This document shows, piece by piece, positions 1 through 64,000 of a stretch of DNA of 64,000 bases; the stretch's first letter is position 1; each line of letters starts with the position of its first letter. Source of the DNA: Helicobacteraceae bacterium (lineage in GTDB: Bacteria > Campylobacterota > Campylobacteria > Campylobacterales > Sulfurimonadaceae). The position numbers and the translations under genes were made by a program. The notes beneath the pieces were generated by a model. That model was not told where the DNA came from. It did not search any database and saw only the letters and a list, made by a program, of their open reading frames with translations. The stretch lies in NCBI GenBank assembly GCA_013138865.1, contig WTBY01000074.1:1-64000 (forward strand), in the 5' to 3' direction.

Positions 1-54
1 TATCAACTGCACCGTTGAATCCCTAAACTCTTTACTATATTTACTTGTTCTCAT
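1..54 (-). CDS. IS3-family transposase OrfA, first 18 codons
   Basis: Beginning at base 54 on the minus strand, the sequence encodes MRTSKYSKEFRDSTVQLI and runs off the window. This is the usual opening of the helix-turn-helix OrfA protein of IS3-family elements (Arg/Lys-rich start, then a Y-S-x-E-F-+-x-x-x-V-x-L pattern). An AAGGG ribosome-binding site sits a few bases upstream. Only the N-terminus is present, so the family call rests on 18 residues and the flanking end sequence. Confidence 0.6.
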   Translation of the reverse strand, partial: MRTSKYSKEFRDSTVQLI

Positions 55-72
55 TGTAACCCTTATTCATTT

Positions 73-570
73 TTATTTTAACTTAGAATGCGTTAATTCT
101 AAGTATGAATTTATGTTACCACTCCAATTAATAGTTCTGTGTTCTTTATTACTCCAAATATATTTGCAACTCCCTTCTATTAATTTTCCTCGTTTAGCTT
201 CGACTGTGTCATCAATTATTAATAGTTTATATTCTCCATTTTTATGAAGTGTTTTTATTTTTTGTAAAAGTGCAGCGGAACTAAGTGTTAAAAGCTTTCG
301 CCAGTTATAGCGACTATTTTTTATAAATCTGTAATAAGCGTCCTTGCCAAATGCATTATCACTCTTTTTTATAAAAGTTGATTGTCGTTTTTGCATAACA
401 AGCATATACATAAAATGTAATATTATTTGAAAGGGAGGATGGCCTACTTCTCGTTTTACAAAGTTACTCTCCTTGAGTATCTTTGTAATTTTGATTTCAT
501 TTAAAACCTCAAGTATAGGGTTCTTTAATATACTCTTCATAGCATAATTGATATAATTTGCAAGTTCCAT
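73..570 (-). pseudogene. IS4-like DDE transposase, N-terminal part, interrupted by an IS
   Basis: The open frame covers about 148 residues of a DDE transposase. An N-terminal helical region is followed by LLIIDDTVEAKRG, which holds the first catalytic aspartate and is typical of IS4-like enzymes, and then by KYIWSNKEHRTI. After that the protein ends in unrelated sequence encoded by the IS3-like element inserted near base 126. The remaining catalytic D and E residues are missing, so it cannot be active. The exact IS subgroup is uncertain, and the outer end of this older element in 571-785 could not be located. Confidence 0.7.
81..104. other. Perfect hairpin in the IS leader
   Basis: Bases 81-89 and 96-104 are perfect inverted repeats (9 bp, ACTTAGAAT and its complement) around a 6-base loop. 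The hairpin lies between the inferred IS end and the transposase start. IS leaders often carry such structures, which reduce transposase expression from outside transcription; that role here is inferred. Confidence 0.5.
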
Positions 571-785
571 AAAAACACCTTCTTTATTATTGATTGTTGT
601 GATGAAATTATACTGAGAAGTGGCTATTTATGGGCTTTAATATTCAATTTTAGTTCGTGGATTTATTGAAATCTATGTGCGAAAGTTGAGTAAATTTACT
701 AAATTTGAAAGTGTAAAATGCAGTAATTTATAAAGCTTAATTATGCTTAAGTAAATAAAACAGTACAAACTTTACAAGGAATAAA

Positions 786-1240
786 ATGTTTCCAATATAT
801 TTTTTAATTTTCGGATCATTGTTAGCAATTACACAAATTCTGTTTTTTGGTGCACCAATAGTAGAGTCATTTTTATATTCAATAGTAGTCAGTAATATCG
901 GACTTAGTGGTATTTATGCATTTGTCGGACACTTCTTTTTTAGTAATAAAGTAGCAGATAGTATGGTTGGCCAAGAGGCAACCCTTTTCAATTAGAAATT
1001 GCATTTACTAATTTAAGTATCGGTATTTTAGGAGTATCTTCTATTTTCTTTCATGTAGATTTTTGCTTAGCTGCTATTATGGCAAGTACAGTATTTACTT
1101 GAGGTGCAGCATATGTTCATATAAAAGATATAAAAGTAAATGATAATCAACACCCTTCTAATACAGGTGTTATATTATATTTCGATATTTTCTTACCAGT
1201 ATTAGTAATTGGACTATTTATAGCTAATAAACTAACATAA
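786..1240 (+). pseudogene. Decayed DUF6790-like membrane protein gene
   Basis: The first frame encodes about 60 residues with two membrane helices and stops at 993. Shifting frame near 966-970 (consistent with loss of one base) restores a continuation: WPRGNPFQLEIAF, then further membrane segments up to 1240. A second lesion is an in-frame TGA at 1100-1102, where the family would be expected to have tryptophan (TFT-W-GAAYVHI). The GNPFQ-E-A-F motif and the helical layout match my memory of DUF6790 proteins. With a frameshift and a stop, this is very likely a pseudogene unless the assembly is wrong. Confidence 0.65.
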
Positions 1241-1254
1241 ATTGGAGCTGAATA

Positions 1255-1575
1255 ATGCAAACAGAATTAAACGACATAGAAGCAGTAGAGTCTACTCCGA
1301 TATTGCGTAGTAAAAAATGTAAACTTCTAGCAACTATTTTAGGTTATGTATTGCAGTATGGTGCTGTTGTTGTAACTATAAGTAGTTGGGTTTTTTATGA
1401 TTTTTTCACTGCTTTTTTTACGTTAGCATTTACTTTTATAGCTATGGGAGTAGTTAGCTCAAAACTACAAAATAGCTCTATTCCACCCAAGCAGAGAGAG
1501 CATCATTATAGCGATCAAGAGATAGCCACTTGGTACTTATCACGGCATATATGCTTTGAATATATGAATAAATAA
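1255..1575 (+). CDS. Small membrane protein of unknown function
   Basis: A 106-residue protein with a polar N-terminus (about 25 residues), two hydrophobic segments at roughly residues 28-50 and 52-70, and a charged C-terminus containing HHYSDQEIATWYLSRHI. A GGAG ribosome-binding site precedes the ATG. It begins 14 bases after the decayed membrane gene and was probably co-transcribed with it. I do not recognise a family. Confidence 0.55.
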   Translation: MQTELNDIEAVESTPILRSKKCKLLATILGYVLQYGAVVVTISSWVFYDFFTAFFTLAFTFIAMGVVSSKLQNSSIPPKQREHHYSDQEIATWYLSRHICFEYMNK

Positions 1576-1577
1576 AC

Positions 1578-1594
1578 TTGGAACATCTATTGCT
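1578..1594 (+). promoter_or_regulatory. Sigma-54 promoter of the first hook gene
   Basis: TTGGAACATCTATTGCT matches the -24/-12 consensus TTGGCAC-N5-TTGCT at every position except one. It sits 38 bp before the flgE start codon. In Campylobacterota, hook and rod genes are normally RpoN-dependent, which fits. Confidence 0.75.
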
Positions 1595-1632
1595 GTAAAC
1601 CTTTAATAATCTAAAAAAGGTCGTGTTATAGT

Positions 1633-4209
1633 ATGTTAAAATCACTATTTTCAGGTATTTCAGGTCTGCAGTCACATCAAGTGGCTATGGATGTTGAAGC
1701 TAACAATATCGCTAATGTTAATACTGTCGGTTTTAAATACTCACGTGCCAACTTTTCAGATCTTCTAGCTCAAGTAAACCAGATTGCTACTGCACCTCAA
1801 GGTGACTCTGGTGGTAAAAATGCTACTCAAGTTGGTCTTGGTGTAACTGTTAGTTCAATGACAAGAATCTTTTCACAAGGTTCAGTTCAAAACTCAGACA
1901 AAAATACCGACCTTGCCATTCAAGGTGATGGTTTCTTCATAGTTAGTGGAGATGGTGGAGACACTTTAAAGTACACAAGAGCAGGTGACTTTAAATTTGA
2001 CTCAGCTGGTAACTTTGTTGATAACAATGGTTTTGTAGTTCAAGGTTGGCTTAGAGATGAGACAACTTTAAAAGTTGACTCAACAGGTCCGATCGTACCT
2101 ATTATAATTCCACCCGGACTTACAACTCCAGCACAAGCTACAACAGAAGTAAACCTAAAAGCAAACTTAAACTCAGGTAGTCCTGTTGAGAGTATGGCTC
2201 ATGCCTATACAGTTAAGAATGAGGGGACAACAACAGTTCCAGACTATGTAACACGTGATGATGCGGGAACAATAATACCAAGCTCAGAAAATATGAATGT
2301 AATGTTTAATGATCAAGGGCGAGCACTTAGTTTAACACAAGGGCAAGGTGTTTGGATGTCAAGTAGCAGTGCAGTATCTTGGACAACACCACAAAGTGAT
2401 GCTCCTTTTGTTAGTGATCAGATATCAGCAATTACAGCTAATGGTACATTAGACATTACAGTAAATAGTATTGCAGTTTCAGTCGCTCTTGTGAATGGTG
2501 ATAGTGCTGAGCAAGCTGCCACTAAAATAGCAGCAGCAATTGTTGCTGCTAATATAAGTGGAATAACAGCTAGTACTAACGGAACAGGTAATTTACAAAT
2601 AAAAAGTACTGGTGCTTCATCTGTCACATCTGCTTTAGTGGCTGATACAACTTCTGGCACAGGTTTTAATGGTTTTAGTGAAGCAAACCCATACCAAAGT
2701 ATGAATATAACTCTTAATGGAATTGCTATAGCTGGCAATGCAACTGCGGGTGGAACAGCTGCACAAAATGCTGTCTCTTTTCAAAATATGATTAACGCAA
2801 AAACAGCAGATACAGGTGTATTAGCATCATTAAATGCTGCTGGTACAGGTGTTGTGCTAACAAATACAAATCAAACAGCAGGTGATTCAAAAAAGAATAT
2901 TTTACTTGTAGATAATATGTTCAATGACTCAAGAAGTGCATTTTATCAGGTGACAAATCCATATACTGGTGCAAATGCCAATGCAACCGCAACAAGTTTT
3001 AATAATACAACAGCATATAAATATACATATCATGATAGCTCAGATACAGTAGGTTCAGGTGCAACGAAAACATTTCATACTATGGAAGGTTTTTTAAATG
3101 GAATGGAAACACAATTGGATGAAGATGTTGCTGTTATTGCGTACAACGTAGCTTTCTCACCAGCATATACTACTGCCTATAATGCATGGTTAGTTGCCAA
3201 TGTTGGTGATACAGCTGGAGCAATTGTAGCTGGAGATGCAGCAGGAGCTGCAGCAGGAAATGCAGCTGCACTACTTGCAAGAGAAGATTACTCAGTTTCA
3301 ACAGATGTAAGTGGTAGAATTAAAATAGCTAACTCCAATGCTTCAGGGCAAGGCACATCAATGGTTTATGCGATCACAGAACTTGATGGCTCAAATGCTA
3401 ATGATTATTTTACTCAAAATATGTCAGCAATGACAGGTATAGTAAACTCAGTTACTCCACTTACTTCACAAGCATTTAATGCGGCTACTCATGCAAGTAG
3501 TATAGATATTTATGACTCTTTAGGTTCTAAACATACTCTTCAAATGGCTTTTAGAAAAACAGTTTTAGATCTTAGTACAGGTTCTAAGTGGGATATGAAG
3601 ATAATTGTTTCAGATCCAGGTACGATCGATACAACTCTTCCTTATAATGAGAGAACAGGTTACGTTAAGTTTAATAATGATGGTTCTCTCTCAGGAAAAG
3701 ATCCACAATTTGTCTCTTTTAGTGCTAACAATGGATCAGCAGGAGATCAAAAAGTAAATATGAACTTTGGTACAGCTGGTCTTTATGATGGTATGACATC
3801 TTTCTCTTCGCCATCAACAACAAGTGGTATTTCACAAGATGGTTACACAGGTGGAGACTTAAATGGTATTAGAGTTGATCAAAGTGGTACACTGATTGGA
3901 TCTTTTAGTAATGGTAGAAGTTTTGGTTTAGGACAAGTTAGTATGGCTAAATTTGCTAATAATGAAGGCTTACTAACTGATGGTGGAAATGTTTTCTTAC
4001 AATCAGCCAACTCAGGAGATCCGATCCGTGGGACAGCTGCAACTGGTGGACGTGGTTTTATTCAGTCCTCAGCTCTTGAAGCCTCAAATGTGGATCTTTC
4101 ACGATCACTTACCCAACTTATTATTATTCAAAAAGGTTATCAAGCCAACTCAAAAACCATCTCAACTTCAGATCAACTTCTTGAGACCCTTATTGGGCTT
4201 AAACGGTAG
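1633..4209 (+). CDS. flgE: Flagellar hook protein FlgE, long form (858 aa)
   Basis: This is the structural subunit of the flagellar hook, exported through the flagellar type III apparatus. The N-terminus (MLKSLFSGISGLQSHQVAMD, then EANNIANVNTVGFKYSRANF) and the C-terminus (SNVDLSRSLTQLIIIQKGYQ, then NSKTISTSDQLLETLIGLKR) are the conserved D0 coiled-coil segments. Between them lies a long variable, surface-exposed region rich in Ala, Thr, Asn and Gly. The length is close to the large FlgE of Campylobacter. Compared with the second copy it has extra central blocks near residues 255-350 and 495-560. It is expressed from a sigma-54 promoter at 1578-1594. The family assignment is certain. Confidence 0.96.
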   Translation: MLKSLFSGISGLQSHQVAMDVEANNIANVNTVGFKYSRANFSDLLAQVNQIATAPQGDSGGKNATQVGLGVTVSSMTRIFSQGSVQNSDKNTDLAIQGDGFFIVSGDGGDTLKYTRAGDFKFDSAGNFVDNNGFVVQGWLRDETTLKVDSTGPIVPIIIPPGLTTPAQATTEVNLKANLNSGSPVESMAHAYTVKNEGTTTVPDYVTRDDAGTIIPSSENMNVMFNDQGRALSLTQGQGVWMSSSSAVSWTTPQSDAPFVSDQISAITANGTLDITVNSIAVSVALVNGDSAEQAATKIAAAIVAANISGITASTNGTGNLQIKSTGASSVTSALVADTTSGTGFNGFSEANPYQSMNITLNGIAIAGNATAGGTAAQNAVSFQNMINAKTADTGVLASLNAAGTGVVLTNTNQTAGDSKKNILLVDNMFNDSRSAFYQVTNPYTGANANATATSFNNTTAYKYTYHDSSDTVGSGATKTFHTMEGFLNGMETQLDEDVAVIAYNVAFSPAYTTAYNAWLVANVGDTAGAIVAGDAAGAAAGNAAALLAREDYSVSTDVSGRIKIANSNASGQGTSMVYAITELDGSNANDYFTQNMSAMTGIVNSVTPLTSQAFNAATHASSIDIYDSLGSKHTLQMAFRKTVLDLSTGSKWDMKIIVSDPGTIDTTLPYNERTGYVKFNNDGSLSGKDPQFVSFSANNGSAGDQKVNMNFGTAGLYDGMTSFSSPSTTSGISQDGYTGGDLNGIRVDQSGTLIGSFSNGRSFGLGQVSMAKFANNEGLLTDGGNVFLQSANSGDPIRGTAATGGRGFIQSSALEASNVDLSRSLTQLIIIQKGYQANSKTISTSDQLLETLIGLKR

Positions 4210-4220
4210 TAGTTAGGTTC

Positions 4221-4307
4221 TTATAAACTTAATTGATACGCACCATATGCAATGGAAGCCATTACTGATATAAAGGCGATAATAATACCTATTGTTACTA
4301 ATGTCAT
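4221..4307 (-). CDS. 28-residue membrane miniprotein, module copy 1
   Basis: The peptide MTLVTIGIIIAFISVMASIA followed by YGAYQLSL is one hydrophobic helix with a short tail. Its ATG overlaps the stop of the upstream 77-residue gene as ATGA, and AAGGAT lies just upstream, so translation is probably coupled. The same arrangement recurs at 26818-26904 with another 28-residue peptide that also ends in a YQL motif. The repeated architecture is the main evidence that this is a real gene; no function is known to me. Confidence 0.6.
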   Translation of the reverse strand: MTLVTIGIIIAFISVMASIAYGAYQLSL

Positions 4308-4537
4308 GTAATATCCTTTAATGATTTTATTTTTTTATGCATAACTTTTGCAAGTAAGGCAAAAATTATAGATAAAATTATAATTCCAGAAATTCCTAAA
4401 AATAGTAATAGATTAGAGTCATTATCTAAATAGAGCTTGGCGCTACCAGCTCCAATCGTAATAATAAATGCAACAATAAAACCTAAATAAGTTTTAATAG
4501 CACCTATCTCTTCTTTTATTTCATCTAATTTAGCCAT
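4304..4537 (-). CDS. Two-helix membrane protein beginning MAKLDEIKE, module copy 1
   Basis: A 77-residue protein: an amphipathic N-terminus (MAKLDEIKEEIGAIKTYLG), two membrane helices (about 17-35 and 42-64) and a basic tail ending KSLKDIT. It is a paralogue of the 76-residue protein at 26904-27134, with which it shares MAK-DEIKE, the two helices and the K-KD-/L end. It lies antisense between the two hook genes. A TATAAT on its strand at 4544-4549 is 6 bp from the ATG with no Shine-Dalgarno sequence, so the mRNA may be leaderless. Function unknown. Confidence 0.7.
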   Translation of the reverse strand: MAKLDEIKEEIGAIKTYLGFIVAFIITIGAGSAKLYLDNDSNLLLFLGISGIIILSIIFALLAKVMHKKIKSLKDIT

Positions 4538-4580
4538 GAAGCAATTATATCAAAAATTATTAATATTTACTAAGCTTAAG

Positions 4581-4596
4581 TGGCACATCAATTGCT
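4581..4596 (+). promoter_or_regulatory. Sigma-54 promoter of the second hook gene
   Basis: TGGCACATCAATTGCT is a perfect match to the -24 (TGGCAC) and -12 (TTGCT) elements with 5-bp spacing. It lies 37 bp upstream of the second flgE start, almost the same distance as at the first copy. Confidence 0.85.
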
Positions 4597-4633
4597 ATAG
4601 TTTTACACAATAGATATAAAGGCTAAATAGAAT

Positions 4634-6772
4634 ATGATTAAATCACTGTATTCAGGTGTTTCAGGGCTACAATCTCATCAAGTAGCTATGGACGTTGAGG
4701 CAAACAACATTGCCAATGTTAATACAGTCGGTTATAAATACTCTCGTGCAAATTTTTCAGATTTACTAGCTCAAGTTAGTCAAGTTGCAACAGCTCCTAT
4801 AGGTGACTCTGGTGGTAAAAATGCTACTCAAGTTGGTCTTGGTGTAACTGTTAGTTCAATGACAAGAATCTTCTCGCAAGGTTCAGTCCAAAATACAGAC
4901 AAAAATACAGACCTTGCTATTCAAGGTGATGGCTTTTTTGTAGTTAGTTCTGATGGTGGTAAGTCATCAAAATATACTAGAGATGGTGACTTTAAGTTTG
5001 ATGCAGAGGGTAACTTTGTCGATAACAATGGTTTCATTGTTCAAGGTTGGTTAAGAGATGCAAATACACTTGAAGTAGATTCAACAGGCCCAAGTGTACC
5101 AATTAAAATACCATCAGGCCTTACAACACCAGCTTTGGCAACAGCAACAGTAGATCTAAAAGCTAACCTAAATGCTGGGAGCCCTATTCAAGCATTTGAG
5201 CATGCTTACAACATAGATACAAATGGTGTTTCAAGAGATGATAACGGAACAGTAATACCAACTTCAGAAAACATGAATGTTATGTTTACATCTACTGGTG
5301 CTTCATTAACTCTAATTCAAGGTAATGGTGTTTGGTTATCTAGTTATAGTGCAACAACTTCTTCAATTATTCAAACTGCTTCAGCTACCTCCCAAAGATT
5401 AGATATAAATTTAAATGGTACGGTAATCGCAGGAAATACAACAGCAGGAAATAGTGCTTCACAAAATGCTATAGAGATGCAGAATATGATCAATGCTAAA
5501 ACAGCAGATACCGGTATATATGCTGACTTAGATCCAAGTGGAGCAGGACTAATTTTAGTAAATACTAACCAAACTGCTGGAGATAGTACTAAAAATATTA
5601 TACTTACTAAAGGTATTAATGATACAACATCTTTCGTAGATACAGAAGTTATAACTGCTTATAAATATACTTATAATGATGATGTAGCAGAAACTACAGC
5701 AGGCATTGCAAAAAAGTTTCATACTATTAACGACTTACGAGAGGCTGTACAAAACCAGCTAAAAGCTGATGTTACAGCAAGAAACGATGCTGCTGCAGCC
5801 GCTGCAGTGGCCTCAGGCAATCCACAAACTCAGTTTTGGAATGCTGACGATTATGAAGTAAGTGTTGATTATAGTGGACGTATAAAAGTTACAAATACAA
5901 ATCTCTCCGGTGAGGCTTCTCAAATGCTCTATACTTCATCTGAAATAGATGGAGCTGGAGCAAATACACTTTTTACTCAAAATATGTCTGCTATGACAGG
6001 AGCAGTAACTAAATCAACACCATTAACTTCACAAAGTTTTAACGCTGCAGTACATGGAGCTAGTATAGATGTGTATGACTCTTTAGGATCTAAACATATT
6101 TTAGAAATGTCATTTAGAAAAACAATACTAGACCTTACAACAGGATCTGAGTGGAGTATGAATTTGTCAGTTCCTGAACCTGGAGTTCTTAGTGCTGTGG
6201 CTCCATTTAACCAGATGACAGGAACAGTTAGCTTTAATAACAATGGATCATTTGCAGGGCATGACCCAGAATTTATAACTTTTTCTGCAAATAATGGATC
6301 TTCACCAGATCAACAAATAGATCTAAAGATGGGTACTATTAATATGTACGATGGCTTAACATCTTTCTCTTCACCATCAACTACAAGTGGTATCTCTCAA
6401 GATGGTTACACTGGCGGTGATTTAGATGGTATTAGAGTTGATCAAACTGGTACTTTAATAGGCTCTTTTAGTAATGGTAGAAGTTTTGGACTAGCTCAGG
6501 TTGCTATGGCAAAATTTGCAAATAATGAGGGACTGGTTACTGACGGTGGTAATGTATATCTGCAATCAGCAAACTCTGGAGATCCTATTCGCGGAACTGC
6601 CGCAACGGGTGGACGTGGTTTTATTCAGTCATCAGCGTTAGAAGCTTCAAATACTGATCTTTCACGATCGCTTACTCAGCTTATTATTATTCAAAAAGGG
6701 TATCAAGCAAACTCTAAAACAGTATCAACTTCAGATCAACTTCTTGAGACACTTATAGGTCTGAAACGCTAG
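4634..6772 (+). CDS. flgE: Second flagellar hook protein FlgE paralogue (712 aa)
   Basis: A second full hook protein with intact D0 ends (MIKSLYSGVSGLQSHQVAMD at the start, LSRSLTQLIIIQKGYQ near the end). It is nearly identical to the first copy over about the first 130 and last 150 residues, while the middle is shorter by about 146 residues and divergent. Long stretches of the ends are also near-identical in DNA, for example around 1803-1935 versus 4803-4935, which suggests recent duplication or ongoing gene conversion. It has its own sigma-54 promoter and is followed by a strong hairpin. It could form an alternative or mixed hook. Confidence 0.94.
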   Translation: MIKSLYSGVSGLQSHQVAMDVEANNIANVNTVGYKYSRANFSDLLAQVSQVATAPIGDSGGKNATQVGLGVTVSSMTRIFSQGSVQNTDKNTDLAIQGDGFFVVSSDGGKSSKYTRDGDFKFDAEGNFVDNNGFIVQGWLRDANTLEVDSTGPSVPIKIPSGLTTPALATATVDLKANLNAGSPIQAFEHAYNIDTNGVSRDDNGTVIPTSENMNVMFTSTGASLTLIQGNGVWLSSYSATTSSIIQTASATSQRLDINLNGTVIAGNTTAGNSASQNAIEMQNMINAKTADTGIYADLDPSGAGLILVNTNQTAGDSTKNIILTKGINDTTSFVDTEVITAYKYTYNDDVAETTAGIAKKFHTINDLREAVQNQLKADVTARNDAAAAAAVASGNPQTQFWNADDYEVSVDYSGRIKVTNTNLSGEASQMLYTSSEIDGAGANTLFTQNMSAMTGAVTKSTPLTSQSFNAAVHGASIDVYDSLGSKHILEMSFRKTILDLTTGSEWSMNLSVPEPGVLSAVAPFNQMTGTVSFNNNGSFAGHDPEFITFSANNGSSPDQQIDLKMGTINMYDGLTSFSSPSTTSGISQDGYTGGDLDGIRVDQTGTLIGSFSNGRSFGLAQVAMAKFANNEGLVTDGGNVYLQSANSGDPIRGTAATGGRGFIQSSALEASNTDLSRSLTQLIIIQKGYQANSKTVSTSDQLLETLIGLKR

Positions 6773-6820
6773 TAAGCAAACTCTAATTGTAGCTTTTAGC
6801 TATCAATTGAGTTTGCTTAC
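6772..6820 (+). terminator. Long hairpin after the second hook gene
   Basis: GTAAGCAAACTC at 6772-6783 pairs perfectly with GAGTTTGCTTAC at 6809-6820, and the inner part (TAATTGTAGC / GCTATCAATT) continues the stem imperfectly. It begins on the last base of the stop codon. There is no T-run afterwards, so intrinsic termination is likely but not certain. Confidence 0.55.
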
Positions 6821-6859
6821 AATAGTGCTATAATTTCAAAAATATTTTAAGAGAAAACT

Positions 6860-7315
6860 ATGAAAATTAAATATGCCCCTTTTCACCTACGTCTTGTTGC
6901 TTTTGTAACCGATCTTTTTATGATCGGAATACCCATCAGTATTTTAATGATGGCTTTTTTTGGTTATGACAGTATGAATAGTGCTAGTGGAATGGACCTA
7001 ATGGTAGACCCTATTAACGCTGAAAAAAATGCTCCAAACCCCATAGAGTCTATTTTACAAATTATGATCTCCTTAGTTGTATATGTTGTTTTTTGGAAAA
7101 AAACTATGCAAACACCTGGAAAGAAAATGATGAAGTTAAAAGTTCTTGACTCTAAAACATTTAAGAGTGCCTCTTATTTTCAGTTAATAGTACGTTTTGT
7201 TGGTTATTTTGTATCTTTGATCACAATTGTTGGCTTTTTTATAGGACTAATGAGAAAAGATAATAGAGCTTTACATGATCTACTTAGTAGAACTTGTGTG
7301 GTAGAAGAGGGGTGA
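6860..7315 (+). CDS. RDD-family membrane protein
   Basis: A 151-residue protein with the RDD signature: FHLRLVAFVTDLFMIGIPIS near the N-terminus (the R-x4-D pattern), a central helix with FWKKTMQTPGKKMMKLKVLD, and the C-terminal R-x-LHDLLSRTCVV block. Four hydrophobic segments are visible. RDD proteins are poorly characterised inner-membrane proteins, some linked to ion transport. A TATAAT lies near 6830. Its stop overlaps the start of the MFS gene, so the two are co-translated. Confidence 0.85.
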   Translation: MKIKYAPFHLRLVAFVTDLFMIGIPISILMMAFFGYDSMNSASGMDLMVDPINAEKNAPNPIESILQIMISLVVYVVFWKKTMQTPGKKMMKLKVLDSKTFKSASYFQLIVRFVGYFVSLITIVGFFIGLMRKDNRALHDLLSRTCVVEEG

Positions 7316-8427
7316 TTGCTACTTTAATAGCATCTTTTTATTTTTTCTACTTCTCGATCATAGCTATTCACATCATATTTTTACCAAAAGTTTTAAATAT
7401 GTTGGGGCACTTACCGATTGAGATTGGTATTATTTTTGCCTCTGCTCCATTGGTTCGCTTTATTGTTCCTTTTCTATTTTTAAAAGGTTTTACACTTGAT
7501 GCAAAAACTTTTAATATAGCACTTGTTATTTTACTAGGAAGTGCAGTCTCATTTTTACCATCACTTAACTCTTTTAGCGCCCTTTTAGCTGTAAACATAG
7601 GATTAGGCATAGGACTAAGTCTTATACTCCCATACATAGAGACGATTGCACTAGATGTGATTGGTAAAGAGCGATATGGAAAAATTCGCCTTTTTGGATC
7701 AGTTGGATTTATTTTAGTGGCTTTAGTTTTGGTAGAGTTTTTAAGCTCCGCTGAAGTTGCTATCTATTTTTTAATAGTAGTAACTTTCTTTACAGCTCTT
7801 TTTGGGTTTTTAATAGTAAAAAGTGAGCATTTACATATTAAAAGTAGTGAAAATAAAAGTAACAATCTAAGTGAGCTAAATATTTTTTCACACTGGAAGT
7901 TATGGTTAGGGCTTCTTCTTATGCAAGTTAGTTTCGGATCGTTTTACAACTTCTTTACCATTTATGAAACCGCGAATGGTGTCTCACTCGATGTAACTAT
8001 TTATATGTGGACTTTTGGAGTTGTAATTGAGATAGTTATGTTCTACTTTCAAGGTAGGTTTTTAAGAAATAACCTTCTTTTTATTTTACAACTTACAACT
8101 TTTGCAACAGCCATAAGATGGCTTTTGCTCTACTTATACCCATCAAATATAGAGATGGTCTTTTTTACACAAGCTATTCATGCACTTAGTTTTGCACTTT
8201 TTCACTCAGCTGCGATCAGCTACCTCTTTAGTATCTATTCACAGCGTAAGTTAGCTCAACAGTTCTTTTTTGGTATTAGTTATGGTTTAGGTGGTTTTAT
8301 TGGTGCGATCAGCGCTGGCTATATTTACCAGTACTTTCCTACACTACTTTTTTTAAGTTCTGCGATCGTAGCACTTATGTCTTGGTGGTTTCTATATAGA
8401 AGTGAGGAGATTAAAAGTATCGCTTAA
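7312..8427 (+). CDS. MFS-family transporter
   Basis: About 371 residues with some 12 hydrophobic segments in two halves, including the loop ERYGKIRLFGSVGFILVAL after helix 4, typical of the LacY/nucleoside-permease-like MFS group. The GTG at 7312 overlaps the preceding stop (GTGA) and is preceded by GAAGAGGG, so I prefer it to the ATG at 7294, which lies inside the upstream gene. The substrate cannot be inferred. Its end overlaps the convergent serine transporter gene by 4 bp. Confidence 0.85.
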   Translation: MIATLIASFYFFYFSIIAIHIIFLPKVLNMLGHLPIEIGIIFASAPLVRFIVPFLFLKGFTLDAKTFNIALVILLGSAVSFLPSLNSFSALLAVNIGLGIGLSLILPYIETIALDVIGKERYGKIRLFGSVGFILVALVLVEFLSSAEVAIYFLIVVTFFTALFGFLIVKSEHLHIKSSENKSNNLSELNIFSHWKLWLGLLLMQVSFGSFYNFFTIYETANGVSLDVTIYMWTFGVVIEIVMFYFQGRFLRNNLLFILQLTTFATAIRWLLLYLYPSNIEMVFFTQAIHALSFALFHSAAISYLFSIYSQRKLAQQFFFGISYGLGGFIGAISAGYIYQYFPTLLFLSSAIVALMSWWFLYRSEEIKSIA

Positions 8428-9641
8428 TGAGCGACACTATGTTGTATATTTTGAGGTGCATTTGGTTCAAGGTGAATTATTCCAAATGTCTGTAAAGATG
8501 TTATAACAAGCGTAATAGAGAAAATTATTAGAAAAAATATAGAGATAGCTTTCATCATTTTAGACTTAGTTTTTTTAAGAGAAATAATACTTGGAAGTAT
8601 TCCAAATAAGAAGACTATACCGATCCCTCCTGCAACACTAATAGCACTTAAAAATATATCAGCAAAGAAGTAAGAAATTACCAATGGCGGTAAAAAAGCG
8701 ATAGAGATAATTACCCACTCATTATGAATATTAAAGCTATTTCCTAAGAAGTCTTTAGAGAAGTCTTTTAGTCCAACACCATTAGCTATGTATGAGTTAG
8801 AGATGGCTATGATAGAAAATATCATACCTATGATCGCAAAAGAAGCAGTTGTTAAAATATGTGACATTTGAACAGTTACAGGAACACCTTCAAGTCTTGC
8901 ACTATTTAAACTAATGTCTCCAAACTGAGGGACAACACCAATACCGACATAGATCCAAATAGCATTCATAACAAAACCAACAGCCATACCAAGAGCAAGT
9001 GGTTTCCAAATATCTTTACTCCAATTAGCATCATGACAAAGAGTTGGTATAAGGTTGTGAAAGTGAAAAGCAGTTACGATCATAGGAATAGCCATAGGTA
9101 AGTAGTTCCAGTCTGTGTAACCTATATGATCTTCTTTTATACCATCAAAACTAATAGCTACAAGAGTAAAAAATGCTACCCATAACAGAACCATTGTCAC
9201 CATACTGTAATGTTTAATAAACTTCATACCAGTATTTGTTAACGTTGTTAATAGTAAAAATAGTGCTAATAAAATAGAACTTTTCCACTCAGGTGCAATG
9301 TCAAAAATATTTACGATTACTTTTGAACCACCTGCTAAATAACCAGTAAGTAGACCATAAAGTATAAGTATATTTGCAGCAACTGCAACCCATTTACCAA
9401 CTTTACCTAAGTGCTTTTCATACAAACTAGGGTAGTTAAAAGTAGAGTCTTTTGATATGTTTGCTTCATCTGCAAGAACGATCGCAGAGAAGAACATACC
9501 ACCAGCAAAAAGTAACATCATTAGTAGTGATGGATAAAAGCCAGTAAGACCTGATGTTATAGGCATAGCTAAAATACCTGCACCTATTAAGTTGGCTGTT
9601 ACTAAAAGTGCTAAAAGAGTAGTTTGCTGTTTGCTTATCAT
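8424..9641 (-). CDS. sdaC: HAAAP-family amino acid permease, probably serine transporter
   Basis: A 405-residue inner-membrane protein with about 11 helices and the N-terminal signature LVTANLIGAGILAMPITSGL of the hydroxy/aromatic amino acid permease family. By sequence alone, tryptophan/tyrosine permease would fit too. It follows an L-serine dehydratase gene by one base on the same strand, the same pairing as sdaA/sdaC in Campylobacter jejuni, so serine uptake for catabolism is the best inference. The gene symbol rests on that context. Confidence 0.8.
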   Translation of the reverse strand: MISKQQTTLLALLVTANLIGAGILAMPITSGLTGFYPSLLMMLLFAGGMFFSAIVLADEANISKDSTFNYPSLYEKHLGKVGKWVAVAANILILYGLLTGYLAGGSKVIVNIFDIAPEWKSSILLALFLLLTTLTNTGMKFIKHYSMVTMVLLWVAFFTLVAISFDGIKEDHIGYTDWNYLPMAIPMIVTAFHFHNLIPTLCHDANWSKDIWKPLALGMAVGFVMNAIWIYVGIGVVPQFGDISLNSARLEGVPVTVQMSHILTTASFAIIGMIFSIIAISNSYIANGVGLKDFSKDFLGNSFNIHNEWVIISIAFLPPLVISYFFADIFLSAISVAGGIGIVFLFGILPSIISLKKTKSKMMKAISIFFLIIFSITLVITSLQTFGIIHLEPNAPQNIQHSVAH

Positions 9642-9642
9642 T

Positions 9643-11019
9643 TTAACATCCTATTGATGTGAAAATAGCTAAACCACCTTTAGCTGTTTCACGGTATTTT
9701 TCATTCATATCACGACCAGTTTCAAGCATTGTCCTTACTACCTCATCAAAAGATATTCTTCCATGCTGTTTTGAAAACGCCAATATATATGCATTATAAC
9801 CAGCAACAGCGCCAACAGCATTTCTCTCAATACATGGAACTTGAACATATCCACCAACAGGATCACAAGTTAAACCTAAAAAGTGTTCTAGTGCGATCGT
9901 AGCTGAGTTTTCTATAACTTCAAGAGGCTGTTTATCTATGGTCGATATAAGAGCTGCTGCCATAGAAGAAGCAACACCAACTTCACCTTGACACCCAACG
10001 TCTGCACCTGCAATAGAAGCATTCTCTCTTGCAATATAGGCGATCGCAGCTGCATTAAACATAGCATTGATGATCGACTTTTTGGAAGTTTTTAAATTGT
10101 TTCTTAAAAAATATATAACACCAGGAAGTATTCCAGATGATCCAGAGGTAGGTGCTGTTACTACTATTCTTCCAGCAGCATTCTCTTCAGAGGCTGCGAG
10201 TGAGTAAGAGTTCAGAAAAGTTAAACTTTTTGTAGTTTCAAACTTTTTCTTTTTTGCACTCTTAAAAACAGTTGAGGCACGTCTCTCTAACTTTATAGGA
10301 CCTGGCAAAATATGTTGAGTTGAGTTTAGACCATTGTCCACAGAGTCAAGCATAACATTTATGATTTTTTTCATTTTTTTAAAGATCTCTTTTTTGCTTA
10401 AAGAGCTAATTGCCATCTCATTTTCAAGAATAACCTGACTAAGAGGCAGACCTTTTTTTTCGCATAGAGTACGCAACTCATTAAAGTTACTGTACTTGTG
10501 TATAACTTTACCTTTTTTAATACTTTCGGCTTCGCCTTTGCACTTCGTAAAGCCACCACCCACAGAGTAGTACTCTTTTTCAACTGTAGTTTTTCCATCA
10601 GCATCAAGTAGTTTAATTCTGAGGGTATTTGAGTATTCAGACTCTATTGGTTCACGAGAGAAAATAAGGTCACTCTCAACAAGAGGAATAGTTTTGTCAC
10701 CTATTTGAATATTATAAACAGTATCTTTTTTTTCAAAAATATCTAAAAGAATGTCAGGATCACAACTCTCAGGGGTCATACCAAGAAGACCACCAACTAT
10801 GGCTCTATGCGTTCCATGTCCACGACCAGTTAAGCTTAATGAGCCAAATAACTCTATTCTAATCTTAACTGATTTTTTAATAATTTTTGAGTCTAGTGTT
10901 GAGCTAAACTCATAAAAACTATGTCCAATTTTAAGTGGTGCAATAGTATGCGAACTTGATGGACCGGGACCTATTTTAAAGATTTCAAAAATTGAAGTAT
11001 TTATAAAATTACTACTCAT
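9643..11019 (-). CDS. sdaA: L-serine dehydratase, single-chain iron-sulfur type
   Basis: It deaminates L-serine to pyruvate and ammonia with a [4Fe-4S] cluster acting as Lewis acid. The beta-type domain (FEIFKIGPGPSSSHTIAP at the N-terminus) and the alpha domain (TAPTSGSSGILPGV, then DVGCQGEVGVASSMAA) are fused, as in the 450-460-residue bacterial enzymes. Cluster cysteines are visible in GCQGEVG, LTCDPVGG and VPCIERN. It is oxygen-sensitive in relatives. With the downstream permease it forms a serine utilisation operon, a common carbon source route in Campylobacterota. Confidence 0.95.
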   Translation of the reverse strand: MSSNFINTSIFEIFKIGPGPSSSHTIAPLKIGHSFYEFSSTLDSKIIKKSVKIRIELFGSLSLTGRGHGTHRAIVGGLLGMTPESCDPDILLDIFEKKDTVYNIQIGDKTIPLVESDLIFSREPIESEYSNTLRIKLLDADGKTTVEKEYYSVGGGFTKCKGEAESIKKGKVIHKYSNFNELRTLCEKKGLPLSQVILENEMAISSLSKKEIFKKMKKIINVMLDSVDNGLNSTQHILPGPIKLERRASTVFKSAKKKKFETTKSLTFLNSYSLAASEENAAGRIVVTAPTSGSSGILPGVIYFLRNNLKTSKKSIINAMFNAAAIAYIARENASIAGADVGCQGEVGVASSMAAALISTIDKQPLEVIENSATIALEHFLGLTCDPVGGYVQVPCIERNAVGAVAGYNAYILAFSKQHGRISFDEVVRTMLETGRDMNEKYRETAKGGLAIFTSIGC

Positions 11020-11087
11020 GCTTAGCCTTTAGTGAACTTTTATATGTTATTATATCTTTTTTTAAACTCTAAATTATTGGAATATAT

Positions 11088-11375
11088 ATGGAACTGTTTG
11101 TAGATATTTTTTTTATAATAATGATTTTTGTTGCATTTGGTTTTTACATAAAACATAAAATGAGTAGTAGTTTTAATGAACTTCACGAAATACAAAGGGG
11201 CTACTGTCCTAAGTGTAAAGAGTCTATAAGCGAAGAACACTTCAAGCTAGATAAACGAAATGGTAGTTGTGGTGGTGTTTCAACTATGATCGCAACTTGT
11301 GGTCTTTGTGGGTATGAAAATGCTTTTAGTGTAGGAAGTAGTTCTACTTGTGGTAGTGGGTCGTGTAAAACTTAG
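11088..11375 (+). CDS. Small membrane-anchored zinc-ribbon-like protein
   Basis: A 95-residue protein: an N-terminal helix (residues 4-22), then a cytoplasmic part with CPKC (about 40-43) and CGLCGYE (about 71-77), the spacing of a four-cysteine zinc ribbon. Two more cysteine clusters, GSCGG and the terminal STCGSGSCKT, are unusual. Function unknown. Its stop codon overlaps that of the next, convergent gene. Confidence 0.7.
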   Translation: MELFVDIFFIIMIFVAFGFYIKHKMSSSFNELHEIQRGYCPKCKESISEEHFKLDKRNGSCGGVSTMIATCGLCGYENAFSVGSSSTCGSGSCKT

Positions 11376-11839
11376 TCGTAAACTACGATCCCATAATTGT
11401 CTTTTATTTTGTAAAATGTAGACTCTTCTGTAATTTCAAGATCATTTATTTTACCTAAATGGAACAAGCTATCTTTCTTAACAGCTATTCCGTGCTCTCT
11501 AAAAAAACGTCTTATATTTACAAATTTTATATTTTCAACGTACTTGTACTCAAAGCTACTGTGAAGCTTCATTTTGTCATAACTAAATAGATGATCGTTA
11601 ACGTGAAGTTTATCAGAAGCAAATTTTGTAGGTAAGTAGCCACCTAAGTCAGTAAGAGACTCTTGTATGTAGTCATACTTTGCTGGTAAAGTATCTTTTT
11701 GTAAAAATACATATTTGTTATTTAGTTTGAGGTTAGTGCTCTCTTTCCAGTAAGTATAAGCCGGATTAGAGACATTTAACTTTCTTGATATTTCACGCCA
11801 GAGCCAATAGTTATTTAGTTTGTTATATATAATTGCCAT
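11372..11839 (-). CDS. Conserved-looking protein of unknown function
   Basis: A 155-residue soluble protein rich in Tyr, Lys and Asn, with no signal peptide or membrane helix. Its C-terminal half (SFEYKYVENIKFVNIRRFFR, then HLGKINDLEITEESTFYKI) looks like an alpha/beta fold, but I recognise no motif. On its strand, TATAAT at 11846-11851 is 6 bp before the ATG and there is no Shine-Dalgarno sequence, suggesting a leaderless transcript. Confidence 0.6.
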   Translation of the reverse strand: MAIIYNKLNNYWLWREISRKLNVSNPAYTYWKESTNLKLNNKYVFLQKDTLPAKYDYIQESLTDLGGYLPTKFASDKLHVNDHLFSYDKMKLHSSFEYKYVENIKFVNIRRFFREHGIAVKKDSLFHLGKINDLEITEESTFYKIKDNYGIVVYD

Positions 11840-11958
11840 TACAATATTATAACTTATATAGTAAAACTTAACAACCTTAAATTAACATATTTTTAATTGC
11901 GACACTATTACGACAAACTTTAGCTAAAATAAGGTATTAAAATATTTTGGAGAAGAGT

Positions 11959-14352
11959 ATGAAAAATATTAAAAAGTATTTATCACTGTCTATATTGGTA
12001 ACTTTTATGGCTCTGTTTAGTGGTTGTGAATTATCTAAAAGTGGGACTGAGTCAGTAGTTAGTCTTAACATGAGTAAGCAAGACCTTGTTAGTGGTGAAA
12101 CAGAGATTGCAACCATAGTTTTAAAAGATAGTGCTGATACAACAAAAACTTATATAGTTGATCTATCTTCAAATAAACCAAGTGAAATTACTATAGCACC
12201 TGATCAGTGTGTACTCTCAAAAGAGAGTCCAAGATGTGAAGTGAAAATAACTTCAAATATTAATGATACGACTTATTTTCAATTAGAAGAGGGTATTAGC
12301 ATAACCGCTTCATACAATGATGATGTACGCGTGATAGGTAAGATCACTCATGTTCCTGCTTCTACACAAAGTAGGTTTTTTCAGATCAATAATCAGTGTA
12401 GTTTTGATGTCTGGATGGGAACAAGTGGAGCTTCAGCTGCACAAATAGGTTGTACTCCAAGTAGTGGCGATAAAAATTATCAAGCAAACTGTCCAACAGA
12501 TCAAATATGTTTGACAGTTAGTGCTAATGCAAACTATTGTGTTAATGCAAAAATTATAGATGTAAATGCAACTACACCTATTAACATTGCTGATGAAAAG
12601 ACAAAATATACGCTTAATTCGGCAGGTTGTCCAGGTGGTATTATTACTGATAAAAGCAGTACAATTTATGGTCAATGTGTCTGTTCTTTTAATGATAATT
12701 GTGCTAAAGGTCAAAAATGTTTACCATCAGCAGGTAAAAATCAGTGTATGTGGGATTTAGACATAGCAAATGCTGGACATGTTGCAACAGGTACAACACT
12801 CAAAGTACCTCTGAGTTATGATACTGATTCACTTTTTGCAGCAAGTGGTGCTATGTATATTAAGTTAGGGTGTGAAAGTGGTAAATGTATATCAGACAAC
12901 AAAGACCCAAGCTTACAATCTCCTACAACATTTATAGAGTATACTTTGGCAAATAAAGGTCTTGACTATTACGATATATCAAATATTAATGGTGCAAATA
13001 TACCTGTTTCTATGAAGCCAATTATCACAACTAAAACACCTTTTGAAAACAATAGCTCAACTACATCTTCTTTTGCAAAAAATGCTTATTGGTGTTCAGT
13101 TGCAGGTGGAACAACAAGTGAATTTAAAGCACATAATACAGAGTTAAAAAATGCAGGATATTCGCCACTCAGTACACTTGAGAGTAATTATGGCTGTAAA
13201 AATAGTTACAACACGACTTACACTCCTGGACTTACCTTTGTAAAAGCAAAACCACTTTCAACAAAACAGACATGTACTGAAGACAAGAACTGTACAGGTT
13301 CAAGTGCAGGATCACATTGTGGTGTTGCAGCAGATGATATGATAAATATTAAGCAAACTAAAAACTATGATCGTGCACAAAATTACAGTTGTGGTGAAAT
13401 CATAGGCTATAACTCTTTAACACAACTTTGTGGTATTGCAACTGCTACTGCAGGCTATCATGATACTACTGAGGGAATAAAATGCTCTAATGAAACTGTA
13501 AGCTCACAAGATTTTACTAACTATGCACTGTGTTCTATGAAGTTTGATGGGAACGATACTGGACCAGCTAGAAGTTGTTTTAATGCTAATCAAACAGCAT
13601 CTGGAGACACTTGTTGCGGCTACTCTACATGGAGTGGTATGATAAGTGATGGTAGTCAAGCTGTCTCTGGTGTTACAACTAGTGGTTGGACTAACAAAGT
13701 ACAAAGTTTTATTAAACCTATGAAAGAGGGCTGTTATACTGCTTACTCATACCAGTATGATGATCCATACTCAACATTTACATGCCAATCAAAAGAGGCG
13801 GTTACTAATAAAAATACCCTAAGCTATCAAATTACTCTATGTGATCAAAAAGCTGAGGGTGGCATAACAGTTCCTACATTGGCAAGTTGTAGGTTAAATA
13901 GCAACTACCCATCATCTACAAATCCTAATAGTATAGCTGTACCACCACCTAACATATTTATTAATAAAAATAGTACAGCTTATACTATGAGTGTTTACTC
14001 AGTAGCGGCTATTACAGATGCTGTATCTTCATTCACAAAATTGAGTAAAATATCAGCAACAGCTGACTTAAACTCAACTCAAAATCAAGTCTTTCCTAAT
14101 GTTTACCAAGACTCAAATAACTACTACTATGTTTTAGGTCAAAATCCTAAAGACAGTACATATCAAGGCTGTATGATTAAAAGTGTAGCAGGGACATGTA
14201 TAAAAGTAGTAGACAGTAAATATAACTCTATAGGCTGTAGTGTATGGGGAATAGCAGGGTTAAAAGCAGGAGCTAATGACTACCCATTTGGAAATAGACA
14301 GGTAAATATGCCAGCTTTTACTAATGGAAGTAAAGCAAACCCACTTAATTAA
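11959..14352 (+). CDS. Large lipoprotein with a thaumatin-like domain
   Basis: About 797 residues. A signal peptide ends in the lipobox LFSGC, so the protein should be lipid-anchored. A repeat-like beta domain (about 25-130) is followed by FQINNQCSFDVWMGTSG, matching the start of thaumatin-like domains. A long cysteine-rich stretch follows, and CYTAYSYQYDDPYSTFTC near residue 600 is the diagnostic thaumatin C-terminal motif. About 180 residues of non-thaumatin sequence come after it. More than 30 cysteines imply extensive disulfides. I chose the ATG at 11959 because GGAG lies 6 bp upstream; a TTG at 11947 is less likely. The role is unknown; plant and fungal relatives bind glucans. Confidence 0.8.
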   Translation: MKNIKKYLSLSILVTFMALFSGCELSKSGTESVVSLNMSKQDLVSGETEIATIVLKDSADTTKTYIVDLSSNKPSEITIAPDQCVLSKESPRCEVKITSNINDTTYFQLEEGISITASYNDDVRVIGKITHVPASTQSRFFQINNQCSFDVWMGTSGASAAQIGCTPSSGDKNYQANCPTDQICLTVSANANYCVNAKIIDVNATTPINIADEKTKYTLNSAGCPGGIITDKSSTIYGQCVCSFNDNCAKGQKCLPSAGKNQCMWDLDIANAGHVATGTTLKVPLSYDTDSLFAASGAMYIKLGCESGKCISDNKDPSLQSPTTFIEYTLANKGLDYYDISNINGANIPVSMKPIITTKTPFENNSSTTSSFAKNAYWCSVAGGTTSEFKAHNTELKNAGYSPLSTLESNYGCKNSYNTTYTPGLTFVKAKPLSTKQTCTEDKNCTGSSAGSHCGVAADDMINIKQTKNYDRAQNYSCGEIIGYNSLTQLCGIATATAGYHDTTEGIKCSNETVSSQDFTNYALCSMKFDGNDTGPARSCFNANQTASGDTCCGYSTWSGMISDGSQAVSGVTTSGWTNKVQSFIKPMKEGCYTAYSYQYDDPYSTFTCQSKEAVTNKNTLSYQITLCDQKAEGGITVPTLASCRLNSNYPSSTNPNSIAVPPPNIFINKNSTAYTMSVYSVAAITDAVSSFTKLSKISATADLNSTQNQVFPNVYQDSNNYYYVLGQNPKDSTYQGCMIKSVAGTCIKVVDSKYNSIGCSVWGIAGLKAGANDYPFGNRQVNMPAFTNGSKANPLN

Positions 14353-14485
14353 GCAATAAAACTACCCTATACTTGGGTAGTAAACTTCACATACTGCATA
14401 CTCCTAAAAGTTACGAAAAGAAGCTAATTACATAATTTAAGCTAATTGTAACTACATATAAACTATTATCTCAAAATATAAAAGA

Positions 14486-14498
14486 GACAAATTTTGTC
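14486..14498. promoter_or_regulatory. Palindrome upstream of nifS, possible operator
   Basis: GACAAATTTTGTC is a 6+1+6 perfect palindrome 25 bp before the nifS start, just ahead of an A/T-rich stretch that could be a -10. Iron-sulfur assembly operons are often repressed by an Fe-S or iron regulator, but nothing here identifies which one. Confidence 0.35.
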
Positions 14499-14522
14499 CT
14501 ATTTAAAATAAAGGCGTATTAG

Positions 14523-15737
<1,215 letters not shown>

Positions 15738-15757
15738 TTAGAATATAAGGAACTATT

Positions 15758-16726
15758 ATGGCAAAAAATGACTTAATGGGTGGATCTCTTTGGGATGAGT
15801 ACTCAGATATTGTAGCGGATCGAATGAATAACCCTCGTCATCAAGGTGAGATTACAGAAGAAGAGTGTAATAAAAATGGAACTAAACTTATAGTTGCAGA
15901 CTTTGGAGCTGAGAGCTGTGGAGACGCAGTTAGACTTTTTTGGGAAGTTGACAGTAGTGATGTGATTAAACGAGCTAAGTTTAAAAGTTTTGGTTGTGGA
16001 ACTGCGATCGCAAGTTCTGACATGATGGTTGAGCTTTGTGTAGGAAAAACTGTAAAACAAGCTGTTAAGATCACAAACATAGATGTTGAAAAAGCACTAC
16101 GTGATGATCCAGAAATTCCTGCTGTTCCACCTCAAAAAATGCACTGTTCTGTTATGGCGTATGATGTTATTAAAAAAGCAGCTTCATTATACCTAGGTGT
16201 TGATGAAGAGAGTTTTGAAGAGGAGATCATAGTTTGTGAGTGTGCTAGAGTTTCTCTTAAAACTCTTCAAGAAGTTATTAAAATAAATGATCTTAAAAGT
16301 GTAGAAGAGATCACAGACTATACGAAAGCTGGTGGTTTTTGTAAGAGTTGTATTAAACCAGGTGGTCACGAAGATCGAGAGTGGTACTTAGTAGATATTT
16401 TAGCTGATGTTCGTCGTGAAATGGACGAAGAAAAAATGAAAAATGCTGCTGACGCTGTTGATGGTGACTTTAAAACTATGACTATAGTTCAAAAAATTAA
16501 AGCTATAGACGCTGTAATTGATGAGAGTATTCGCCAGTTCTTAATTATGGATGGTGGAGATATGGAAATTATCGACATTAAAGAGAGTGACGAGTACATA
16601 GATGTATATATTCGCTATCTTGGTGCTTGTAATGGTTGTGCTAGTAGCTCAACAGGAACTCTTTACTCAATAGAGTCAACTCTAAGAGAAAAACTAGCTA
16701 CAAATATTAGAGTTCTTCCTATTTAA
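15758..16726 (+). CDS. nifU: Fe-S scaffold protein NifU, three-domain form
   Basis: A 322-residue scaffold. Residues 1-125 are IscU-like, with assembly cysteines in AESCGDAV, FGCGTAIASS and MHCSVMA. Residues 140-200 are the central [2Fe-2S] BFD-like domain (CECARVSLKTL and GGFCKSC). Residues 240-322 are the Nfu domain with the CNGCASSSTGT motif. The complete set of domains matches Helicobacter and Azotobacter NifU. AAGGA precedes the ATG. It receives sulfur from NifS and passes clusters to client proteins. Confidence 0.97.
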   Translation: MAKNDLMGGSLWDEYSDIVADRMNNPRHQGEITEEECNKNGTKLIVADFGAESCGDAVRLFWEVDSSDVIKRAKFKSFGCGTAIASSDMMVELCVGKTVKQAVKITNIDVEKALRDDPEIPAVPPQKMHCSVMAYDVIKKAASLYLGVDEESFEEEIIVCECARVSLKTLQEVIKINDLKSVEEITDYTKAGGFCKSCIKPGGHEDREWYLVDILADVRREMDEEKMKNAADAVDGDFKTMTIVQKIKAIDAVIDESIRQFLIMDGGDMEIIDIKESDEYIDVYIRYLGACNGCASSSTGTLYSIESTLREKLATNIRVLPI

Positions 16727-16734
16727 CCAATTTT

Positions 16735-16763
16735 AAAGCATAACTCATTTTGAGTTATGCTTT
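16735..16763 (+). terminator. Hairpin after nifU
   Basis: A 13-bp perfect stem (16735-16747 with 16751-16763, AAAGCATAACTCA) around a 3-base loop, 8 bp after the nifU stop. The right arm ends CTTT without a longer T-run. It is likely the operon terminator. Confidence 0.6.
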
Positions 16764-16824
16764 AGAAGCTCTGAATATCTACGCTCCATTTTTAATTAAG
16801 TCATAATTTTATATAATACCATTA

Positions 16825-18777
16825 ATGAAAATCAAAATCTTATTACTACCGATACTGTTCATAATAGTGAATATGTTTAATTATTATATAATTGAGTTAA
16901 ATACTGAACACAAAATAGGTATGGTTTTAAAAGAGAAACTAGAGTCCCTCTCGACACACTATAGAATTTTACTAGAGACTCAAAAAATGACAGCATCTAT
17001 GATATTTCAGTCTACAGTACAAATGCCTGAAGTTATAGAAATTATGTCTGAAGCTAGTAGCTCTACAAAAAATGAAAAAGCTCACTTAAGAGCTAGGTTA
17101 CATAACTTACTATATAAAAAATACAACATTATTAAACAAAAAGGTGTTCTTCAGTACCACTTTGTACTTCCTAATAATGAATCATTCTACAGAGCACATA
17201 AGCCAGATAAATTTGGAGACGATTTAACAAATATCAGATCTGACTTTAAATATGTAAATGAGACTCATAGGCCTACTAGAGGTTTTGTGCAAGGTAGGAC
17301 AGCACATGGTTTTAGAAATGCATTTCCACTTTTTGATAAAAATTATAAATATATAGGAGCCGTGGAAGTCTCTTTTTCTAGCGATCGCTTTCAGTGGTAT
17401 ATGAACAACATTAGTAACATACACTCACACTTTATAGTCGATAAAAGTATTTTTAATACTAAGGCTTGGAAAAGAGATGACTTAGTCTTAAAGTACGAAC
17501 AGAGTGCTGAAAGTAAAGAGCATATGATCACACTTGGCAATACACATGATAAAAATAAGTGTGTAACTGAAAACAGAGTAAAACTTCTACCTATTAAAGA
17601 TGAAATAGTTACTAAGTTAAAGTTGTCACTCCCATTTAGTAACTATGTTGAGTACAGAGGTAATGTAACTGTTGTTTCATTTTTACCAATTATGAATGTG
17701 CAAGACAAAGCAGTAGCTTGGACTATCTCTTATGTGGATAGTCCCATTATACATGACACACTACTGAGTAGTATTATATTAAAGCTATTATCTCTATTAA
17801 TAACACTTTTAATAACTTACTTTCTAGTAAAACAGATCTTTTCGCAACATAAACTAGAAGAAAAAAACCAAGCTATTGAAGAGCAAAAAGAGAAATTACA
17901 AAGACAACATCAGTACTTAAACGAAATATTAAACTCAACAGACAACATAATGTTTATTACAGATTTTAAAGATGTAAAGTACTCAAACAATATGTTTAAA
18001 AATATGTTGAAAGTTAAGCAGACTGAAATATTCAACCAAACGAGTAGGCATAACCTATTAAGTATATTTATTAATATTCATGGCTATTTACACTCTGGCT
18101 TACTTGAAGAGGGTGAAGATTTTATGTCACTAATAAAAAGAACACCTGTAAAAGATAGAGTTGTATCTATTTTAGACAATAACTCTAATCCAAAAGCTTT
18201 TCAAATAAGTGTAACTAACTCAGAAAATAGTGGTGACTATTTGGTTAGTTTATCTGACATAACTAAAATAAAAGAGTACCAAGTTTTAACTGAGCAAAAA
18301 GCCTACATAGATGGTCTTACAAATGTGTACAATAGAAATAAACTTAATGAAATATTTGCTCAAGAGATCAAAAACTCTAAAAGGTACAAAACACCACTAA
18401 CAATAGCGATCTTAGATATAGACAAATTTAAAGACTTTAACGATACTTATGGACACTTAATTGGAGATGAAGTTCTAATAACTATGGCACAAACTGTTCA
18501 ACATAACATAAGAGAGACTGATACCTTTGCTAGGTGGGGTGGAGAAGAGTTTGTAATACTGTTTATTAATACAACTTTAGCTGTAGCAAAAAGTGTATCT
18601 GAAAAGTTAAAAAATACAATAGAGCAAAACACTCACGATAAAGCAGGAAAAATTACCTCAAGTTTTGGATTAACTCAATATATTGAAAATGATACACAAA
18701 AGAGTATGTTTGAAAGATGTGATCGAGCGCTATATAAAGCAAAAGAGAATGGTCGAAATCGAGTGGAGATATTATAG
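16825..18777 (+). CDS. Membrane diguanylate cyclase with periplasmic sensor
   Basis: 650 residues: a membrane helix (4-20), a periplasmic Cache-like region to about residue 300 with the motif SFYRAHKPDKFGDD, a second helix (about 312-332), a coiled coil, a PAS-like region (360-480) and a C-terminal GGDEF domain with an active-site WGGEEF. RETD five residues earlier is a canonical inhibitory I-site, so product feedback is expected. It makes c-di-GMP. TATAAT at 16812-16817 is 7 bp from the ATG with no Shine-Dalgarno sequence, suggesting leaderless mRNA. The sensor motif recurs in the kinase at 38747-40507. Confidence 0.9.
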   Translation: MKIKILLLPILFIIVNMFNYYIIELNTEHKIGMVLKEKLESLSTHYRILLETQKMTASMIFQSTVQMPEVIEIMSEASSSTKNEKAHLRARLHNLLYKKYNIIKQKGVLQYHFVLPNNESFYRAHKPDKFGDDLTNIRSDFKYVNETHRPTRGFVQGRTAHGFRNAFPLFDKNYKYIGAVEVSFSSDRFQWYMNNISNIHSHFIVDKSIFNTKAWKRDDLVLKYEQSAESKEHMITLGNTHDKNKCVTENRVKLLPIKDEIVTKLKLSLPFSNYVEYRGNVTVVSFLPIMNVQDKAVAWTISYVDSPIIHDTLLSSIILKLLSLLITLLITYFLVKQIFSQHKLEEKNQAIEEQKEKLQRQHQYLNEILNSTDNIMFITDFKDVKYSNNMFKNMLKVKQTEIFNQTSRHNLLSIFINIHGYLHSGLLEEGEDFMSLIKRTPVKDRVVSILDNNSNPKAFQISVTNSENSGDYLVSLSDITKIKEYQVLTEQKAYIDGLTNVYNRNKLNEIFAQEIKNSKRYKTPLTIAILDIDKFKDFNDTYGHLIGDEVLITMAQTVQHNIRETDTFARWGGEEFVILFINTTLAVAKSVSEKLKNTIEQNTHDKAGKITSSFGLTQYIENDTQKSMFERCDRALYKAKENGRNRVEIL

Positions 18778-18851
18778 ATATATCTTATAACACTTCTATT
18801 TCTAATTTTTTTGCTATAATAGATTAAAATTATTCGATGTAGGAGTTGATG

Positions 18852-20891
18852 ATGAAAAATGTATCTATAAAAATTCAGGTTTTAGGTTTAGTTGTAGGCT
18901 CTTTAATAGTATTGTCTACAATATTAACACTCTCAGCTGTAAGTGAGAGTAAAGACGCTTTAATGGATAGAAGTTACGAGACATTAACATCTGTTAGAGA
19001 CTCTAAAGCAAACCAAATTCAGAACTTTTTTGCTGAGCGAATTGGCGATATAAATGTTATAGCTCAAAGTAAAGATGTTAAAGAGTTAGTACACGATCTG
19101 ATCCATGTGCATAATGAGCTTAACGTTCAAGCAGATGCGACTTACCCAGTAACAAACCCTTTAGCAAAAGAGAAAACTGATTCACATGAAGAGTTCTTTC
19201 AAAGTTATGCTAAAGAGTACGGTTACTACGATGTGTTTATAATTTGTGCCAAACATGGTCACGTTATGTACTCTCAAGCTAAAGAGAGCGATTACGGTGA
19301 AAATGTTGGTAGTGGTAGTCTTAAAGATAGTGGACTAGGTGAGGTTTATAGAAAAGTAAAAGAGCTCAAGCGTCCTGTCTTTGTTGATATGAAACCTTAT
19401 GCACCAAGTAATGGTGCACCAGCTATATTTTTAGGTACACCTGTTATGACTGATGGTGAAATGAAATCAATAGTAGTTTTCCAAGTTTCAGATGCTGCTA
19501 TTAATAAAATTATGCAATTTAGAAAAGGTTATGGCGATAGCCAAGAAGATTACTTAGTTGGTCAAGACTACCTTATGAGAAGTGATAGTTTCCTTGATCC
19601 AAAAGGTCACTCTCTTAAAGCCTCTTTTGCTAATAATGCTAAAGCTGAAACAGTTGCTTCTAAAAAAGCACTAAATGCTCAATCTGGCACGGAAATTGTA
19701 ATTGATTACAATGGAAACCCTGTTCTATCATCTTTTGGACCTATCAAGATAGGTCAAGATCTTCACTGGGCTATTCTTTCAGAGATTGATGAAGCAGAAG
19801 TTTTAATTACTCCTAATGAAATTAAAACTTCTTTAATTGTACAGGCACTTGTTATATTAGTTATTGTAATTGTATTAGCGTTTATTGTTGTATCTACAAG
19901 CGTTATAAAACCATTAAATAAGTTTAAAGCTAAAATTTTAAGTATTTCAGATAACAGTGATTTAACTCAAAGAGTAGATACTGATGCACCACAAGAGATT
20001 TTAGAGATGGGTAATAGCTTTAACTCACTTATGAACTCACTGCAAGAGCTTATAAATAGTACTAAAGGCTCATCAAATGAGAATGCCTCTATTTCACATG
20101 AGCTTTCTACTACAGCCATGAGTGTTGGTAACAATGTTGAAAACTCAGTAGTAATGGTAGAAGAGGCAACTACACAAGCTAAAGATATTCAAGTTGAGAT
20201 CGTAGGTGCGATCGAAGATGCTAAAGAGTCAAAAGAGGACATAATAAAAGCAAACGAAAACTTAGGTGCTGCAAGAGACGACATTATTACTCTAACTTCA
20301 AAAGTTCAAGAGACAGCAGAGACTGAAGCAGAACTAGCTCACAGCATGGAAGCACTTTCAACTGATGCTTCACAAGTTAAAGATGTTCTAACTGTAATCG
20401 CTGACATTGCTGATCAGACAAACCTACTAGCACTTAATGCTGCGATCGAAGCGGCTCGTGCAGGTGAGCATGGACGTGGTTTTGCAGTTGTTGCTGATGA
20501 GGTACGTAAACTAGCAGAGCGAACTCAAAAGTCACTAGCAGAGATCAACGCTACTATTAACGTAGTTGTTCAATCTATTAGTGATGCTTCTACTAAGATG
20601 AGTGTTAACTCTGATGAGATCCAAGAGTTAGCAAATATAGCTCAAGGTGTAGAAGATAGAATTAATGACACTGTTGAGATCGTAAATGAAGCTGTACAAG
20701 CAAGTGATCGTACAGTTACAGACTTTGAGAAAACAGGTGAAAATGTGAAGATTATTGTAGATAAAGGCGATGAGATTAATGAAATTTCTGGAACAAATGC
20801 AAGAAGTGTTGAAGAGATTGCAGCTGCAGCAGAGCACTTAAATACATTAACTGATGAGCTTAACGGTAAACTTGAAACATTTAGAACATAA
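18852..20891 (+). CDS. Methyl-accepting chemotaxis protein
   Basis: A transmembrane chemoreceptor: helix at about 10-30, periplasmic dCache-like sensor to about residue 325, second helix (330-350), HAMP (350-405), and a signalling domain with the hairpin tip [44 protein letters not shown] (shown here only as the family signature; it runs from about residue 515 to 560). AGGAG at 18841-18845 favours the ATG at 18852. It is followed at once by cheB and cheR, implying adaptation of this receptor by methylation. The ligand is unknown. Confidence 0.95.
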
Positions 20892-21444
20892 AAAAATAGT
20901 TCTTATTGGTGCCTCCACTGGAGGGCCAGGACAAATTCAAAAAATAATATCTTCACTTCCTAGCCTTGAAAATACATCAATAGTAATTGCACAACATATG
21001 GTTCAAGGCTTTATAGAGAGTTTTGCTGCAAGTTTAAAAAATAATACTCCTAACTCTGTAGAAATAATAAAAAATAATGCAGAGTTTAAAAAAGCAACTA
21101 TTTATGTATGTGAAGAAGCAACACATTTAAATATAAATAGTCTAACCTTTACTAAAGAAGATGGAATTAAAAATTCTTATAACCCTGATATAAACACTGT
21201 TTTTAACTCATTTAGTGCTTTATGTAAAAAAGTTGAATTATTAGTTATTATATTAACAGGTATTGGCGATGATGGAGTTAAAGCTACTTGTACACTCTCA
21301 CAAAATGGAGCAAGGTGTTTAACAGAAACTAGTAAAAGTGCTATAGTCGATGGCATGCCATCACGAGCTCGCGCAGTAGTACCCAATGTTGAGGTCTATG
21401 ATATAGATCAAATTATAAAAATAGTAAGTGAGTTTTGTGAATAA
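20854..21444 (+). CDS. cheB: CheB-type methylesterase without receiver domain
   Basis: It removes methyl groups from chemoreceptor glutamates. The catalytic triad is visible: Ser in [12 protein letters not shown], His in [10 protein letters not shown], Asp in [11 protein letters not shown]. At 196 residues it is only the esterase domain; the usual N-terminal receiver is absent, as in Campylobacter CheB, so it is not controlled by CheA phosphorylation in the classical way. The ATG at 20854 overlaps the end of the MCP gene by 38 bp; a TTG at 20872 is an alternative start. Its stop overlaps cheR by one base. Confidence 0.92.
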
Positions 21445-22217
21445 TGTTTAGTTTTTTTAAAAGTAAGAAAAATGTTGAAGAGAAAACAGTTGAGTTAAAT
21501 AGAGTAGAAGAGTTTGATGATATTAAACTTATTGCTGATTACTTTCATAAAGAGACTGGTATAACTTTTGATAGCCAGATGAGTATTTTAAAAAATAAAG
21601 TTGTAGCTTTTTGTAAAAATAGGGAGATCTTCTCTTTTAAAGATCTTCTTATACAAATTGAGTCAAATAAAGATGTAAAACAAGCAATTATAGATCATTT
21701 AACAACAAATGAGACTTTTTTCTATAGAGAGCTAACTCAAATAAAAGAGTTGGTAAAACTGGTTAAAAACTCTTCTGGCACGGTGTCCATATTATGTGCT
21801 CCATCGGCAACAGGAGAAGAACCTTACTCTATAGCTATAGCACTCATAGAAGAGGGCTGTATCTCTTTTAATATAACAGGAATTGACATTAACTCAGAAG
21901 CGATCGCAAAAGCTAAAATGGCTACTTATGGTGAACGTAATGTTAGAAATTTATCTGAAGATATTAAAAAGAGATATTTTATGCTTCAAGAACAAAAATA
22001 TGTATTAAAAGAGAGTGTAAAGTCTCATGTAACATTTAAAATTGCCAACCTTTTTGAGAGTTCATTTACTAGTCTAGGTAAATTTGACTTCATATTTTCA
22101 AGAAATATGTTGATCTACTTTGATAAAGAGACAAAACTAGAGGCTAAAAGAATTTTAGAAAACATGAGAAAAACTCAAGAATATAATGTTTTTTTTGGAC
22201 ACGCCGATCTGTTCTAA
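21444..22217 (+). CDS. cheR: CheR chemoreceptor methyltransferase
   Basis: A SAM-dependent methyltransferase acting on chemoreceptor glutamates. Family motifs: LTTNETFFYREL (about 90-101), the SAM loop CAPSATGEEPYSIA (about 117-130), ITGIDINSEAI (about 146-156) and FDFIFSRNMLIYFD (about 208-221). It lacks an obvious pentapeptide-binding insertion. With the receptor and cheB it forms a compact adaptation cluster. Confidence 0.93.
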   Translation: MFSFFKSKKNVEEKTVELNRVEEFDDIKLIADYFHKETGITFDSQMSILKNKVVAFCKNREIFSFKDLLIQIESNKDVKQAIIDHLTTNETFFYRELTQIKELVKLVKNSSGTVSILCAPSATGEEPYSIAIALIEEGCISFNITGIDINSEAIAKAKMATYGERNVRNLSEDIKKRYFMLQEQKYVLKESVKSHVTFKIANLFESSFTSLGKFDFIFSRNMLIYFDKETKLEAKRILENMRKTQEYNVFFGHADLF

Positions 22218-23135
22218 ATGCAGATATTAAAACTATTTTTTATTTTTATTTTTTCGTTTACTCTTAAAGCTGATGACACTGTAACATTAGCTGAAAAGGC
22301 TCACTTAGCAAATATAAATGCTCTTCTTATTTTCACTTCTCAAGATGGTATAAACTCAGGTCACTACCACTTTAGTGAAGTTGGTGTAGATATGGATGTG
22401 TATCATTTACCTTTTAAATACCATTTTAAAAGCGATACTTCACTAAGTTACTTTGTTGTTGGAAATGTTGGCTACAGTAGCACCTACGTCTCTCATGATA
22501 TCGTTATACCTCCTGATAGCCCCCTAAACTATGATAACTATATGAGAACATACACAGCAGGTTTAGGTGGTGGTTTAAGTTATGAAATAAGTGATGATTT
22601 ACATGTTTTAGCTGGAGTAGAGTTTATATATTCACGATCAGGTGCAAGTGTAAGAGAACCTGATAGCGATATAGGTAGAGAGATAGAAGATATTTTTAAC
22701 AAAAATTATAATGATAATACAACCTATAAATATTTCAGCTCCATTGAGTACAGACCAACACACTATAAGTATAAACCATATACATCACTATCATTTAAAT
22801 ATTATCAAACTTCCTCGACATTTGATTTTGATCTCTCAAGTGCTTTTAGTACGCACTCAAACGTTACAACATTTGCTTTAGGTTTAGAGACACCAAAACT
22901 TTTAGCTTATGAGAAAAACTACTTAACTATCGAGGGATATACAAGAGCTAACTATCTGTATGGAGATGTAGAGCGTGCGGTTAAGTTTAAGTACTATGGT
23001 AGTGTAGGTGCAGTCGCATACCTTTACACCCCCGATATATCGTGGGCGCAGAGGTTTTTTATAGAGACTAACACTATTCGCTCAAGTGGTCTAGAGGGTT
23101 ACAACCTTTCACTTGGCTTTAGTGTAGATTTTTAA
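22218..23135 (+). CDS. Putative outer-membrane beta-barrel protein
   Basis: 305 residues with a signal peptide (about 1-18, cleavage after LKA). Alternating hydrophobic/polar strands rich in Tyr follow (TAGLGGGLSYEISDD, KYKPYTSLSFKYYQ), and the final residue is Phe (LSLGFSVDF), the usual C-terminal signature of outer-membrane barrels. Its ATG follows the cheR stop directly, so it is probably co-transcribed. No specific family is recognised; a solitary autotransporter-like barrel is possible. Confidence 0.65.
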   Translation: MQILKLFFIFIFSFTLKADDTVTLAEKAHLANINALLIFTSQDGINSGHYHFSEVGVDMDVYHLPFKYHFKSDTSLSYFVVGNVGYSSTYVSHDIVIPPDSPLNYDNYMRTYTAGLGGGLSYEISDDLHVLAGVEFIYSRSGASVREPDSDIGREIEDIFNKNYNDNTTYKYFSSIEYRPTHYKYKPYTSLSFKYYQTSSTFDFDLSSAFSTHSNVTTFALGLETPKLLAYEKNYLTIEGYTRANYLYGDVERAVKFKYYGSVGAVAYLYTPDISWAQRFFIETNTIRSSGLEGYNLSLGFSVDF

Positions 23136-23137
23136 AC

Positions 23138-23884
23138 CTATTTATTTAGCCACGATAGAGCCTCTTTTTCATTTGAAAAAGTCTCTATCTGCGAACTCAT
23201 AAACCAAGAAGAGACTTTTGCACTGTACTCGATCCATGTTTGTGAACCTATAATAGCAATTTTCTCAAACTCACTTCCATGTTTCAGGCCTATTTTCATA
23301 TCGTCCCACGCTGCTCTTAGCTCCCATCCATCAAGTTCTGATATATCAGCAATAGCTTTTATTTTTGCATCTTTAACACCTTCTAGTGCAGAGTCTATAA
23401 GTGGTGTGATCTGCTTATAGTCTTCATGCGTTAGTGTTCCAACGGCTTTAAATGTCATAAAAAAGTCTTTATTAACTCTATTCATCCCAATACTTAAACC
23501 ATGTTTTTTAACTACTGTGTCATCTTCTAAAATCCACTCTTTGGCTTTTAACAAATCAGTAAATTTAAACGTTTTAATCGTAGCATTTACAAAGTGAGAG
23601 GCTACATTTTCAGCTAATCCACCAGCTATTGAGTTAGTAACAAAAGCTATCTTTGCTACTTTTTTATGGTGTTCTTTAACAAAGTTCATATGAGAAGTAA
23701 ATGCTCCAAATGAGTCCCATCCAGGGAATGTATCGACATGTACTATAAGTCCATTTAAAGCACCTACTTTTTCAATAAATGGATCAACAACCTCAGCAAC
23801 CGAAATAAAATCCTCAGCACTCAACTCACCTTGTGGTTCTAATGTAACTATTGCGTTACGCTCATCTAAGTCAATTTTTAACAT
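23138..23884 (-). CDS. Tandem SpoIIAA-like (STAS/SEC14-type) protein
   Basis: 248 residues forming two copies of a domain of about 120 residues. Each has the pattern hydrophobic strand, L-G-LT/S-EDF/Y, then a V/D-SALEGV-like helix and a W-SFGAF/ELRAAWDD segment (GWDSFGAFTSHMNF in copy 1, GWELRAAWDDMKIG in copy 2). This matches the SpoIIAA-like family (DUF3478). Such proteins bind lipids or partners; the function here is unknown. It is convergent with the barrel gene. Confidence 0.8.
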   Translation of the reverse strand: MLKIDLDERNAIVTLEPQGELSAEDFISVAEVVDPFIEKVGALNGLIVHVDTFPGWDSFGAFTSHMNFVKEHHKKVAKIAFVTNSIAGGLAENVASHFVNATIKTFKFTDLLKAKEWILEDDTVVKKHGLSIGMNRVNKDFFMTFKAVGTLTHEDYKQITPLIDSALEGVKDAKIKAIADISELDGWELRAAWDDMKIGLKHGSEFEKIAIIGSQTWIEYSAKVSSWFMSSQIETFSNEKEALSWLNK

Positions 23885-23997
23885 GTTAATCCTTTGCGTG
23901 TGGTTTCAATCTTACTAATAGTATATAACAAAAGAGATTATGCTTTAATTTAAGAAGTCTCTATTATGATAATTAAGTTATTCTGTTATAATCACAG

Positions 23998-26811
23998 ATG
24001 CCAAAAAATAAGAAAAAACAGCACCGACTCAACCACACGATCGCACACTACTTTGGTGGTGATGGTTTCGATGAGGGTATTGAGCGAGTTGAGTATTCAC
24101 TTCTTTTAGAACTCTCTTTTGCTTTAGGGATCGTGATTGATGATGACTCTAAAGATCATCTAATAAAACTTTTACGTAAAGAGTTTAGTGAAGCAGATAT
24201 GGATACTCGTCAAGTATTTGCTTCGTTTTTTAAAGCCAATAATAAAATTTATAAAAAAGAGAAACCTCAACAAGATGCACTAGAAAAAACTCATAAGATA
24301 GAGATGTACCTAGAGATGATGAGTGAGTACAATATTACTCTTGAAGAGTCACTTCTGATTACTAATGCTTTTATAGAGGTTAGAACTAAGAAAATAACAG
24401 AGTCTAAAATAGTGCAACGTCTGCTTCATATTCGTTTTGAGAAAAAAAGAGCAAGTGTTGAAAAAAAGTTAGAAGGACATTTTGATTATAGGGATCGTTT
24501 TGAGTTCAATGCCTCTTTAAACTACTCTATCTGCGATCAAAACTTTAGTAAAATTCAGCCTCTAAAAACCGAACCATTCTCTTATTCTTACTTACAAGAT
24601 AGTGATGAAAATCTTTTAGTAGAAGAGATCCAAAAAGTAAAAGAGGAACTAGTTGTTATAAAACAAGATAGACTAAATAGTTTTTTAAAAGATCTAAGTC
24701 GGAGTCATAAGTATTTAAACAGTGAAGTTATAGTAAAAATTTTAAAATCTTCAACACCTTCGAATAATGTAACATCACCTGAAATTCCTACAGATATTTT
24801 AAAAGAGGTGTTAGAAAAAGAGTTAGGTGTTAGCTCTTTAAGTGTTGTTGATGAGCATATTGTTTTAAATGTTATCGCTTATTACTCTCATGCAAGCTTA
24901 AGCGATCAGTTAGAGTATGAACTACATATTAGTGTTTTAGCAAGTGAACTATACTCTCTAATATGGGCTTCTGAAGAGCTAACATCTATAACAGATGAGT
25001 TACGTTACTCTAAAAGATCTTACGAGGGCACTTTTAATGAAGAGTTAGCAAACATAAGTGAGACTTGTAAAAAAAGAGCCGAGTTACTAGAGTTTAGTGA
25101 TACTAAAATAGAAGAGATAATTTTTGATATATTAGCACCTAGACTACATGGAACGTTAGAGATTACACCAAAAATATCTTCTAAAGTATCTAAATCTTTT
25201 ACTCACTATATACAGACTCTTCTTATGAAGAAACAGCGTCAACAACTTCTTGCAAGAACGATCAGAGATTTTAAAAACCTTTTTCCACTTGCGCGAGAAC
25301 TTAGAAGAAAGCTTATTTTGCACATAGGTCCAACTAACAGTGGTAAAACATACTCTGCTATGCAAGCGTTGAAAAAGGCCTCAACTGGTTACTACCTTGC
25401 ACCTCTTCGTCTGTTAGCACTTGAGGGTTATGAAAATCTTCGTGAGTCTAATATTAATGTCTCTTTAGTAACTGGAGAAGAGCAGATTATAGATGATGGG
25501 GCAACTCATATTAGCTCTACGATCGAGATGTTAAGTACACAGATCGATGTTGATATTTGTGTGATCGATGAGGTTCAGATGATTGATGATCGCGATCGTG
25601 GTTGGGCATGGGCAAATGCGATCATAGGAGCACCTGCTAAAACTATCATAATGACAGGTAGTGTAAACTCAAGAGATGCGATCGTAGCACTTGCTGAGTA
25701 TTTGGGTGAGCCTTTGGAGATCGTAGAGTTTGAGAGAAAAAATCCATTAGAGCTTTTAACTCAGCCAACTGCGATCGAGCATGTTAAAGCTGCAACTGCG
25801 ATCATAGCTTTTAGTAGAAAAGAGGTCTTAAAACTAAAACAAAAGCTCTCTTCTAGCCATAAAGTAAGTGTTATCTATGGAGCACTTAGTCCTGAAGTTA
25901 GACGCGAAGAGGCTAGACGTTTTAGAAGTGGCGAGACAGAGGTTTTAGTTGCAACAGATGCGATTGCTATGGGTCTTAATATGCCGATCGAGACTATTCT
26001 TTTTTATAAAGACAAAAAGTTTGATGGAGAAAAAGACCGCCATCTTAAAGCGTGGGAGATCCATCAGATCTCGGGGCGTGCAGGTCGTTATGGTCAACAA
26101 GATGTTGGTTATGTTGGAGCGTTAGAGAGTAGTGTGTTTAAGTATATTACACAACGCTTTTATGATCAAGATGAGAGTATAGATATACCTTTTAACGTTG
26201 CTGCAAATTTAGAGCATATAAAACTTGTTGGCGAGATCTTAGAAGAGACCTCACTTACAGCGATATTGCAATTTTTTGTTGAAAATATGAAGTTTGATGG
26301 ACCATTTCGTGCGATTAACTTAGAGTCTATGTTAGAAGCGTGTGAGGTTGTAGATAGATTTGATCTAGAACTATCAGTAAAGTACAACTTAGCGTGTGCT
26401 CCACTTTACACATCTTCACCATATGTAGTTGCAACTTATGAGCGTTATGTCTCAGACCTTCAAAAAGGTATTTTAATACCATACTCTCCTCCACAACTAC
26501 TTAGTGATGTAGCAAGTTCAATGGATGAGTTACGTGACATAGAGGACCGTATAAAAGTGATCTCACTCTACTTGTGGTTAAGTTACCGTTTTGAAGATAA
26601 TTTTTTAGATGTAGGACTTGCAAAACAGACTAGGGGAGTACTGAACCAGTACATAGAAAAAACTCTTAAAAGTGCAAACTTTAGATCTAAATGTAGAATA
26701 TGTTCTGTAATACTTCCACAAGATAGCAAATACAATATTTGTGAAAGATGTTTCAAAAAAGGTCACAAAAGCAATAGACGTACAAGCTCAAGGAACCATA
26801 GACGACGTTAA
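23998..26811 (+). CDS. Suv3-like superfamily 2 RNA helicase with C-terminal zinc ribbon
   Basis: 937 residues. The N-terminal 430 are helical and unrecognised. Then comes a Suv3-type helicase core: motif I GPTNSGKT (about 443-450), motif II IDEVQMIDDRDRGWAWANAI (about 521-540), motif III MTGSVN and motif VI HQISGRAGRYG (about 689-699). The C-terminus has CRIC and CERC near residues 898-920, a zinc-ribbon pattern, and a basic tail. Mitochondrial Suv3 works with a degradosome; a role in RNA turnover is inferred. TATAAT at 23987-23992 is only 5 bp from the ATG and no Shine-Dalgarno sequence is present. Confidence 0.88.
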   Translation: MPKNKKKQHRLNHTIAHYFGGDGFDEGIERVEYSLLLELSFALGIVIDDDSKDHLIKLLRKEFSEADMDTRQVFASFFKANNKIYKKEKPQQDALEKTHKIEMYLEMMSEYNITLEESLLITNAFIEVRTKKITESKIVQRLLHIRFEKKRASVEKKLEGHFDYRDRFEFNASLNYSICDQNFSKIQPLKTEPFSYSYLQDSDENLLVEEIQKVKEELVVIKQDRLNSFLKDLSRSHKYLNSEVIVKILKSSTPSNNVTSPEIPTDILKEVLEKELGVSSLSVVDEHIVLNVIAYYSHASLSDQLEYELHISVLASELYSLIWASEELTSITDELRYSKRSYEGTFNEELANISETCKKRAELLEFSDTKIEEIIFDILAPRLHGTLEITPKISSKVSKSFTHYIQTLLMKKQRQQLLARTIRDFKNLFPLARELRRKLILHIGPTNSGKTYSAMQALKKASTGYYLAPLRLLALEGYENLRESNINVSLVTGEEQIIDDGATHISSTIEMLSTQIDVDICVIDEVQMIDDRDRGWAWANAIIGAPAKTIIMTGSVNSRDAIVALAEYLGEPLEIVEFERKNPLELLTQPTAIEHVKAATAIIAFSRKEVLKLKQKLSSSHKVSVIYGALSPEVRREEARRFRSGETEVLVATDAIAMGLNMPIETILFYKDKKFDGEKDRHLKAWEIHQISGRAGRYGQQDVGYVGALESSVFKYITQRFYDQDESIDIPFNVAANLEHIKLVGEILEETSLTAILQFFVENMKFDGPFRAINLESMLEACEVVDRFDLELSVKYNLACAPLYTSSPYVVATYERYVSDLQKGILIPYSPPQLLSDVASSMDELRDIEDRIKVISLYLWLSYRFEDNFLDVGLAKQTRGVLNQYIEKTLKSANFRSKCRICSVILPQDSKYNICERCFKKGHKSNRRTSSRNHRRR

Positions 26812-26817
26812 GTATGG

Positions 26818-26904
26818 CTATGTTTCGTGAGTAAGCTGATAATTTGAATAAACAATCGTCCCTATAATAACTGCACTAACTAAAATAATTAAAATTGTTT
26901 CCAC
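26818..26904 (-). CDS. 28-residue membrane miniprotein, module copy 2
   Basis: A GTG-started peptide, METILIILVSAVIIGTIVYS followed by NYQLTHET: one membrane helix with a short tail containing YQL as in the first copy. The start overlaps the stop of the upstream 76-residue gene as TAGTG, preceded by AAAGGAT. The matching size, coupling and gene order at 4221-4307 support it as a real gene. Confidence 0.6.
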   Translation of the reverse strand: METILIILVSAVIIGTIVYSNYQLTHET

Positions 26905-27134
26905 TATAAATCCTTTATCTCTTTCGTTTTAGATTTTAATTTTTTTATTATAAACAAGACACTTATCATTAAAATAAATTCTGAGAAAATACCTATATAA
27001 AATACAACATCAAAAGTTTGTTGCCGATAAGAGGTTATTAATCCACCACCTATAGCTACCATAATAGCGATACTAACAGTAAAAAACACTCTCAATGTTG
27101 TTAAAAATTCTTTTATCTCATCTATTTTAGCCAT
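26904..27134 (-). CDS. Two-helix membrane protein beginning MAKIDEIKE, module copy 2
   Basis: A 76-residue paralogue of the protein at 4304-4537: the same MAK-I/L-DEIKE opening, two helices (about 12-34 and 42-62) and a Lys-rich end KSKTKEIKDL. On its strand, TATAAT at 27140-27145 is 5 bp from the ATG with no Shine-Dalgarno sequence, again implying leaderless expression. Function unknown. Confidence 0.7.
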   Translation of the reverse strand: MAKIDEIKEFLTTLRVFFTVSIAIMVAIGGGLITSYRQQTFDVVFYIGIFSEFILMISVLFIIKKLKSKTKEIKDL

Positions 27135-27164
27135 TTAATATTATACAATAAAATTAAACAAAAT

Positions 27165-27542
27165 TTATGCCTCTTTGGAGTCAATCTCGATCACGGTGTG
27201 AACATTTCCTCTTGGGTTATAGTCTGCGATCACTTTTAGCCATTTAGGCTTCATTTTTCTCATAAGAACTTCATAGATCTCATTTGCACTATTTTCATGA
27301 GATACATGACGATCGCGAAAAGAGTTTATGTAAAGTTTTATAGCTTTTAGCTCAACTACAAACTCATCTGGAGTGTATTCTAGGTATATAGTTGCATAGT
27401 CTGGATAGCCACTTCTAGGACATAGACAGCTAAACTCTGGAAGTGTCATTTTAATGACATAGTTTCGCTTATGCTCATTAGGCCAGATCTCTAGATCCTT
27501 TTCTACATCAAACTCTGTTACTATTTTTTCACCATATTTCAT
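27165..27542 (-). CDS. queF: NADPH-dependent 7-cyano-7-deazaguanine reductase QueF
   Basis: It reduces preQ0 to preQ1 in queuosine synthesis. At 125 residues it is the short, single-domain (type I) form. The active-site cysteine is in FSCLCPRSGYPDYATI (about 34-49), the aspartate is in the same stretch, and SFRDRHVSHENSANEIYE is the QueF signature. It follows the DUF3972 gene with a TAATG-type overlap. Confidence 0.95.
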   Translation of the reverse strand: MKYGEKIVTEFDVEKDLEIWPNEHKRNYVIKMTLPEFSCLCPRSGYPDYATIYLEYTPDEFVVELKAIKLYINSFRDRHVSHENSANEIYEVLMRKMKPKWLKVIADYNPRGNVHTVIEIDSKEA

Positions 27543-28033
27543 TATTTCTTTTCCTTTTTACTCTTTTTTTTAGATTTTTTAGATTTTTTTTTCTTAGACT
27601 TTTTCTTTTTAGGTTTTTGTTTCTTCTCGCTTAGATCTACTATCTCTGCCTCTACACTTTGAGTTACCTGTGCATTTTCTGGGAGTAGGTTAATACTTAT
27701 AGTTTGTAAAATATTTTTGAGCTGTTCATCTTTATCTTTATAGATCTTCTCAATTTTTTCTTTATCATCAATTAACATTTTAATATTTCGCTCACGTAAG
27801 TCTCTATTTTCATTTTCTAGTGCTGTTATTTTCTCTTTTAAAGAAGTGTTATCACTCTGTAAATATTCATGAAGTTTACTGTTTGTTGTAGTTACTTTTT
27901 CTTCTTCAAGAACTATATATTTGACACCATTCTCAGTTATGCTCTTAAGTGTACCACGTCTAACTCTGTTGTGTATTGCTTCTTTTGAAACTTTGAAGTG
28001 TTCAGACGCTTCAGCTATTGTCACTCTACTCAT
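27542..28033 (-). CDS. DUF3972-like protein with HTH and lysine-rich tail
   Basis: 163 residues. The N-terminus (TIAEASEHFKVSKEAIHNRVRRGTL) is a MerR/excisionase-type helix-turn-helix; a coiled coil follows (about 50-110). The last 30 residues are almost entirely lysine and serine (an 'Sk' tail). This layout matches DUF3972, found in Campylobacterota. It could bind DNA or RNA through both ends; the function is unknown. It overlaps the HD-GYP gene by 8 bp. Confidence 0.75.
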   Translation of the reverse strand: MSRVTIAEASEHFKVSKEAIHNRVRRGTLKSITENGVKYIVLEEEKVTTTNSKLHEYLQSDNTSLKEKITALENENRDLRERNIKMLIDDKEKIEKIYKDKDEQLKNILQTISINLLPENAQVTQSVEAEIVDLSEKKQKPKKKKSKKKKSKKSKKKSKKEKK

Positions 28034-28997
28034 AATTCTTTCCCTCTTGAGCTTTAAACATTTTTATAAACTCATTTAAAATCTTCAGATCTATATGTTT
28101 TGACATTCTTTTGTGCATAAGAGACAGCGTATCAAAAGTACTCATAGCTTTTTTATATGATCTTTTAGTTGTTAATGCATCAAATATGTCACATATTCCT
28201 ATAATTCTAGCAAAAAGTGATATTTTATCGCCTTTTATACCATCTGGGTAGCCTGTGCCATCTAACTTCTCATGGTGATGGCGTATGCCTAAAAGAGTTT
28301 TTTCATCTGTTATACCTATTTTTTTAGCAAGTATATAGCCTGCTAATGGGTGCTTTTTTATCTCTTCAAACTCTTCGTTGCTAAGCTTACCCTCTTTGTT
28401 AATAATTTCATTAGGAATTCTACTTTTTCCAAGGTCATGAAGTAGTGCAGATTTACCTAAATCTTTTAGATCACTTTGAGATAAGTTAAGGTGAGAACCA
28501 AGTGATAGAGCGTAAATACTTACATTGATAGAGTGAGTGTGAGTATAGTAGTCATGAGCTAATATTTTTAAAAGAGAGCTAATTGCTAAGCGATCTTCTA
28601 AAATGGTAATAACTAAGCTATCAACTATTTTTTCTACCTCTTTGGTATTTTCCAAGCGATCTGGATCACTGAAAATATTACCAACTGCTTCTGTAGCGTT
28701 CTCATACAGTGTTACTGTTTTTTTCTCAAGAGCTGTTTTAGAATTTTTAGTAATCTCTTTCATGTGTTCATTTAAGAACTTTTCATACTCTATTTTATCT
28801 TTTTGTAGAACATAAAGATGCTCAATTTCTCTTAAGTGATGAGCATCATCTCTATTTAGTACTGTACCACTCTGTAAATAGAGTGCCATATCGCTCTTCT
28901 TGTCATCATTAGTTTCATATATGTTAAAAGCGAGTGTTTCACCCTCTTGAAGATACTTAGAATCAACTGATAAATAAGTATTTTTGTTAGATGGCAT
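28026..28997 (-). CDS. HD-GYP domain phosphodiesterase
   Basis: 323 residues. An N-terminal region of about 120 residues precedes an HD-GYP domain: LLHDLGKSRIPNEIINKEGK (the HD pair), HPLAGYILA, RHHEKLDGTGYPDGIKGDKI (HHExxDGxGYP) and RIIGICDIFDALTTKRSYK. All metal-binding and GYP residues are present, so c-di-GMP hydrolysis is expected. No membrane helix or receiver is seen. It counteracts the diguanylate cyclases at 16825 and 32563. It begins one base after the yajQ stop. Confidence 0.92.
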   Translation of the reverse strand: MPSNKNTYLSVDSKYLQEGETLAFNIYETNDDKKSDMALYLQSGTVLNRDDAHHLREIEHLYVLQKDKIEYEKFLNEHMKEITKNSKTALEKKTVTLYENATEAVGNIFSDPDRLENTKEVEKIVDSLVITILEDRLAISSLLKILAHDYYTHTHSINVSIYALSLGSHLNLSQSDLKDLGKSALLHDLGKSRIPNEIINKEGKLSNEEFEEIKKHPLAGYILAKKIGITDEKTLLGIRHHHEKLDGTGYPDGIKGDKISLFARIIGICDIFDALTTKRSYKKAMSTFDTLSLMHKRMSKHIDLKILNEFIKMFKAQEGKNYE

Positions 28998-29495
28998 TTA
29001 TCGCATATTCTCAAAAATGATAGGTGCATCATACTCTTTTGAACGAATCTCTGTCATAACTTTTTGAAGATCGTCTATATTTTTTGCTTTTACTCGAATA
29101 TACTCACCCTCGATCTGAGCATTTACTTTAAGTTTCATACTTTTTATGTCGGCACAGATCTTCTTAGCCTCTTTAGTCTCTATGTAGTCAACTACTTTGT
29201 ATGTAAGTTTACGGTTTCCACCACTACTGTCTTCAACTTTTAACTCTTCTAATGCTTTAGAGTTAAGATCACGTTTGAGAAGTTTACCTATTACAATGTC
29301 TTTTAAAGCGTCAAGTTTGTTATCACTACTTGTAGTTAAAACAAGAAGTTTCTCTTTCTCTTTATAGTTGATTTCACAAACTACACCTTTAAAGTCATAA
29401 CGAGTAGCAATCTCTTTTTCTGAGAGGTTAATAGCATCTTTAAAGTGTTGCATATCGATCTTTGCACTAATATCAAACGAGTGTTCTTTTGCCAT
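28998..29495 (-). CDS. yajQ: YajQ family nucleotide-binding protein
   Basis: 165 residues covering the whole family (UPF0234/DUF520): EHSFDISAKIDMQHFKDAIN at the start, ATRYDFKGV, KMKLKVNAQIEGEYIRV-like central part and VMTEIRSKEYDAPI-like end. Some YajQ relatives bind c-di-GMP and act as effectors. The HD-GYP gene immediately downstream makes that worth considering. Confidence 0.92.
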   Translation of the reverse strand: MAKEHSFDISAKIDMQHFKDAINLSEKEIATRYDFKGVVCEINYKEKEKLLVLTTSSDNKLDALKDIVIGKLLKRDLNSKALEELKVEDSSGGNRKLTYKVVDYIETKEAKKICADIKSMKLKVNAQIEGEYIRVKAKNIDDLQKVMTEIRSKEYDAPIIFENMR

Positions 29496-29537
29496 AACTT
29501 AATCCTTAGTTTTAATATCTGTTATTATAGCTAAAAG

Positions 29538-31592
29538 CTATTTTGTTCTAAGGGCAACAACTGTAATGTCATCATTTTGTTCAAAACCATCTTTATAGTC
29601 CTCGAGTGTATATATAAACATTTCTTGTTGATCAGCTAAAGTTTCACTATAGCACTTTTCTAACATTTTTTTAAGTCGCTTTTTACCAAATGGTAACTCT
29701 TTCGTGCCACCATTTTGATCTACATAACCATCAGTTGATAGGTAAATAGTAGTCTCGGTAGAAGTATCTATAATATGATCTGTAAATTCAAAGTTTATAT
29801 CACTGTCTCTATAACCCACGGAGTGGCGATCTCCCTTTATGACTGAAAGTTCACTGTTTTGGTAGTAAAAAATATCACTCTTAGCAGATGCAACTTTTAT
29901 AATATTCTCTTTTTTATTATAGTACATAACCTGTCCGTCAAAACCTACATTTGAGTAAGAGAACTTATCATCTTGTTTTAGAAGCTTTTTTATACTTCTA
30001 TTAAAATAAGATAAAATCCATGCAGGACTAACATCTATACTTGGATCCGTTATAATTTTATTGGTAACTTGTCTCTCTATTGCTTTTATAAGCATAGTTA
30101 AAAATGCACCAGGGACTCCATGCCCTGTACAGTCTATAACTAAAGTAAGACACTCATCCTTATCTCTTAACTCTTCAAAAAGGTATATATCTCCACCAAC
30201 TATATCTTTTGGATGCCAGATAGCAAAGTAATCACTAAAATAATTTCTGAATAATTTATTTGTAGGAATAAGGCTACTCTGAATTAATGCTGCATACGAT
30301 ATAGATTCTTTTGTATGTTTATGAACTTCTGTTAACTCCAACTGTGAGTTTTCCATCTCTGTTATATCTGTAAAAATAGCTGATTTAACTCCTTCAGAAC
30401 CAGGGAGTCTAGCTCCTGTTACTGAAAATATAAAATCTTTTTTACCTCTAGTAATCATAACTTTATGAATTACTCCAAAATTATTTATTACATAATCGAT
30501 CCACTCTCTTCCATCAACTTTTGCTTGTAAATAGTCAGTTGGAGCTTTAGTGTTGAAAGTTACACAGATACATTCACTCTTATACTCTTGTAGAAATTCA
30601 GCAATAGTGTTAACTGCATAAAAATCGAAGAATGTTTCATTTGCGCTAACTATTTTATTGCCATTAGTTGTTATGACTATTTGCTCTTGTGAATCAAGAA
30701 GTGCTTGTGTAAATAGTTGTTGATCTTTTATATCTTTAGTCTTCTCTTTTACTGTTACCTCTAAGCCATCGCTGAGTATTTGGAGGTCTTTCTTCTGTTC
30801 TTTTGTAGTAACTATCTCTTTATCAAGAGAGTTGCTTAGAGTATAAATAAATATCATTAAAACTATAAGCAACACAAGAAATACAATGATCTCTATTTTA
30901 ATACTAGCTATATTTTTTTTACTATGGAATGTTTGAAGCTCTATTAAACGCTCTGTCTTCTTTTCAAAATTAAGTTTTTTATTCTCTTCTAGTAGATTTG
31001 GAAAATTTATCAGATAAGTGTTGAGAACTTTTAGGTGTGCTACAAAAAGTTCTAAAGTCATATTGCTACTATTATTTTTTTCTAGTAGATTGTCTAGATA
31101 CTCTATATCTTTTTTAGAGAAAAATTTATTAGTGTAAGAAGTATGTTGCATAGGTATAATAAAATTATGTACTAATTGCTTATAATCTTCTTTTTCTACT
31201 ATATTTTCCACAAAAATAAAAAGTTTAAAAATATTTTTATGAGAGTTGTTTAAAACAGCGTTAGTTGATTTAAACTCCTCTGCTAGAGCTATTTTTTTTG
31301 AAAATAGAATATCTAAAGCTTTTAGTTGATCAAGTATTTCTCTATTTTTTATTTCTAAGGAAAGTCTGTCTATTGTTGCTTGCATACGCTTAACTAATGT
31401 TTTAATATGATCATTATTCATAGGTTTTAGACTACTCATCATAAAGTTTAAATCTTTATTTGAAAGCATTAGGTTATTTAACTCTTTTGTTGCTTCAAAC
31501 GATCTAGTTATTTTAGTATTTGCATTATATAGGTTATAAAGTAAACCAACAACAAATATAATAAGTAGTGCACCTAATATTTTATTTTTCAT
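29538..31592 (-). CDS. Membrane SpoIIE-type phosphatase with DAHL-like sensor and PAS
   Basis: 684 residues: helix 5-22, a periplasmic all-helical region to about residue 225 with the motif EEFKSTNAVLNNSHKNIF, a second helix (about 230-250), a coiled coil, a PAS-like domain (about 290-410) and a PPM/SpoIIE phosphatase domain (430-684) with KDIVGGDIYLFE and CTGHGVPGAFLTML. The sensor matches the DAHL-type pattern also seen in the kinase at 36165-37751. It overlaps the end of a di-heme peroxidase gene by 11 bp. The output is probably dephosphorylation of an STAS-type or other Ser/Thr-phosphorylated partner, not identified here. Confidence 0.82.
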   Translation of the reverse strand: MKNKILGALLIIFVVGLLYNLYNANTKITRSFEATKELNNLMLSNKDLNFMMSSLKPMNNDHIKTLVKRMQATIDRLSLEIKNREILDQLKALDILFSKKIALAEEFKSTNAVLNNSHKNIFKLFIFVENIVEKEDYKQLVHNFIIPMQHTSYTNKFFSKKDIEYLDNLLEKNNSSNMTLELFVAHLKVLNTYLINFPNLLEENKKLNFEKKTERLIELQTFHSKKNIASIKIEIIVFLVLLIVLMIFIYTLSNSLDKEIVTTKEQKKDLQILSDGLEVTVKEKTKDIKDQQLFTQALLDSQEQIVITTNGNKIVSANETFFDFYAVNTIAEFLQEYKSECICVTFNTKAPTDYLQAKVDGREWIDYVINNFGVIHKVMITRGKKDFIFSVTGARLPGSEGVKSAIFTDITEMENSQLELTEVHKHTKESISYAALIQSSLIPTNKLFRNYFSDYFAIWHPKDIVGGDIYLFEELRDKDECLTLVIDCTGHGVPGAFLTMLIKAIERQVTNKIITDPSIDVSPAWILSYFNRSIKKLLKQDDKFSYSNVGFDGQVMYYNKKENIIKVASAKSDIFYYQNSELSVIKGDRHSVGYRDSDINFEFTDHIIDTSTETTIYLSTDGYVDQNGGTKELPFGKKRLKKMLEKCYSETLADQQEMFIYTLEDYKDGFEQNDDITVVALRTK

Positions 31593-32511
31593 TGATGCTC
31601 ATAATTTTTGGAGTTTCGCCAGTTAATGTTTTTAAAAAACTAACTATTTTCTTTACCTCTTCTTTATCTGGGACCATACCTATTTGATAAAGGGTCATAA
31701 AATTAACAATATCAAATAAGTTTTTTTGTGAACCATCATGTAGGTAGGGGGCTGTTAGCTCTATATTCCTAAGTGTAGGAACCTTAAAAAAGTACTTATC
31801 TTTCTCTTTCTTTGTAACATTATATCGACCTAAAGTATTTTTTTTGTCTACATATGTTTTTAAAATACCAACTTTTTGGTATAGATTTCCACCTATATTT
31901 ATACCGTTATGACAAGCTATACAACCATTTTCTTTAAATAGTTTATAGCCCTCTTTCTCTTCTTTATTTAGTGCTGTTTTATCACCTCTGAGGTATTGGT
32001 CAAATTTTGAGTTTGGGGTAACAAGAGCCTTTTCAAACTCTGCGATCGCATCTGTAATATTCTCTTTTGTTATAGCATCTTTGTAGATACTTTTAAACTC
32101 AACAGAGTACTCAGGGTCTTTTTTTAACTTGCTTAGTACTTCATCCATATTAGAACCCATCTCTATGGGGTTATGAATAGGTTGTGAGGCTTGTGCTTGA
32201 AGATCCTGTGCTCTTCCATCCCAAAATTGAGATAGATTGTATCTTGAGTTAAATACGGTTGGTGAGTTTATAACTCCCTCTTGTGCGTTAATACCAAAAG
32301 AGAACTTTATGTTATCGTCACCACCATCTTCGAGTAAATGACAAGAGGCACAAGAGATTGTATCGTCAGCACTTAGTCTAGGATCGTTAAAAAGTTTTTT
32401 GCCTAAAAGAGCTTTTTTCTGGTCATATTTGGTATCTGTTGGTAGAGGAGATATCAGATCTGCTTGTAGTAAGCTTGTGAAAAGTGCTATAACTAAAACA
32501 TAGAGTCTCAT
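31582..32511 (-). CDS. Periplasmic di-heme cytochrome c peroxidase, paralogue 2
   Basis: 309 residues with a signal peptide (about 1-17). There are two heme-binding motifs, CASCHLLEDGG (about 54) and CIACHNGINIGG (about 197). FWDGRAQDLQAQA and NPIEMG carry the conserved peroxidase-family residues, and TLRNIELTAPYLHDGS lies in the C-terminal heme region. It belongs to the CcpA/MauG family, which reduces H2O2 using periplasmic c-type cytochromes. AAGGA precedes the start. It is a close paralogue of the gene at 37752-38672 and is translationally coupled to the SpoIIE-type phosphatase. Confidence 0.92.
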   Translation of the reverse strand: MRLYVLVIALFTSLLQADLISPLPTDTKYDQKKALLGKKLFNDPRLSADDTISCASCHLLEDGGDDNIKFSFGINAQEGVINSPTVFNSRYNLSQFWDGRAQDLQAQASQPIHNPIEMGSNMDEVLSKLKKDPEYSVEFKSIYKDAITKENITDAIAEFEKALVTPNSKFDQYLRGDKTALNKEEKEGYKLFKENGCIACHNGINIGGNLYQKVGILKTYVDKKNTLGRYNVTKKEKDKYFFKVPTLRNIELTAPYLHDGSQKNLFDIVNFMTLYQIGMVPDKEEVKKIVSFLKTLTGETPKIMSINEK

Positions 32512-32562
32512 TTTTTTCCTTATCTAAATTTATTTTAAAAAATATTATATAATAAAAAAGTG

Positions 32563-33849
32563 TTATTTAGAAATTGAGCAGTGCGCATTTGTAATATCAT
32601 CAAAAAGTACAACTCTGTTTCGTCCATTGTGTTTTGCTATGTATAGGGCATCATCAGCATGTTTAATCATCTCTTCTGCATTTTTGTATTTTCCATAACA
32701 CAGACCGATTGAGATAGTATATTTAATAGTTATATCACCTGATTTAACAACATTTTCTTCTACTTTTTGTCGAAGATTTTCTACTATTTCTTTGCTTTGC
32801 TCTTGTGAGCTACGATCGAGTAGAATACAGAACTCTTCACCACCAAAACGAGCTAAAAGATCAGAAGTGCGTAAGTTATGTTTTAAGATGTTAGCTGCCT
32901 CTTTTAGTGCTAAATCACCTATATCATGTCCATAAGTATCATTGATAGTTTTAAAATGATCTATGTCAATCATCGCTATTGCCACTGCTTTGTCAGATTT
33001 TTGTATGTTGTTAAAGATGTCTGTTGAGGCTTCAAAGAAGTAACGTCGGTTAAATAGTGAAGTTAAAAAATCACGATGAGAGATCTCTTTAGTTTGATGA
33101 AATAGATCTAAAAGTTCTAAGTTATTAGTTACCCTAACTGCTAACATTTCATCGTTATATGGTTTTAAAAGATAGTCATTTGCACCCATCTTAAGACATG
33201 AAACTATGGTATCACTACAGTCCATACTACTAACAATCATAATACTTAAGTTGTCTTTTTTATATTTTTCACGAATTTTAATAGTTAACTCATAACCATT
33301 CACATTAGGCATGTTATAATCTGTTATAACAATAGAAATTTTAGTAGTACTGTCTTGTAGTAACTCTAGAGCCTCCTTAGCATTGTTAGAAGAGACTACA
33401 TTTAGGTTTAGTTTTTTTAGTGCTTTTGAGTATTTCTCAATGGCAATTTTAGAGTCATCAACAACTAATACCGTTGTATCATAATTTTTTAGAACTCTTT
33501 TTAGAACATCAGCAGCGTACTCTAAAGATGAGCGATTTTCTTTAACTATATACTCTACAATATTTAGTTTTTGAAAACTCTCTTTTTTATCTTGAATAGA
33601 GGTCAATACAATAGTAGGTATATTTTTAACTACTGCAGAGTTTACGAGCCTTTTAGCACAAGCATCGTGTAAAAGTAGCTCAACTAAGATGACGCTAATA
33701 GTCTGATTATTTATTATCTCTATAGCATCTTTATGTGTGAGTGCAAAAATAGGCTCAACCGGAGATGTACATCTATTTAACACTTGAACGAAATACTCTA
33801 CAATATCTTCACTATCATCTACAATAAGAACTTTTCTAACTGTTTTCAT
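32563..33849 (-). CDS. Double-receiver diguanylate cyclase
   Basis: 428 residues: REC1 (1-125), REC2 (130-250) and a GGDEF domain (260-420) with RFGGEEF and an upstream RTSD I-site. REC1 keeps the acidic pocket (LIVDDSED) but has Glu57 in VILVELLLHD where the phospho-accepting Asp should be, so it may be locked or act only as a dimerisation module. REC2 has a normal acceptor in VITDYNMPNVNG. The cognate kinase may be the DAHL kinase in the same operon. Expected output is c-di-GMP. Confidence 0.92.
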   Translation of the reverse strand: MKTVRKVLIVDDSEDIVEYFVQVLNRCTSPVEPIFALTHKDAIEIINNQTISVILVELLLHDACAKRLVNSAVVKNIPTIVLTSIQDKKESFQKLNIVEYIVKENRSSLEYAADVLKRVLKNYDTTVLVVDDSKIAIEKYSKALKKLNLNVVSSNNAKEALELLQDSTTKISIVITDYNMPNVNGYELTIKIREKYKKDNLSIMIVSSMDCSDTIVSCLKMGANDYLLKPYNDEMLAVRVTNNLELLDLFHQTKEISHRDFLTSLFNRRYFFEASTDIFNNIQKSDKAVAIAMIDIDHFKTINDTYGHDIGDLALKEAANILKHNLRTSDLLARFGGEEFCILLDRSSQEQSKEIVENLRQKVEENVVKSGDITIKYTISIGLCYGKYKNAEEMIKHADDALYIAKHNGRNRVVLFDDITNAHCSISK

Positions 33850-33861
33850 TAATTACCTATT

Positions 33862-34575
33862 TTAAAAAGTTGGTGCGCCAAAGTCAAGTGCTCCTGCACT
33901 AAAATTTGGATCCATAAAACCTGCTATATTAGATTTTGATCGTAGAGCTGAGATGTCATCTTTTGAAGATATGCCCATAGGACAAACAAGAGTACACTCT
34001 CCACAAAGTGTACAGTCCCAAACACCGTGACTTTGAATATTTTGAATTTTTTTGGTACCTGAGTTCTCTCTAGGATCAAAAATATAACGAAATACTCTTG
34101 TAAGTGAGAAAGGTCCCATGAACTCAGAATTAGTGTCAAAAACAGGACATGCACTATAACAAGATCCACACAAAATACAGTCACTTTGAAGTTCATTAAT
34201 TTTTGCATCTGCTTGCGAAATTTGTAAACTTGTGAAAATTTCAGAGTACGCTTTTGCTTTTATATTTTTTGAGTGAGACTCTTCCATGTTTACAACAAGA
34301 TCACGAATTCTACTCATATTTTTAAGTGCTGTTATTTTGTCGCCATCTTTAACTTTATAAGAACATGCTAATTTTTCAACTTCATTAACACGCATTGAAC
34401 AACTACCACAAATACTACTTGCACAACCACTACTAAAACTAAGTGTTGGGTCTATTTTAGTTTTTATAAATGCAAGTGCTTGAAGAAGTGTAGGATTTTC
34501 AAGTTGTACGTCATACTCTATAAAAGCTTCTCTCTCGCCACCCTCTTTTGTGTATCTTAAAACTTTAATTATCAT
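33862..34575 (-). CDS. Fumarate reductase/succinate dehydrogenase-like iron-sulfur subunit
   Basis: 237 residues. C51, C56, C59 and C71 form the [2Fe-2S] ferredoxin motif. C133, C136, C139 and C143 form a [4Fe-4S] motif. The third motif is C188-x2-C191-x2-C194-x3-C198; classical subunits lack the second cysteine there and bind a [3Fe-4S] cluster, so a second [4Fe-4S] is predicted. No membrane-anchor subunit gene follows; the next gene is the response regulator 12 bp on. It overlaps the flavoprotein gene by 11 bp. Its electron donor is unknown. Confidence 0.88.
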   Translation of the reverse strand: MIIKVLRYTKEGGEREAFIEYDVQLENPTLLQALAFIKTKIDPTLSFSSGCASSICGSCSMRVNEVEKLACSYKVKDGDKITALKNMSRIRDLVVNMEESHSKNIKAKAYSEIFTSLQISQADAKINELQSDCILCGSCYSACPVFDTNSEFMGPFSLTRVFRYIFDPRENSGTKKIQNIQSHGVWDCTLCGECTLVCPMGISSKDDISALRSKSNIAGFMDPNFSAGALDFGAPTF

Positions 34576-36172
34576 CTGTTTTCCCTACAAAGTCTGCACA
34601 TAAAATTCCCTCTTCACGCCATACTTTTAGATCCGTTGCATACATCTCGTCTTTAGACTCTGGTATATCGTCTCTAAAGTGAGCACCACGGCTCTCATGT
34701 CTACTGATCGCAGAGACCAAAATAACCTCTGCTAACTCAACCATATTTCCGAACTCTATAAACTCAACTAGGTTAGTGTTATAGTGCATAGACTTATCGA
34801 CTGGACCCATAAAAGGGATCTCCATTTGTATCTGTCTGATCGCAGCTAGAACAGCTTTAAGTCCTGCATCATTTCTAACAAGACCTACATTATTATAAAA
34901 AATATTTGATATAAACTCTCTTTTTTCATAAAAATCTATTTGATTTGTGAAGTGTTTAATACCCTCAATAAAGTTACGATCACTCTCAAATTGAGTTGTT
35001 GTTTTATGTTCTGGTGACACTGATGAAGAGTGAGCTGCACTCTCTCCTGCAATAGAGCCAAATACCATAAGTTCTAAGAGTGAGTTTCCTCCGAGTCTGT
35101 TAGCACCATGTACTTTATGGTTAGCACACTCTCCAACAGCAAAAAGGTTTTTAACATTTGTTTCACACTCTAAGTTAACCTCTATACCACCCATACTATA
35201 GTGAGCAGCTGGTTTTATAGGCAGTAGATCTACGATCGGATCAACTCCTTCATAAAGCTTTGCTAGTTTTCTCTCTTGTGGCAGGTTCTCATCTATAAAC
35301 TCTTCACCTAAATGACGAATATCTAAAAATACGTCTGAGCCACTCTCAATCTCGTTATGAATTGCTCGAGCAACTTCATCGCGAGGTGCTAACTCGTTTG
35401 TGAAACGATCGCCTTTTGAGTTTACAAGGTAACCACCTGCCCCTCTAGCACTCTCTGAAATTAAAACAGAAGAGTTTTTAAGAGCTGTTGGGTGTAGTTG
35501 TATAAACTCCATGTTAGAGATCGAGGCACCTGCACGAAGTGCAACAGCAACTCCATCACCTGTAGTTCCTGCTGAGTTAGTTGAGTGCTTTTGATAAATT
35601 TTAGAGTAACCGCCAGTTGCTAAAATGATCGCATCTGCTTCTATATGTTTAGTCACTCCTGTTTGCATATCTAAAAAGTTACCACCAAATACTTTTTTAT
35701 TTTGAACACTTAAGTTTATAAGGTAGTGCTCATTTATAAACTTTATGCCTAATTTATTGCAGTGATCGTAGAGTGTATGAAGAATTTTAAGTCCACTAAA
35801 GTCTTGTGCATAACAAGCACGAGCTTCTGAAGCACCGCCAAGTTTTCTTTGAGTAATTTCTCCACTTTTATCTCTACTAAAAGGAACACCTATTGAGTCT
35901 AAAAATTCGATCTCTGTTGAAGCATTTTCACAAAGTATAGCTATTGCCTCTTGTGAAGCGACACCATGAGCTGAACGAAGAGTATCTGCAATATGGTGTT
36001 CAACTGAATCATTTTCTCCGCGTGCTGCATTAATGCCACCTTGTGCCATGCATGTTTGTGACCTTGTAGGGTAACTTTTTGAGATAACTGTAACTTCTGC
36101 GCCATTCTTATGAGCTGAAATAGCAGATCTTAAACCTGCCCCTCCTGCTCCTATTATTAAAACTTTATTCAT
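34565..36172 (-). CDS. Fumarate reductase/succinate dehydrogenase-like flavoprotein
   Basis: 535 residues with the FAD dinucleotide motif VLIIGAGGAGLRSA, the substrate/active-site regions (FIQLHPTAL, ELAPRDEVARA, HYSMGGIEV, GANRLGGNSLLE) and the C-terminal helical domain ending in the RGAHFRDD motif. The residue that normally binds FAD covalently is His in RSHT; here it is Gln39 (PTRSQTCMAQGG), so FAD should be non-covalent. In E. coli FrdA, replacing this His abolishes succinate oxidation but spares much fumarate reduction, so a reductase role is inferred. No Tat or Sec signal, so it should be cytoplasmic. L-aspartate oxidase is unlikely given the paired Fe-S subunit. Confidence 0.88.
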   Translation of the reverse strand: MNKVLIIGAGGAGLRSAISAHKNGAEVTVISKSYPTRSQTCMAQGGINAARGENDSVEHHIADTLRSAHGVASQEAIAILCENASTEIEFLDSIGVPFSRDKSGEITQRKLGGASEARACYAQDFSGLKILHTLYDHCNKLGIKFINEHYLINLSVQNKKVFGGNFLDMQTGVTKHIEADAIILATGGYSKIYQKHSTNSAGTTGDGVAVALRAGASISNMEFIQLHPTALKNSSVLISESARGAGGYLVNSKGDRFTNELAPRDEVARAIHNEIESGSDVFLDIRHLGEEFIDENLPQERKLAKLYEGVDPIVDLLPIKPAAHYSMGGIEVNLECETNVKNLFAVGECANHKVHGANRLGGNSLLELMVFGSIAGESAAHSSSVSPEHKTTTQFESDRNFIEGIKHFTNQIDFYEKREFISNIFYNNVGLVRNDAGLKAVLAAIRQIQMEIPFMGPVDKSMHYNTNLVEFIEFGNMVELAEVILVSAISRHESRGAHFRDDIPESKDEMYATDLKVWREEGILCADFVGKTDDN

Positions 36173-37751
36173 TTTCGCCTGTATTAATTAATTTTTGAGG
36201 AATAGTAATTTTAAAGGTACTCCCCCTATCTAGTTCTGAGCTAAGTTCTAGTTTAGCATCCATTAACAAGAGAAGATCTTTTGTTATGCTAAGTCCTAAA
36301 CCTGTACCACCATGTTTTTTTGTTGTAGTGCTATCAGCTTGAGTGAAAGCATCAAATATTTTCTCTTGAGTCTCTTTTGACATTCCTATACCATTGTCCT
36401 TAATAATTATAAATAGTGTAGAGTTTTCGTAATATATATCTACTTTTACTTCACCATCTTTTTGAGTGAATTTTATAGCGTTTGAAACAAGATTGTTAAT
36501 TACTTGAGTTATGCGCATCCAGTCACCATATAGAGTTATATCTTGAAGCTTATCTCTGTTTAGTGTAACTTTTATTTTTGCTTGTTGGGAGAGTGCATCA
36601 AAACGAGAAATAACAGTGAGAGTCTCTTCTTTAAGTTCATATTCATGTGGTTCTATCTTAAACTTACCACTTTGAATTTTTGCAATATCTAAAATATCAT
36701 TTATTAAGTGAAGAAGGTGATCTGAACTATTTTTTATATTTAGTACATATTTTTGTAAAATTTTATCATCACCTATCTTATGTGCCATAATTTGAGCAAA
36801 ACCACCAATAGCATTAAGTGGTGTTCTTAGTTCATGACTCATATTTGATAAAAATTCATCTTTCGCATTATGTGCAAATATGGCATCCTTTTTACTTTTG
36901 TACTCCTTGTAGTAAGAGACTAGCGCAGTTATTAAAAATAGTAAAGCACTCGCAAATGAAAAACCAATAAGCCACTTTTCATCAGTAGTGTACAGCTCTA
37001 TTTTTTTCTCTATTTGAACTTGTATCTCATTCTCAATTTTAGCATTATTGCACGCTTTCATTTTTATAGAAAGCTCAGCTAATTTTTTATAGTAAGTATG
37101 TGCCATCTGCATATTTGCTGAGAGCATTATTTTTAGAAGCTCTTTGTCTTCTATAAGCTGATAAGCTTCAGGTGTAAAAAGATGTTTTAGTGATCTTAGC
37201 TTGGTAAGGAATAGACCTACTTCATTTTTGGTGGCTATATTTGAAAAGTTTAAATTGCTCATAGAATTTGAGTAATAGCCTATTAAAAGTTCTTTTATAT
37301 CTTCCATTAAAGCAGGAGTAATAAAGTCAACTTTTTGATCTTGATTGAGTCTTTGTGTGTATAGTTTATTTAAAAAAAGTAAGGAGTTTTTTACAACTGA
37401 GTGATAAGATTTATAATCATCAATAAGTGAAGACCTAAGACTCATATTATTTTGAAGAGAGTTTAACTCATTTTTTACTTCACTTAAGCCAATGCGTCTA
37501 AAATGCTCTATTAGATCTTTACCCATACTGTCTAATTCAGTAGTTGTTAGCGTAAGTGCATCATAGTTATTTCTTGAAGATAGTTCAGATAATAGTATCA
37601 GTTGATCCTTTTCTAAAAGTTGATAGGTATAGAATTGACGCTCTGCTGAGATTAAATCCTCTTTTTTATGTTGTATATTAAAATATTTATATGTACCAAC
37701 GATACCTAAAAAAATAAAAAGAAGAACAAATATTCTAAGATCAAATTTCAT
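36165..37751 (-). CDS. Sensor histidine kinase with DAHL-like periplasmic domain
   Basis: 528 residues: helix 6-22, a periplasmic helical sensor to about residue 255 with DDYKSYHSVVKNSLLFLN, matching the KS-x-NAVL-NSL pattern of DAHL domains, a second helix (about 258-278), HisKA with FLSNMSHELRTPLNAIGG (about 305-322) and an ATPase domain with N, G1 and G2 boxes (NNLVSNAIKF, DNGIGMSKE, GTGLGLS). It directly follows the peroxidase gene with no gap and overlaps the flavoprotein gene by 8 bp. The partner is probably the double-receiver cyclase in the same operon. Confidence 0.9.
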   Translation of the reverse strand: MKFDLRIFVLLFIFLGIVGTYKYFNIQHKKEDLISAERQFYTYQLLEKDQLILLSELSSRNNYDALTLTTTELDSMGKDLIEHFRRIGLSEVKNELNSLQNNMSLRSSLIDDYKSYHSVVKNSLLFLNKLYTQRLNQDQKVDFITPALMEDIKELLIGYYSNSMSNLNFSNIATKNEVGLFLTKLRSLKHLFTPEAYQLIEDKELLKIMLSANMQMAHTYYKKLAELSIKMKACNNAKIENEIQVQIEKKIELYTTDEKWLIGFSFASALLFLITALVSYYKEYKSKKDAIFAHNAKDEFLSNMSHELRTPLNAIGGFAQIMAHKIGDDKILQKYVLNIKNSSDHLLHLINDILDIAKIQSGKFKIEPHEYELKEETLTVISRFDALSQQAKIKVTLNRDKLQDITLYGDWMRITQVINNLVSNAIKFTQKDGEVKVDIYYENSTLFIIIKDNGIGMSKETQEKIFDAFTQADSTTTKKHGGTGLGLSITKDLLLLMDAKLELSSELDRGSTFKITIPQKLINTGENE

Positions 37752-38672
37752 CTATTTATCTTTTAAAATTTCAGGAGTTTCACCTGTAAGAGTATTTAAA
37801 AAAAGTTCTATTTTTTTAACGTTTGTGTCACTTATTCGAATTCCTAGTTGATGTTCTGCCATATCTTTGATTGCTGTATAGAGTGTAGCTATTTGTCCAT
37901 CATGAAAATAAGGAGCTGTTAGTTCAATATTTCTTAGTGTTGGCACTTTAAAATAGAACAGATCCTTAGACTCTTTAGTAATGTTATAGCGTCCTTTATT
38001 GCCATGCTTTGATTTGTATGTAAGCATAATACCAACTTTTTGGTACATATTGCCACCGACGTTAACGCCATTGTGACAGCTAATACAGCCATACTCTTTA
38101 AAGAGTCTATAACCCTCTTTCGCTTCAGCAGAGATAGCATCGTTATTGCCTCTTAGGTACTCATCAAATGGTGAGTTAGGTGTGACTAGAGCACTCTCAA
38201 ACTCTGCTATAGCATCAGCTATATTTTTTGCGGTAATACCATCTTTGTAAACTTTGTTAAACTCTTTTTTATAATTAGGATCTTTTTTGAGTGTTTTAAC
38301 AACATTTTGCATGGTATTAGCCATCTCAATAGGATTTTCTATAGGAACTATTGCCTGAGCTTTAAGATCTTTTTCTCTGCCGTCCCAAAACTGAACAAAG
38401 TTGTAGCGAGAATTTAGAACAGTAGGTGAGTTAATAGTTCCTACTTTTCCGTCAACTCCTTTAGAAAAATCTTTGTTATCTGCTCCACCACCTGGTAAAA
38501 AATGACAAGAGGCACAAGCTACAGTGGAATCTATTGAAAGAATAGGGTCAAAAAATAGTTTCTTTCCTAGCGCTGCTCTGCTCTTATCATACTTAAACTT
38601 TTTAGGTAATGGAGTTACATCTTGTGCAAGTAGAGTAGTGATAAATAGTGCGATTATAGTAAGATAGTTCAT
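37752..38672 (-). CDS. Periplasmic di-heme cytochrome c peroxidase, paralogue 1
   Basis: 306 residues with a signal peptide (LTIIALFITTLLAQ), heme motifs CASCHFLPGGG and CISCHNGVNVGG, FWDGREKDLKAQA and NPIEMA, and TLRNIELTAPYFHDG: the same layout as the gene at 31582-32511. It is the first gene of a seven-gene run. On the minus strand a TATTAT at 38680-38685 is 7 bp from the ATG and no Shine-Dalgarno sequence is visible, so the operon may start leaderless. It abuts the DAHL kinase gene exactly. Confidence 0.92.
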   Translation of the reverse strand: MNYLTIIALFITTLLAQDVTPLPKKFKYDKSRAALGKKLFFDPILSIDSTVACASCHFLPGGGADNKDFSKGVDGKVGTINSPTVLNSRYNFVQFWDGREKDLKAQAIVPIENPIEMANTMQNVVKTLKKDPNYKKEFNKVYKDGITAKNIADAIAEFESALVTPNSPFDEYLRGNNDAISAEAKEGYRLFKEYGCISCHNGVNVGGNMYQKVGIMLTYKSKHGNKGRYNITKESKDLFYFKVPTLRNIELTAPYFHDGQIATLYTAIKDMAEHQLGIRISDTNVKKIELFLNTLTGETPEILKDK

Positions 38673-38746
38673 TAAAGGTATAATACATCTTTGAACTTTA
38701 AATAGAGGTTACATTTTGCTTATAGCTCTTTTAGATATATATCTTT

Positions 38747-40507
38747 TTAATTGTTAAAAAACTCTAAGCTAAAACATACACCAGTAGTTTCTCCTTGGGG
38801 AGAAGTTATATTTTTAACATTTAAGTGAGCATTATGGTGATCTTCTATAATTATTTTTGACATATAAAGCCCTAATCCTGTTCCATTTTTTTCACTTTTT
38901 GTAGAGAAGTAAGGATCAAAAATATTCTCCATTATATTATTTCTAATACCACCACCATTGTCACTAATTTCTATACTACAACCATTTCCAATATCTTTTA
39001 TTTCTATAGTGATCTCAGAATTTTTTAATTTTTTCTCATTTATATTATCTTGTGCATTTTTAATAATATTTAGCACAACTTGAACAACTTCGTTCTCTAT
39101 AATATCTATTTCAGTGCTACAGTTATACTCTTGAATAAGTTTAATATTATCTACTTTTAAAGAGCTTTGTATAATATGTAGTGCTTTCTCAATTGTAGAA
39201 CTTAGTAATGTTTTAGTTATCTGTTTATCTATTTTATAAAAATTTCTAAAATCGTCAATAGTAGAAGTCAAACTTTGAGTCAGTGTACCAATTTGATTTA
39301 AAGAGTTAGTAAAATACTCTTTGTGTTCTTCTTGTTCATCTTTTTTATCTAAATTGTAGGTATCAAGTTCTAACTGCATATTTAAATCAATAGATATAGC
39401 GGAAATACCAGCTAGTGGTTGTCTCCACTGATGTGCGATCATACTGATCATTTCACCCATTTGTGCTAGTTTAGAGTGCTGAAAAAGTTTTTTATTGTTC
39501 TCAATATTAATAGCTTCTAGTGCTTTGATTTTTTTGGTATACATGTTAAATATATAGTACATTAGCATACTCATAAAAAGTAATAACGCTACATTTGTTA
39601 AGTTTGTATAAAATAAAAACTCTTCATTACTTTTAAAAAGAGCTGTTATATTTTTAGAAACAATAATTTTTGCGATAGGTTCTTTATCTATTGATTTTAG
39701 ATCTAAGTTATTAACTACTAAAAAATATTTATCTTCTATATGTAAAATCTGATGCTCTTTAGTTACATCAAGTAGTGGATTTATTTTTTTAAAAATTGTT
39801 TCACTAAGTATAAGGGAATAGTCATCTACTTGTTCATAGTCAGTTTTTGTATTTAAATATTTTAACTTATCGGACTTAACAAGTATCTCAACATTTATGT
39901 GTCCCGCTTCTTCTGCAAGCTCGCTGGCAAAATATGATGGCTTTATTCCATACTCTAAAATACCAAGAAGTGTGTTATTCTCACCTACAAAAGGTACACT
40001 AATTCTATAGGAAACACCATTTTTACCAACTTCAAAAGCATTTTTATTCATTTTTGTAGCTGTTGTCTTTTCTATTAATGGTCTAATACCTACTATACTA
40101 TCATTGAATTGTTCTGGTCTATGCATTCTTAGTATAGTTGTGTTGTTGGAGTCAAAAAAATGCATAATTTCTAAATATGGATCAGATTTTTTTAAAGAAG
40201 TATAATTTAGCTGCATATGCTTTAAGAGCTTTTCTCTATCTCTATTTTGTAAATATTTTTTTAATTTTGAGTTATTTAAATAAGGAATACTTATAAATTG
40301 ATAGCTATCTTGCAGATGTTTGAGCTCATCTTCAAAAATTAGTGTTATATCAGACTTTAAATTATTGATCTCTTTTTTTAACATCATATCTGTATGTTGG
40401 TTGTCAAAGTAGAGTCTCAATATTAAGTTTAAAATAAGAATTAAAATAGCTAGAGATATGTATCGATTTTTAAGTTTATCTAATTTAACTGGCATTAAGA
40501 ACCTCAC
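38747..40507 (-). CDS. Sensor histidine kinase with Cache-like domain
   Basis: 586 residues: helix 15-32, a periplasmic Cache-like sensor to about residue 298 with MHFFDSNNTTILRMHRPEQF, a second helix (about 300-322), a coiled coil, then a phospho-acceptor region of the type MISMIAHQWRQPLAGISAIS common in Campylobacterota. The ATPase domain has VLNIIKNAQDN, ISDNGGGI and GTGLGLYMSK. GAGGTGAGG upstream is a good ribosome-binding site. It ends 74 bp before the peroxidase operon and may regulate or extend it. No receiver partner is adjacent. Confidence 0.9.
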   Translation of the reverse strand: MRFLMPVKLDKLKNRYISLAILILILNLILRLYFDNQHTDMMLKKEINNLKSDITLIFEDELKHLQDSYQFISIPYLNNSKLKKYLQNRDREKLLKHMQLNYTSLKKSDPYLEIMHFFDSNNTTILRMHRPEQFNDSIVGIRPLIEKTTATKMNKNAFEVGKNGVSYRISVPFVGENNTLLGILEYGIKPSYFASELAEEAGHINVEILVKSDKLKYLNTKTDYEQVDDYSLILSETIFKKINPLLDVTKEHQILHIEDKYFLVVNNLDLKSIDKEPIAKIIVSKNITALFKSNEEFLFYTNLTNVALLLFMSMLMYYIFNMYTKKIKALEAINIENNKKLFQHSKLAQMGEMISMIAHQWRQPLAGISAISIDLNMQLELDTYNLDKKDEQEEHKEYFTNSLNQIGTLTQSLTSTIDDFRNFYKIDKQITKTLLSSTIEKALHIIQSSLKVDNIKLIQEYNCSTEIDIIENEVVQVVLNIIKNAQDNINEKKLKNSEITIEIKDIGNGCSIEISDNGGGIRNNIMENIFDPYFSTKSEKNGTGLGLYMSKIIIEDHHNAHLNVKNITSPQGETTGVCFSLEFFNN

Positions 40508-40548
40508 CTCAATATTACTAAATTTAATATTATTATAGGAGATAAACC

Positions 40549-40962
40549 TTAAGAAATAGCGAAAATAATTAAGTAATACCTAGCAACCCTAAGAGTAGCT
40601 ACAACTATAAAAAAGTACCAAAATTTTAGTTTTGAAAGACCAGCAATGAGTGTTATAGGGTCCCCAATAATTGGTAACCATGAAAAAAGAAGTGAGTAGT
40701 AACCATATTTTTCACTTAGGTAAAAAGCTTTTTTTCCTATTTTAGAGTTAAGTTGTTTATGGGCATAGTTTGAGAGTTTGTAACCTATAAAATAGTTTAG
40801 TATGATCGCTAGTACATTACCAAAAGAGGCTATTATAAGTGCTTTAAACGGAGTCATTCCGGCAGTGATCGCAATAATTAAAGAGGCTTCAGAGCTAAAT
40901 GGAAGAATTGTTGCTGCTAAAAAAGCAGAAATAAAAAGGGAAAGTTCCCCTAAGTTCGCCAT
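40549..40962 (-). CDS. YqaA-type (DedA/SNARE-associated) membrane protein
   Basis: 137 residues with about four membrane segments; features LPFSSEASLIIAITAG near the N-terminus, FGNVLAIILNYFIGY and LFSWLPIIGDPITLIAGLSK, typical of the short COG1238 group. A role in membrane lipid or ion homeostasis is likely by family. The ribosome-binding CGGAG lies 7 bp upstream, inside the 48-bp tandem repeat that directly precedes the ATG. Confidence 0.85.
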   Translation of the reverse strand: MANLGELSLFISAFLAATILPFSSEASLIIAITAGMTPFKALIIASFGNVLAIILNYFIGYKLSNYAHKQLNSKIGKKAFYLSEKYGYYSLLFSWLPIIGDPITLIAGLSKLKFWYFFIVVATLRVARYYLIIFAIS

Positions 40963-41058
40963 TGATTGACTCCGTCGGTGGGCTTCGCCATCACCTTTGG
41001 TTCCGAACCATGATTGACTCCGTCGGTGGGCTTCGCCATCACCTTTGGTTCCGAACCT
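40963..41058. repeat. Two tandem 48-bp repeats abutting the yqaA start
   Basis: Copies at 40963-41010 and 41011-41058 differ only in the last base. They are more GC-rich than their surroundings. On the minus strand each copy contains GGTGATGGCGAAGCC, which mimics a start region, and CGGAGTCAATCA, which supplies the ribosome-binding site. A possible 29-codon upstream ORF (41039 down to 40950) repeats the peptide MAKPTDGVN and overlaps the real start in another frame. Confidence 0.9.
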
Positions 41059-41059
41059 A

Positions 41060-41083
41060 AAAAAGCCACGCAGGTGGCTTTTT
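41060..41083. terminator. Intrinsic terminator after RNase J gene
   Basis: A 10-bp stem (41060-41069 with 41074-41083, AAAAAGCCAC) and 4-base loop. Both sides are flanked by A/T runs, so it can end transcription in either direction. It lies 12 bp past the RNase J stop. Confidence 0.85.
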
Positions 41084-41094
41084 CTTTACGGTTC

Positions 41095-43026
41095 TCACAT
41101 AACAAAAATATTAGGAACAATAAGTGGGTATTTTTTATGTTTACGATAGATATGTTTACGAACAACTTGACGTAGATCGTTTTCCATACCTTTTTGATTT
41201 TCAATATGGTTAGGTTTTAAGTTAGTTAAGAAAAGCTCTAACACATCTTCAATCTCATTAGCGAAAGCACGATCAGATCTATCAGGAACAAGACCAAATG
41301 TTGTAACAACTGGCTTAGAGATTAGCTTACCATCAGTTTCAGCAACTTGAGCGATGATCATAACGATACCCTCATTCGCAAGTTTTTGACGATCGATAAC
41401 AACATCGTTCTCAATTCTGTTGTTGTACTGGTTGTCTATATAAGTTTTACCAGTTCTAACACTTTTCGCTTTTCTCATAAACTTAGGAGATATTTCAACG
41501 CTATCACCATCAGTCATTAGGTAAACATTACGTTCAGGAACGCCACAAGCGATACCAGTCTCTTTATGTCTCATAATGTGGTTGTATTCACCATGGACAG
41601 GTAAGAAAAACTTAGGATTAGTAAGACGTAACATAAGCTTTTGCTCTTCTATTCCAGCATGTCCAGAAACATGAAGATCACGATCTTTACTTATTTTAGC
41701 ACCCGCACGTTGTAAGTGATTACACATAGCAGAAATTCCACCCTCATTACCAGGAATGGCGCGAGATGAAAGGATGATTAAGTCGCTTGGCTTAATTTTA
41801 ATATGACGATGCTCACCAATACTCATTCTGTAAAGTGCAGAACTTGGCTCACCTTGTGAACCTGTTGTTATGATCAGAACATCACGATCGTTCATGCGAC
41901 TAACTTCATCTGCATCAACAAAGATGCCTTTTGGTAGTTTAATGTACTCGTATCCAATAGCATTTTCAAGGTTACGCTCCATAGAACGACCAATAACACA
42001 AACCTTACGGTTATACTTAATACCGTACTGAATAGCTTGGTAAACTCTATGAATATTAGAGCTAAATGTTGACATAATAACTCGACCTTCAGCTTTTGCA
42101 AAAACACGGTCAAAAGCAGGAGCAACAGTTAACTCACTTGGAGTAATGTCAATGTTATGTGAGTTAGTTGAATCACTCATAAGACATAAAACACCTTTGT
42201 CACCATAGTGAGCTAAACGGTGAATATCTGTAGGAAATCCATCAACTGGAGTGTGATCTATTTTAAAGTCACCAGAGTGAATAATAGTTCCAGCTTCAGT
42301 TGTAATAGCTAACGCAGAAGAGTCAATGATCGAGTGAGTAATATGCATCCACTCAACTTCAAAGTCATTACCTATTTTGTAAACTTTTCTTTTTTCGATT
42401 GGGTTAAAATAGCTACGGTGTTCACGCATCTTATGCTCATCGAATTTATTTCCGATCATAGCAAGAGGAAGTGCAGTACCATAAATAGGTAGTTGTAGCT
42501 CTTTAAAGAAGTAAGGAACAGCACCAATATGGTCTTCGTGAGCATGTGTTATTACGATAGCTACAAGTTTCTTTTTGATCTCTTTTACATAAGTAAAATC
42601 AGGTATTAAAATATCAACACCATGCATATCTTCATCTGGAAAACTCATACCTACATCTACGATAATAGCTTCATTCTCAGTTTCAAAAATTGTAATGTTT
42701 CCACCAATTTCACCAAGTCCACCAAGTGGAGTGATTTTTATCTTAGCATTTGTATCAAGGTTCAGTTTAAAGTGAGGGTTTAGTCTATTTTTATGAATTT
42801 CTATATTTTTAGCAACTGATTCTTTTAGTACAGCATCAATTGGTGCACTATCACGACGACGATTGCGGTTTTTGTTATTGTTGCCTTTTGGCTTACCACC
42901 AGCAGGTTTAGCAGTTGTTTTTTCACTTTGAGTTTTATTTAAAGGCTCTGCTTTTTTATAAATCTTCTTATCTGTACTCTCTTGAGTAGCTTCTACGTTT
43001 GTACTGTTTTCTGTATTCTCTGACAT
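41095..43026 (-). CDS. rnj: Ribonuclease J
   Basis: 643 residues. A polar, basic extension of about 95 residues rich in K, N and R precedes a metallo-beta-lactamase/beta-CASP nuclease: GGLGEIGGN, VITHAHEDHIGAVPY (metal site), HSGDFKIDHTP, SDSTNSH, then the beta-CASP and C-terminal domains (HVSGHAG, FFLPVHGEYNH). This is the main 5'-3' exo/endoribonuclease in Campylobacterota, where the extended N-terminus is typical. It follows ksgA by 8 bp on the same strand. Confidence 0.96.
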   Translation of the reverse strand: MSENTENSTNVEATQESTDKKIYKKAEPLNKTQSEKTTAKPAGGKPKGNNNKNRNRRRDSAPIDAVLKESVAKNIEIHKNRLNPHFKLNLDTNAKIKITPLGGLGEIGGNITIFETENEAIIVDVGMSFPDEDMHGVDILIPDFTYVKEIKKKLVAIVITHAHEDHIGAVPYFFKELQLPIYGTALPLAMIGNKFDEHKMREHRSYFNPIEKRKVYKIGNDFEVEWMHITHSIIDSSALAITTEAGTIIHSGDFKIDHTPVDGFPTDIHRLAHYGDKGVLCLMSDSTNSHNIDITPSELTVAPAFDRVFAKAEGRVIMSTFSSNIHRVYQAIQYGIKYNRKVCVIGRSMERNLENAIGYEYIKLPKGIFVDADEVSRMNDRDVLIITTGSQGEPSSALYRMSIGEHRHIKIKPSDLIILSSRAIPGNEGGISAMCNHLQRAGAKISKDRDLHVSGHAGIEEQKLMLRLTNPKFFLPVHGEYNHIMRHKETGIACGVPERNVYLMTDGDSVEISPKFMRKAKSVRTGKTYIDNQYNNRIENDVVIDRQKLANEGIVMIIAQVAETDGKLISKPVVTTFGLVPDRSDRAFANEIEDVLELFLTNLKPNHIENQKGMENDLRQVVRKHIYRKHKKYPLIVPNIFVM

Positions 43027-43034
43027 GACAACTC

Positions 43035-43805
43035 CTATGTTATTTTTTTATAGAGTTGGTGAAAACCTTCTGTAGTGAGTTGATGTGGGCGATACGTCAA
43101 TGGCAGTTCCATCTCTTCAAGAGCTTTAGTAATCAAAGCCTTATCAAAATGTGATGAGAGATTTTTTAGAAGTGTTTTGCGTGGCTGAGTAAATGCATAT
43201 GAAAGCATTTGTTCAAACTCACGATCACTTCTTGACTTGCTCTTTTGTATTAATAAAACAGCAGAGTCTACTTTAGGAGCTGGGTCAAACGCAGTTGGGG
43301 GTACATCGATTACGATGGAAGCAGTCCCTACACTTTGCGTTATGATGCCCAAAGCACCAAAGTTTTTCTCTCCAGCATTAGCAGCGAATTTTTTCGCCAC
43401 TTCAAGCTGTACCATTACAAGTAAATTTTTACACTTCTCATCTGCTAATGCACGAAGTATGATGTTTGTTGCTATGTAGTAGGGCAAGTTTGCCACTAAG
43501 TCATAGTCTTCATCTACTAAGTTGTCATCCCAAGACTTAAGTACATCTCCACAATGAAGTTGCAACTTATCCTCTTTAATGAGTGTTTTAAAGCGTTCAT
43601 TTAAATGTTTACATAAATCGGTATCGACCTCAAAAGCAGTTAAGCCTCTAACATCTACTAAATACTTAGTTAAATCACCTAAGCCAGGGCCAATTTCTAC
43701 TAGTGAGTTACTAGTGTTGGGCATCGCTTCGATAATTTGTCGTAGCACATGTTCATCTTTTAAAAAGTTTTGTCCAAACTTTTTCTTAGCTACAATTTTA
43801 TCCAT
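43035..43805 (-). CDS. rsmA: 16S rRNA dimethyladenosine transferase KsgA/RsmA
   Basis: It dimethylates two adjacent adenosines near the 3' end of 16S rRNA. Motifs: KKFGQNFLKDEHVLRQI, VEIGPGLGDLTKYL (SAM), VANLPYYIATNIILRAL (catalytic NLPY) and VPPTAFDPAPKVDSAV. Length 256 is normal. On its strand TATAAT at 43813-43818 is 7 bp from the ATG with no Shine-Dalgarno sequence, suggesting leaderless mRNA. Operon with rnj. Confidence 0.97.
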   Translation of the reverse strand: MDKIVAKKKFGQNFLKDEHVLRQIIEAMPNTSNSLVEIGPGLGDLTKYLVDVRGLTAFEVDTDLCKHLNERFKTLIKEDKLQLHCGDVLKSWDDNLVDEDYDLVANLPYYIATNIILRALADEKCKNLLVMVQLEVAKKFAANAGEKNFGALGIITQSVGTASIVIDVPPTAFDPAPKVDSAVLLIQKSKSRSDREFEQMLSYAFTQPRKTLLKNLSSHFDKALITKALEEMELPLTYRPHQLTTEGFHQLYKKIT

Positions 43806-43898
43806 AAGAGTTATTATAGGTTGAATCTACTTATAAATAGATTATAAGTGATATTTTTGTATACTGCAAAGAATAAATTAAAGTTAAAAGTAGCATAA

Positions 43899-44657
43899 AT
43901 GAACCATTTTGCAAAAAGAATTATTCCATGTTTAGACGTAAATAATGGACGAGTAGTTAAGGGTGTTAACTTTGTAGGGCTTCGTGATGCTGGGGACCCG
44001 ATCGAGGTTGCTCGTCGTTATAATGAAGAGGGTGCAGATGAGATCACGTTTTTAGATATTGGTGCTTCGCATGAGGGTCGTGATACGATCGTAGATGTTG
44101 TGAAAAAAGTAGCTGAAGAGGTCTTTATACCACTTACTGTTGGTGGTGGCATTAGAAAGCTTGAAGATATTTACGCACTTTTAAATGTTGGTTGCGACAA
44201 AGTTAGTCTGAACTCAGCTGCGATCAAACGTCCTGAACTTGTAAATGAGAGTTCAAAGCGTTTTGGTTCTCAATGTATAGTAACCGCGATCGATGTTAAA
44301 AAAACAGGTGATGTTTGGAATGTTTATTTGAATGGTGGACGTGTTGACACTGGACTTAATGCTTTAGAGTGGGCAAAAGAGGTAGTTGATCGTGGTGCAG
44401 GAGAGATCCTTTTAACTTCAATGGACGCTGATGGAACAAAAGCTGGTTTTGACATCTCTATAACAGAGCAGATAAGCAACGCTGTAAATGTTCCTGTGAT
44501 CGCAAGTGGTGGAGCTGGGACAATGGAGCACATAAAAGAGGCTTTTGATCATGGTGCAGACGCGGCGTTAGCGGCTTCGATCTTTCACTACAAAGAGATC
44601 GACATTATGGATCTAAAACACTTTTTAGACAAAAATGGGATACCAGTTAGACTATGA
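43899..44657 (+). CDS. hisF: Imidazole glycerol phosphate synthase subunit HisF
   Basis: A TIM barrel cyclase of histidine biosynthesis. [20 protein letters not shown] at the start (catalytic Asp in CLDV), [33 protein letters not shown] (second catalytic Asp), [13 protein letters not shown] and VIASGGAG. Length 252 is normal. Its stop overlaps the next start (ATGA). Confidence 0.97.
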
Positions 44658-45187
44658 TCGTATGTGCAGGAAATAACGAAACTTTTGAGTTTGCAACGCC
44701 ATTAGGTGTTGGTTTAGTAGAGATGAGTATGAATTTAACTCGTGCTTGTCTTTTTGATCCACCAGAGTTTTTACTTTTTGTGGGAAGTGCTGGCAGTTAT
44801 GGTAACCATAATATTTTAGACATTGTAGAGTCTAAAACAAGCTCAAACATTGAGCTCTCTTTTTTAACTCAGAGTGCTTACACTCCGATCGATAATGTCG
44901 TTTCAACTCACAGAGGAAATAAAAAAGATTTGATTGTAAACTCATCTAACTATATAAGTACAGACTTTGAACTAACAAAAAAGTTTTTAAAAATGGGAAT
45001 AGAGTTAGAGAATATGGAATTTTTTGCATTTTTAAGAGTAGCTCAGGAGTTTGACATACCAGCAGGTGGAGTATTTTGTGTCACTAACTACACTAACGAA
45101 AATGCACATAAAGATTTTGTAGCAAACCATAGCCAAGCAAAAGAGAAACTTACTAAATATATAAAGGCAAAATATGAGCACGTCTAA
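44654..45187 (+). CDS. Nucleoside phosphorylase-like protein
   Basis: 177 residues, shorter than most family members (about 230-250). [12 protein letters not shown] resembles the phosphate/ribose-binding glycine region, and [20 protein letters not shown] resembles the ME-motif near the ribose in PNP/UDP phosphorylases; [11 protein letters not shown] follows where family members have a catalytic Asp. It could be a purine nucleoside phosphorylase, MTA/futalosine nucleosidase-like, or a non-catalytic relative. It sits between hisF and rlmN with overlaps on both sides. Confidence 0.7.
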
Positions 45188-46259
45188 AGAGACTGTTTTA
45201 TCGTTTACAAAAGAGGAACTATCGAAGTTAGTGAAACCATCATTCAGAGCAAAGCAGATCTATAACTGGATCTATGTTCAATATGCGGATAGTTTTGAAG
45301 CTATGAAAAACTTACCTAAACAGATGAGAGAAGAGTTAGAAGAGAAATATGTTTTAAATCCTCTTCAAATTGTTAAAAAAGAGCAGAGTAGCGACGGAAC
45401 TATAAAGTACCTTTTTGAGATGCAAGATGGTAAAACTATGGAAACCGTTCTACTAAGAATGAAACAAGATGAACTAGATGAAGATGGCAAGTTAATTCAT
45501 CATGCTAAATATACAGTTTGTGTCTCAACACAAGTAGGTTGTAAAGTAGGGTGTACTTTTTGTTTAACGGCAAAAGGTGGCTTTACAAGAGATTTGAGTG
45601 CAGGAGAGATCGTTGCACAAGTGTTGAGTGTTAAAAAAGATAACGAAATAGCCTCAAATAGAAGACTAAACATTGTTTACATGGGTATGGGTGAACCATT
45701 AGACAACTTAAACGCTTTAGCTAAAGCGATCGAGATATTTAAAGAAGATGATGGTTTATGCATATCAGGCAAGCGTCAAACTGTCTCAACAAGTGGGTTA
45801 AGCTCTAAAATAGACAAACTAGGAGAGATGGATCTTGGTGTTCATATAGCGATCTCACTTCACGCGGTAGATGATGAGCTTCGTAGTGAACTTATTCCTA
45901 TGAATAAAGCACATAACATTAACTCGATCATAGAAGCAGTAAAACGCTTTCCAATAGACACTCGAAAAAGAGTAATGTTTGAGTACTTAGTTATAAAAGA
46001 TAAAAATGATTCGATCGCAGATGCTAAAAAGTTAGTTAAACTACTGAGTGATATAAAAGCAAAAGTAAACCTTATTTACTTTAACCCTTATGAGGGAAGT
46101 GAGTATGGACGACCATCTCGTGAAGATATGGTGAATTTTCAAGAGTACTTAGTTAAACATGGATTGCTATGTACTATACGTGATTCTAAGGGCATAGACA
46201 TAAGTGCCGCGTGTGGACAACTAAAAGAAAAAACTATTTTAAATGAGGAAAAGTCATGA
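45174..46259 (+). CDS. rlmN: 23S rRNA/tRNA adenine C2-methyltransferase RlmN
   Basis: A radical SAM enzyme methylating A2503 of 23S rRNA and A37 of some tRNAs. [18 protein letters not shown] at the N-terminus, the cluster motif [33 protein letters not shown], and the C-terminal CGQL cysteine. Length 361 is normal. It overlaps the previous gene by 14 bp and the next by 4 bp. Confidence 0.97.
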
Positions 46260-47566
46260 ATTATAAAACAGCAGTAGCACTACTTTTAACTACAAGCTTG
46301 AGTGCAGGTGAACTCTCTTTAGAGCAAGTTATAGATATATCTTTAAAAAATAACCCAAATATTAAATACTCTAGTGCGTCTAGTGAACAAGCATCTTCGA
46401 AAATTACTCAAAGTAACTCTGCTTATTTGCCACAAGTGACACTAAACGGCAACTATGCTCATAATAACCTTAGTTTTGATACTGAAAACCCAACTACTCT
46501 TGAAGCTTACTCTTTTAGAAATGATGCAAGTTCAGCAGGAGTTGGGGCTAGTGCTTCACAGCTTATTTATGACTTTGGTAAAACAACAGGTGTAATTAAA
46601 AGTACAAAAGATAACTTTAATGCTTCAAAAGAGGCTTTAAACAACTCAAAAGCAACAATTATTTTAAATGCTCATACTGCTTACTATGACTCACTTAAAA
46701 CTTTTCAGTTAATAGCTGTAAAAAAAGAGATGCTAGCTATAAGTGATCAGCAACTCTATCGTGTACGTGAGTATTTTAAAGCAGGTGTACGAACGAAAAT
46801 AGATGTAACAGATGCCATGATCGAGAAGTCTAATGCCCAACTTGATCTACTTAAAGCAACAAATAGTTACCTACTTTCAAGAATAGAGTTAAATAACGTT
46901 ATGGGTAAAATGAGTGATGTTTCTAGTTTTACACTCAAGGGTGCTAACTTAAAGTATAACGCTCTCGTCGAGCAACTACCACTACTAAGCAGTAGTATTG
47001 ATGCTATGATCGATCAAGCACGAGAGCAACGTTCTACTATAAAAGAGAGTAAGTTTTTACTAAACTCTGCATCTTCAAGTTTAGGCGCTACAAAGGGTGA
47101 ATATTTACCTACTATTGCAGGATCTGCAGATATGAAAAAAACTTTTAATGACTCTCACTTTAATACATGGAGTGCTGGCGTATATCTGCAATGGGATATT
47201 TTTTCTGGTTTTAATACAGAGGGTAAAGTTCAAGAAGCAAACAGTAATATTTTAAAAGCTACAGCTTCATTAAATGAACAAATATTATCAGTTACAACTG
47301 ATGTTTCAAAAGCTTTTGTTAGTGCAACACAAAATTTACAAGCTCTTAAAATATCTTACCAAAATATTGACTTAGCAGCAGAAAACTTAGAGTTAGCAAA
47401 TGAGCGTTATAAAAATGATCTAAGCGACATAGTTGAGTTTAATAGTGCTAAAGTGAAATTTAGTTCATCTAAAACAACTTTTGTAACAACGTACTACGAC
47501 TATTTGAGTGATATTGCAAATCTAAAATTTGCAACTGGTGAATTTGGCACTAATGAATACAAGTAA
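46256..47566 (+). CDS. TolC-family outer membrane channel protein
   Basis: 436 residues with a signal peptide (cleavage near LSAGELS) and two repeats of long helices plus beta segments, including [33 protein letters not shown] and [16 protein letters not shown], typical of TolC/OEP proteins. It would form the outer-membrane exit duct of an efflux or type I secretion system; no inner-membrane partner is adjacent. Confidence 0.9.
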
Positions 47567-48830
47567 ACTTCTCTTTTTATCTGCATTAGTAGGTATTTTA
47601 ATAGGTGTAGTAGGCTCTTTTTTTCATATAGCTATAGCACACATAATTGACTCAAAAGGGACATGGTTTATAGAGTATTGGGGAAGTGAACACCTTTGGG
47701 TGCCTTATGTATTAAGCTCTACAGTTATGCTCTACACTTCTATTTACTTAGTTAAAAAGTTTGCTCCTGAAGCTGCAGGTAGTGGTATTCAAGAGATAGA
47801 AGGCATTTTAGTAAACCAAAGAAAAATGAACCCTCTGAAAGTTTTACTTGTTAAGTTTTTTGGAGGAATACTCTCACTTGGTGGTGGTATGGTTATGGGT
47901 CGCGAGGGTCCAACTATACAGATGGGTGGAGCTTTAGGTAACTTAGTTTCTAACTTAGCTAAACTCAAAGATCATGATCTTAAAATGCTTATAGCAGCGG
48001 GTGCAGGGGCAGGGTTGGCAGTCGCTTTTAATGCCCCTCTTGCAGGAATTTTATTTGTTTTAGAAGAGATGAGACAGCAGTTTAAATATAACTATATCTC
48101 AGTTCAAAGCCTTATAACAGCCTCTGTCTCTAGTGTTATAGTTCTGCACTTAATTATGGGCGATGTGTTCGATATTCCTATGGATATTTTACCTTCACCT
48201 GAAGCTTATGAGATTTGGATTTTTGCTGTTTTTGGAGTAGCCTTTGGTATTTTTGGTTTCTTTTTTAACAAAATATTACTTATTTCACTGGATCTTTTCT
48301 CTGCTTTAAAAGGTTGGAAAGAGGAATTAATGATCATTGCAGTTGGTGCTTTGGTTGGTTTGCTTGTTTACCTAGCTCCAAATAGTGTTGATGGTGGCTT
48401 TAGAGTTATTTATACTATGCTTGATTCTACAAAAGCGTTAGAGATGTTATTGCTGTTGTTAGTTGTACGTTTTATTATGACTATGCTCTCTTACTCAACT
48501 GGAGCACCTGGTGGAGTTTTTGCTCCCATGTTAGCACTTGGAACACTATTTGGTCTTCTATTTGGATATGTAGCTAATGACCTATTTAGTAGTATAAGTA
48601 TAGCTCCTGCAGTATTTGCAGTTGTTGGCATGGGTGCACTATTTAGCTCAACTGTGCGAGCACCACTAACAGGTATAGTGTTAGTTGTTGAACTTACGCA
48701 AAACTACACACTTATTTTACCGCTAATAGTTACTTCACTAGTTGCAACTATAGTAGTCAGTTCAATGGGTGGACGTCCCCTTTACACGCTACTTTTAGAA
48801 AGAACTTTAAAAAGATCTAAAGAGGTATAA
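47553..48830 (+). CDS. ClC-family chloride channel/antiporter
   Basis: About 425 residues, more than ten hydrophobic segments. Selectivity motifs GSGIQEIEG, GREGPTIQMGG (with the gating glutamate) and GAPGGVFAPMLALG are intact, consistent with a Cl-/H+ exchanger. I prefer the ATG at 47553 ([10 protein letters not shown]) to the TTG at 47529; it overlaps the TolC-like gene by 14 bp. Confidence 0.93.
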   Translation: MNTSKLLFLSALVGILIGVVGSFFHIAIAHIIDSKGTWFIEYWGSEHLWVPYVLSSTVMLYTSIYLVKKFAPEAAGSGIQEIEGILVNQRKMNPLKVLLVKFFGGILSLGGGMVMGREGPTIQMGGALGNLVSNLAKLKDHDLKMLIAAGAGAGLAVAFNAPLAGILFVLEEMRQQFKYNYISVQSLITASVSSVIVLHLIMGDVFDIPMDILPSPEAYEIWIFAVFGVAFGIFGFFFNKILLISLDLFSALKGWKEELMIIAVGALVGLLVYLAPNSVDGGFRVIYTMLDSTKALEMLLLLLVVRFIMTMLSYSTGAPGGVFAPMLALGTLFGLLFGYVANDLFSSISIAPAVFAVVGMGALFSSTVRAPLTGIVLVVELTQNYTLILPLIVTSLVATIVVSSMGGRPLYTLLLERTLKRSKEV

Positions 48831-48834
48831 AAAG

Positions 48835-49872
48835 TTAAAGTAGCTTAAAAGAGAAACTAGACCCGCTACCTAACTCGCTTTGAACAACTAACTCTGTGTT
48901 GTGAAGTTTTAAAATATAACTTACAATAGAGAGTCCTAACCCCATAGAGTTGTCCCAACTATTTTTACTAACTCTGTAAAATTTAGTTTGGATGTTTTTT
49001 AGCTCTTTAGCCTCAATACCTATGCCATTATCTACTACACTAAGAAGTGAATCTTTATATGTTAACTCTATGTTATCTTCTGAGTATTTTAGCGCGTTGT
49101 CACAAAGGTTGGTAATAACTAGGTCTATCATTGTTTTATCAGCATTAATACAGTCTTGTTCACTTTTTACGATCACTTTACGATCTTTGTACTTTTTTTG
49201 TAGGTTTACAGCTATATCATTTAGAAGATCATCTATTTTAAATTCACTTATTTCAATACTAAGATCATTGTTCTCAAGTTTAACAGCGATCGCTAAGCGA
49301 TCTAGCATTGTTGTTATTTTATTAGAGTTAGATAGGATCTTCTCTAAAAACTTATCTCTCATAAGCAGAGCTAAATCTTTATCATCTTTAATTGTCTCTG
49401 TATAGCCAACTATAGCAGCTATAGGGTTTTTAAATTCGTGTGAAATGGCTGAGAGAATATCTTGACGTTGTCTATTTATTAGACGAAGTTTAGCTGTATG
49501 TTTACTCTTTTGACGCTCACGTTTGTTTAGTCTTTTTACTAAGTTCATAAGTAAAATTGAAATGTGCAAGAATTCGTTGAAATATTTGGTAGTTGGAGTT
49601 GCGGAATATTTTTTATTACTTATCTCTTTTAGATAGTTTATAATTTGTTTTGTGTCATATTTTATTTGAGAGCGTAGTTTATTAGTGATAAAAAGTGAAA
49701 TAATTAACGAAATAGTAAACACACCGCTAAGTGCAACAAACAAAACTATAAACTCTTGAGGATTAAGTTGCAAGTATTTTAAAGTAAAAAAAGTAACTAA
49801 CATAGCCATAACAAAAGTTAAAATAGATAAAACAACACTATGTAGTAAAAAAGAATGATCGAGCTTTAGCAT
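48835..49872 (-). CDS. Sensor histidine kinase of a Pho-like two-component system
   Basis: 345 residues: two N-terminal helices (about 10-32 and 38-62) with almost no periplasmic loop, like PhoR; a linker; HisKA with AISHEFKNPIAAIVGYTE; ATPase domain with TNLCDNALKYSE, VVDNGIGIEAKEL and GLGLSIVSYIL. It overlaps its response regulator by 7 bp. The downstream Pit/Pst genes carry shared promoter repeats, so phosphate sensing is inferred. C. jejuni PhosS is functionally analogous. Confidence 0.88.
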   Translation of the reverse strand: MLKLDHSFLLHSVVLSILTFVMAMLVTFFTLKYLQLNPQEFIVLFVALSGVFTISLIISLFITNKLRSQIKYDTKQIINYLKEISNKKYSATPTTKYFNEFLHISILLMNLVKRLNKRERQKSKHTAKLRLINRQRQDILSAISHEFKNPIAAIVGYTETIKDDKDLALLMRDKFLEKILSNSNKITTMLDRLAIAVKLENNDLSIEISEFKIDDLLNDIAVNLQKKYKDRKVIVKSEQDCINADKTMIDLVITNLCDNALKYSEDNIELTYKDSLLSVVDNGIGIEAKELKNIQTKFYRVSKNSWDNSMGLGLSIVSYILKLHNTELVVQSELGSGSSFSFKLL

Positions 49873-50540
49873 AATGTGTAACCAACTCCACGAACTGTTT
49901 TAATATACTCTTTGCTTCTGTTAGGATCGATCTTCTCTTTAAGTCTTTTGATCGCAACATTTACCGTTCGATCTTGAAAGAACTCATCTTCTTTCCAAAC
50001 ATTCACTAACAGATAGTCACGATCCAAAACAATATTTTTATTTTGAATTAATGTAGCAAGAAGATCGAACTCTAGCTTTGTAAGTATAGTATTTTTACCT
50101 TCGATCGTAACAGTTCTTGAGCTCAAGTGAAGAGTTATATCGTTATAGGTAAGTACCTCGTCACTACTCTCTTTTTTAGTACGTCGTAAAATGGCTTTTA
50201 TACGAAGTATAAGCTCTTTCATATTAAATGGTTTTGTTATGTAGTCATCCCCGCCACGTTGAAAACCCTCTTCTATATCGCTATCTTTATCTTTTGCACT
50301 TAAATATATTACTGGTGTGTTAAACCCTTTTTGACGCAGCCCAGAGATTACTTCACTACCTTCTGCTCCATTGAGATTGCGATCCATTATTATAAGATCA
50401 ACACTCTCTTCTTCAAGTATTTTCTCTAAAAGTTTATGATTTAAAAAGCCAATAGTGTCAAAACCATCACGACCTAAGTTGTACTCTATAAGCTCTAAAA
50501 TATCCTCTTCGTCTTCTACAATTACTATTAGTGCATTCAT
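49866..50540 (-). CDS. OmpR/PhoB-type response regulator
   Basis: 224 residues. Receiver with acidic pocket (IVEDEEDILELIEYN), phospho-acceptor in DLIIMDRNLNGAEGSE, Lys in YITKPFNMKEL; winged-helix effector with LTKLEFDLLATLIQNKN and RTVNVAIKRLKEKIDPN. Probably the regulator of the repeat-bearing promoters at 50818-59409. TATAAT on its strand at 50547-50552 is 6 bp from the ATG with no Shine-Dalgarno sequence, suggesting a leaderless mRNA. Confidence 0.92.
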   Translation of the reverse strand: MNALIVIVEDEEDILELIEYNLGRDGFDTIGFLNHKLLEKILEEESVDLIIMDRNLNGAEGSEVISGLRQKGFNTPVIYLSAKDKDSDIEEGFQRGGDDYITKPFNMKELILRIKAILRRTKKESSDEVLTYNDITLHLSSRTVTIEGKNTILTKLEFDLLATLIQNKNIVLDRDYLLVNVWKEDEFFQDRTVNVAIKRLKEKIDPNRSKEYIKTVRGVGYTLC

Positions 50541-50582
50541 AAAGGTATTATACTATTTTTATTTATAAGTATTTTAAAACAT

Positions 50583-50805
50583 AGAAGTACATAAACTCTA
50601 GCACAACCTCTTTCATAATGTGACTTCGTAATTTTTTCAAAATTAGAAGTACATAAACTCTAGCACAACCTCTTTCATAAGGTGACTTCGTAATTTTTTC
50701 AAAATTAGAAGTACATAAACTCTAGCACAAGCCTTTTCGTAAGGTGACTTCATAATTTTTTCAAAATTAGAAGTACATAAACTCTAGCACAAGCCTTTGG
50801 CTTTG
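50583..50805. repeat. Three tandem 62-bp repeats plus a partial fourth
   Basis: This fills most of the 336-bp gap 50541-50876. Full copies are 50583-50644, 50645-50706 and 50707-50768, followed by a partial copy from 50769 that diverges into a hairpin. Each unit contains ACTTCGTAATTTT-TTC-AAAATTAGAAGT, a 12-bp stem with one bulged base. Related single copies occur at 52460-52505 and, inverted, at 53705-53738. Confidence 0.92.
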
Positions 50806-50819
50806 CGCTGAGTTTATGT
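50775..50819. other. Long imperfect hairpin before the pit promoter
   Basis: ACATAAACTC (50775-50784) pairs perfectly with GAGTTTATGT (50810-50819), and the inner AGCACAAGCC / GGCTTTGCGCT continues it with one mismatch and one bulge. The right arm ends on the first bases of the Pho-like box. Confidence 0.7.
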
Positions 50820-50835
50820 AACCAAACCGTAACCA
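50818..50835 (+). promoter_or_regulatory. Pho-like box of pit
   Basis: GTAACCA-AACC-GTAACCA: two identical 7-bp repeats 11 bp apart, followed after 9 bp by TATAAT at 50845-50850. The geometry (7-4-7, replacing a -35) is that of PhoB-type boxes. Confidence 0.75.
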
Positions 50836-50876
50836 AAATTTTTCTATAATTTCGTAATTTAATAGTGGAGTTCTGA

Positions 50877-52457
50877 ATGAACGAGCAGATCATAAAGAGA
50901 CTTGATAAGTCTTCAAGTGTAAAAGAGACAAGTATTATGAGAATGGCGATTGCATTTCTTTTTATGGTTGCAGTTTTTATATGGAGTTATTTCTTTCATG
51001 AAGATGTAGCAAATAATACTTTCTTAATTATAGGTGCTGTTTTTGGTGCTTACATGGCTATGAATATAGGCGCGAATGATGTTGCCAATAACGTAGGACC
51101 TGCTGTTGGTTCTAAGGCTATGACACTATTTTGGGCGATCGTAATTGCCGCTATTTTTGAGTCCGCTGGTGCTATTATAGCTGGTGGTGAGGTTGTTAAG
51201 ACTATTAAAAAAGGGATCATTGATCCTACTATGTTTGAGAACCCTGAGATCTTTATTTGGGCTATGACTTCTGCCCTTTTAGCGGCAGCTGTTTGGTTAA
51301 ACTTTTCAACTTACGCTGGAACTCCAGTTTCTACTACTCACTCTATAGTTGGTGGTGTTATGGGTGCAGGTATCGCAGCTAGTGGTTTTGCTATCGTCTC
51401 TTGGGGAACGATGGCTAAGATTGCAGCTTCATGGATTATATCTCCTGTTTTGGGTGCTGCGATAGCTGCCGGCTTTTTATACACCATAAAAACAAAAATA
51501 GTCTATAAGGACAATATGGTCGAATCAGCCAAAAAAGTTGTTCCTTATTTGGTAGCGATCATGGCATGGTCTTTTTCTACTTACATTATTTTAAAAGGTC
51601 TTAAAAAGATTATTAAGCTTGACTTTATGGCTGCTGGAAGTATTGGTTTAGCGATTGCTGTTATAACTTTCTTTTTAGTTACTCCACTTATAGCAAGAGT
51701 TGCTAATAAGCTTGAGAATTCAAGAGCTAGTGTAAATACACTGTTTACTATTCCACTTATTTTTGCTGCAGCACTTTTAAGTTTTGCTCATGGTGCAAAT
51801 GATGTTGCAAACGCGATCGGACCATTAGCTGCGATCGCTGACGCGGTTCAAACTGGTGAAATAAGCTCTAATGCAGGTATTCCTTTATGGGTTATGCTTA
51901 TTGGTGCGCTTGGTATCTCTTTAGGTCTTGCACTTTTTGGACCTAAGTTAATTCGTACAGTTGGATCTGAAATAACAGAGCTTGATCAGATGAGAGCATT
52001 CTCGATTGCAATGGCGGCTTCGATCACAGTTATCATAGCTTCACAACTTGGACTTCCTGTTTCGTCTACACACATTGCAGTTGGTGGTGTTATAGGTGTT
52101 GGCTTTTTACGTGAGTGGTTAGATCGTGGAGAGAGTGCTTTTATCGCTGAAACAAAAGAGAAGTTGCGTGCTGAGAAAAAAGAGCTTAGCTCATATAAAG
52201 ATGAGTTAAAAGTTCTTAAAGCTAAAGAGAGTAAAAGTGCTGAAGAGCTAGAGCGTATGTTAAAGCTACTAAAACTTATAGAGAAACAAGAAGATGATGT
52301 TAAAAAAGAGAAGAAAGATATTAAAGCAGCTAAAAAAGTTCAGTATGTAAAACGTGATGCGATCAAGAAAATTATCGCTGCATGGATCATAACAGTTCCT
52401 GCTGCTGCACTTTTAAGTGCTGCTATTTTCTTTATGATTAAAGGTTATATGAGTTAA
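50877..52457 (+). CDS. pit: Pit-family inorganic phosphate transporter
   Basis: 526 residues, about ten membrane helices, with the duplicated PHO4 signature: IGANDVANNVGPAVGSKAMT (about 60-80) and AHGANDVANAIGPLAAIAD (about 305-323). A cytoplasmic coiled coil very rich in Lys and Glu (about 425-500) precedes the last helix. H+/phosphate symport is expected. It is preceded by a Pho-like box, unlike many low-affinity Pit genes, suggesting induction under starvation. Confidence 0.93.
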   Translation: MNEQIIKRLDKSSSVKETSIMRMAIAFLFMVAVFIWSYFFHEDVANNTFLIIGAVFGAYMAMNIGANDVANNVGPAVGSKAMTLFWAIVIAAIFESAGAIIAGGEVVKTIKKGIIDPTMFENPEIFIWAMTSALLAAAVWLNFSTYAGTPVSTTHSIVGGVMGAGIAASGFAIVSWGTMAKIAASWIISPVLGAAIAAGFLYTIKTKIVYKDNMVESAKKVVPYLVAIMAWSFSTYIILKGLKKIIKLDFMAAGSIGLAIAVITFFLVTPLIARVANKLENSRASVNTLFTIPLIFAAALLSFAHGANDVANAIGPLAAIADAVQTGEISSNAGIPLWVMLIGALGISLGLALFGPKLIRTVGSEITELDQMRAFSIAMAASITVIIASQLGLPVSSTHIAVGGVIGVGFLREWLDRGESAFIAETKEKLRAEKKELSSYKDELKVLKAKESKSAEELERMLKLLKLIEKQEDDVKKEKKDIKAAKKVQYVKRDAIKKIIAAWIITVPAAALLSAAIFFMIKGYMS

Positions 52458-52459
52458 AA

Positions 52460-52505
52460 CTCTTTCATAAGGTGACTTCTTAATTTTTTACAAAATTAGA
52501 AGTAC
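52460..52505. repeat. Single copy of the pho-locus hairpin repeat after pit
   Basis: It starts 3 bp after the pit stop codon. ACTTCTTAATTTT-TTAC-AAAATTAGAAGT keeps the stem of the 62-bp unit with a different bulged base, and the flank CTCTTTCATAAGGTG is the same as in the tandem copies. Confidence 0.85.
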
Positions 52506-52555
52506 GCTTTAGTTACACAAAATATGCTTTACATATTTTGTGTAACTAAAGCGTA
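52503..52555. other. Perfect 24-bp inverted repeat before pstS
   Basis: Bases 52503-52526 and 52532-52555 are perfect inverted repeats with a 5-base loop. The right arm contains the first half of the pstS Pho-like box, so the left arm carries its mirror image. It may act as a terminator for pit, a regulatory cruciform, or both. Confidence 0.85.
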
Positions 52556-52559
52556 ACCC
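52542..52559 (+). promoter_or_regulatory. Pho-like box of pstS
   Basis: GTAACTA-AAGC-GTAACCC, then 8 bp, then TATACT at 52568-52573. The second half ends in C instead of A. Confidence 0.7.
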
Positions 52560-52600
52560 AACTTTTTTATACTTCCAACATCAAAAATCAAGGAAGTATA

Positions 52601-53659
52601 ATGTTATTTAAAAAAACTGCTTTAACACTGTTAGCTGTTTCTGCTTTAGCGATCGCTGTTGAAGCTAGAGACCAAGTTAAAATTGTTGGTTCATCTACAG
52701 TTTACCCATTTTCAAGTTCAGTTGCTGAAGAGCTAGGTGCTACAACATCGTTTCCTACACCTGTTGTTGAGTCAACTGGTTCTGGCGGAGGGATGAAACT
52801 CTTTTGTGCTGGTAATGGTATGAACACACCTGATATTACAAATGCATCTCGTCGTATGAAAGCTAAAGAGTTTATTATGTGTGAGAAAAATGGTGTTAAT
52901 GATATTACTGAAGCTGTGATCGGTTTTGATGGTATCGCTTTTGCACAAGCTAAGTCTAACAAAGCTTTTAGTGTTACAAAAGAGCAACTACTTTTAGCAG
53001 TTGCTGCTGAAGTTCCTTCTCGTGATGGACATATTTTAGTTAAAAACCCATATAAAAAATGGTCAGATATAGATCCAACTCTTCCAAATAGAGAGATTAT
53101 AATTTATGGTCCTCCAAAGTCAAGTGGAACTAGAGATGCATTTGAAGATATGATCCTAAAAGCTCAAACTAAGAAGATGCCTGTTTATACAGATCTTTAC
53201 AAAAAAGATAAGAAAAAATACAAAGCATATAAAAAATACAAAAAAATTAGAACAGATGGCATTTATGTTCCAAGTGGTGAAAACGATAACCTTATAGTTG
53301 CTAAACTTAACAAAAATCCTGCATCATTTGGTATTTTTGGTTACTCATTCTTAATTGAGAATGATGACAAAGTTCAAGGTACAAAAGTTAATGGTGTTAG
53401 TCCAACTCCTGAAACGATCTCAAATGGTAAATACCCAATTTCAAGATCTCTTTTCTTCTACATCAAAAACTCTCACGCCAAAGAAGTGAAAGCTATGAAT
53501 GATTATGTAAAACTTTTCATGAGTGAAGATATGATAGGATCTGAAGGAATTTTAGGCGAAATAGGTCTAATAGCACTACCGACTAAAGAGCAAACTGATA
53601 TAAGAAAATCAGTAAGCAAGAGAAAAAAACTTACTTTAGAAAGTTTAAAAAAACACTAA
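52601..53659 (+). CDS. pstS: Phosphate-binding protein PstS
   Basis: 352 residues with a signal peptide (about 1-22). KIVGSSTVYPFSSSVAEEL and ESTGSGGGMKLFCAG form the N-terminal phosphate site; DITNASRRMK and PPKSSGTRDAFEDMI complete it. It is the periplasmic receptor for the PstCAB transporter. The Lys-rich segment KKDKKKYKAYKKYKK is unusual. AAGGAAG precedes the ATG. Confidence 0.94.
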   Translation: MLFKKTALTLLAVSALAIAVEARDQVKIVGSSTVYPFSSSVAEELGATTSFPTPVVESTGSGGGMKLFCAGNGMNTPDITNASRRMKAKEFIMCEKNGVNDITEAVIGFDGIAFAQAKSNKAFSVTKEQLLLAVAAEVPSRDGHILVKNPYKKWSDIDPTLPNREIIIYGPPKSSGTRDAFEDMILKAQTKKMPVYTDLYKKDKKKYKAYKKYKKIRTDGIYVPSGENDNLIVAKLNKNPASFGIFGYSFLIENDDKVQGTKVNGVSPTPETISNGKYPISRSLFFYIKNSHAKEVKAMNDYVKLFMSEDMIGSEGILGEIGLIALPTKEQTDIRKSVSKRKKLTLESLKKH

Positions 53660-53704
53660 AGTAAATTCAACTGATAGCGTTAGCTACAGTTAGAGCTTTA
53701 CTTT

Positions 53705-53738
53705 CTTCTAATTCTAAAAGAATTACGAAGTCACCCTA
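53705..53738. repeat. Inverted copy of the pho-locus hairpin repeat
   Basis: CTTCTAATTCT-AAA-AGAATTACGAAG followed by TCACCCTAT is the reverse complement of the repeat found upstream. Two paired positions changed together (T-A to C-G type), keeping the stem. It sits between the convergent pstS and PLD genes. Confidence 0.75.
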
Positions 53739-53789
53739 TATAATAGAACTAAATTTCATATAGAAGAGAGATAGCTACTCTCTTCACTC

Positions 53790-54278
53790 CTATCGTACGC
53801 TACTCTCTAACTTTAACTTTTTAAAACCACTCTCTATTTTATTTATAATTTTTTTCTTTGACGTTGTATATATAAGTTCATAGTTGCTCTCGAATGACTC
53901 TTCTTTAAAGTTAGCAGATCCAAACATAGCTACTTCGTTATCTATTAAAATTGCTTTTATATGCATTTTCGCACTATCAACTATGTAGCATGAGAAGTTC
54001 TTTTTTGTACATAGTTTATTATAGGCAGACTTTTTATTTTCTTCATTCTTTTTATCGAAAATTAGATCTATTTTAACACCTTTTTTACTCGCTTTAAGTA
54101 ACTGTCTTTGAATAGGTTTATAGCTAAAGTTATACATGGCTATATCTATTGAGTTCTTTGCATTTAAAATACTTTTTTTATAAAGTTTGAGAACTTGTTT
54201 GGACTCATCTGGGAGAAAGAAAAGTTTATCTGCTTGTAGTGAAGTTATGAGAAGTAGTATAAAAATAGTTTTAAACAT
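53790..54278 (-). CDS. Secreted phospholipase D-like nuclease
   Basis: 162 residues from the ATG at 54278, which starts a signal peptide (MFKTIFILLLITSLQA). One HKD motif, HIKAILIDNEVAMFGSANF, places it with the single-motif PLD nucleases (Nuc-like) that work as dimers. It may degrade extracellular DNA, a possible phosphate source, which would fit its place inside the pst cluster; the last point is inference. Confidence 0.82.
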   Translation of the reverse strand: MFKTIFILLLITSLQADKLFFLPDESKQVLKLYKKSILNAKNSIDIAMYNFSYKPIQRQLLKASKKGVKIDLIFDKKNEENKKSAYNKLCTKKNFSCYIVDSAKMHIKAILIDNEVAMFGSANFKEESFESNYELIYTTSKKKIINKIESGFKKLKLESSVR

Positions 54279-54315
54279 CTGCTTTAGCCTTTTAAATATT
54301 AGAGTAATTGTATCT

Positions 54316-54333
54316 GAAACCATCTTGTAACCA
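54316..54333 (+). promoter_or_regulatory. Pho-like box of pstCA
   Basis: GAAACCA-TCTT-GTAACCA, then 8 bp, then TATAAT at 54342-54347. The 20-bp block TGAAACCATCTTGTAACCAA is identical to the one before pstB. Confidence 0.75.
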
Positions 54334-54368
54334 ATTCTTTTTATAATCTGTAAAATTAAAGGAAAACT

Positions 54369-55298
54369 TTGGCTACATTTGAAAGAAAAAATAGATCAGT
54401 CCAACTACAAGAAGACGCTATACGTTACTTTTTAATAGTAGCAGCTACGATCTCTATTTTAACAACTTTTGGTATTTTGTTCTCAATTTTATTTGAGGCT
54501 ATAGAGTTTTTTAAACTAAAAAGTTTTTGGTACTTTTTTACTGGAACTGAGTGGTCACCAGGGACTTCTGATAGCAAGTTTGGAGCACTTCCGATCTTCA
54601 GTGGAACTCTACTTATAACCGCGATCGCAATCACAGTTGCACTTCCGATCGGACTAGGTTCTGCTATATTTATGAGTGAATATGCCTCAGATAAACAACG
54701 TACTACATTAAAACCTATTTTAGAAATTCTCGCGGGTATTCCTACTGTTGTTTACGGCTTCTTTGCTGCGATCACAGTTGCACCATTTATAGTTGAAGTT
54801 TGTAAATCATTTGGAGTTGTTGCCTCTTTTAACTCTGCATTAGCTTCGGGTATTGTTATGGGAATTATGATTATTCCCGTTATCTCTTCACTTAGCGATG
54901 ATGTTATAAGAGCTGTTCCAGATTCACTTAGAAAAGGTGCCTTAGCACTTGGTATGACAAAGAGTGAGACTATTAAAGATGTGGTTTTACCATCTGCATT
55001 ACCAGGGATTATTTCAGCGACACTGCTTGGTGTTTCTAAAGCTTTAGGAGAGACTATGATTGTGGTTATGGCAGCTGGACTTCGTCCAAACCTCTCTTGG
55101 AATATTTTAGAAGATATGACAACAGTTACCGTTAGAATAGTTGACTCACTTGTGGGAGATCAAGCATTCAACTCTCCCGCAACACTCTCTGCTTTTGCAT
55201 TAGGTTTAGCGCTGTTTGTTTTAACGCTTATACTAAATATAGTCTCGGTAAGAATGATCAAAAAGTTCAAAATAAAATATAAAATGAGTAGTTTATAA
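54369..55298 (+). CDS. pstC: Phosphate ABC transporter permease PstC
   Basis: 309 residues with six membrane helices and the PstC signatures EWSPGTSDSKFGALPIFSGT and the EAA-loop SLRKGALALGMTKSETIKDVVLP. The start is a TTG (54369) with AAAGGA 6-7 bp upstream; no better ATG exists. It forms the membrane channel with PstA. Its stop codon overlaps the pstA ATG. Confidence 0.95.
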   Translation: MATFERKNRSVQLQEDAIRYFLIVAATISILTTFGILFSILFEAIEFFKLKSFWYFFTGTEWSPGTSDSKFGALPIFSGTLLITAIAITVALPIGLGSAIFMSEYASDKQRTTLKPILEILAGIPTVVYGFFAAITVAPFIVEVCKSFGVVASFNSALASGIVMGIMIIPVISSLSDDVIRAVPDSLRKGALALGMTKSETIKDVVLPSALPGIISATLLGVSKALGETMIVVMAAGLRPNLSWNILEDMTTVTVRIVDSLVGDQAFNSPATLSAFALGLALFVLTLILNIVSVRMIKKFKIKYKMSSL

Positions 55299-56470
55299 TG
55301 GCAAAAACAAAAAAAAACATATTTTACGATCCAAGTTTAAGCAAAAGACATTTTAAAGACAAAATATTTAAATACGCTACTGTTGCATCTTTAGCAATAT
55401 CTTTAATATTCTTAGTTATTTTTTTAAGTGACATGATTATAAAAGGTAGTTCCGCGATCAAGCAGAGTTACATTCAAGTAGAGGTAAGTTACTCTCAAAA
55501 GGCTCAAAAGAGTTATAGAAAAGCAGTTGAACGAAAGTATGTTAACCTCATAAGTCGTGCAGAGCTAAGGCAAGTTCCTATGCAGATGAAAAACAACGCA
55601 TCTCTTATGGGTACAAAAGAGTTAAAGTGGCTTATTGCCGATGACCAAGTAGATATGTATATGAAGGGTTACTACTATAAGTTAAAAAGTAAAGATCTAA
55701 AAACTTTAGAAGCTATGGTAGCTAATGGACGTATAGAGCAAAAGTTTAATACAGTATTTTTCACTCATGGTGACTCTAAGTCTCCAGAGTTTGCGGGAAT
55801 TCTCTCGGCTATGATAGGGACTATTTTTACCATTTTGGTAGCTATGGCAGTTGCTTTTCCTCTTGGTGTTGCAACCGCGATCTATCTTGAAGAGTTTTCA
55901 AAAGAGTCATGGTGGAGTGAGTTTTTAGAAGTAAATATTAACAATCTTGCGGCAATTCCATCTATTTTATTTGGACTTTTAGGACTTGCTATTTTTATAA
56001 ATCTCTTTGGACTTCCTCGTAGTTCAGCACTTGTGGGTGGTTTAACACTAGCGCTTATGACACTTCCGATCATAGTTGTAAGTTCACGTGCCGCACTTAG
56101 AAGTGTACCAAGTACGATCAGACAAGCGGGTTATGGCTTAGGGCTTACAAAAGTTCAAGTGGTTAAAGATCATGTTCTACCACTAGCCTTTCCAGGAATT
56201 ATGACCGGCACAATACTTGGTTTAGCACAAGCCATGGGAGAGACGGCTCCGCTTATTATAGTAGGTATGATCGCATTCATTCCCGACTCACCAACTACGA
56301 TCATGGACGCCGCAACAGTTATGCCAGCACAGATCTTTACATGGGCAGGAATGCCTGAGCGTGCTTACATAGAAAAGACAGCAGCAGGTATTTTAACTCT
56401 TTTAACTATTCTTATTTCACTTAATGCTTTTGCTATCTATCTGCGTAAGCGTTTTGAAGTTAAATGGTAA
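55298..56470 (+). CDS. pstA: Phosphate ABC transporter permease PstA
   Basis: 390 residues, about 100 longer than typical because the first helix (about 28-48) is followed by a periplasmic region of about 110 residues. The core has six helices and the EAA-loop STIRQAGYGLGLTKVQVVKDHVLP, plus QAMGETAPLIIVGM. Its 3' end overlaps the convergent CopZ-like gene by 34 bp. Confidence 0.94.
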   Translation: MAKTKKNIFYDPSLSKRHFKDKIFKYATVASLAISLIFLVIFLSDMIIKGSSAIKQSYIQVEVSYSQKAQKSYRKAVERKYVNLISRAELRQVPMQMKNNASLMGTKELKWLIADDQVDMYMKGYYYKLKSKDLKTLEAMVANGRIEQKFNTVFFTHGDSKSPEFAGILSAMIGTIFTILVAMAVAFPLGVATAIYLEEFSKESWWSEFLEVNINNLAAIPSILFGLLGLAIFINLFGLPRSSALVGGLTLALMTLPIIVVSSRAALRSVPSTIRQAGYGLGLTKVQVVKDHVLPLAFPGIMTGTILGLAQAMGETAPLIIVGMIAFIPDSPTTIMDAATVMPAQIFTWAGMPERAYIEKTAAGILTLLTILISLNAFAIYLRKRFEVKW

Positions 56471-56994
56471 CTATTTGGCTTAAGGCTAAATTTTACTTTA
56501 TTATTCTCATTAAAATTGATACCATACTCTGCTAAAAAACTTGTTATATCATCTGTACAACATGTGCCTTTAGGATTTGATTTTTCACAAAACGATTTTC
56601 CATCAGAAATTATAGCTTTAACTTTTTGAGCTATATTAAATTCATTATTTTCTATCATCCCAATGACACGCTCTTTTAATAATTTTCTACAGTAACATAA
56701 AGGAGTTTTTACATCATCATTTTTAACAGTAATTTTTGATTTAATATCTACTTGCACAAATGTTTCACTTCTATCATTAGAGTAATAAACTGTATCACAG
56801 CTAGGGTTAGAACAGAAGTTAAACTCATTAAGATCTAAATGCATACTTAATCGTTTCTCTTTTTTTAATTGTGCTTTTATTGTCACTGAATCAACATTAT
56901 TTCCATTTTGATTACAATGTGGACATGTAACGGCTACAGTTTCTTGTGTAGCACACCTACATGAGTTACTCTCTTGATTAGTTGTTGAAATCAT
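56437..56994 (-). CDS. Cysteine-rich CopZ N-terminal-like metal/Fe-S protein
   Basis: 185 residues with SCRC, CPHC, FNFCSNPSCDTVYYS, PLCYCRKLL and SFCEKSNPKGTCC. This order matches the N-terminal domain of archaeal-type CopZ (a zinc site plus a [2Fe-2S] cluster, followed by a BFD-like part). The heavy-metal-binding ferredoxin-fold domain of CopZ is absent. It is divergent from an ECF sigma gene that also ends in cysteines, with a palindrome between them, so metal-responsive control is plausible. Confidence 0.75.
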   Translation of the reverse strand: MISTTNQESNSCRCATQETVAVTCPHCNQNGNNVDSVTIKAQLKKEKRLSMHLDLNEFNFCSNPSCDTVYYSNDRSETFVQVDIKSKITVKNDDVKTPLCYCRKLLKERVIGMIENNEFNIAQKVKAIISDGKSFCEKSNPKGTCCTDDITSFLAEYGINFNENNKVKFSLKPNSYHLTSKRLRR

Positions 56995-57045
56995 TTTTTC
57001 CTCTTTTTTTAGTATGTTTACAATACTATGACGAAATTAATTCAC

Positions 57046-57063
57046 AAAAGGTTGCAACCTTTT
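57046..57063. promoter_or_regulatory. 18-bp palindrome between CopZ-like and ECF sigma genes
   Basis: AAAAGGTTGCAACCTTTT is a perfect palindrome, 52 bp before one start codon and 54 bp before the other, a typical operator position for divergent control. No regulator is assigned. Confidence 0.6.
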
Positions 57064-57116
57064 TAACTCTTAGACCGTCATATAAAGAAATAACCGACTA
57101 AAAGGTAACATAACAT

Positions 57117-57680
57117 ATGAATTTATCTGAAGAACAAGAGATAGAGCATCTTTACAAGAGCTTTAGAAAACCATTATTTCAATTTATTTCATATAAGGTA
57201 TCAGATGCACACCGTGCAGAAGAAATTCTTAACGACGTATTTTTTAAAGCCGCCTCTTCCATTGAAACATTAAGGGAAAAAACTAAAGTACAAAGTTGGT
57301 TATTTAAAATTGCCTCAAATCTAATAATTGACTACTACAGAAAAAGAAAAGAAAATTATGTTTATCTTAATGATGATATGCTCTTAAGTGAAGAAGTTGA
57401 TGGTGAAACGATTTATGATGAATTGAATTGTTGTATTGAAACATTTCTTTGTAAATTACCTAAACAATATTCTGAGTCACTTAAAGCTGTATATTTAGAT
57501 GAGCTTACTCAAAATGAGTACGCACAGAAAAAAAATATAAAACTCTCAACTGTTAAGTCTCAGATCAAAAGAGGTAAAGAGTCTATGAAAAGTTTTTTCG
57601 AAACTTGTTGCACCTTTGAAAAAGATAGATTAAATAATATGAGCAGTTGTACTTCTAATAGTGAAAATTGCATAAATTAG
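57117..57680 (+). CDS. ECF-type RNA polymerase sigma factor with cysteine-rich tail
   Basis: 187 residues. Region 2 (LYKSFRKPLFQFISYKVSDA, AEEILNDVFFKA, VQSWLFKIASNLIIDYYRKR) and region 4 (LPKQYSESLKAVYLDELTQN, STVKSQIKRGKESMKSFFE) are complete. The C-terminus adds TCCTFEKD and CTSNSENC, as in SigZ-like factors. No anti-sigma factor gene is adjacent, so the cysteines may sense metal or redox directly; that is inference. Confidence 0.85.
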   Translation: MNLSEEQEIEHLYKSFRKPLFQFISYKVSDAHRAEEILNDVFFKAASSIETLREKTKVQSWLFKIASNLIIDYYRKRKENYVYLNDDMLLSEEVDGETIYDELNCCIETFLCKLPKQYSESLKAVYLDELTQNEYAQKKNIKLSTVKSQIKRGKESMKSFFETCCTFEKDRLNNMSSCTSNSENCIN

Positions 57681-57754
57681 AGCTACTGAAGTATTTTCTT
57701 ACATTATAGGCATATTAATACTTAGATTAATTTTTTGAGCCATGACACGGCACT

Positions 57755-58282
57755 TTAGTTAGAGTTAACTGGTATTGTTATTTTAAACCCTATACCCCTA
57801 CTCTTTAATCCATCTATTATCTCTATAGAACCTTGATGCTTTTTTACAAAATTATGTGCATTATATAACCCAAGACCAGTACCTTTAAACACTTTTTTGT
57901 TATTGTGTGTATCATACTTTTCAAAAACTTTAGCTCTTTTATCTTTTGGAATACCTATACCATTAAATTTTATATTTTTAACTCTCATCTCATATTTGAA
58001 AGTTTTTACCATATCTATAAAGTAACTTTGAAGGTTTTCAACATTTGCTAATTCTAAATGCTCTTTTCCTGCCTCGTATTTTGCCATCACTAAAATACTT
58101 TCAACTAATTTCAAAATATTTTTTGAAGCTTTTCTGGCGATATTTATAGATTCATCTTTCTCTTTCTTAGTTAAATCGTCAAATGAGAGGTACTCAAGTG
58201 AGCACATAAGGGCAGTTAAAGGTGACTTCAAGTCATGTGTTACCATTGATAATATATCATTATATTCATGTTCTGTTTTCAT
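57755..58282 (-). pseudogene. Histidine kinase fragment with internal deletion
   Basis: It retains HisKA (MVTHDLKSPLTALMCSLEYL) and the end of the ATPase domain (NGIGIPKDKRAKVFEKY, GTGLGLYNAHNFV), but about 60 residues between KNIKF and NGIGI, including the N-box, are missing in frame. There is no sensor region either. ATP binding is unlikely, so I treat it as a pseudogene; a kinase-dead regulator is the alternative. Confidence 0.7.
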
Positions 58283-58352
58283 ACTAATAATAGTATTTAA
58301 ACTAAATTACAAACAGATTACAAAATATATAAATGGGACTTAATTATTTAGA

Positions 58353-58370
58353 AATACCATTTAGTAACCG
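58353..58370 (+). promoter_or_regulatory. Weak Pho-like box before the 74-residue gene
   Basis: AATACCA-TTTA-GTAACCG. Only the second half is a good match, and the -10 (TTAATA, 8 bp on) is poor. Its position relative to the next gene is like the others. Confidence 0.4.
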
Positions 58371-58423
58371 ATATGTTATTAATATTAATTATACTAACAT
58401 ACTTAAATATTGGAGTTACTATC

Positions 58424-58648
58424 ATGAAAAAAAGAGAATTTAAAATCCAAACTAATGAGTTTGAGACAGATTTTGCACATGAGCTAACTAATGAAACAAT
58501 CGAAGAGTATCTTTACGATGAACTAGAAGTTCCAACAGAGTGCATAGAGTCACTAAACTACTCTAACAACTACATACTCATCAAACTTTCAAAAGAGACA
58601 ACATACACAACAGACGACTGGTACGTAAACTTACAAAGAGTCTCTTAA
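58424..58648 (+). CDS. Small acidic protein of unknown function in the pst locus
   Basis: 74 residues starting MKKREFKIQTNEFETDFAHE, with no helix or signal and many acidic and Tyr residues (TIEEYLYDELEVPTECIESL). GGAG is 9 bp upstream of the ATG at 58424; an upstream ATG at 58373 would add a hydrophobic stretch but lacks a ribosome-binding site. It lies behind a weak Pho-like box. Confidence 0.65.
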   Translation: MKKREFKIQTNEFETDFAHELTNETIEEYLYDELEVPTECIESLNYSNNYILIKLSKETTYTTDDWYVNLQRVS

Positions 58649-58650
58649 TA

Positions 58651-58668
58651 GTAACTCTAAAGTAACCA
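58651..58668 (+). promoter_or_regulatory. Pho-like box before a 15-residue peptide gene
   Basis: GTAACTC-TAAA-GTAACCA, then 8 bp, then TAGTAT at 58677-58682. It begins 2 bp after the preceding stop codon. A short palindrome TGCTTTTAAAGCA (58693-58705) lies in the predicted leader. Confidence 0.65.
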
Positions 58669-58724
58669 TATTACAGTAGTATGAAGATGAGTTGCTTTTA
58701 AAGCACTCATAAGAAGGAGTTAGT

Positions 58725-58772
58725 ATGGCTAAAGCTGTAAAGAAAAAAGTAGTTGCTAAAAAAGTAGCTTAA
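58725..58772 (+). CDS. 15-residue lysine-rich peptide
   Basis: MAKAVKKKVVAKKVA, 6 Lys and 4 Ala in 15 residues, with a strong AAGGAG 6 bp upstream of the ATG and its own Pho-like promoter. It resembles the tails of histone H1-like proteins. It could be a real basic micropeptide, a leader peptide, or the truncated start of a longer gene. Its stop overlaps the end of the EAL pseudogene on the other strand. Confidence 0.5.
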   Translation: MAKAVKKKVVAKKVA

Positions 58773-59322
58773 TCACTACTCTCAATCAAAGTCTCTTTGG
58801 TTGGGCTATTCCGCTTAATTATGGATATTCCAACAGGCGTATGAATTAGTTTTGAAGCTTTTTTAACTTGTCCCAAAATTGTGTTAAAGTTCTCTTTGTT
58901 TGTACTCTTGTTAAACTCTACGATCGCGCTTGAAACTGCTAAAAGCTTAAACTCTCTTTTTATTTTAAAGCGATCAAGAGTCTGTATAAAACCATTTTGT
59001 TGATCCTCTTTTGAGTATAGCTCTTTTGCACTATTTTGAAAATCTTTTTGTATTTTACTAACTTTTTTATAAACATATTTGAAATATTTAATTCAGAGAA
59101 CTTTTTTATAGCTATGTAGCGAAGTTCAAGATCTAACTGATATAGAACACCATCACTATAAGCTTCATCAAAAAGGTTAAAAATGGAGTAAAATCCTCCA
59201 GCTTCAGTAACATTTCTTAACAATGCTTCTACTGCATATAAGTTTCCACTTTTAACATTTACTATAGGTTGAAAAGCAAAATCTAGCTTTGAAACTATTT
59301 TACTCCACTTTTTACTTAACAT
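58769..59322 (-). pseudogene. Decayed EAL/GGDEF-type signalling gene
   Basis: The first frame (59322 down) has an EAL start, FAFQPIVNVKSGNLYAVEAL, then QLDLELRYIAIKKFSELNI, and soon goes out of frame. Another frame (roughly 59035 to 58769) continues with DRFKIKREFKLLAVSSAIVE and LIHTPVGISIIKR, reminiscent of a GGDEF-domain end. The EAL catalytic core is missing. At least one frameshift and a deletion make it non-functional. Confidence 0.65.
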
Positions 59323-59391
59323 AAATTACCTCATAAGTTTTAGATGAAGAATATTTACAAATAGTAGTTACAGTTTAGTGTCATATTTTTT

Positions 59392-59409
59392 GAAACCATC
59401 TTGTAACCA
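59392..59409 (+). promoter_or_regulatory. Pho-like box of pstB-phoU
   Basis: GAAACCA-TCTT-GTAACCA, then 8 bp, then TACACT at 59418-59423. The 20-bp core is identical to that of pstC. Confidence 0.75.
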
Positions 59410-59453
59410 ACTCTTACTACACTACACTCAAAATAAAACTAAAAAGTAGTTGT

Positions 59454-60221
59454 ATGGCAAGTAATAAAACTAAAATTAATGTAAAAGATCTCTCTCTTTA
59501 CTATGGAAGCAAACATGCACTTCATAAGTTGAATATAGAGCTTCACAAAAATAAAATAACCGCTCTTATAGGTCCATCTGGTTGTGGTAAATCAACATTT
59601 TTACGCTGTTTAAACCGTATGAATGACTTAATAGACTCAGTTAAAATAGAGGGTAAAGTTATTATAGATGGTAAAAATATTTACGATGCAGATGTAGACG
59701 AAGTAAGCGTAAGAAAACGTGTTGGTATGGTGTTTCAGCAACCAAACCCTTTTCCTAAGTCAATCTATGAAAATGTAGCCTATGCGCCACTTAAACATGG
59801 GATCGTAAAAAAAGGTAAGGAGTGTGATGAGTTAGTAGAAAAGTCACTTATAAATGCAGGTATTTGGGACGAAGTGAAAGATATACTAGCGGACCCTGGG
59901 ACTGGACTTAGTGGCGGACAACAGCAACGTCTTTGTATAGCAAGAACGATCGCGGTTAAACCTGACATAATTCTTATGGATGAGCCAACAAGTGCGCTAG
60001 ATCCTATAAGTACAGAGAAGATCGAGGCACTAATGTTAGAGCTAAAAAAAGAGTTTACGATCGTAACGGTTACACATAATATGCAACAAGCTGGACGTAT
60101 AGCAGATATGACAGCATTTTTTCATATGGGTGACATCATAGAGTATGGTGAAACTGAACAGATATTTTTAAATCCAAAAGAGAAAAAAACAGAAGATTAT
60201 ATAACAGGAAGGTTTGGTTAA
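59454..60221 (+). CDS. pstB: Phosphate ABC transporter ATPase PstB
   Basis: 255 residues with Walker A (GPSGCGKST, about 43-51), Q-loop ([16 protein letters not shown]), ABC signature ([17 protein letters not shown]), Walker B ([13 protein letters not shown]) and H-loop (VTHNM). It drives PstCA. It is separated from pstA by about 3 kb of other genes but has the same promoter box. Confidence 0.97.
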
Positions 60222-60883
60222 TGTTAGCAAATTATGAAGAGAAGTTTAACGAAATAAGAGAGAGAATTATACATATAGCTAAAGGTCTAGTTAAGGCAAA
60301 TGAGATCATTGTGGAAGCATTAACTAGTTGTGAAGTTGAAAAGTTTAATGAAGCAAAAGAACATATTAAAAATGTCTCTAAAATAACAGCAGATATTGAT
60401 AACATGATCGTAACCACATTAGCACTTCACTCACCAGAAGCTAGAGATCTGAGAACTATGATCTCATATTTAAAAATTACTAACGAGTTACTACGCGCAG
60501 CAACAAACACACGAAGTTTTATAAAAGGTTTTAGTGAAATTTGTATAGAAGTTGATGTTAAAACTTTAAAAGAGTACGCGATCCCTATGCAGCGTGAGAC
60601 TGTTAAAGCACTAACTTGTATGACTCATATGATAAGTGTTGACTGTGTTGATGAAGCACAAGAGCAGTTTAACCATGTGTTAATTTGTGAAAATAAGACA
60701 GATGATCTTTATGAAATGATCGAGTCAAGTGTACTAAATAACTCAAATGAAATCTCGGAGTTTGATAAGTATCATAGAATGTTAAGTGCTTTGAGAAAAA
60801 GCGAAAAAATAGCCGATCGTGCTATGAGTATAGCTTCATTACTTCTGTTCGCTCACGTTGGTGGTGAGATCCATCAAGTATAG
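60221..60883 (+). CDS. phoU: PhoU-family phosphate regulator
   Basis: 220 residues, all-helical, two PhoU repeats with E/D-x3-D metal-type motifs (NEIRERIIHIAKGLVKANEI; ADIDNMIVTTLALHSPEARD; KYHRMLSALRKSEKIADRAM). It links Pst activity to the sensor kinase. Its ATG overlaps the pstB stop (TAATG). Confidence 0.93.
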   Translation: MLANYEEKFNEIRERIIHIAKGLVKANEIIVEALTSCEVEKFNEAKEHIKNVSKITADIDNMIVTTLALHSPEARDLRTMISYLKITNELLRAATNTRSFIKGFSEICIEVDVKTLKEYAIPMQRETVKALTCMTHMISVDCVDEAQEQFNHVLICENKTDDLYEMIESSVLNNSNEISEFDKYHRMLSALRKSEKIADRAMSIASLLLFAHVGGEIHQV

Positions 60884-61024
60884 GTTGTAATTAAATTGAA
60901 AATATGACAAAATGCAATATTTTTAAGTATATTTGCCTTATTTTCATATAATCCATTTAGCTTTAAAAGTTATGTTATAATAAAAGACATAGTCTAGATA
61001 AATAGTTTAAAGATGGGTAGTTTT

Positions 61025-64000
61025 ATGGAAAATAATATAAAAAATTTAATAACTAAACTAGAGTTTAGTTTAAAAGATAATGTAGTTGCTACTTATTATA
61101 AAAAATACTTAGATTATATTGTTGAAATAGATCTGAAAAATAGTACTATTAACTATGGTACTGAAATATTTTTTAATAATGTACCTAACTGTATTCAAAA
61201 TATTACCAAAGCAGAAGATTTAGTTGTATTAGAATGTGTTGATAGGTTACTTGCCAAAGGTTATAAAGCTAACAATATTATTTTAGAAAAAGTCTATCCC
61301 TCCGGACATGGTACAAGTGGAAGATTAGATGTTTTAGTTACACGTGATGACAAATCTGCTTACATGATGATTGAGTGTAAAACTTATGGTAGAGAGTTTG
61401 ATAAAGAATTAAATAATTTAAATAAAAATGGTGGACAACTTTTTACATATTTCCAACAAGATAAAAATGCTGAAATTTTAGTGCTATATACTTCACAATT
61501 AATAGACGATGAAATAGTATATGTAAACAAAATAGTAAAAATTGAAGATGAATATAGAGCAACAAGCAATGTAAAAGATTTATATGAACGATGGAATAAA
61601 ATAACAAAAAATAATGGTGTATTTGAAAACTATACTAATGCGTTCAAATTTATTAGTAAAGCCCTTACAACTCAAGACTTAGAAGCATTAAGACAAGAAG
61701 ATAGTAGTTTAATATTTAATAGGTTCTTAGAAATTCTTAGACACAATGTAGTTTCTGATAAACCAAATGCTTTTAATAAAATATTTACACTCTTTTTATG
61801 TAAAATTATTGATGAAGATAGGCTTGATGATGAAGAACTTCATTTTCAATGGCTAGATGGTATTGATGATGATATATCATTTCAAAAAAGGCTAACAGAC
61901 CTTTATAACAGAGGTATGAATGAGCTACTAGATAAACAAGTGACAGATGTAAGTGATAGTGAATTTGATAAACAATTTATGCAAGTTGAAGATGAATATA
62001 AAGATAAGTTTAAAGAACTATTAACAGAAATAAGATTGAAAAAAAATAATGAATTTGCTATTAAAGAGGTATTTGACAATGATTCTTTTAAAGAGAATGC
62101 AATTGTTGTAAAGGAGATAGTAGAACTACTTCAAACTTATAAAATAAGATACACATACAGACAACAATTTTTAAGCGATTTTTTTGAACAACTTTTAACA
62201 ACTGGACTAAAGCAAGAATCAGGACAATTTTTTACTCCTGTGCCAATTGCAAGATTTATAATTAAGAGTATGCCATTTACTAAAACTATTCAAAATAAAA
62301 TAGATGATGGTGATAAAACAGATTTATTACCAACTATTATAGATTATAGTGCTGGTAGCGGACATTTTATAACTGAATCTATGGAAGAAGTTCAAAAGTA
62401 CATAGATACTATTGATGAGAGTAACTTAAAAGCAACAACTAAAAATAGCATAATTAATTGGAAAACTGCAAAATATGATTGGGCAGAAAATTATGTTTAT
62501 GCTATTGAAAAAGATTATAGACTCGTAAAGACTGCTAAAGTTAGTTGTTACTTACATGGAGATGGCTTAGCTAAGGTTATTCATGGAGATGGTTTAGCTG
62601 ACTTTGAAACAGCAAAAGAGTATAAAGATAAGCTTCAAATTATTGATAAAACTTACAAACAAGATAATAAACAGTTTGACATAATAGTATCAAATCCACC
62701 ATACTCAGTAAGTGCTTTTAAGTCCATGATGGATAGTGAAAAATCAAAAAATAATTTTGAACTGTTTGAGAGGTTAACAGATCAAAGTAGTGAAATAGAG
62801 ACACTTTTTATAGAGAGAACCAAACAACTTCTAAAAGATGGCGGTATAGCAGGTATTATATTACCTAGTAGTATATTAAGTAATACGGGCATATACACTA
62901 AAACAAGAGAGATAATATTTAAGTATTTCGATATTGTAAGCATTGTTGAGCTTGGTTCAAATACTTTTATGGCAACTGGAACTAATACTGTAGTTCTATT
63001 CTTAAGAAGAAAAAACAATGCAGATCATCTAAATATAAAAGTATCGGTAGACAAACTTTTTGAAAATAAAAAAGATATAACTGTTAATGGAGTTGAAAAA
63101 CCATTAGAAAAATATATTGAACATGTATGGGAAGGTATGGACTTAGATGATTACCTATCACTATTAGATAATAATCCAAATGAGACTATTCAAGCTCATG
63201 AACTATATATAGAGTATAATAAAAAGCTAAGCGATATATCTGAAATTATTGAACTAGAAAAACAAAAAGTTTATTATTTTGTTATGGCATATAAACAAAA
63301 AATTACTTTAATAAAAACTGGTGAGAAAAAAGATGAAAAAAGATTTTTAGGTTATGAATTTAGTAATCGAAGAGGAAGTGAAGGTATTCACCCAATGCAA
63401 AGAGGGAAAACTATAGATGAATGTACATCACTTTATGATGAATTTTCATATGAAAATAGTTTAAAAGCTAACAGCTATATTCATAGTGCTTTTAATGGAA
63501 AACTTAAAGATATAGACGAAAGTTTAAAAGAAAACATCTCTTACATAAATTTAATAGATATGATGACTTTTGATAGGGTTGATTTTGAAAAAAATATTTC
63601 TTTGAATAGTAAAAAAAAAATTAAAATAGAAAGTAAATGGGAACTAGTAAAATTAGGTACAAAAATTGAGTTATTTGATAATAAAAGAATTCCGTTAAGT
63701 CAGAAGGATAGGAATGAGGGAGATTATCCATATTATGGTGCTACAGGGATAATTGATTATGTAGACAACTATATATTTGATGAACAATTAGTTTTAATTG
63801 GTGAAGATGGTGCAAAATGGACAGCTAATAAGAAATCATCTTTCATAGTAAAAGGTAAATATTGGGTTAATAATCATGCACATGTATTAAAACCAAATAG
63901 AGAAGAATTATTAGATAAATACTTAGTAGAAATATTAAATAAATATGATTTATCAGAATATATTACTGGTTTAAATGTAAAAAAGTTAAACCAATCTAAT
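61025..64000 (+). CDS. Fused restriction-modification-specificity protein (type IIG-like), 3' end missing
   Basis: 992 codons are open to the window edge. An N-terminal PD-(D/E)xK nuclease of the type I R-subunit kind (Asp102 in GRLDVLV, Glu117 and Lys119 in MMIECKTYG) is followed by helices. An N6-adenine methyltransferase comes next (QESGQFFTPVPIARF, DYSAGSGHF near 440, NPPY at 557-560). From about 870 there is a type I S-like target-recognition domain (WELVKLGTKIEL, YPYYGATGIIDYVDN, HAHVLKP). One chain thus holds cutting, methylation and recognition. A TATAAT near 60975 may drive it. It lacks GCGATCGC sites and is more AT-rich than its neighbours, suggesting transfer. Confidence 0.88.
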   Translation, partial: MENNIKNLITKLEFSLKDNVVATYYKKYLDYIVEIDLKNSTINYGTEIFFNNVPNCIQNITKAEDLVVLECVDRLLAKGYKANNIILEKVYPSGHGTSGRLDVLVTRDDKSAYMMIECKTYGREFDKELNNLNKNGGQLFTYFQQDKNAEILVLYTSQLIDDEIVYVNKIVKIEDEYRATSNVKDLYERWNKITKNNGVFENYTNAFKFISKALTTQDLEALRQEDSSLIFNRFLEILRHNVVSDKPNAFNKIFTLFLCKIIDEDRLDDEELHFQWLDGIDDDISFQKRLTDLYNRGMNELLDKQVTDVSDSEFDKQFMQVEDEYKDKFKELLTEIRLKKNNEFAIKEVFDNDSFKENAIVVKEIVELLQTYKIRYTYRQQFLSDFFEQLLTTGLKQESGQFFTPVPIARFIIKSMPFTKTIQNKIDDGDKTDLLPTIIDYSAGSGHFITESMEEVQKYIDTIDESNLKATTKNSIINWKTAKYDWAENYVYAIEKDYRLVKTAKVSCYLHGDGLAKVIHGDGLADFETAKEYKDKLQIIDKTYKQDNKQFDIIVSNPPYSVSAFKSMMDSEKSKNNFELFERLTDQSSEIETLFIERTKQLLKDGGIAGIILPSSILSNTGIYTKTREIIFKYFDIVSIVELGSNTFMATGTNTVVLFLRRKNNADHLNIKVSVDKLFENKKDITVNGVEKPLEKYIEHVWEGMDLDDYLSLLDNNPNETIQAHELYIEYNKKLSDISEIIELEKQKVYYFVMAYKQKITLIKTGEKKDEKRFLGYEFSNRRGSEGIHPMQRGKTIDECTSLYDEFSYENSLKANSYIHSAFNGKLKDIDESLKENISYINLIDMMTFDRVDFEKNISLNSKKKIKIESKWELVKLGTKIELFDNKRIPLSQKDRNEGDYPYYGATGIIDYVDNYIFDEQLVLIGEDGAKWTANKKSSFIVKGKYWVNNHAHVLKPNREELLDKYLVEILNKYDLSEYITGLNVKKLNQSN

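Follow-up and report, generated by a model that had tools for sequence, protein, structure and literature searches.

Campylobacter jejuni carries a CCP gene, docA (Cj0020c), immediately 5' of docB (Cj0019c), which encodes the DAHL transmembrane receptor Tlp10. Mutants of docA colonise poorly and show no peroxide sensitivity (PMC3156733; PMC5656828), and docB/tlp10 mutants have a docA-like colonisation defect (PMC4444964). The tlp10 mutants also lose chemotaxis to aspartate and fumarate, and complementation relied on a tlp10 promoter from the region 5' of ccpA (PMC4444964). For the Tlp10 DAHL domain, direct detection of small molecules, among them malate, has been reported (PMC9796306). In the literature searched, we found no treatment of DocA and DocB as one receptor. 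The locus described here, from a 64,000-nucleotide window of a Helicobacteraceae bacterium, has the same arrangement of a CCP gene immediately 5' of a DAHL receptor gene, but its outputs are a kinase and a SpoIIE phosphatase, in contrast to the chemotaxis output of DocA-DocB. The DocA-DocB order of CCP and DAHL-MCP is also seen at the Campylobacter-like loci among those that we collected.

Several other described systems resemble parts of the locus. In systems of the TorT-TorS and LuxP-LuxQ type, a membrane receptor whose domain is all-helical is encoded beside its soluble periplasmic partner, although in the present locus a di-haem CCP homologue takes the place of a sugar-binding-type protein and the fold match to TorS is weak. 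As in partner-dependent receptors, the partner gene of CCP-DAHL pairs is adjacent and conserved whatever the output. SiaA of SiaABCD is likewise a membrane sensor with a C-terminal SpoIIE/PP2C domain, and six SiaC homologues are encoded in the present genome; unlike SiaA, the phosphatase described here has a DAHL input, a CCP partner, no adjoining siaBC, and a SiaA score (NCBIfam NF038263) of 204 against a cut-off of 700 bits, from a match to the C-terminal part only. Finally, the quinol:fumarate reductases FrdABC and MfrABE share the FrdA and FrdB families and active-site motifs with the present FrdAB, which differs in having no adjoining membrane anchor gene, a Gln for the FAD-linking His and an extra FrdB Cys.

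A preliminary description of this DNA placed seven minus-strand genes at 29538-38672 with gaps of at most 51 bp, and all seven open reading frames are present in the order given (Table 1). Computed intergenic distances are 0 bp for CCP1 to kinase, -8 for kinase to FrdA, -11 for FrdA to FrdB, +12 for FrdB to REC-REC-GGDEF, +51 for REC-REC-GGDEF to CCP2 and -11 for CCP2 to SpoIIE, so that the four overlaps it had counted are three true overlaps and one abutting pair. Its domain calls agree with Pfam: CCP_MauG twice, HisKA/HATPase with DAHL, SpoIIE with DAHL, FAD_binding_2/Succ_DH_flav_C, Fer2_3/Fer4, and two Response_reg with GGDEF. The co-directional run exceeds these seven genes, and 29538-38672 are not natural boundaries. 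Upstream, it begins with a dCache kinase at a distance of 74 bp and takes in VTT/DedA, RNase J and KsgA; downstream it extends to YajQ, 42 bp away, HD-GYP, HTH and QueF. A promoter and terminator scan gave counts not usefully above those of shuffled sequence.

Table 1. Genes of the locus and its immediate flanks, in order of position in the window
Feature	Position	Strand	Length (aa)	Remarks
HD-GYP phosphodiesterase	28026..28997	-		adjoins YajQ; HD_5 (Pfam); HHEKLDGTGYP motif
YajQ (DUF520)	28998..29495	-		conserved 3' neighbour of FrdAB; Pfam
DAHL-SpoIIE (PP2C) phosphatase	29538..31592	-	684	SpoIIE E=1.7e-17; PP2C motifs; DAHL ~30903-31523
CCP2, second periplasmic di-haem CCP homologue	31582..32511	-		Pfam; paired with DAHL phosphatase
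REC-REC-GGDEF response regulator	32563..33849	-		Pfam; GGEEF and RxxD present
FrdB-like iron-sulphur subunit	33862..34575	-		12 Cys, one extra at 3Fe-4S site
FrdA-like flavoprotein	34565..36172	-	535	no signal peptide; catalytic residues kept
DAHL sensor histidine kinase	36165..37751	-	528	TM 1-19 and 261-279; HisKA, HATPase_c, DAHL
CCP1, periplasmic di-haem CCP homologue	37752..38672	-	306	signal peptide, two CxxCH; paired with DAHL kinase
dCache sensor kinase	38747..40507	-		directly upstream; dCache_3, HATPase_c

In both CCP homologues, CCP_MauG scores above cut-off, two CxxCH motifs are present, and Gln104, Glu114, the inter-haem Trp94 and the axial Met275 are retained. CCP1 matches PF03150 at E=5e-59, its closest solved structures are 3o5c and 1iqc, and it is missing the His71 loop. 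An origin of CCP2 as a tandem duplicate of CCP1 is not supported, as the tree groups CCP1 with other FrdA-adjacent CCPs and CCP2 elsewhere. The DAHL calls of the locus fall below the Pfam curated cut-off of 38 bits (35.0 for the kinase and 32.8 for the phosphatase); most other CCP-paired DAHL proteins score above it. DAHL is predicted to lie in the periplasm, flanked by two TM helices, and to be all-helical; the AF2 models of the kinase domain (36972-37694, pLDDT 85) and the phosphatase domain (pLDDT 93) are both long and all-helical. No sequence relatives of DAHL were found in the PDB, and a Foldseek search with the DAHL model returned nothing below E 0.001. The nearest fold is the helical bimodular (HBM) domain of McpS (TM 0.61, E 2e-3 only), a structure with malate/succinate bound, and there is a weaker match to TorS as found in the complex with TorT, its partner in the periplasm. 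In the response regulator, the acceptor Asp of REC1 is replaced by Glu and REC2 is intact.

The association between CCP and DAHL genes extends far beyond this locus. Searches were started from DAHL (PF19443), and the counts per taxon refer to above-cutoff matches. In the first such searches, a CCP gene lay directly 5' of DAHL on the same strand in 24 of 24 cases. In Campylobacterota, a di-haem CCP gene is immediately 5' of 79 of 80 DAHL genes, again on the same strand and with most pairs overlapping by 4-17 bp; the corresponding counts are 55 of 59 in Gammaproteobacteria and 3 of 3 in Desulfobacterota. Four gammaproteobacterial genes and one campylobacterial gene are therefore the above-cutoff DAHL genes without a CCP directly upstream. 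Nine further DAHL matches without CCP in Campylobacterota are sub-cutoff and probably false. The outputs attached to DAHL include GGDEF, EAL, HK, MCP (chemoreceptor), cyclase and SpoIIE, and because the CCP partner stays constant while the output varies, CCP is placed on the input side. The divergence of paired CCPs parallels that of their cognate DAHL, with a Mantel r of 0.78 against a highest shuffled value of 0.07, and of 0.54 among divergent pairs, and only two changes between the paired and unpaired state are needed on the CCP tree. The link between peroxidases and membrane sensors drawn in the preliminary description is thus upheld, on far stronger evidence than a single operon can provide, and the CCP-DAHL pair is a widespread and apparently undescribed two-gene module, probably a sensor.

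Paired CCPs also differ from housekeeping di-haem CCPs such as Cj0358 and that of P. aeruginosa. They share PF03150, two CxxCH motifs and most catalytic residues, but paired CCPs belong to a separate clade, and the His71/Trp loop is absent from all 157. Among CCPs filtered for two CxxCH motifs, to which our statements on this loop and on the haems apply, the distal His71 loop is present in 0 of 157 paired CCPs and in 20 of 21 unpaired Campylobacterota CCPs. Loss of the loop is not an exclusive mark of a sensor, as unpaired CCPs of other phyla are without it too. Five of 171 complete paired CCP open reading frames do not have exactly two CxxCH, most of these being split or fragmentary. W94, Q104, E114 or M275 is lost in 26 of 157 paired CCPs versus 0 of 89 unpaired, as expected if sensing replaces turnover. 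The peroxidase residues are kept in the other 131, CCP1 and CCP2 among them.

The FrdAB pair has a different distribution. The FrdA substrate and catalytic motifs are present (HPT, ESARGAGG, APRD, HYSMGG, GANRLG), and the covalent-FAD His is replaced by Gln here and in all 35 orthologs with a readable motif. FrdA orthologs occur in 40 of 40 family neighbourhoods, whose conserved backbone is VTT/DedA, FrdA, FrdB, YajQ (in 34 of 40) and HTH, mostly without peroxidases or DAHL proteins; a kinase occupies the position of the dCache kinase in 9 of 40. A CCP gene lies beside FrdAB in two.

The proposal that all seven genes form one redox-sensing system is not supported by these neighbourhoods, which rule out a single conserved system. 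That the sensors read peroxidase activity, as this proposal has it, is one of several possible mechanisms. The full seven-gene order was found at this locus alone. A shorter block of CCP, hybrid kinase, FrdA and FrdB is shared by at least four genera; the DAHL kinase of the present locus is without a receiver domain. A single circuit with fumarate reductase and peroxidases as its working parts could draw on the tight gene spacing and on this block, whose CCPs form one monophyletic clade. Such a circuit is nevertheless improbable, as 38 of 40 FrdAB neighbourhoods are without CCP, most DAHL modules are located away from FrdAB, and FrdAB is cytoplasmic while the CCPs are periplasmic, so that direct electron exchange is not expected. 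The recurrence of the block and its single CCP clade make a regulatory link of this sub-block to FrdAB possible, and FrdAB is the cell's own cytoplasmic housekeeping fumarate reductase, lying between two CCP-DAHL modules and at most co-regulated with them. It is rather unlikely that DAHL alone senses small molecules such as C4-dicarboxylates, with CCP only a co-expressed protective or regulatory periplasmic peroxidase and fumarate reductase tied in through the common C4-dicarboxylate. The chemotaxis defects of Tlp10 mutants (PMC4444964), the malate detection reported for DAHL (PMC9796306), the ligands bound in McpS and the CCP-kinase-FrdAB block are all consistent with this explanation, but it leaves unexplained why CCP and no other gene accompanies nearly every DAHL whatever its output, why retained CCPs lose catalytic residues, and why docA has no peroxide phenotype.

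In the MbnH and MauG families, the protein substrate is often encoded nearby. MbnH and MauG are also the best NCBIfam matches of the CCPs, and a peroxide-driven covalent modification of the DAHL partner by a MauG/MbnH-like enzyme could conceivably be the signal. We consider this more doubtful still, as the equivalog scores of 158-179 bits are all far under the cut-offs of 444 and 363 and do not identify the CCPs as MauG or MbnH, a CCP-like axial Met is retained, and some paired CCPs have lost catalytic residues. Among candidate target residues, DAHL has no near-fixed Trp, Cys or Met, and a Tyr conserved in 68% does not track CCP integrity.

We favour, with a probability of roughly 60%, a two-protein receptor in which a DAHL membrane protein has the CCP homologue as its sensing subunit in the periplasm. 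Gene adjacency, conservation, residue losses and predicted fold are the basis of this model, from which we infer CCP-DAHL binding, the signal and the output targets. The locus would hold two such modules, CCP1 with the DAHL kinase and CCP2 with the DAHL SpoIIE/PP2C phosphatase. The CCP haems would be exposed to peroxide, to some other haem ligand or to the redox state of periplasmic cytochrome c, and the resulting conformation or redox state of CCP would be read through docking on the DAHL domain, from which the signal would cross the membrane to the attached output. A conserved Asp/Asn-Ser/His patch is a candidate for the contact surface. The DAHL kinase probably feeds REC-REC-GGDEF, and thereby c-di-GMP, and the DAHL phosphatase probably acts on a SiaC-like phosphoprotein encoded elsewhere. 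Against the two-protein receptor, simple linkage would also produce adjacency and co-divergence, the peroxidase residues are kept in most paired CCPs, the Foldseek matches of the DAHL model are weak, and the five above-cutoff DAHL genes without a CCP directly upstream, together with small-molecule detection by the Tlp10 DAHL domain, suggest that DAHL may work without CCP.

On a broader scale, we see an even chance that di-haem CCP homologues became, probably through a single recruitment, the dedicated haem-based sensors of bipartite CCP-DAHL transmembrane receptors in at least three phyla, with kinase, c-di-GMP enzyme, chemoreceptor, cyclase and phosphatase outputs. If so, many genes annotated as antioxidant peroxidases would be receptor subunits, and DAHL receptors would gain a candidate natural signal, be it peroxide, a different ligand of haem or the redox state of the periplasm. 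The puzzle of C. jejuni DocA, which is needed for colonisation and not for peroxide resistance, would find a direct answer through DocB/Tlp10, and there would be a general route by which bacteria sense oxidants or redox conditions beyond the inner membrane and relay them to outputs of every class.

The preliminary description read seven minus-strand genes as one redox-sensing and response system. ORF listing and domain search returned all seven at the positions given and with the domains stated, in the order CCP1, DAHL kinase, FrdA, FrdB, REC-REC-GGDEF, CCP2 and DAHL-SpoIIE phosphatase, CCP being a di-haem cytochrome c peroxidase homologue (PF03150) and DAHL an all-helical periplasmic receptor domain (PF19443). 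Gaps of -11 to +51 bp bear out the close spacing, with three overlaps and one abutting pair instead of the four overlaps reported. However, minus-strand genes continue in both directions, at short intervals apart from 132 bp following RNase J, and the seven are therefore a selection out of a longer co-directional run. The observation was thus right and the single-system reading only partly so; the larger result is a CCP-DAHL module.

Features of the seven-gene run, its surroundings and two related loci
Feature	Coordinates	Strand	Remark
Genes preceding the seven		minus	dCache kinase, VTT/DedA protein, RNase J, KsgA
Direct repeat	40963-41057		perfect, 47 nt, two copies, 48-nt spacing; between RNase J and VTT/DedA genes
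dCache kinase	38747-40507		in a slot between VTT/DedA and FrdA; slot occupied by a kinase in 9/40 relatives
Seven genes	29538-38672	minus	CCP1 to SpoIIE phosphatase
FrdA	34565-36172	minus	active-site motifs intact
FrdB	33862-34575	minus	twelfth Cys, at 3Fe-4S cluster site
REC-REC-GGDEF	32563-33849	minus	REC1 with Glu at phospho-acceptor position (VELLLHD); REC2 intact
Genes after the seven		minus	YajQ, HD-GYP protein, HTH protein, QueF
L137, Campylobacter-like genome	2177-3080		CCP before DAHL chemoreceptor split into 93- and 152-155-aa ORFs; DAHL gene open
L160, Campylobacter-like genome	3821-4740		as L137

Each of the two DAHL proteins in the window is encoded directly behind a CCP gene. To assess generality, DAHL was searched first, without regard to CCP, and the neighbours were then read. 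In 26 genomes of the family, each of the 24 DAHL matches, four of them from the window organism, is immediately preceded by a CCP match in the same orientation. The same holds for 79 of the 80 matches above the Pfam cut-off in 249 Campylobacterota genomes, the sole exception having its CCP directly 3'; at about 3.5 CCP matches per genome, chance adjacency would therefore be around 0.2% per gene. A CCP is also found directly 5' of 55/59 testable matches in 369 genomes from the class of an Azoarcus MAG and of 3/3 in Desulfobacterota (51/55 and 2/2 after removal of genomes first found via their CCP). DAHL matches of the window pair fall below the Pfam cut-off; AlphaFold models of these domains are confident (pLDDT 93 and 85) and all-helical, with one 48-residue helix. 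CCP and DAHL distances are correlated (Mantel r of 0.78 overall and 0.54 for divergent pairs, against at most 0.07 in 500 shuffles), which shows that the two are inherited as a unit, and such correlation does not show contact. On the CCP tree, the distribution of paired and unpaired CCPs, that is, those with and without a DAHL neighbour, requires two changes of state.

Outputs of 60 non-redundant campylobacterial DAHL proteins comprise 41 EAL, 40 GGDEF, eight MCP, eight HATPase and one SpoIIE, the last being that of the window, and 32 proteins from other phyla carry GGDEF, EAL, kinase and one nucleotide cyclase domain. Because outputs vary while the CCP stays, the CCP is tied to the DAHL input domain. 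Among the open-access papers searched, one alone mentioned "DAHL domain" or PF19443, and there in a list, the original DAHL paper lying outside coverage, and the association is likely, though not certainly, new.

Are paired CCPs enzymes or sensors? Trp94, Gln104, Glu114 and Met275 (P. aeruginosa numbering) are kept in CCP1 and CCP2. The His71/Trp loop is absent from both and from all 157 paired CCPs, and present in 20/21 unpaired campylobacterial CCPs. Its absence extends to unpaired CCPs from Bacteroidales and Myxococcales and is therefore a clade trait. At least one catalytic residue is lost in 26/157 paired versus 0/89 unpaired CCPs (Fisher 5e-6, uncorrected for relatedness), in Campylobacterota and other phyla alike. 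Kept haems with decaying catalysis are the pattern that a sensor subunit would show. Strongly degenerate CCPs at four loci (L125, L128, L185 and L194) have lost the inter-haem Trp and axial Met and still precede a DAHL protein; these are possible pseudo-peroxidase sensors.

In favour of a single system, CCP, hybrid kinase, FrdA and FrdB occur in this order in at least four genera (the window and relatives G098, G033 and G017). CCPs located next to FrdA in the window, G098 and G033 group in a single supported clade, and a weak kinase DAHL domain was seen in G098 and G033, the two relatives in which it was read. The window kinase lacks a receiver domain and the REC-REC-GGDEF gene follows FrdB, making its product a likely partner. 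CCP2-SpoIIE is a separate module and not a copy of the CCP1-kinase module. The SpoIIE protein has PP2C motifs and the genome six SiaC-family (PF09345) genes (C17, C12, C76, C3, C52 and C77), so a SiaA-like output is plausible; the six genes suggest several parallel SiaA/B-type partner switches.

The neighbourhood comparison proposed in the preliminary description went against the single-system reading: across 40 neighbourhoods a frame recurs around FrdA-FrdB, with VTT/DedA upstream and YajQ (34/40) and an HTH protein downstream, into which variable signalling genes are inserted, and only 2/40 have a CCP beside FrdAB. FrdA was matched in 200/200 sampled same-family genomes, most of those listed carrying a 55-69% identical ortholog, and FrdAB is a backbone gene pair. 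The occupied kinase slot hints at repeated recruitment of sensors beside it. The presence of ATP citrate lyase in the genome is consistent with a part for FrdAB in the reductive TCA cycle. Gln replaces the FAD-linking His in the window FrdA and in 35/35 orthologs with a readable motif; the His is retained in two other FrdA paralogs of this genome (C7, C32). E. coli mutants are the basis for reading these changes: by analogy, loss of the His suggests non-covalent FAD, favouring fumarate reduction, and the extra Cys of FrdB suggests a second 4Fe-4S cluster. FrdAB is probably a non-covalent-FAD, anchor-less fumarate reductase.

Campylobacter-like genomes (L154) encode a CCP and then a DAHL chemoreceptor, the same arrangement as docA-docB. 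Reviews place docA directly before docB, describe reduced chick colonisation when docA is lost, and state that peroxide resistance depends on neither CCP (PMC3156733, PMC5656828); one adds that DocA and the ordinary CCP are not close relatives (PMC5656828). Mutants of tlp10 (docB) are defective in colonisation and aspartate/fumarate chemotaxis, and were complemented from a promoter region upstream of ccpA (PMC4444964). Malate is among the ligands reportedly detected by the DAHL domain of Tlp10 (PMC9796306). By fold search, DAHL is nearest to McpS with malate or succinate (TM 0.61, E 2e-3), with a weaker match to TorS bound to TorT. Both small-ligand and protein-partner modes are therefore possible for DAHL; only the protein-partner mode accounts for the CCP.

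Follow-up and report, generated by a model that had tools for sequence, protein, structure and literature searches.

In promoters of the Pho regulon, tandem 11-bp repeats (PhoB boxes) replace the -35 element and stand at a fixed spacing from the -10, and the half-site of PhoB in E. coli is TGTCA. AlgP of Pseudomonas aeruginosa is a histone H1-like protein of polyphosphate granules. Its Lys/Ala/Pro-rich tail, similar to the histone H1 tail, is required for the spacing of the granules; its repeat region has been reported as a mutational hot spot, and the protein has been studied under nitrogen starvation (PMC9239181). Here we examined a 15-codon ORF in a 64-kb stretch of DNA (hereafter the window) from a Helicobacteraceae bacterium. 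The original prediction regarded the ORF as a dedicated gene for a phosphate-controlled micropeptide. Our comparisons point instead to a shortened member of a Lys/Ala-rich, histone H1-like protein family, unnamed in Pfam and NCBIfam, which we define here as KA.

Promoter, leader and surroundings of the ORF

The features of the locus are listed in Table 1. The sequence was read as MAKAVKKKVVAKKVA with the TAA codon at 58770-58772. The ORF had been claimed to possess a Pho-like box and a -10 of its own, and both were found. The same layout is present upstream of PiT (50818), pstS (52542), pstC (54316) and pstB (59392) in the window; the distance from the last GTAACC to the -10 is 9-10 nt across the five promoters, and that of the ORF is identical to those of pstS, pstC and pstB. 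A simple sigma-70 scan identified no -35/-10 pair at the ORF promoter. The tandem 11-bp box at a fixed distance from the -10 is thus what is found in Pho-regulon promoters, although the half-site at the ORF, pst and PiT promoters is GTAACC rather than the E. coli sequence, and the PhoB site here is putative.

Table 1. Features in and around the 15-codon ORF, with coordinates in the window
Feature	Position	Strand	Evidence
Conserved 74-aa protein, ending in DDWYVNLQRVS	58424..58648	+	Present in 53/228 family genomes
Pho-type box, half-sites GTAACT / GTAACC, 11-bp spacing (GTAACT-N5-GTAACC)	58651..58667	+	
-10 hexamer TAGTAT, 9 nt 3' of the Pho-type box, without -35 (activator-type promoter)	58677..58682	+	
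Leader hairpin between promoter and ribosome-binding site	58687..58710	+	-9.3 kcal/mol, z -3.3
Shine-Dalgarno AAGGAG	58714..58719	+	Sequence; same or near-identical motif precedes most KA genes of relatives
15-codon ORF MAKAVKKKVVAKKVA*, probable shortened KA-family member	58725..58772	+	DNA homology and N-terminus
Hairpin 3' of the ORF stop, 11 bp, 3-nt loop	58781..58805	+	z -4.1
EAL-GGDEF pseudogene, convergent, next to pstB	58769..59322	-	tblastn with L085 homologue; translation

With a Pho matrix constructed from the other five boxes, leaving out that of the ORF, the ORF box scored 13.1 bits and ranked only seventh in the window, and a stricter pattern covering the whole promoter was therefore chosen as a test. 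The pattern GTAAYY-N5-GTAACC-N7-12-TANNNT was matched at three sites of the 3.03-Mb genome (PiT, pstS and the 15-codon ORF) and at none with a reversed control, a count that is descriptive because the pattern was written after the ORF site had been seen. The likeness to the PiT and pst sites supports the phosphate control that had been proposed; judging from the promoter pattern, Pho control of the ORF is likely and its low-phosphate promoter looks genuine.

The ribosome-binding site, which had been described as strong, lies 5 nt upstream of the ATG. On both strands of the window, AAGGAG-N4-9-ATG occurs only twice, and the second case opens a frame of 2 codons, leaving that of the ORF as the sole productive pair. 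Two hairpins that had been overlooked flank the ORF. The leader hairpin would fall at the inferred transcript 5' end or close to it. The hairpin downstream has no U-run on the + strand and lies within the 3' end of the opposing EAL-GGDEF pseudogene, and no canonical terminator was found there.

The EAL-GGDEF pseudogene, whose stop codon (58769-58771) overlaps that of the ORF, retains what corresponds to residues 4-79 and 506-584 in a homologue of 585 aa, the two segments lying in different frames. Residues 80-505 are gone, corresponding to a deletion of ~1.3 kb, indicating that deletions have occurred at the ORF locus. In L083 and L085, intact homologues are located close to pst/pho genes. The gene for the 74-aa protein on the other side has a weaker Pho-type box of its own at 58353; the protein displayed no match above cut-off to Pfam or NCBIfam, and members of its family often adjoin phoR, as in L074/L112 and L083/L113, where KA is a neighbour too. 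Between pstA and pstB, the pst cluster also harbours genes for a CopZ-like zinc-binding protein (56437-56994, -), an ECF-type sigma factor (57117-57680, +) and a short histidine kinase of 175 aa (57755-58282, -) with HisKA and HATPase but no sensor domain. Near-identical repeats, TTAGAAGTACATAAACTCTAGCACAACC...GGTGACTTCGTAATTTTTTC, occupy the intergenic region upstream of PiT (50545-50790), with a partial copy just downstream (52458-52520).

The KA family in Sulfurimonas and relatives

When the DNA of 60 relatives was searched, four genomes, all belonging to the same family, matched the stretch leading from the ribosome-binding site into the ORF (identity of 76-83% over the ribosome-binding site and start region, E 7e-6 to 2e-4). 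In every case the matched DNA opens a longer gene, 72-97 codons in length, such as MAKALKKKAVKKIVKKAAKKSTTKKAIKK.... A search with a degenerate version of the first eight codons hit 52 of 228 family genomes, a set with no second genome of the window's genus. The matches in L010 and L056 were false: L056 (208 aa) is response-regulator-like, and L010 (28 aa), along with L007 and L008, represents a match inside an unrelated gene. The N-terminus MAK(V/A)LKKK(A/V)V is carried by approximately 50 of the 228 genomes, from Sulfurimonas and relatives. The KA genes that were read (L003-L006 and L009-L059, apart from two places, of which one is the G009 gene that L003 already represents) encode Lys/Ala-rich proteins of 57-107 aa; only the window ORF (15 aa) and L034 (32 aa) are shorter. 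Searches of Pfam and NCBIfam with the full-length relatives yielded nothing above cut-off, a test limited by low-complexity filters, and literature searches found no description of the family.

The ORF begins with MAKAVKKKVV, which fits the consensus MAK(V/A)(L/V)KKK(A/V)V; beyond these ten residues homology to KA is weak, the composition being of low complexity. With KA genes of Sulfurimonas and relatives it shares the MAK(V/A)xKKKxV start, a leader hairpin followed by a strong AAGGAG, and linkage to a Pho cluster, here together with a Pho-type promoter. What is absent is the lysine/alanine-rich body of the 57-107-aa proteins, as the frame is closed after 15 codons. The leader hairpin is a feature of the KA gene family: the mean folding z of KA leaders in relatives was -1.54 (n=47, not phylogenetically independent) versus -0.12 for 67 control leaders (p 3e-9).

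A link of KA to phosphate genes was observed in several respects. Taking stretches of about 20 kb from 20 relatives, KA was located within 10 kb of pst/phoU/phoB/phoR in six (L096, L105, L107, L108, L112, L113). Tandem GTAACC-type boxes with 11-bp spacing were present no more than 250 bp upstream of KA in 9 of 48 relatives, while shuffled sequences gave a mean of 0.4 and a maximum of 2. In L083/L113 and L074/L112, KA adjoins a gene of the same family as the 74-aa protein encoded just ahead of the window ORF, and an EAL-GGDEF gene is found within a few kb, again as in the window. On the other hand, the KA genes of many other relatives have a TTGACA/TATAAT promoter and then a TTTATTACTATTAGTAATAAA-like palindrome, indicating that Pho control of KA is not universal. 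From these arrangements, the KA gene appears often to be part of the phosphate-starvation gene set in Sulfurimonas and relatives. In most KA genes of Sulfurimonas (L028-L030, L038, L043-L046 and others), the palindrome directly follows the -10, and it may be a repressor operator, a 5' hairpin of the mRNA, or both.

The nearest analogue of KA is AlgP. Full-length KA proteins share with AlgP a Lys/Ala-rich composition like that of the H1 tail and a link to phosphate physiology. Unlike the AlgP/PhaF type, KA sequences contain neither KPAA repeats nor the N-terminal helical domain, which in AlgP comprises 124 aa, and we therefore liken KA to AlgP by analogy and not as a member, there being no sequence homology shown between them. 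The composition and phosphate linkage suggest, by this analogy, that full-length KA binds polyphosphate and/or DNA. The proposal that the product binds polyphosphate or nucleic acid can thus be carried over to the full-length family, but not to a dedicated 15-residue gene.

Copy number and probable contraction in the genome of the window

A profile was built from 11 family members, and all seven control genomes carrying KA scored with it, including the one with the 32-aa form. In the genome of the window, the profile found no full-length KA; the sole match, at chance level, was a TonB-like ORF (L039), which is unrelated and was rejected as a paralogue. The protein search likewise found no full-length paralogue in this genome, and a scan with the start-codon pattern that tolerated three mismatches or fewer gave one perfect match, the 15-codon ORF itself.

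Among the phoR-adjacent KA genes, which are syntenic, that of L096 has 79 codons and that of L108 has 32, with the first 13 residues in common, and this difference is a precedent for shrinkage of KA. The 32-aa gene (L034/L108, G161) is located downstream of a tRNA and has no obvious Shine-Dalgarno sequence. Exact direct repeats of 10-23 bp, in frame, are numerous within full-length KA genes and are substrates for in-frame contraction.

Discussion

Taking into account that relatives carry a histone H1-like protein of 57-107 residues in place of the 15-residue peptide, the ORF is most likely a shortened remnant. We consider it probable, if short of certain, that it represents the sole KA gene of its genome, severely contracted and under Pho control with promoter and leader intact, and that its product is probably vestigial. 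The relatives had been checked for a longer intact gene of which the ORF could be a truncated remnant, and such genes were found, contrary to the claim of a dedicated micropeptide. A point against a remnant is that neutral decay need not preserve the promoter, leader, ribosome-binding site or in-frame stop, and each of them is intact.

This last point bears on the possibility that KA has been trimmed to its conserved N-terminus and still works at low phosphate as a minimal H1-like peptide, for example by binding polyphosphate, RNA or DNA. The Pho box, hairpin, AAGGAG and first ten codons are intact, and the genome has just two strict Pho promoters besides the one kept here. Nevertheless, long multivalent tails are normally needed for H1-like action, none of the other genomes among the 228 has a form this short, and the adjoining EAL-GGDEF gene is a deletion pseudogene, implying that the locus is decaying. 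We regard a functional peptide as unlikely, though less so than the other alternatives. That the gene is in reality full length, its repeats having been collapsed by the assembler, is improbable. The exact in-frame repeats of KA genes and the division of the genome into 82 contigs would be consistent with such an artefact, but the repeats do not reach the length of usual assembly k-mers, the ORF is well inside a 77.7-kb contig, and short forms do arise, as the 32-aa KA of a different genome shows.

We attach an equally low probability to a Pho-induced small or dual-function RNA of ~110 nt, composed of 5' hairpin, short ORF and 3' hairpin, in which the peptide would be secondary. Two stable hairpins do flank the ORF and the entire stretch folds better than shuffled sequences (z -2.5), but no Rfam family was found (the best match, E 0.6 and on the other strand, is at chance level), the 3' hairpin lacks a U-run and is internal to the opposing coding sequence, and the leader hairpin is accounted for as a feature of KA mRNAs. 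A leader-peptide attenuator was rejected because no gene lies directly downstream on the same strand; the next gene is convergent (59322-58769, -), and pstB at 59454 has a Pho-type promoter of its own at 59392. Finally, short ORFs are frequent in AT-rich DNA, but a chance ORF unrelated to any gene is effectively refuted by the homology of the start-region DNA in four genomes and the exact family N-terminus, and is also opposed by the presence of a strict Pho promoter and of an AAGGAG-ATG pair that is the window's only productive one.

For the contracted KA gene, we propose that at low phosphate, phosphorylated PhoB would bind the 11-bp repeats and bring RNA polymerase to the -10. A short, hairpin-capped mRNA would be made and translated into the 15 residues. 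The sequence signals suggest that low phosphate probably still elicits synthesis of this product, which is likely to be vestigial. The gene may have shrunk via in-frame deletion between the many internal AAAAAAGTnGCT-like repeats. The role envisaged for full-length KA in relatives is the coating or tethering of DNA and/or polyphosphate, in the manner of the AlgP tail.

The claim of a micropeptide is thereby replaced by one at the level of the family, that of an H1-like protein, KA, whose coupling to phosphate-starvation genes and to Pho-type boxes recurs in Sulfurimonas and relatives. The short form shows that repeat-rich genes can shrink with their promoter and leader intact. If KA binds polyphosphate or DNA, it would represent an AlgP-like system in Campylobacterota.
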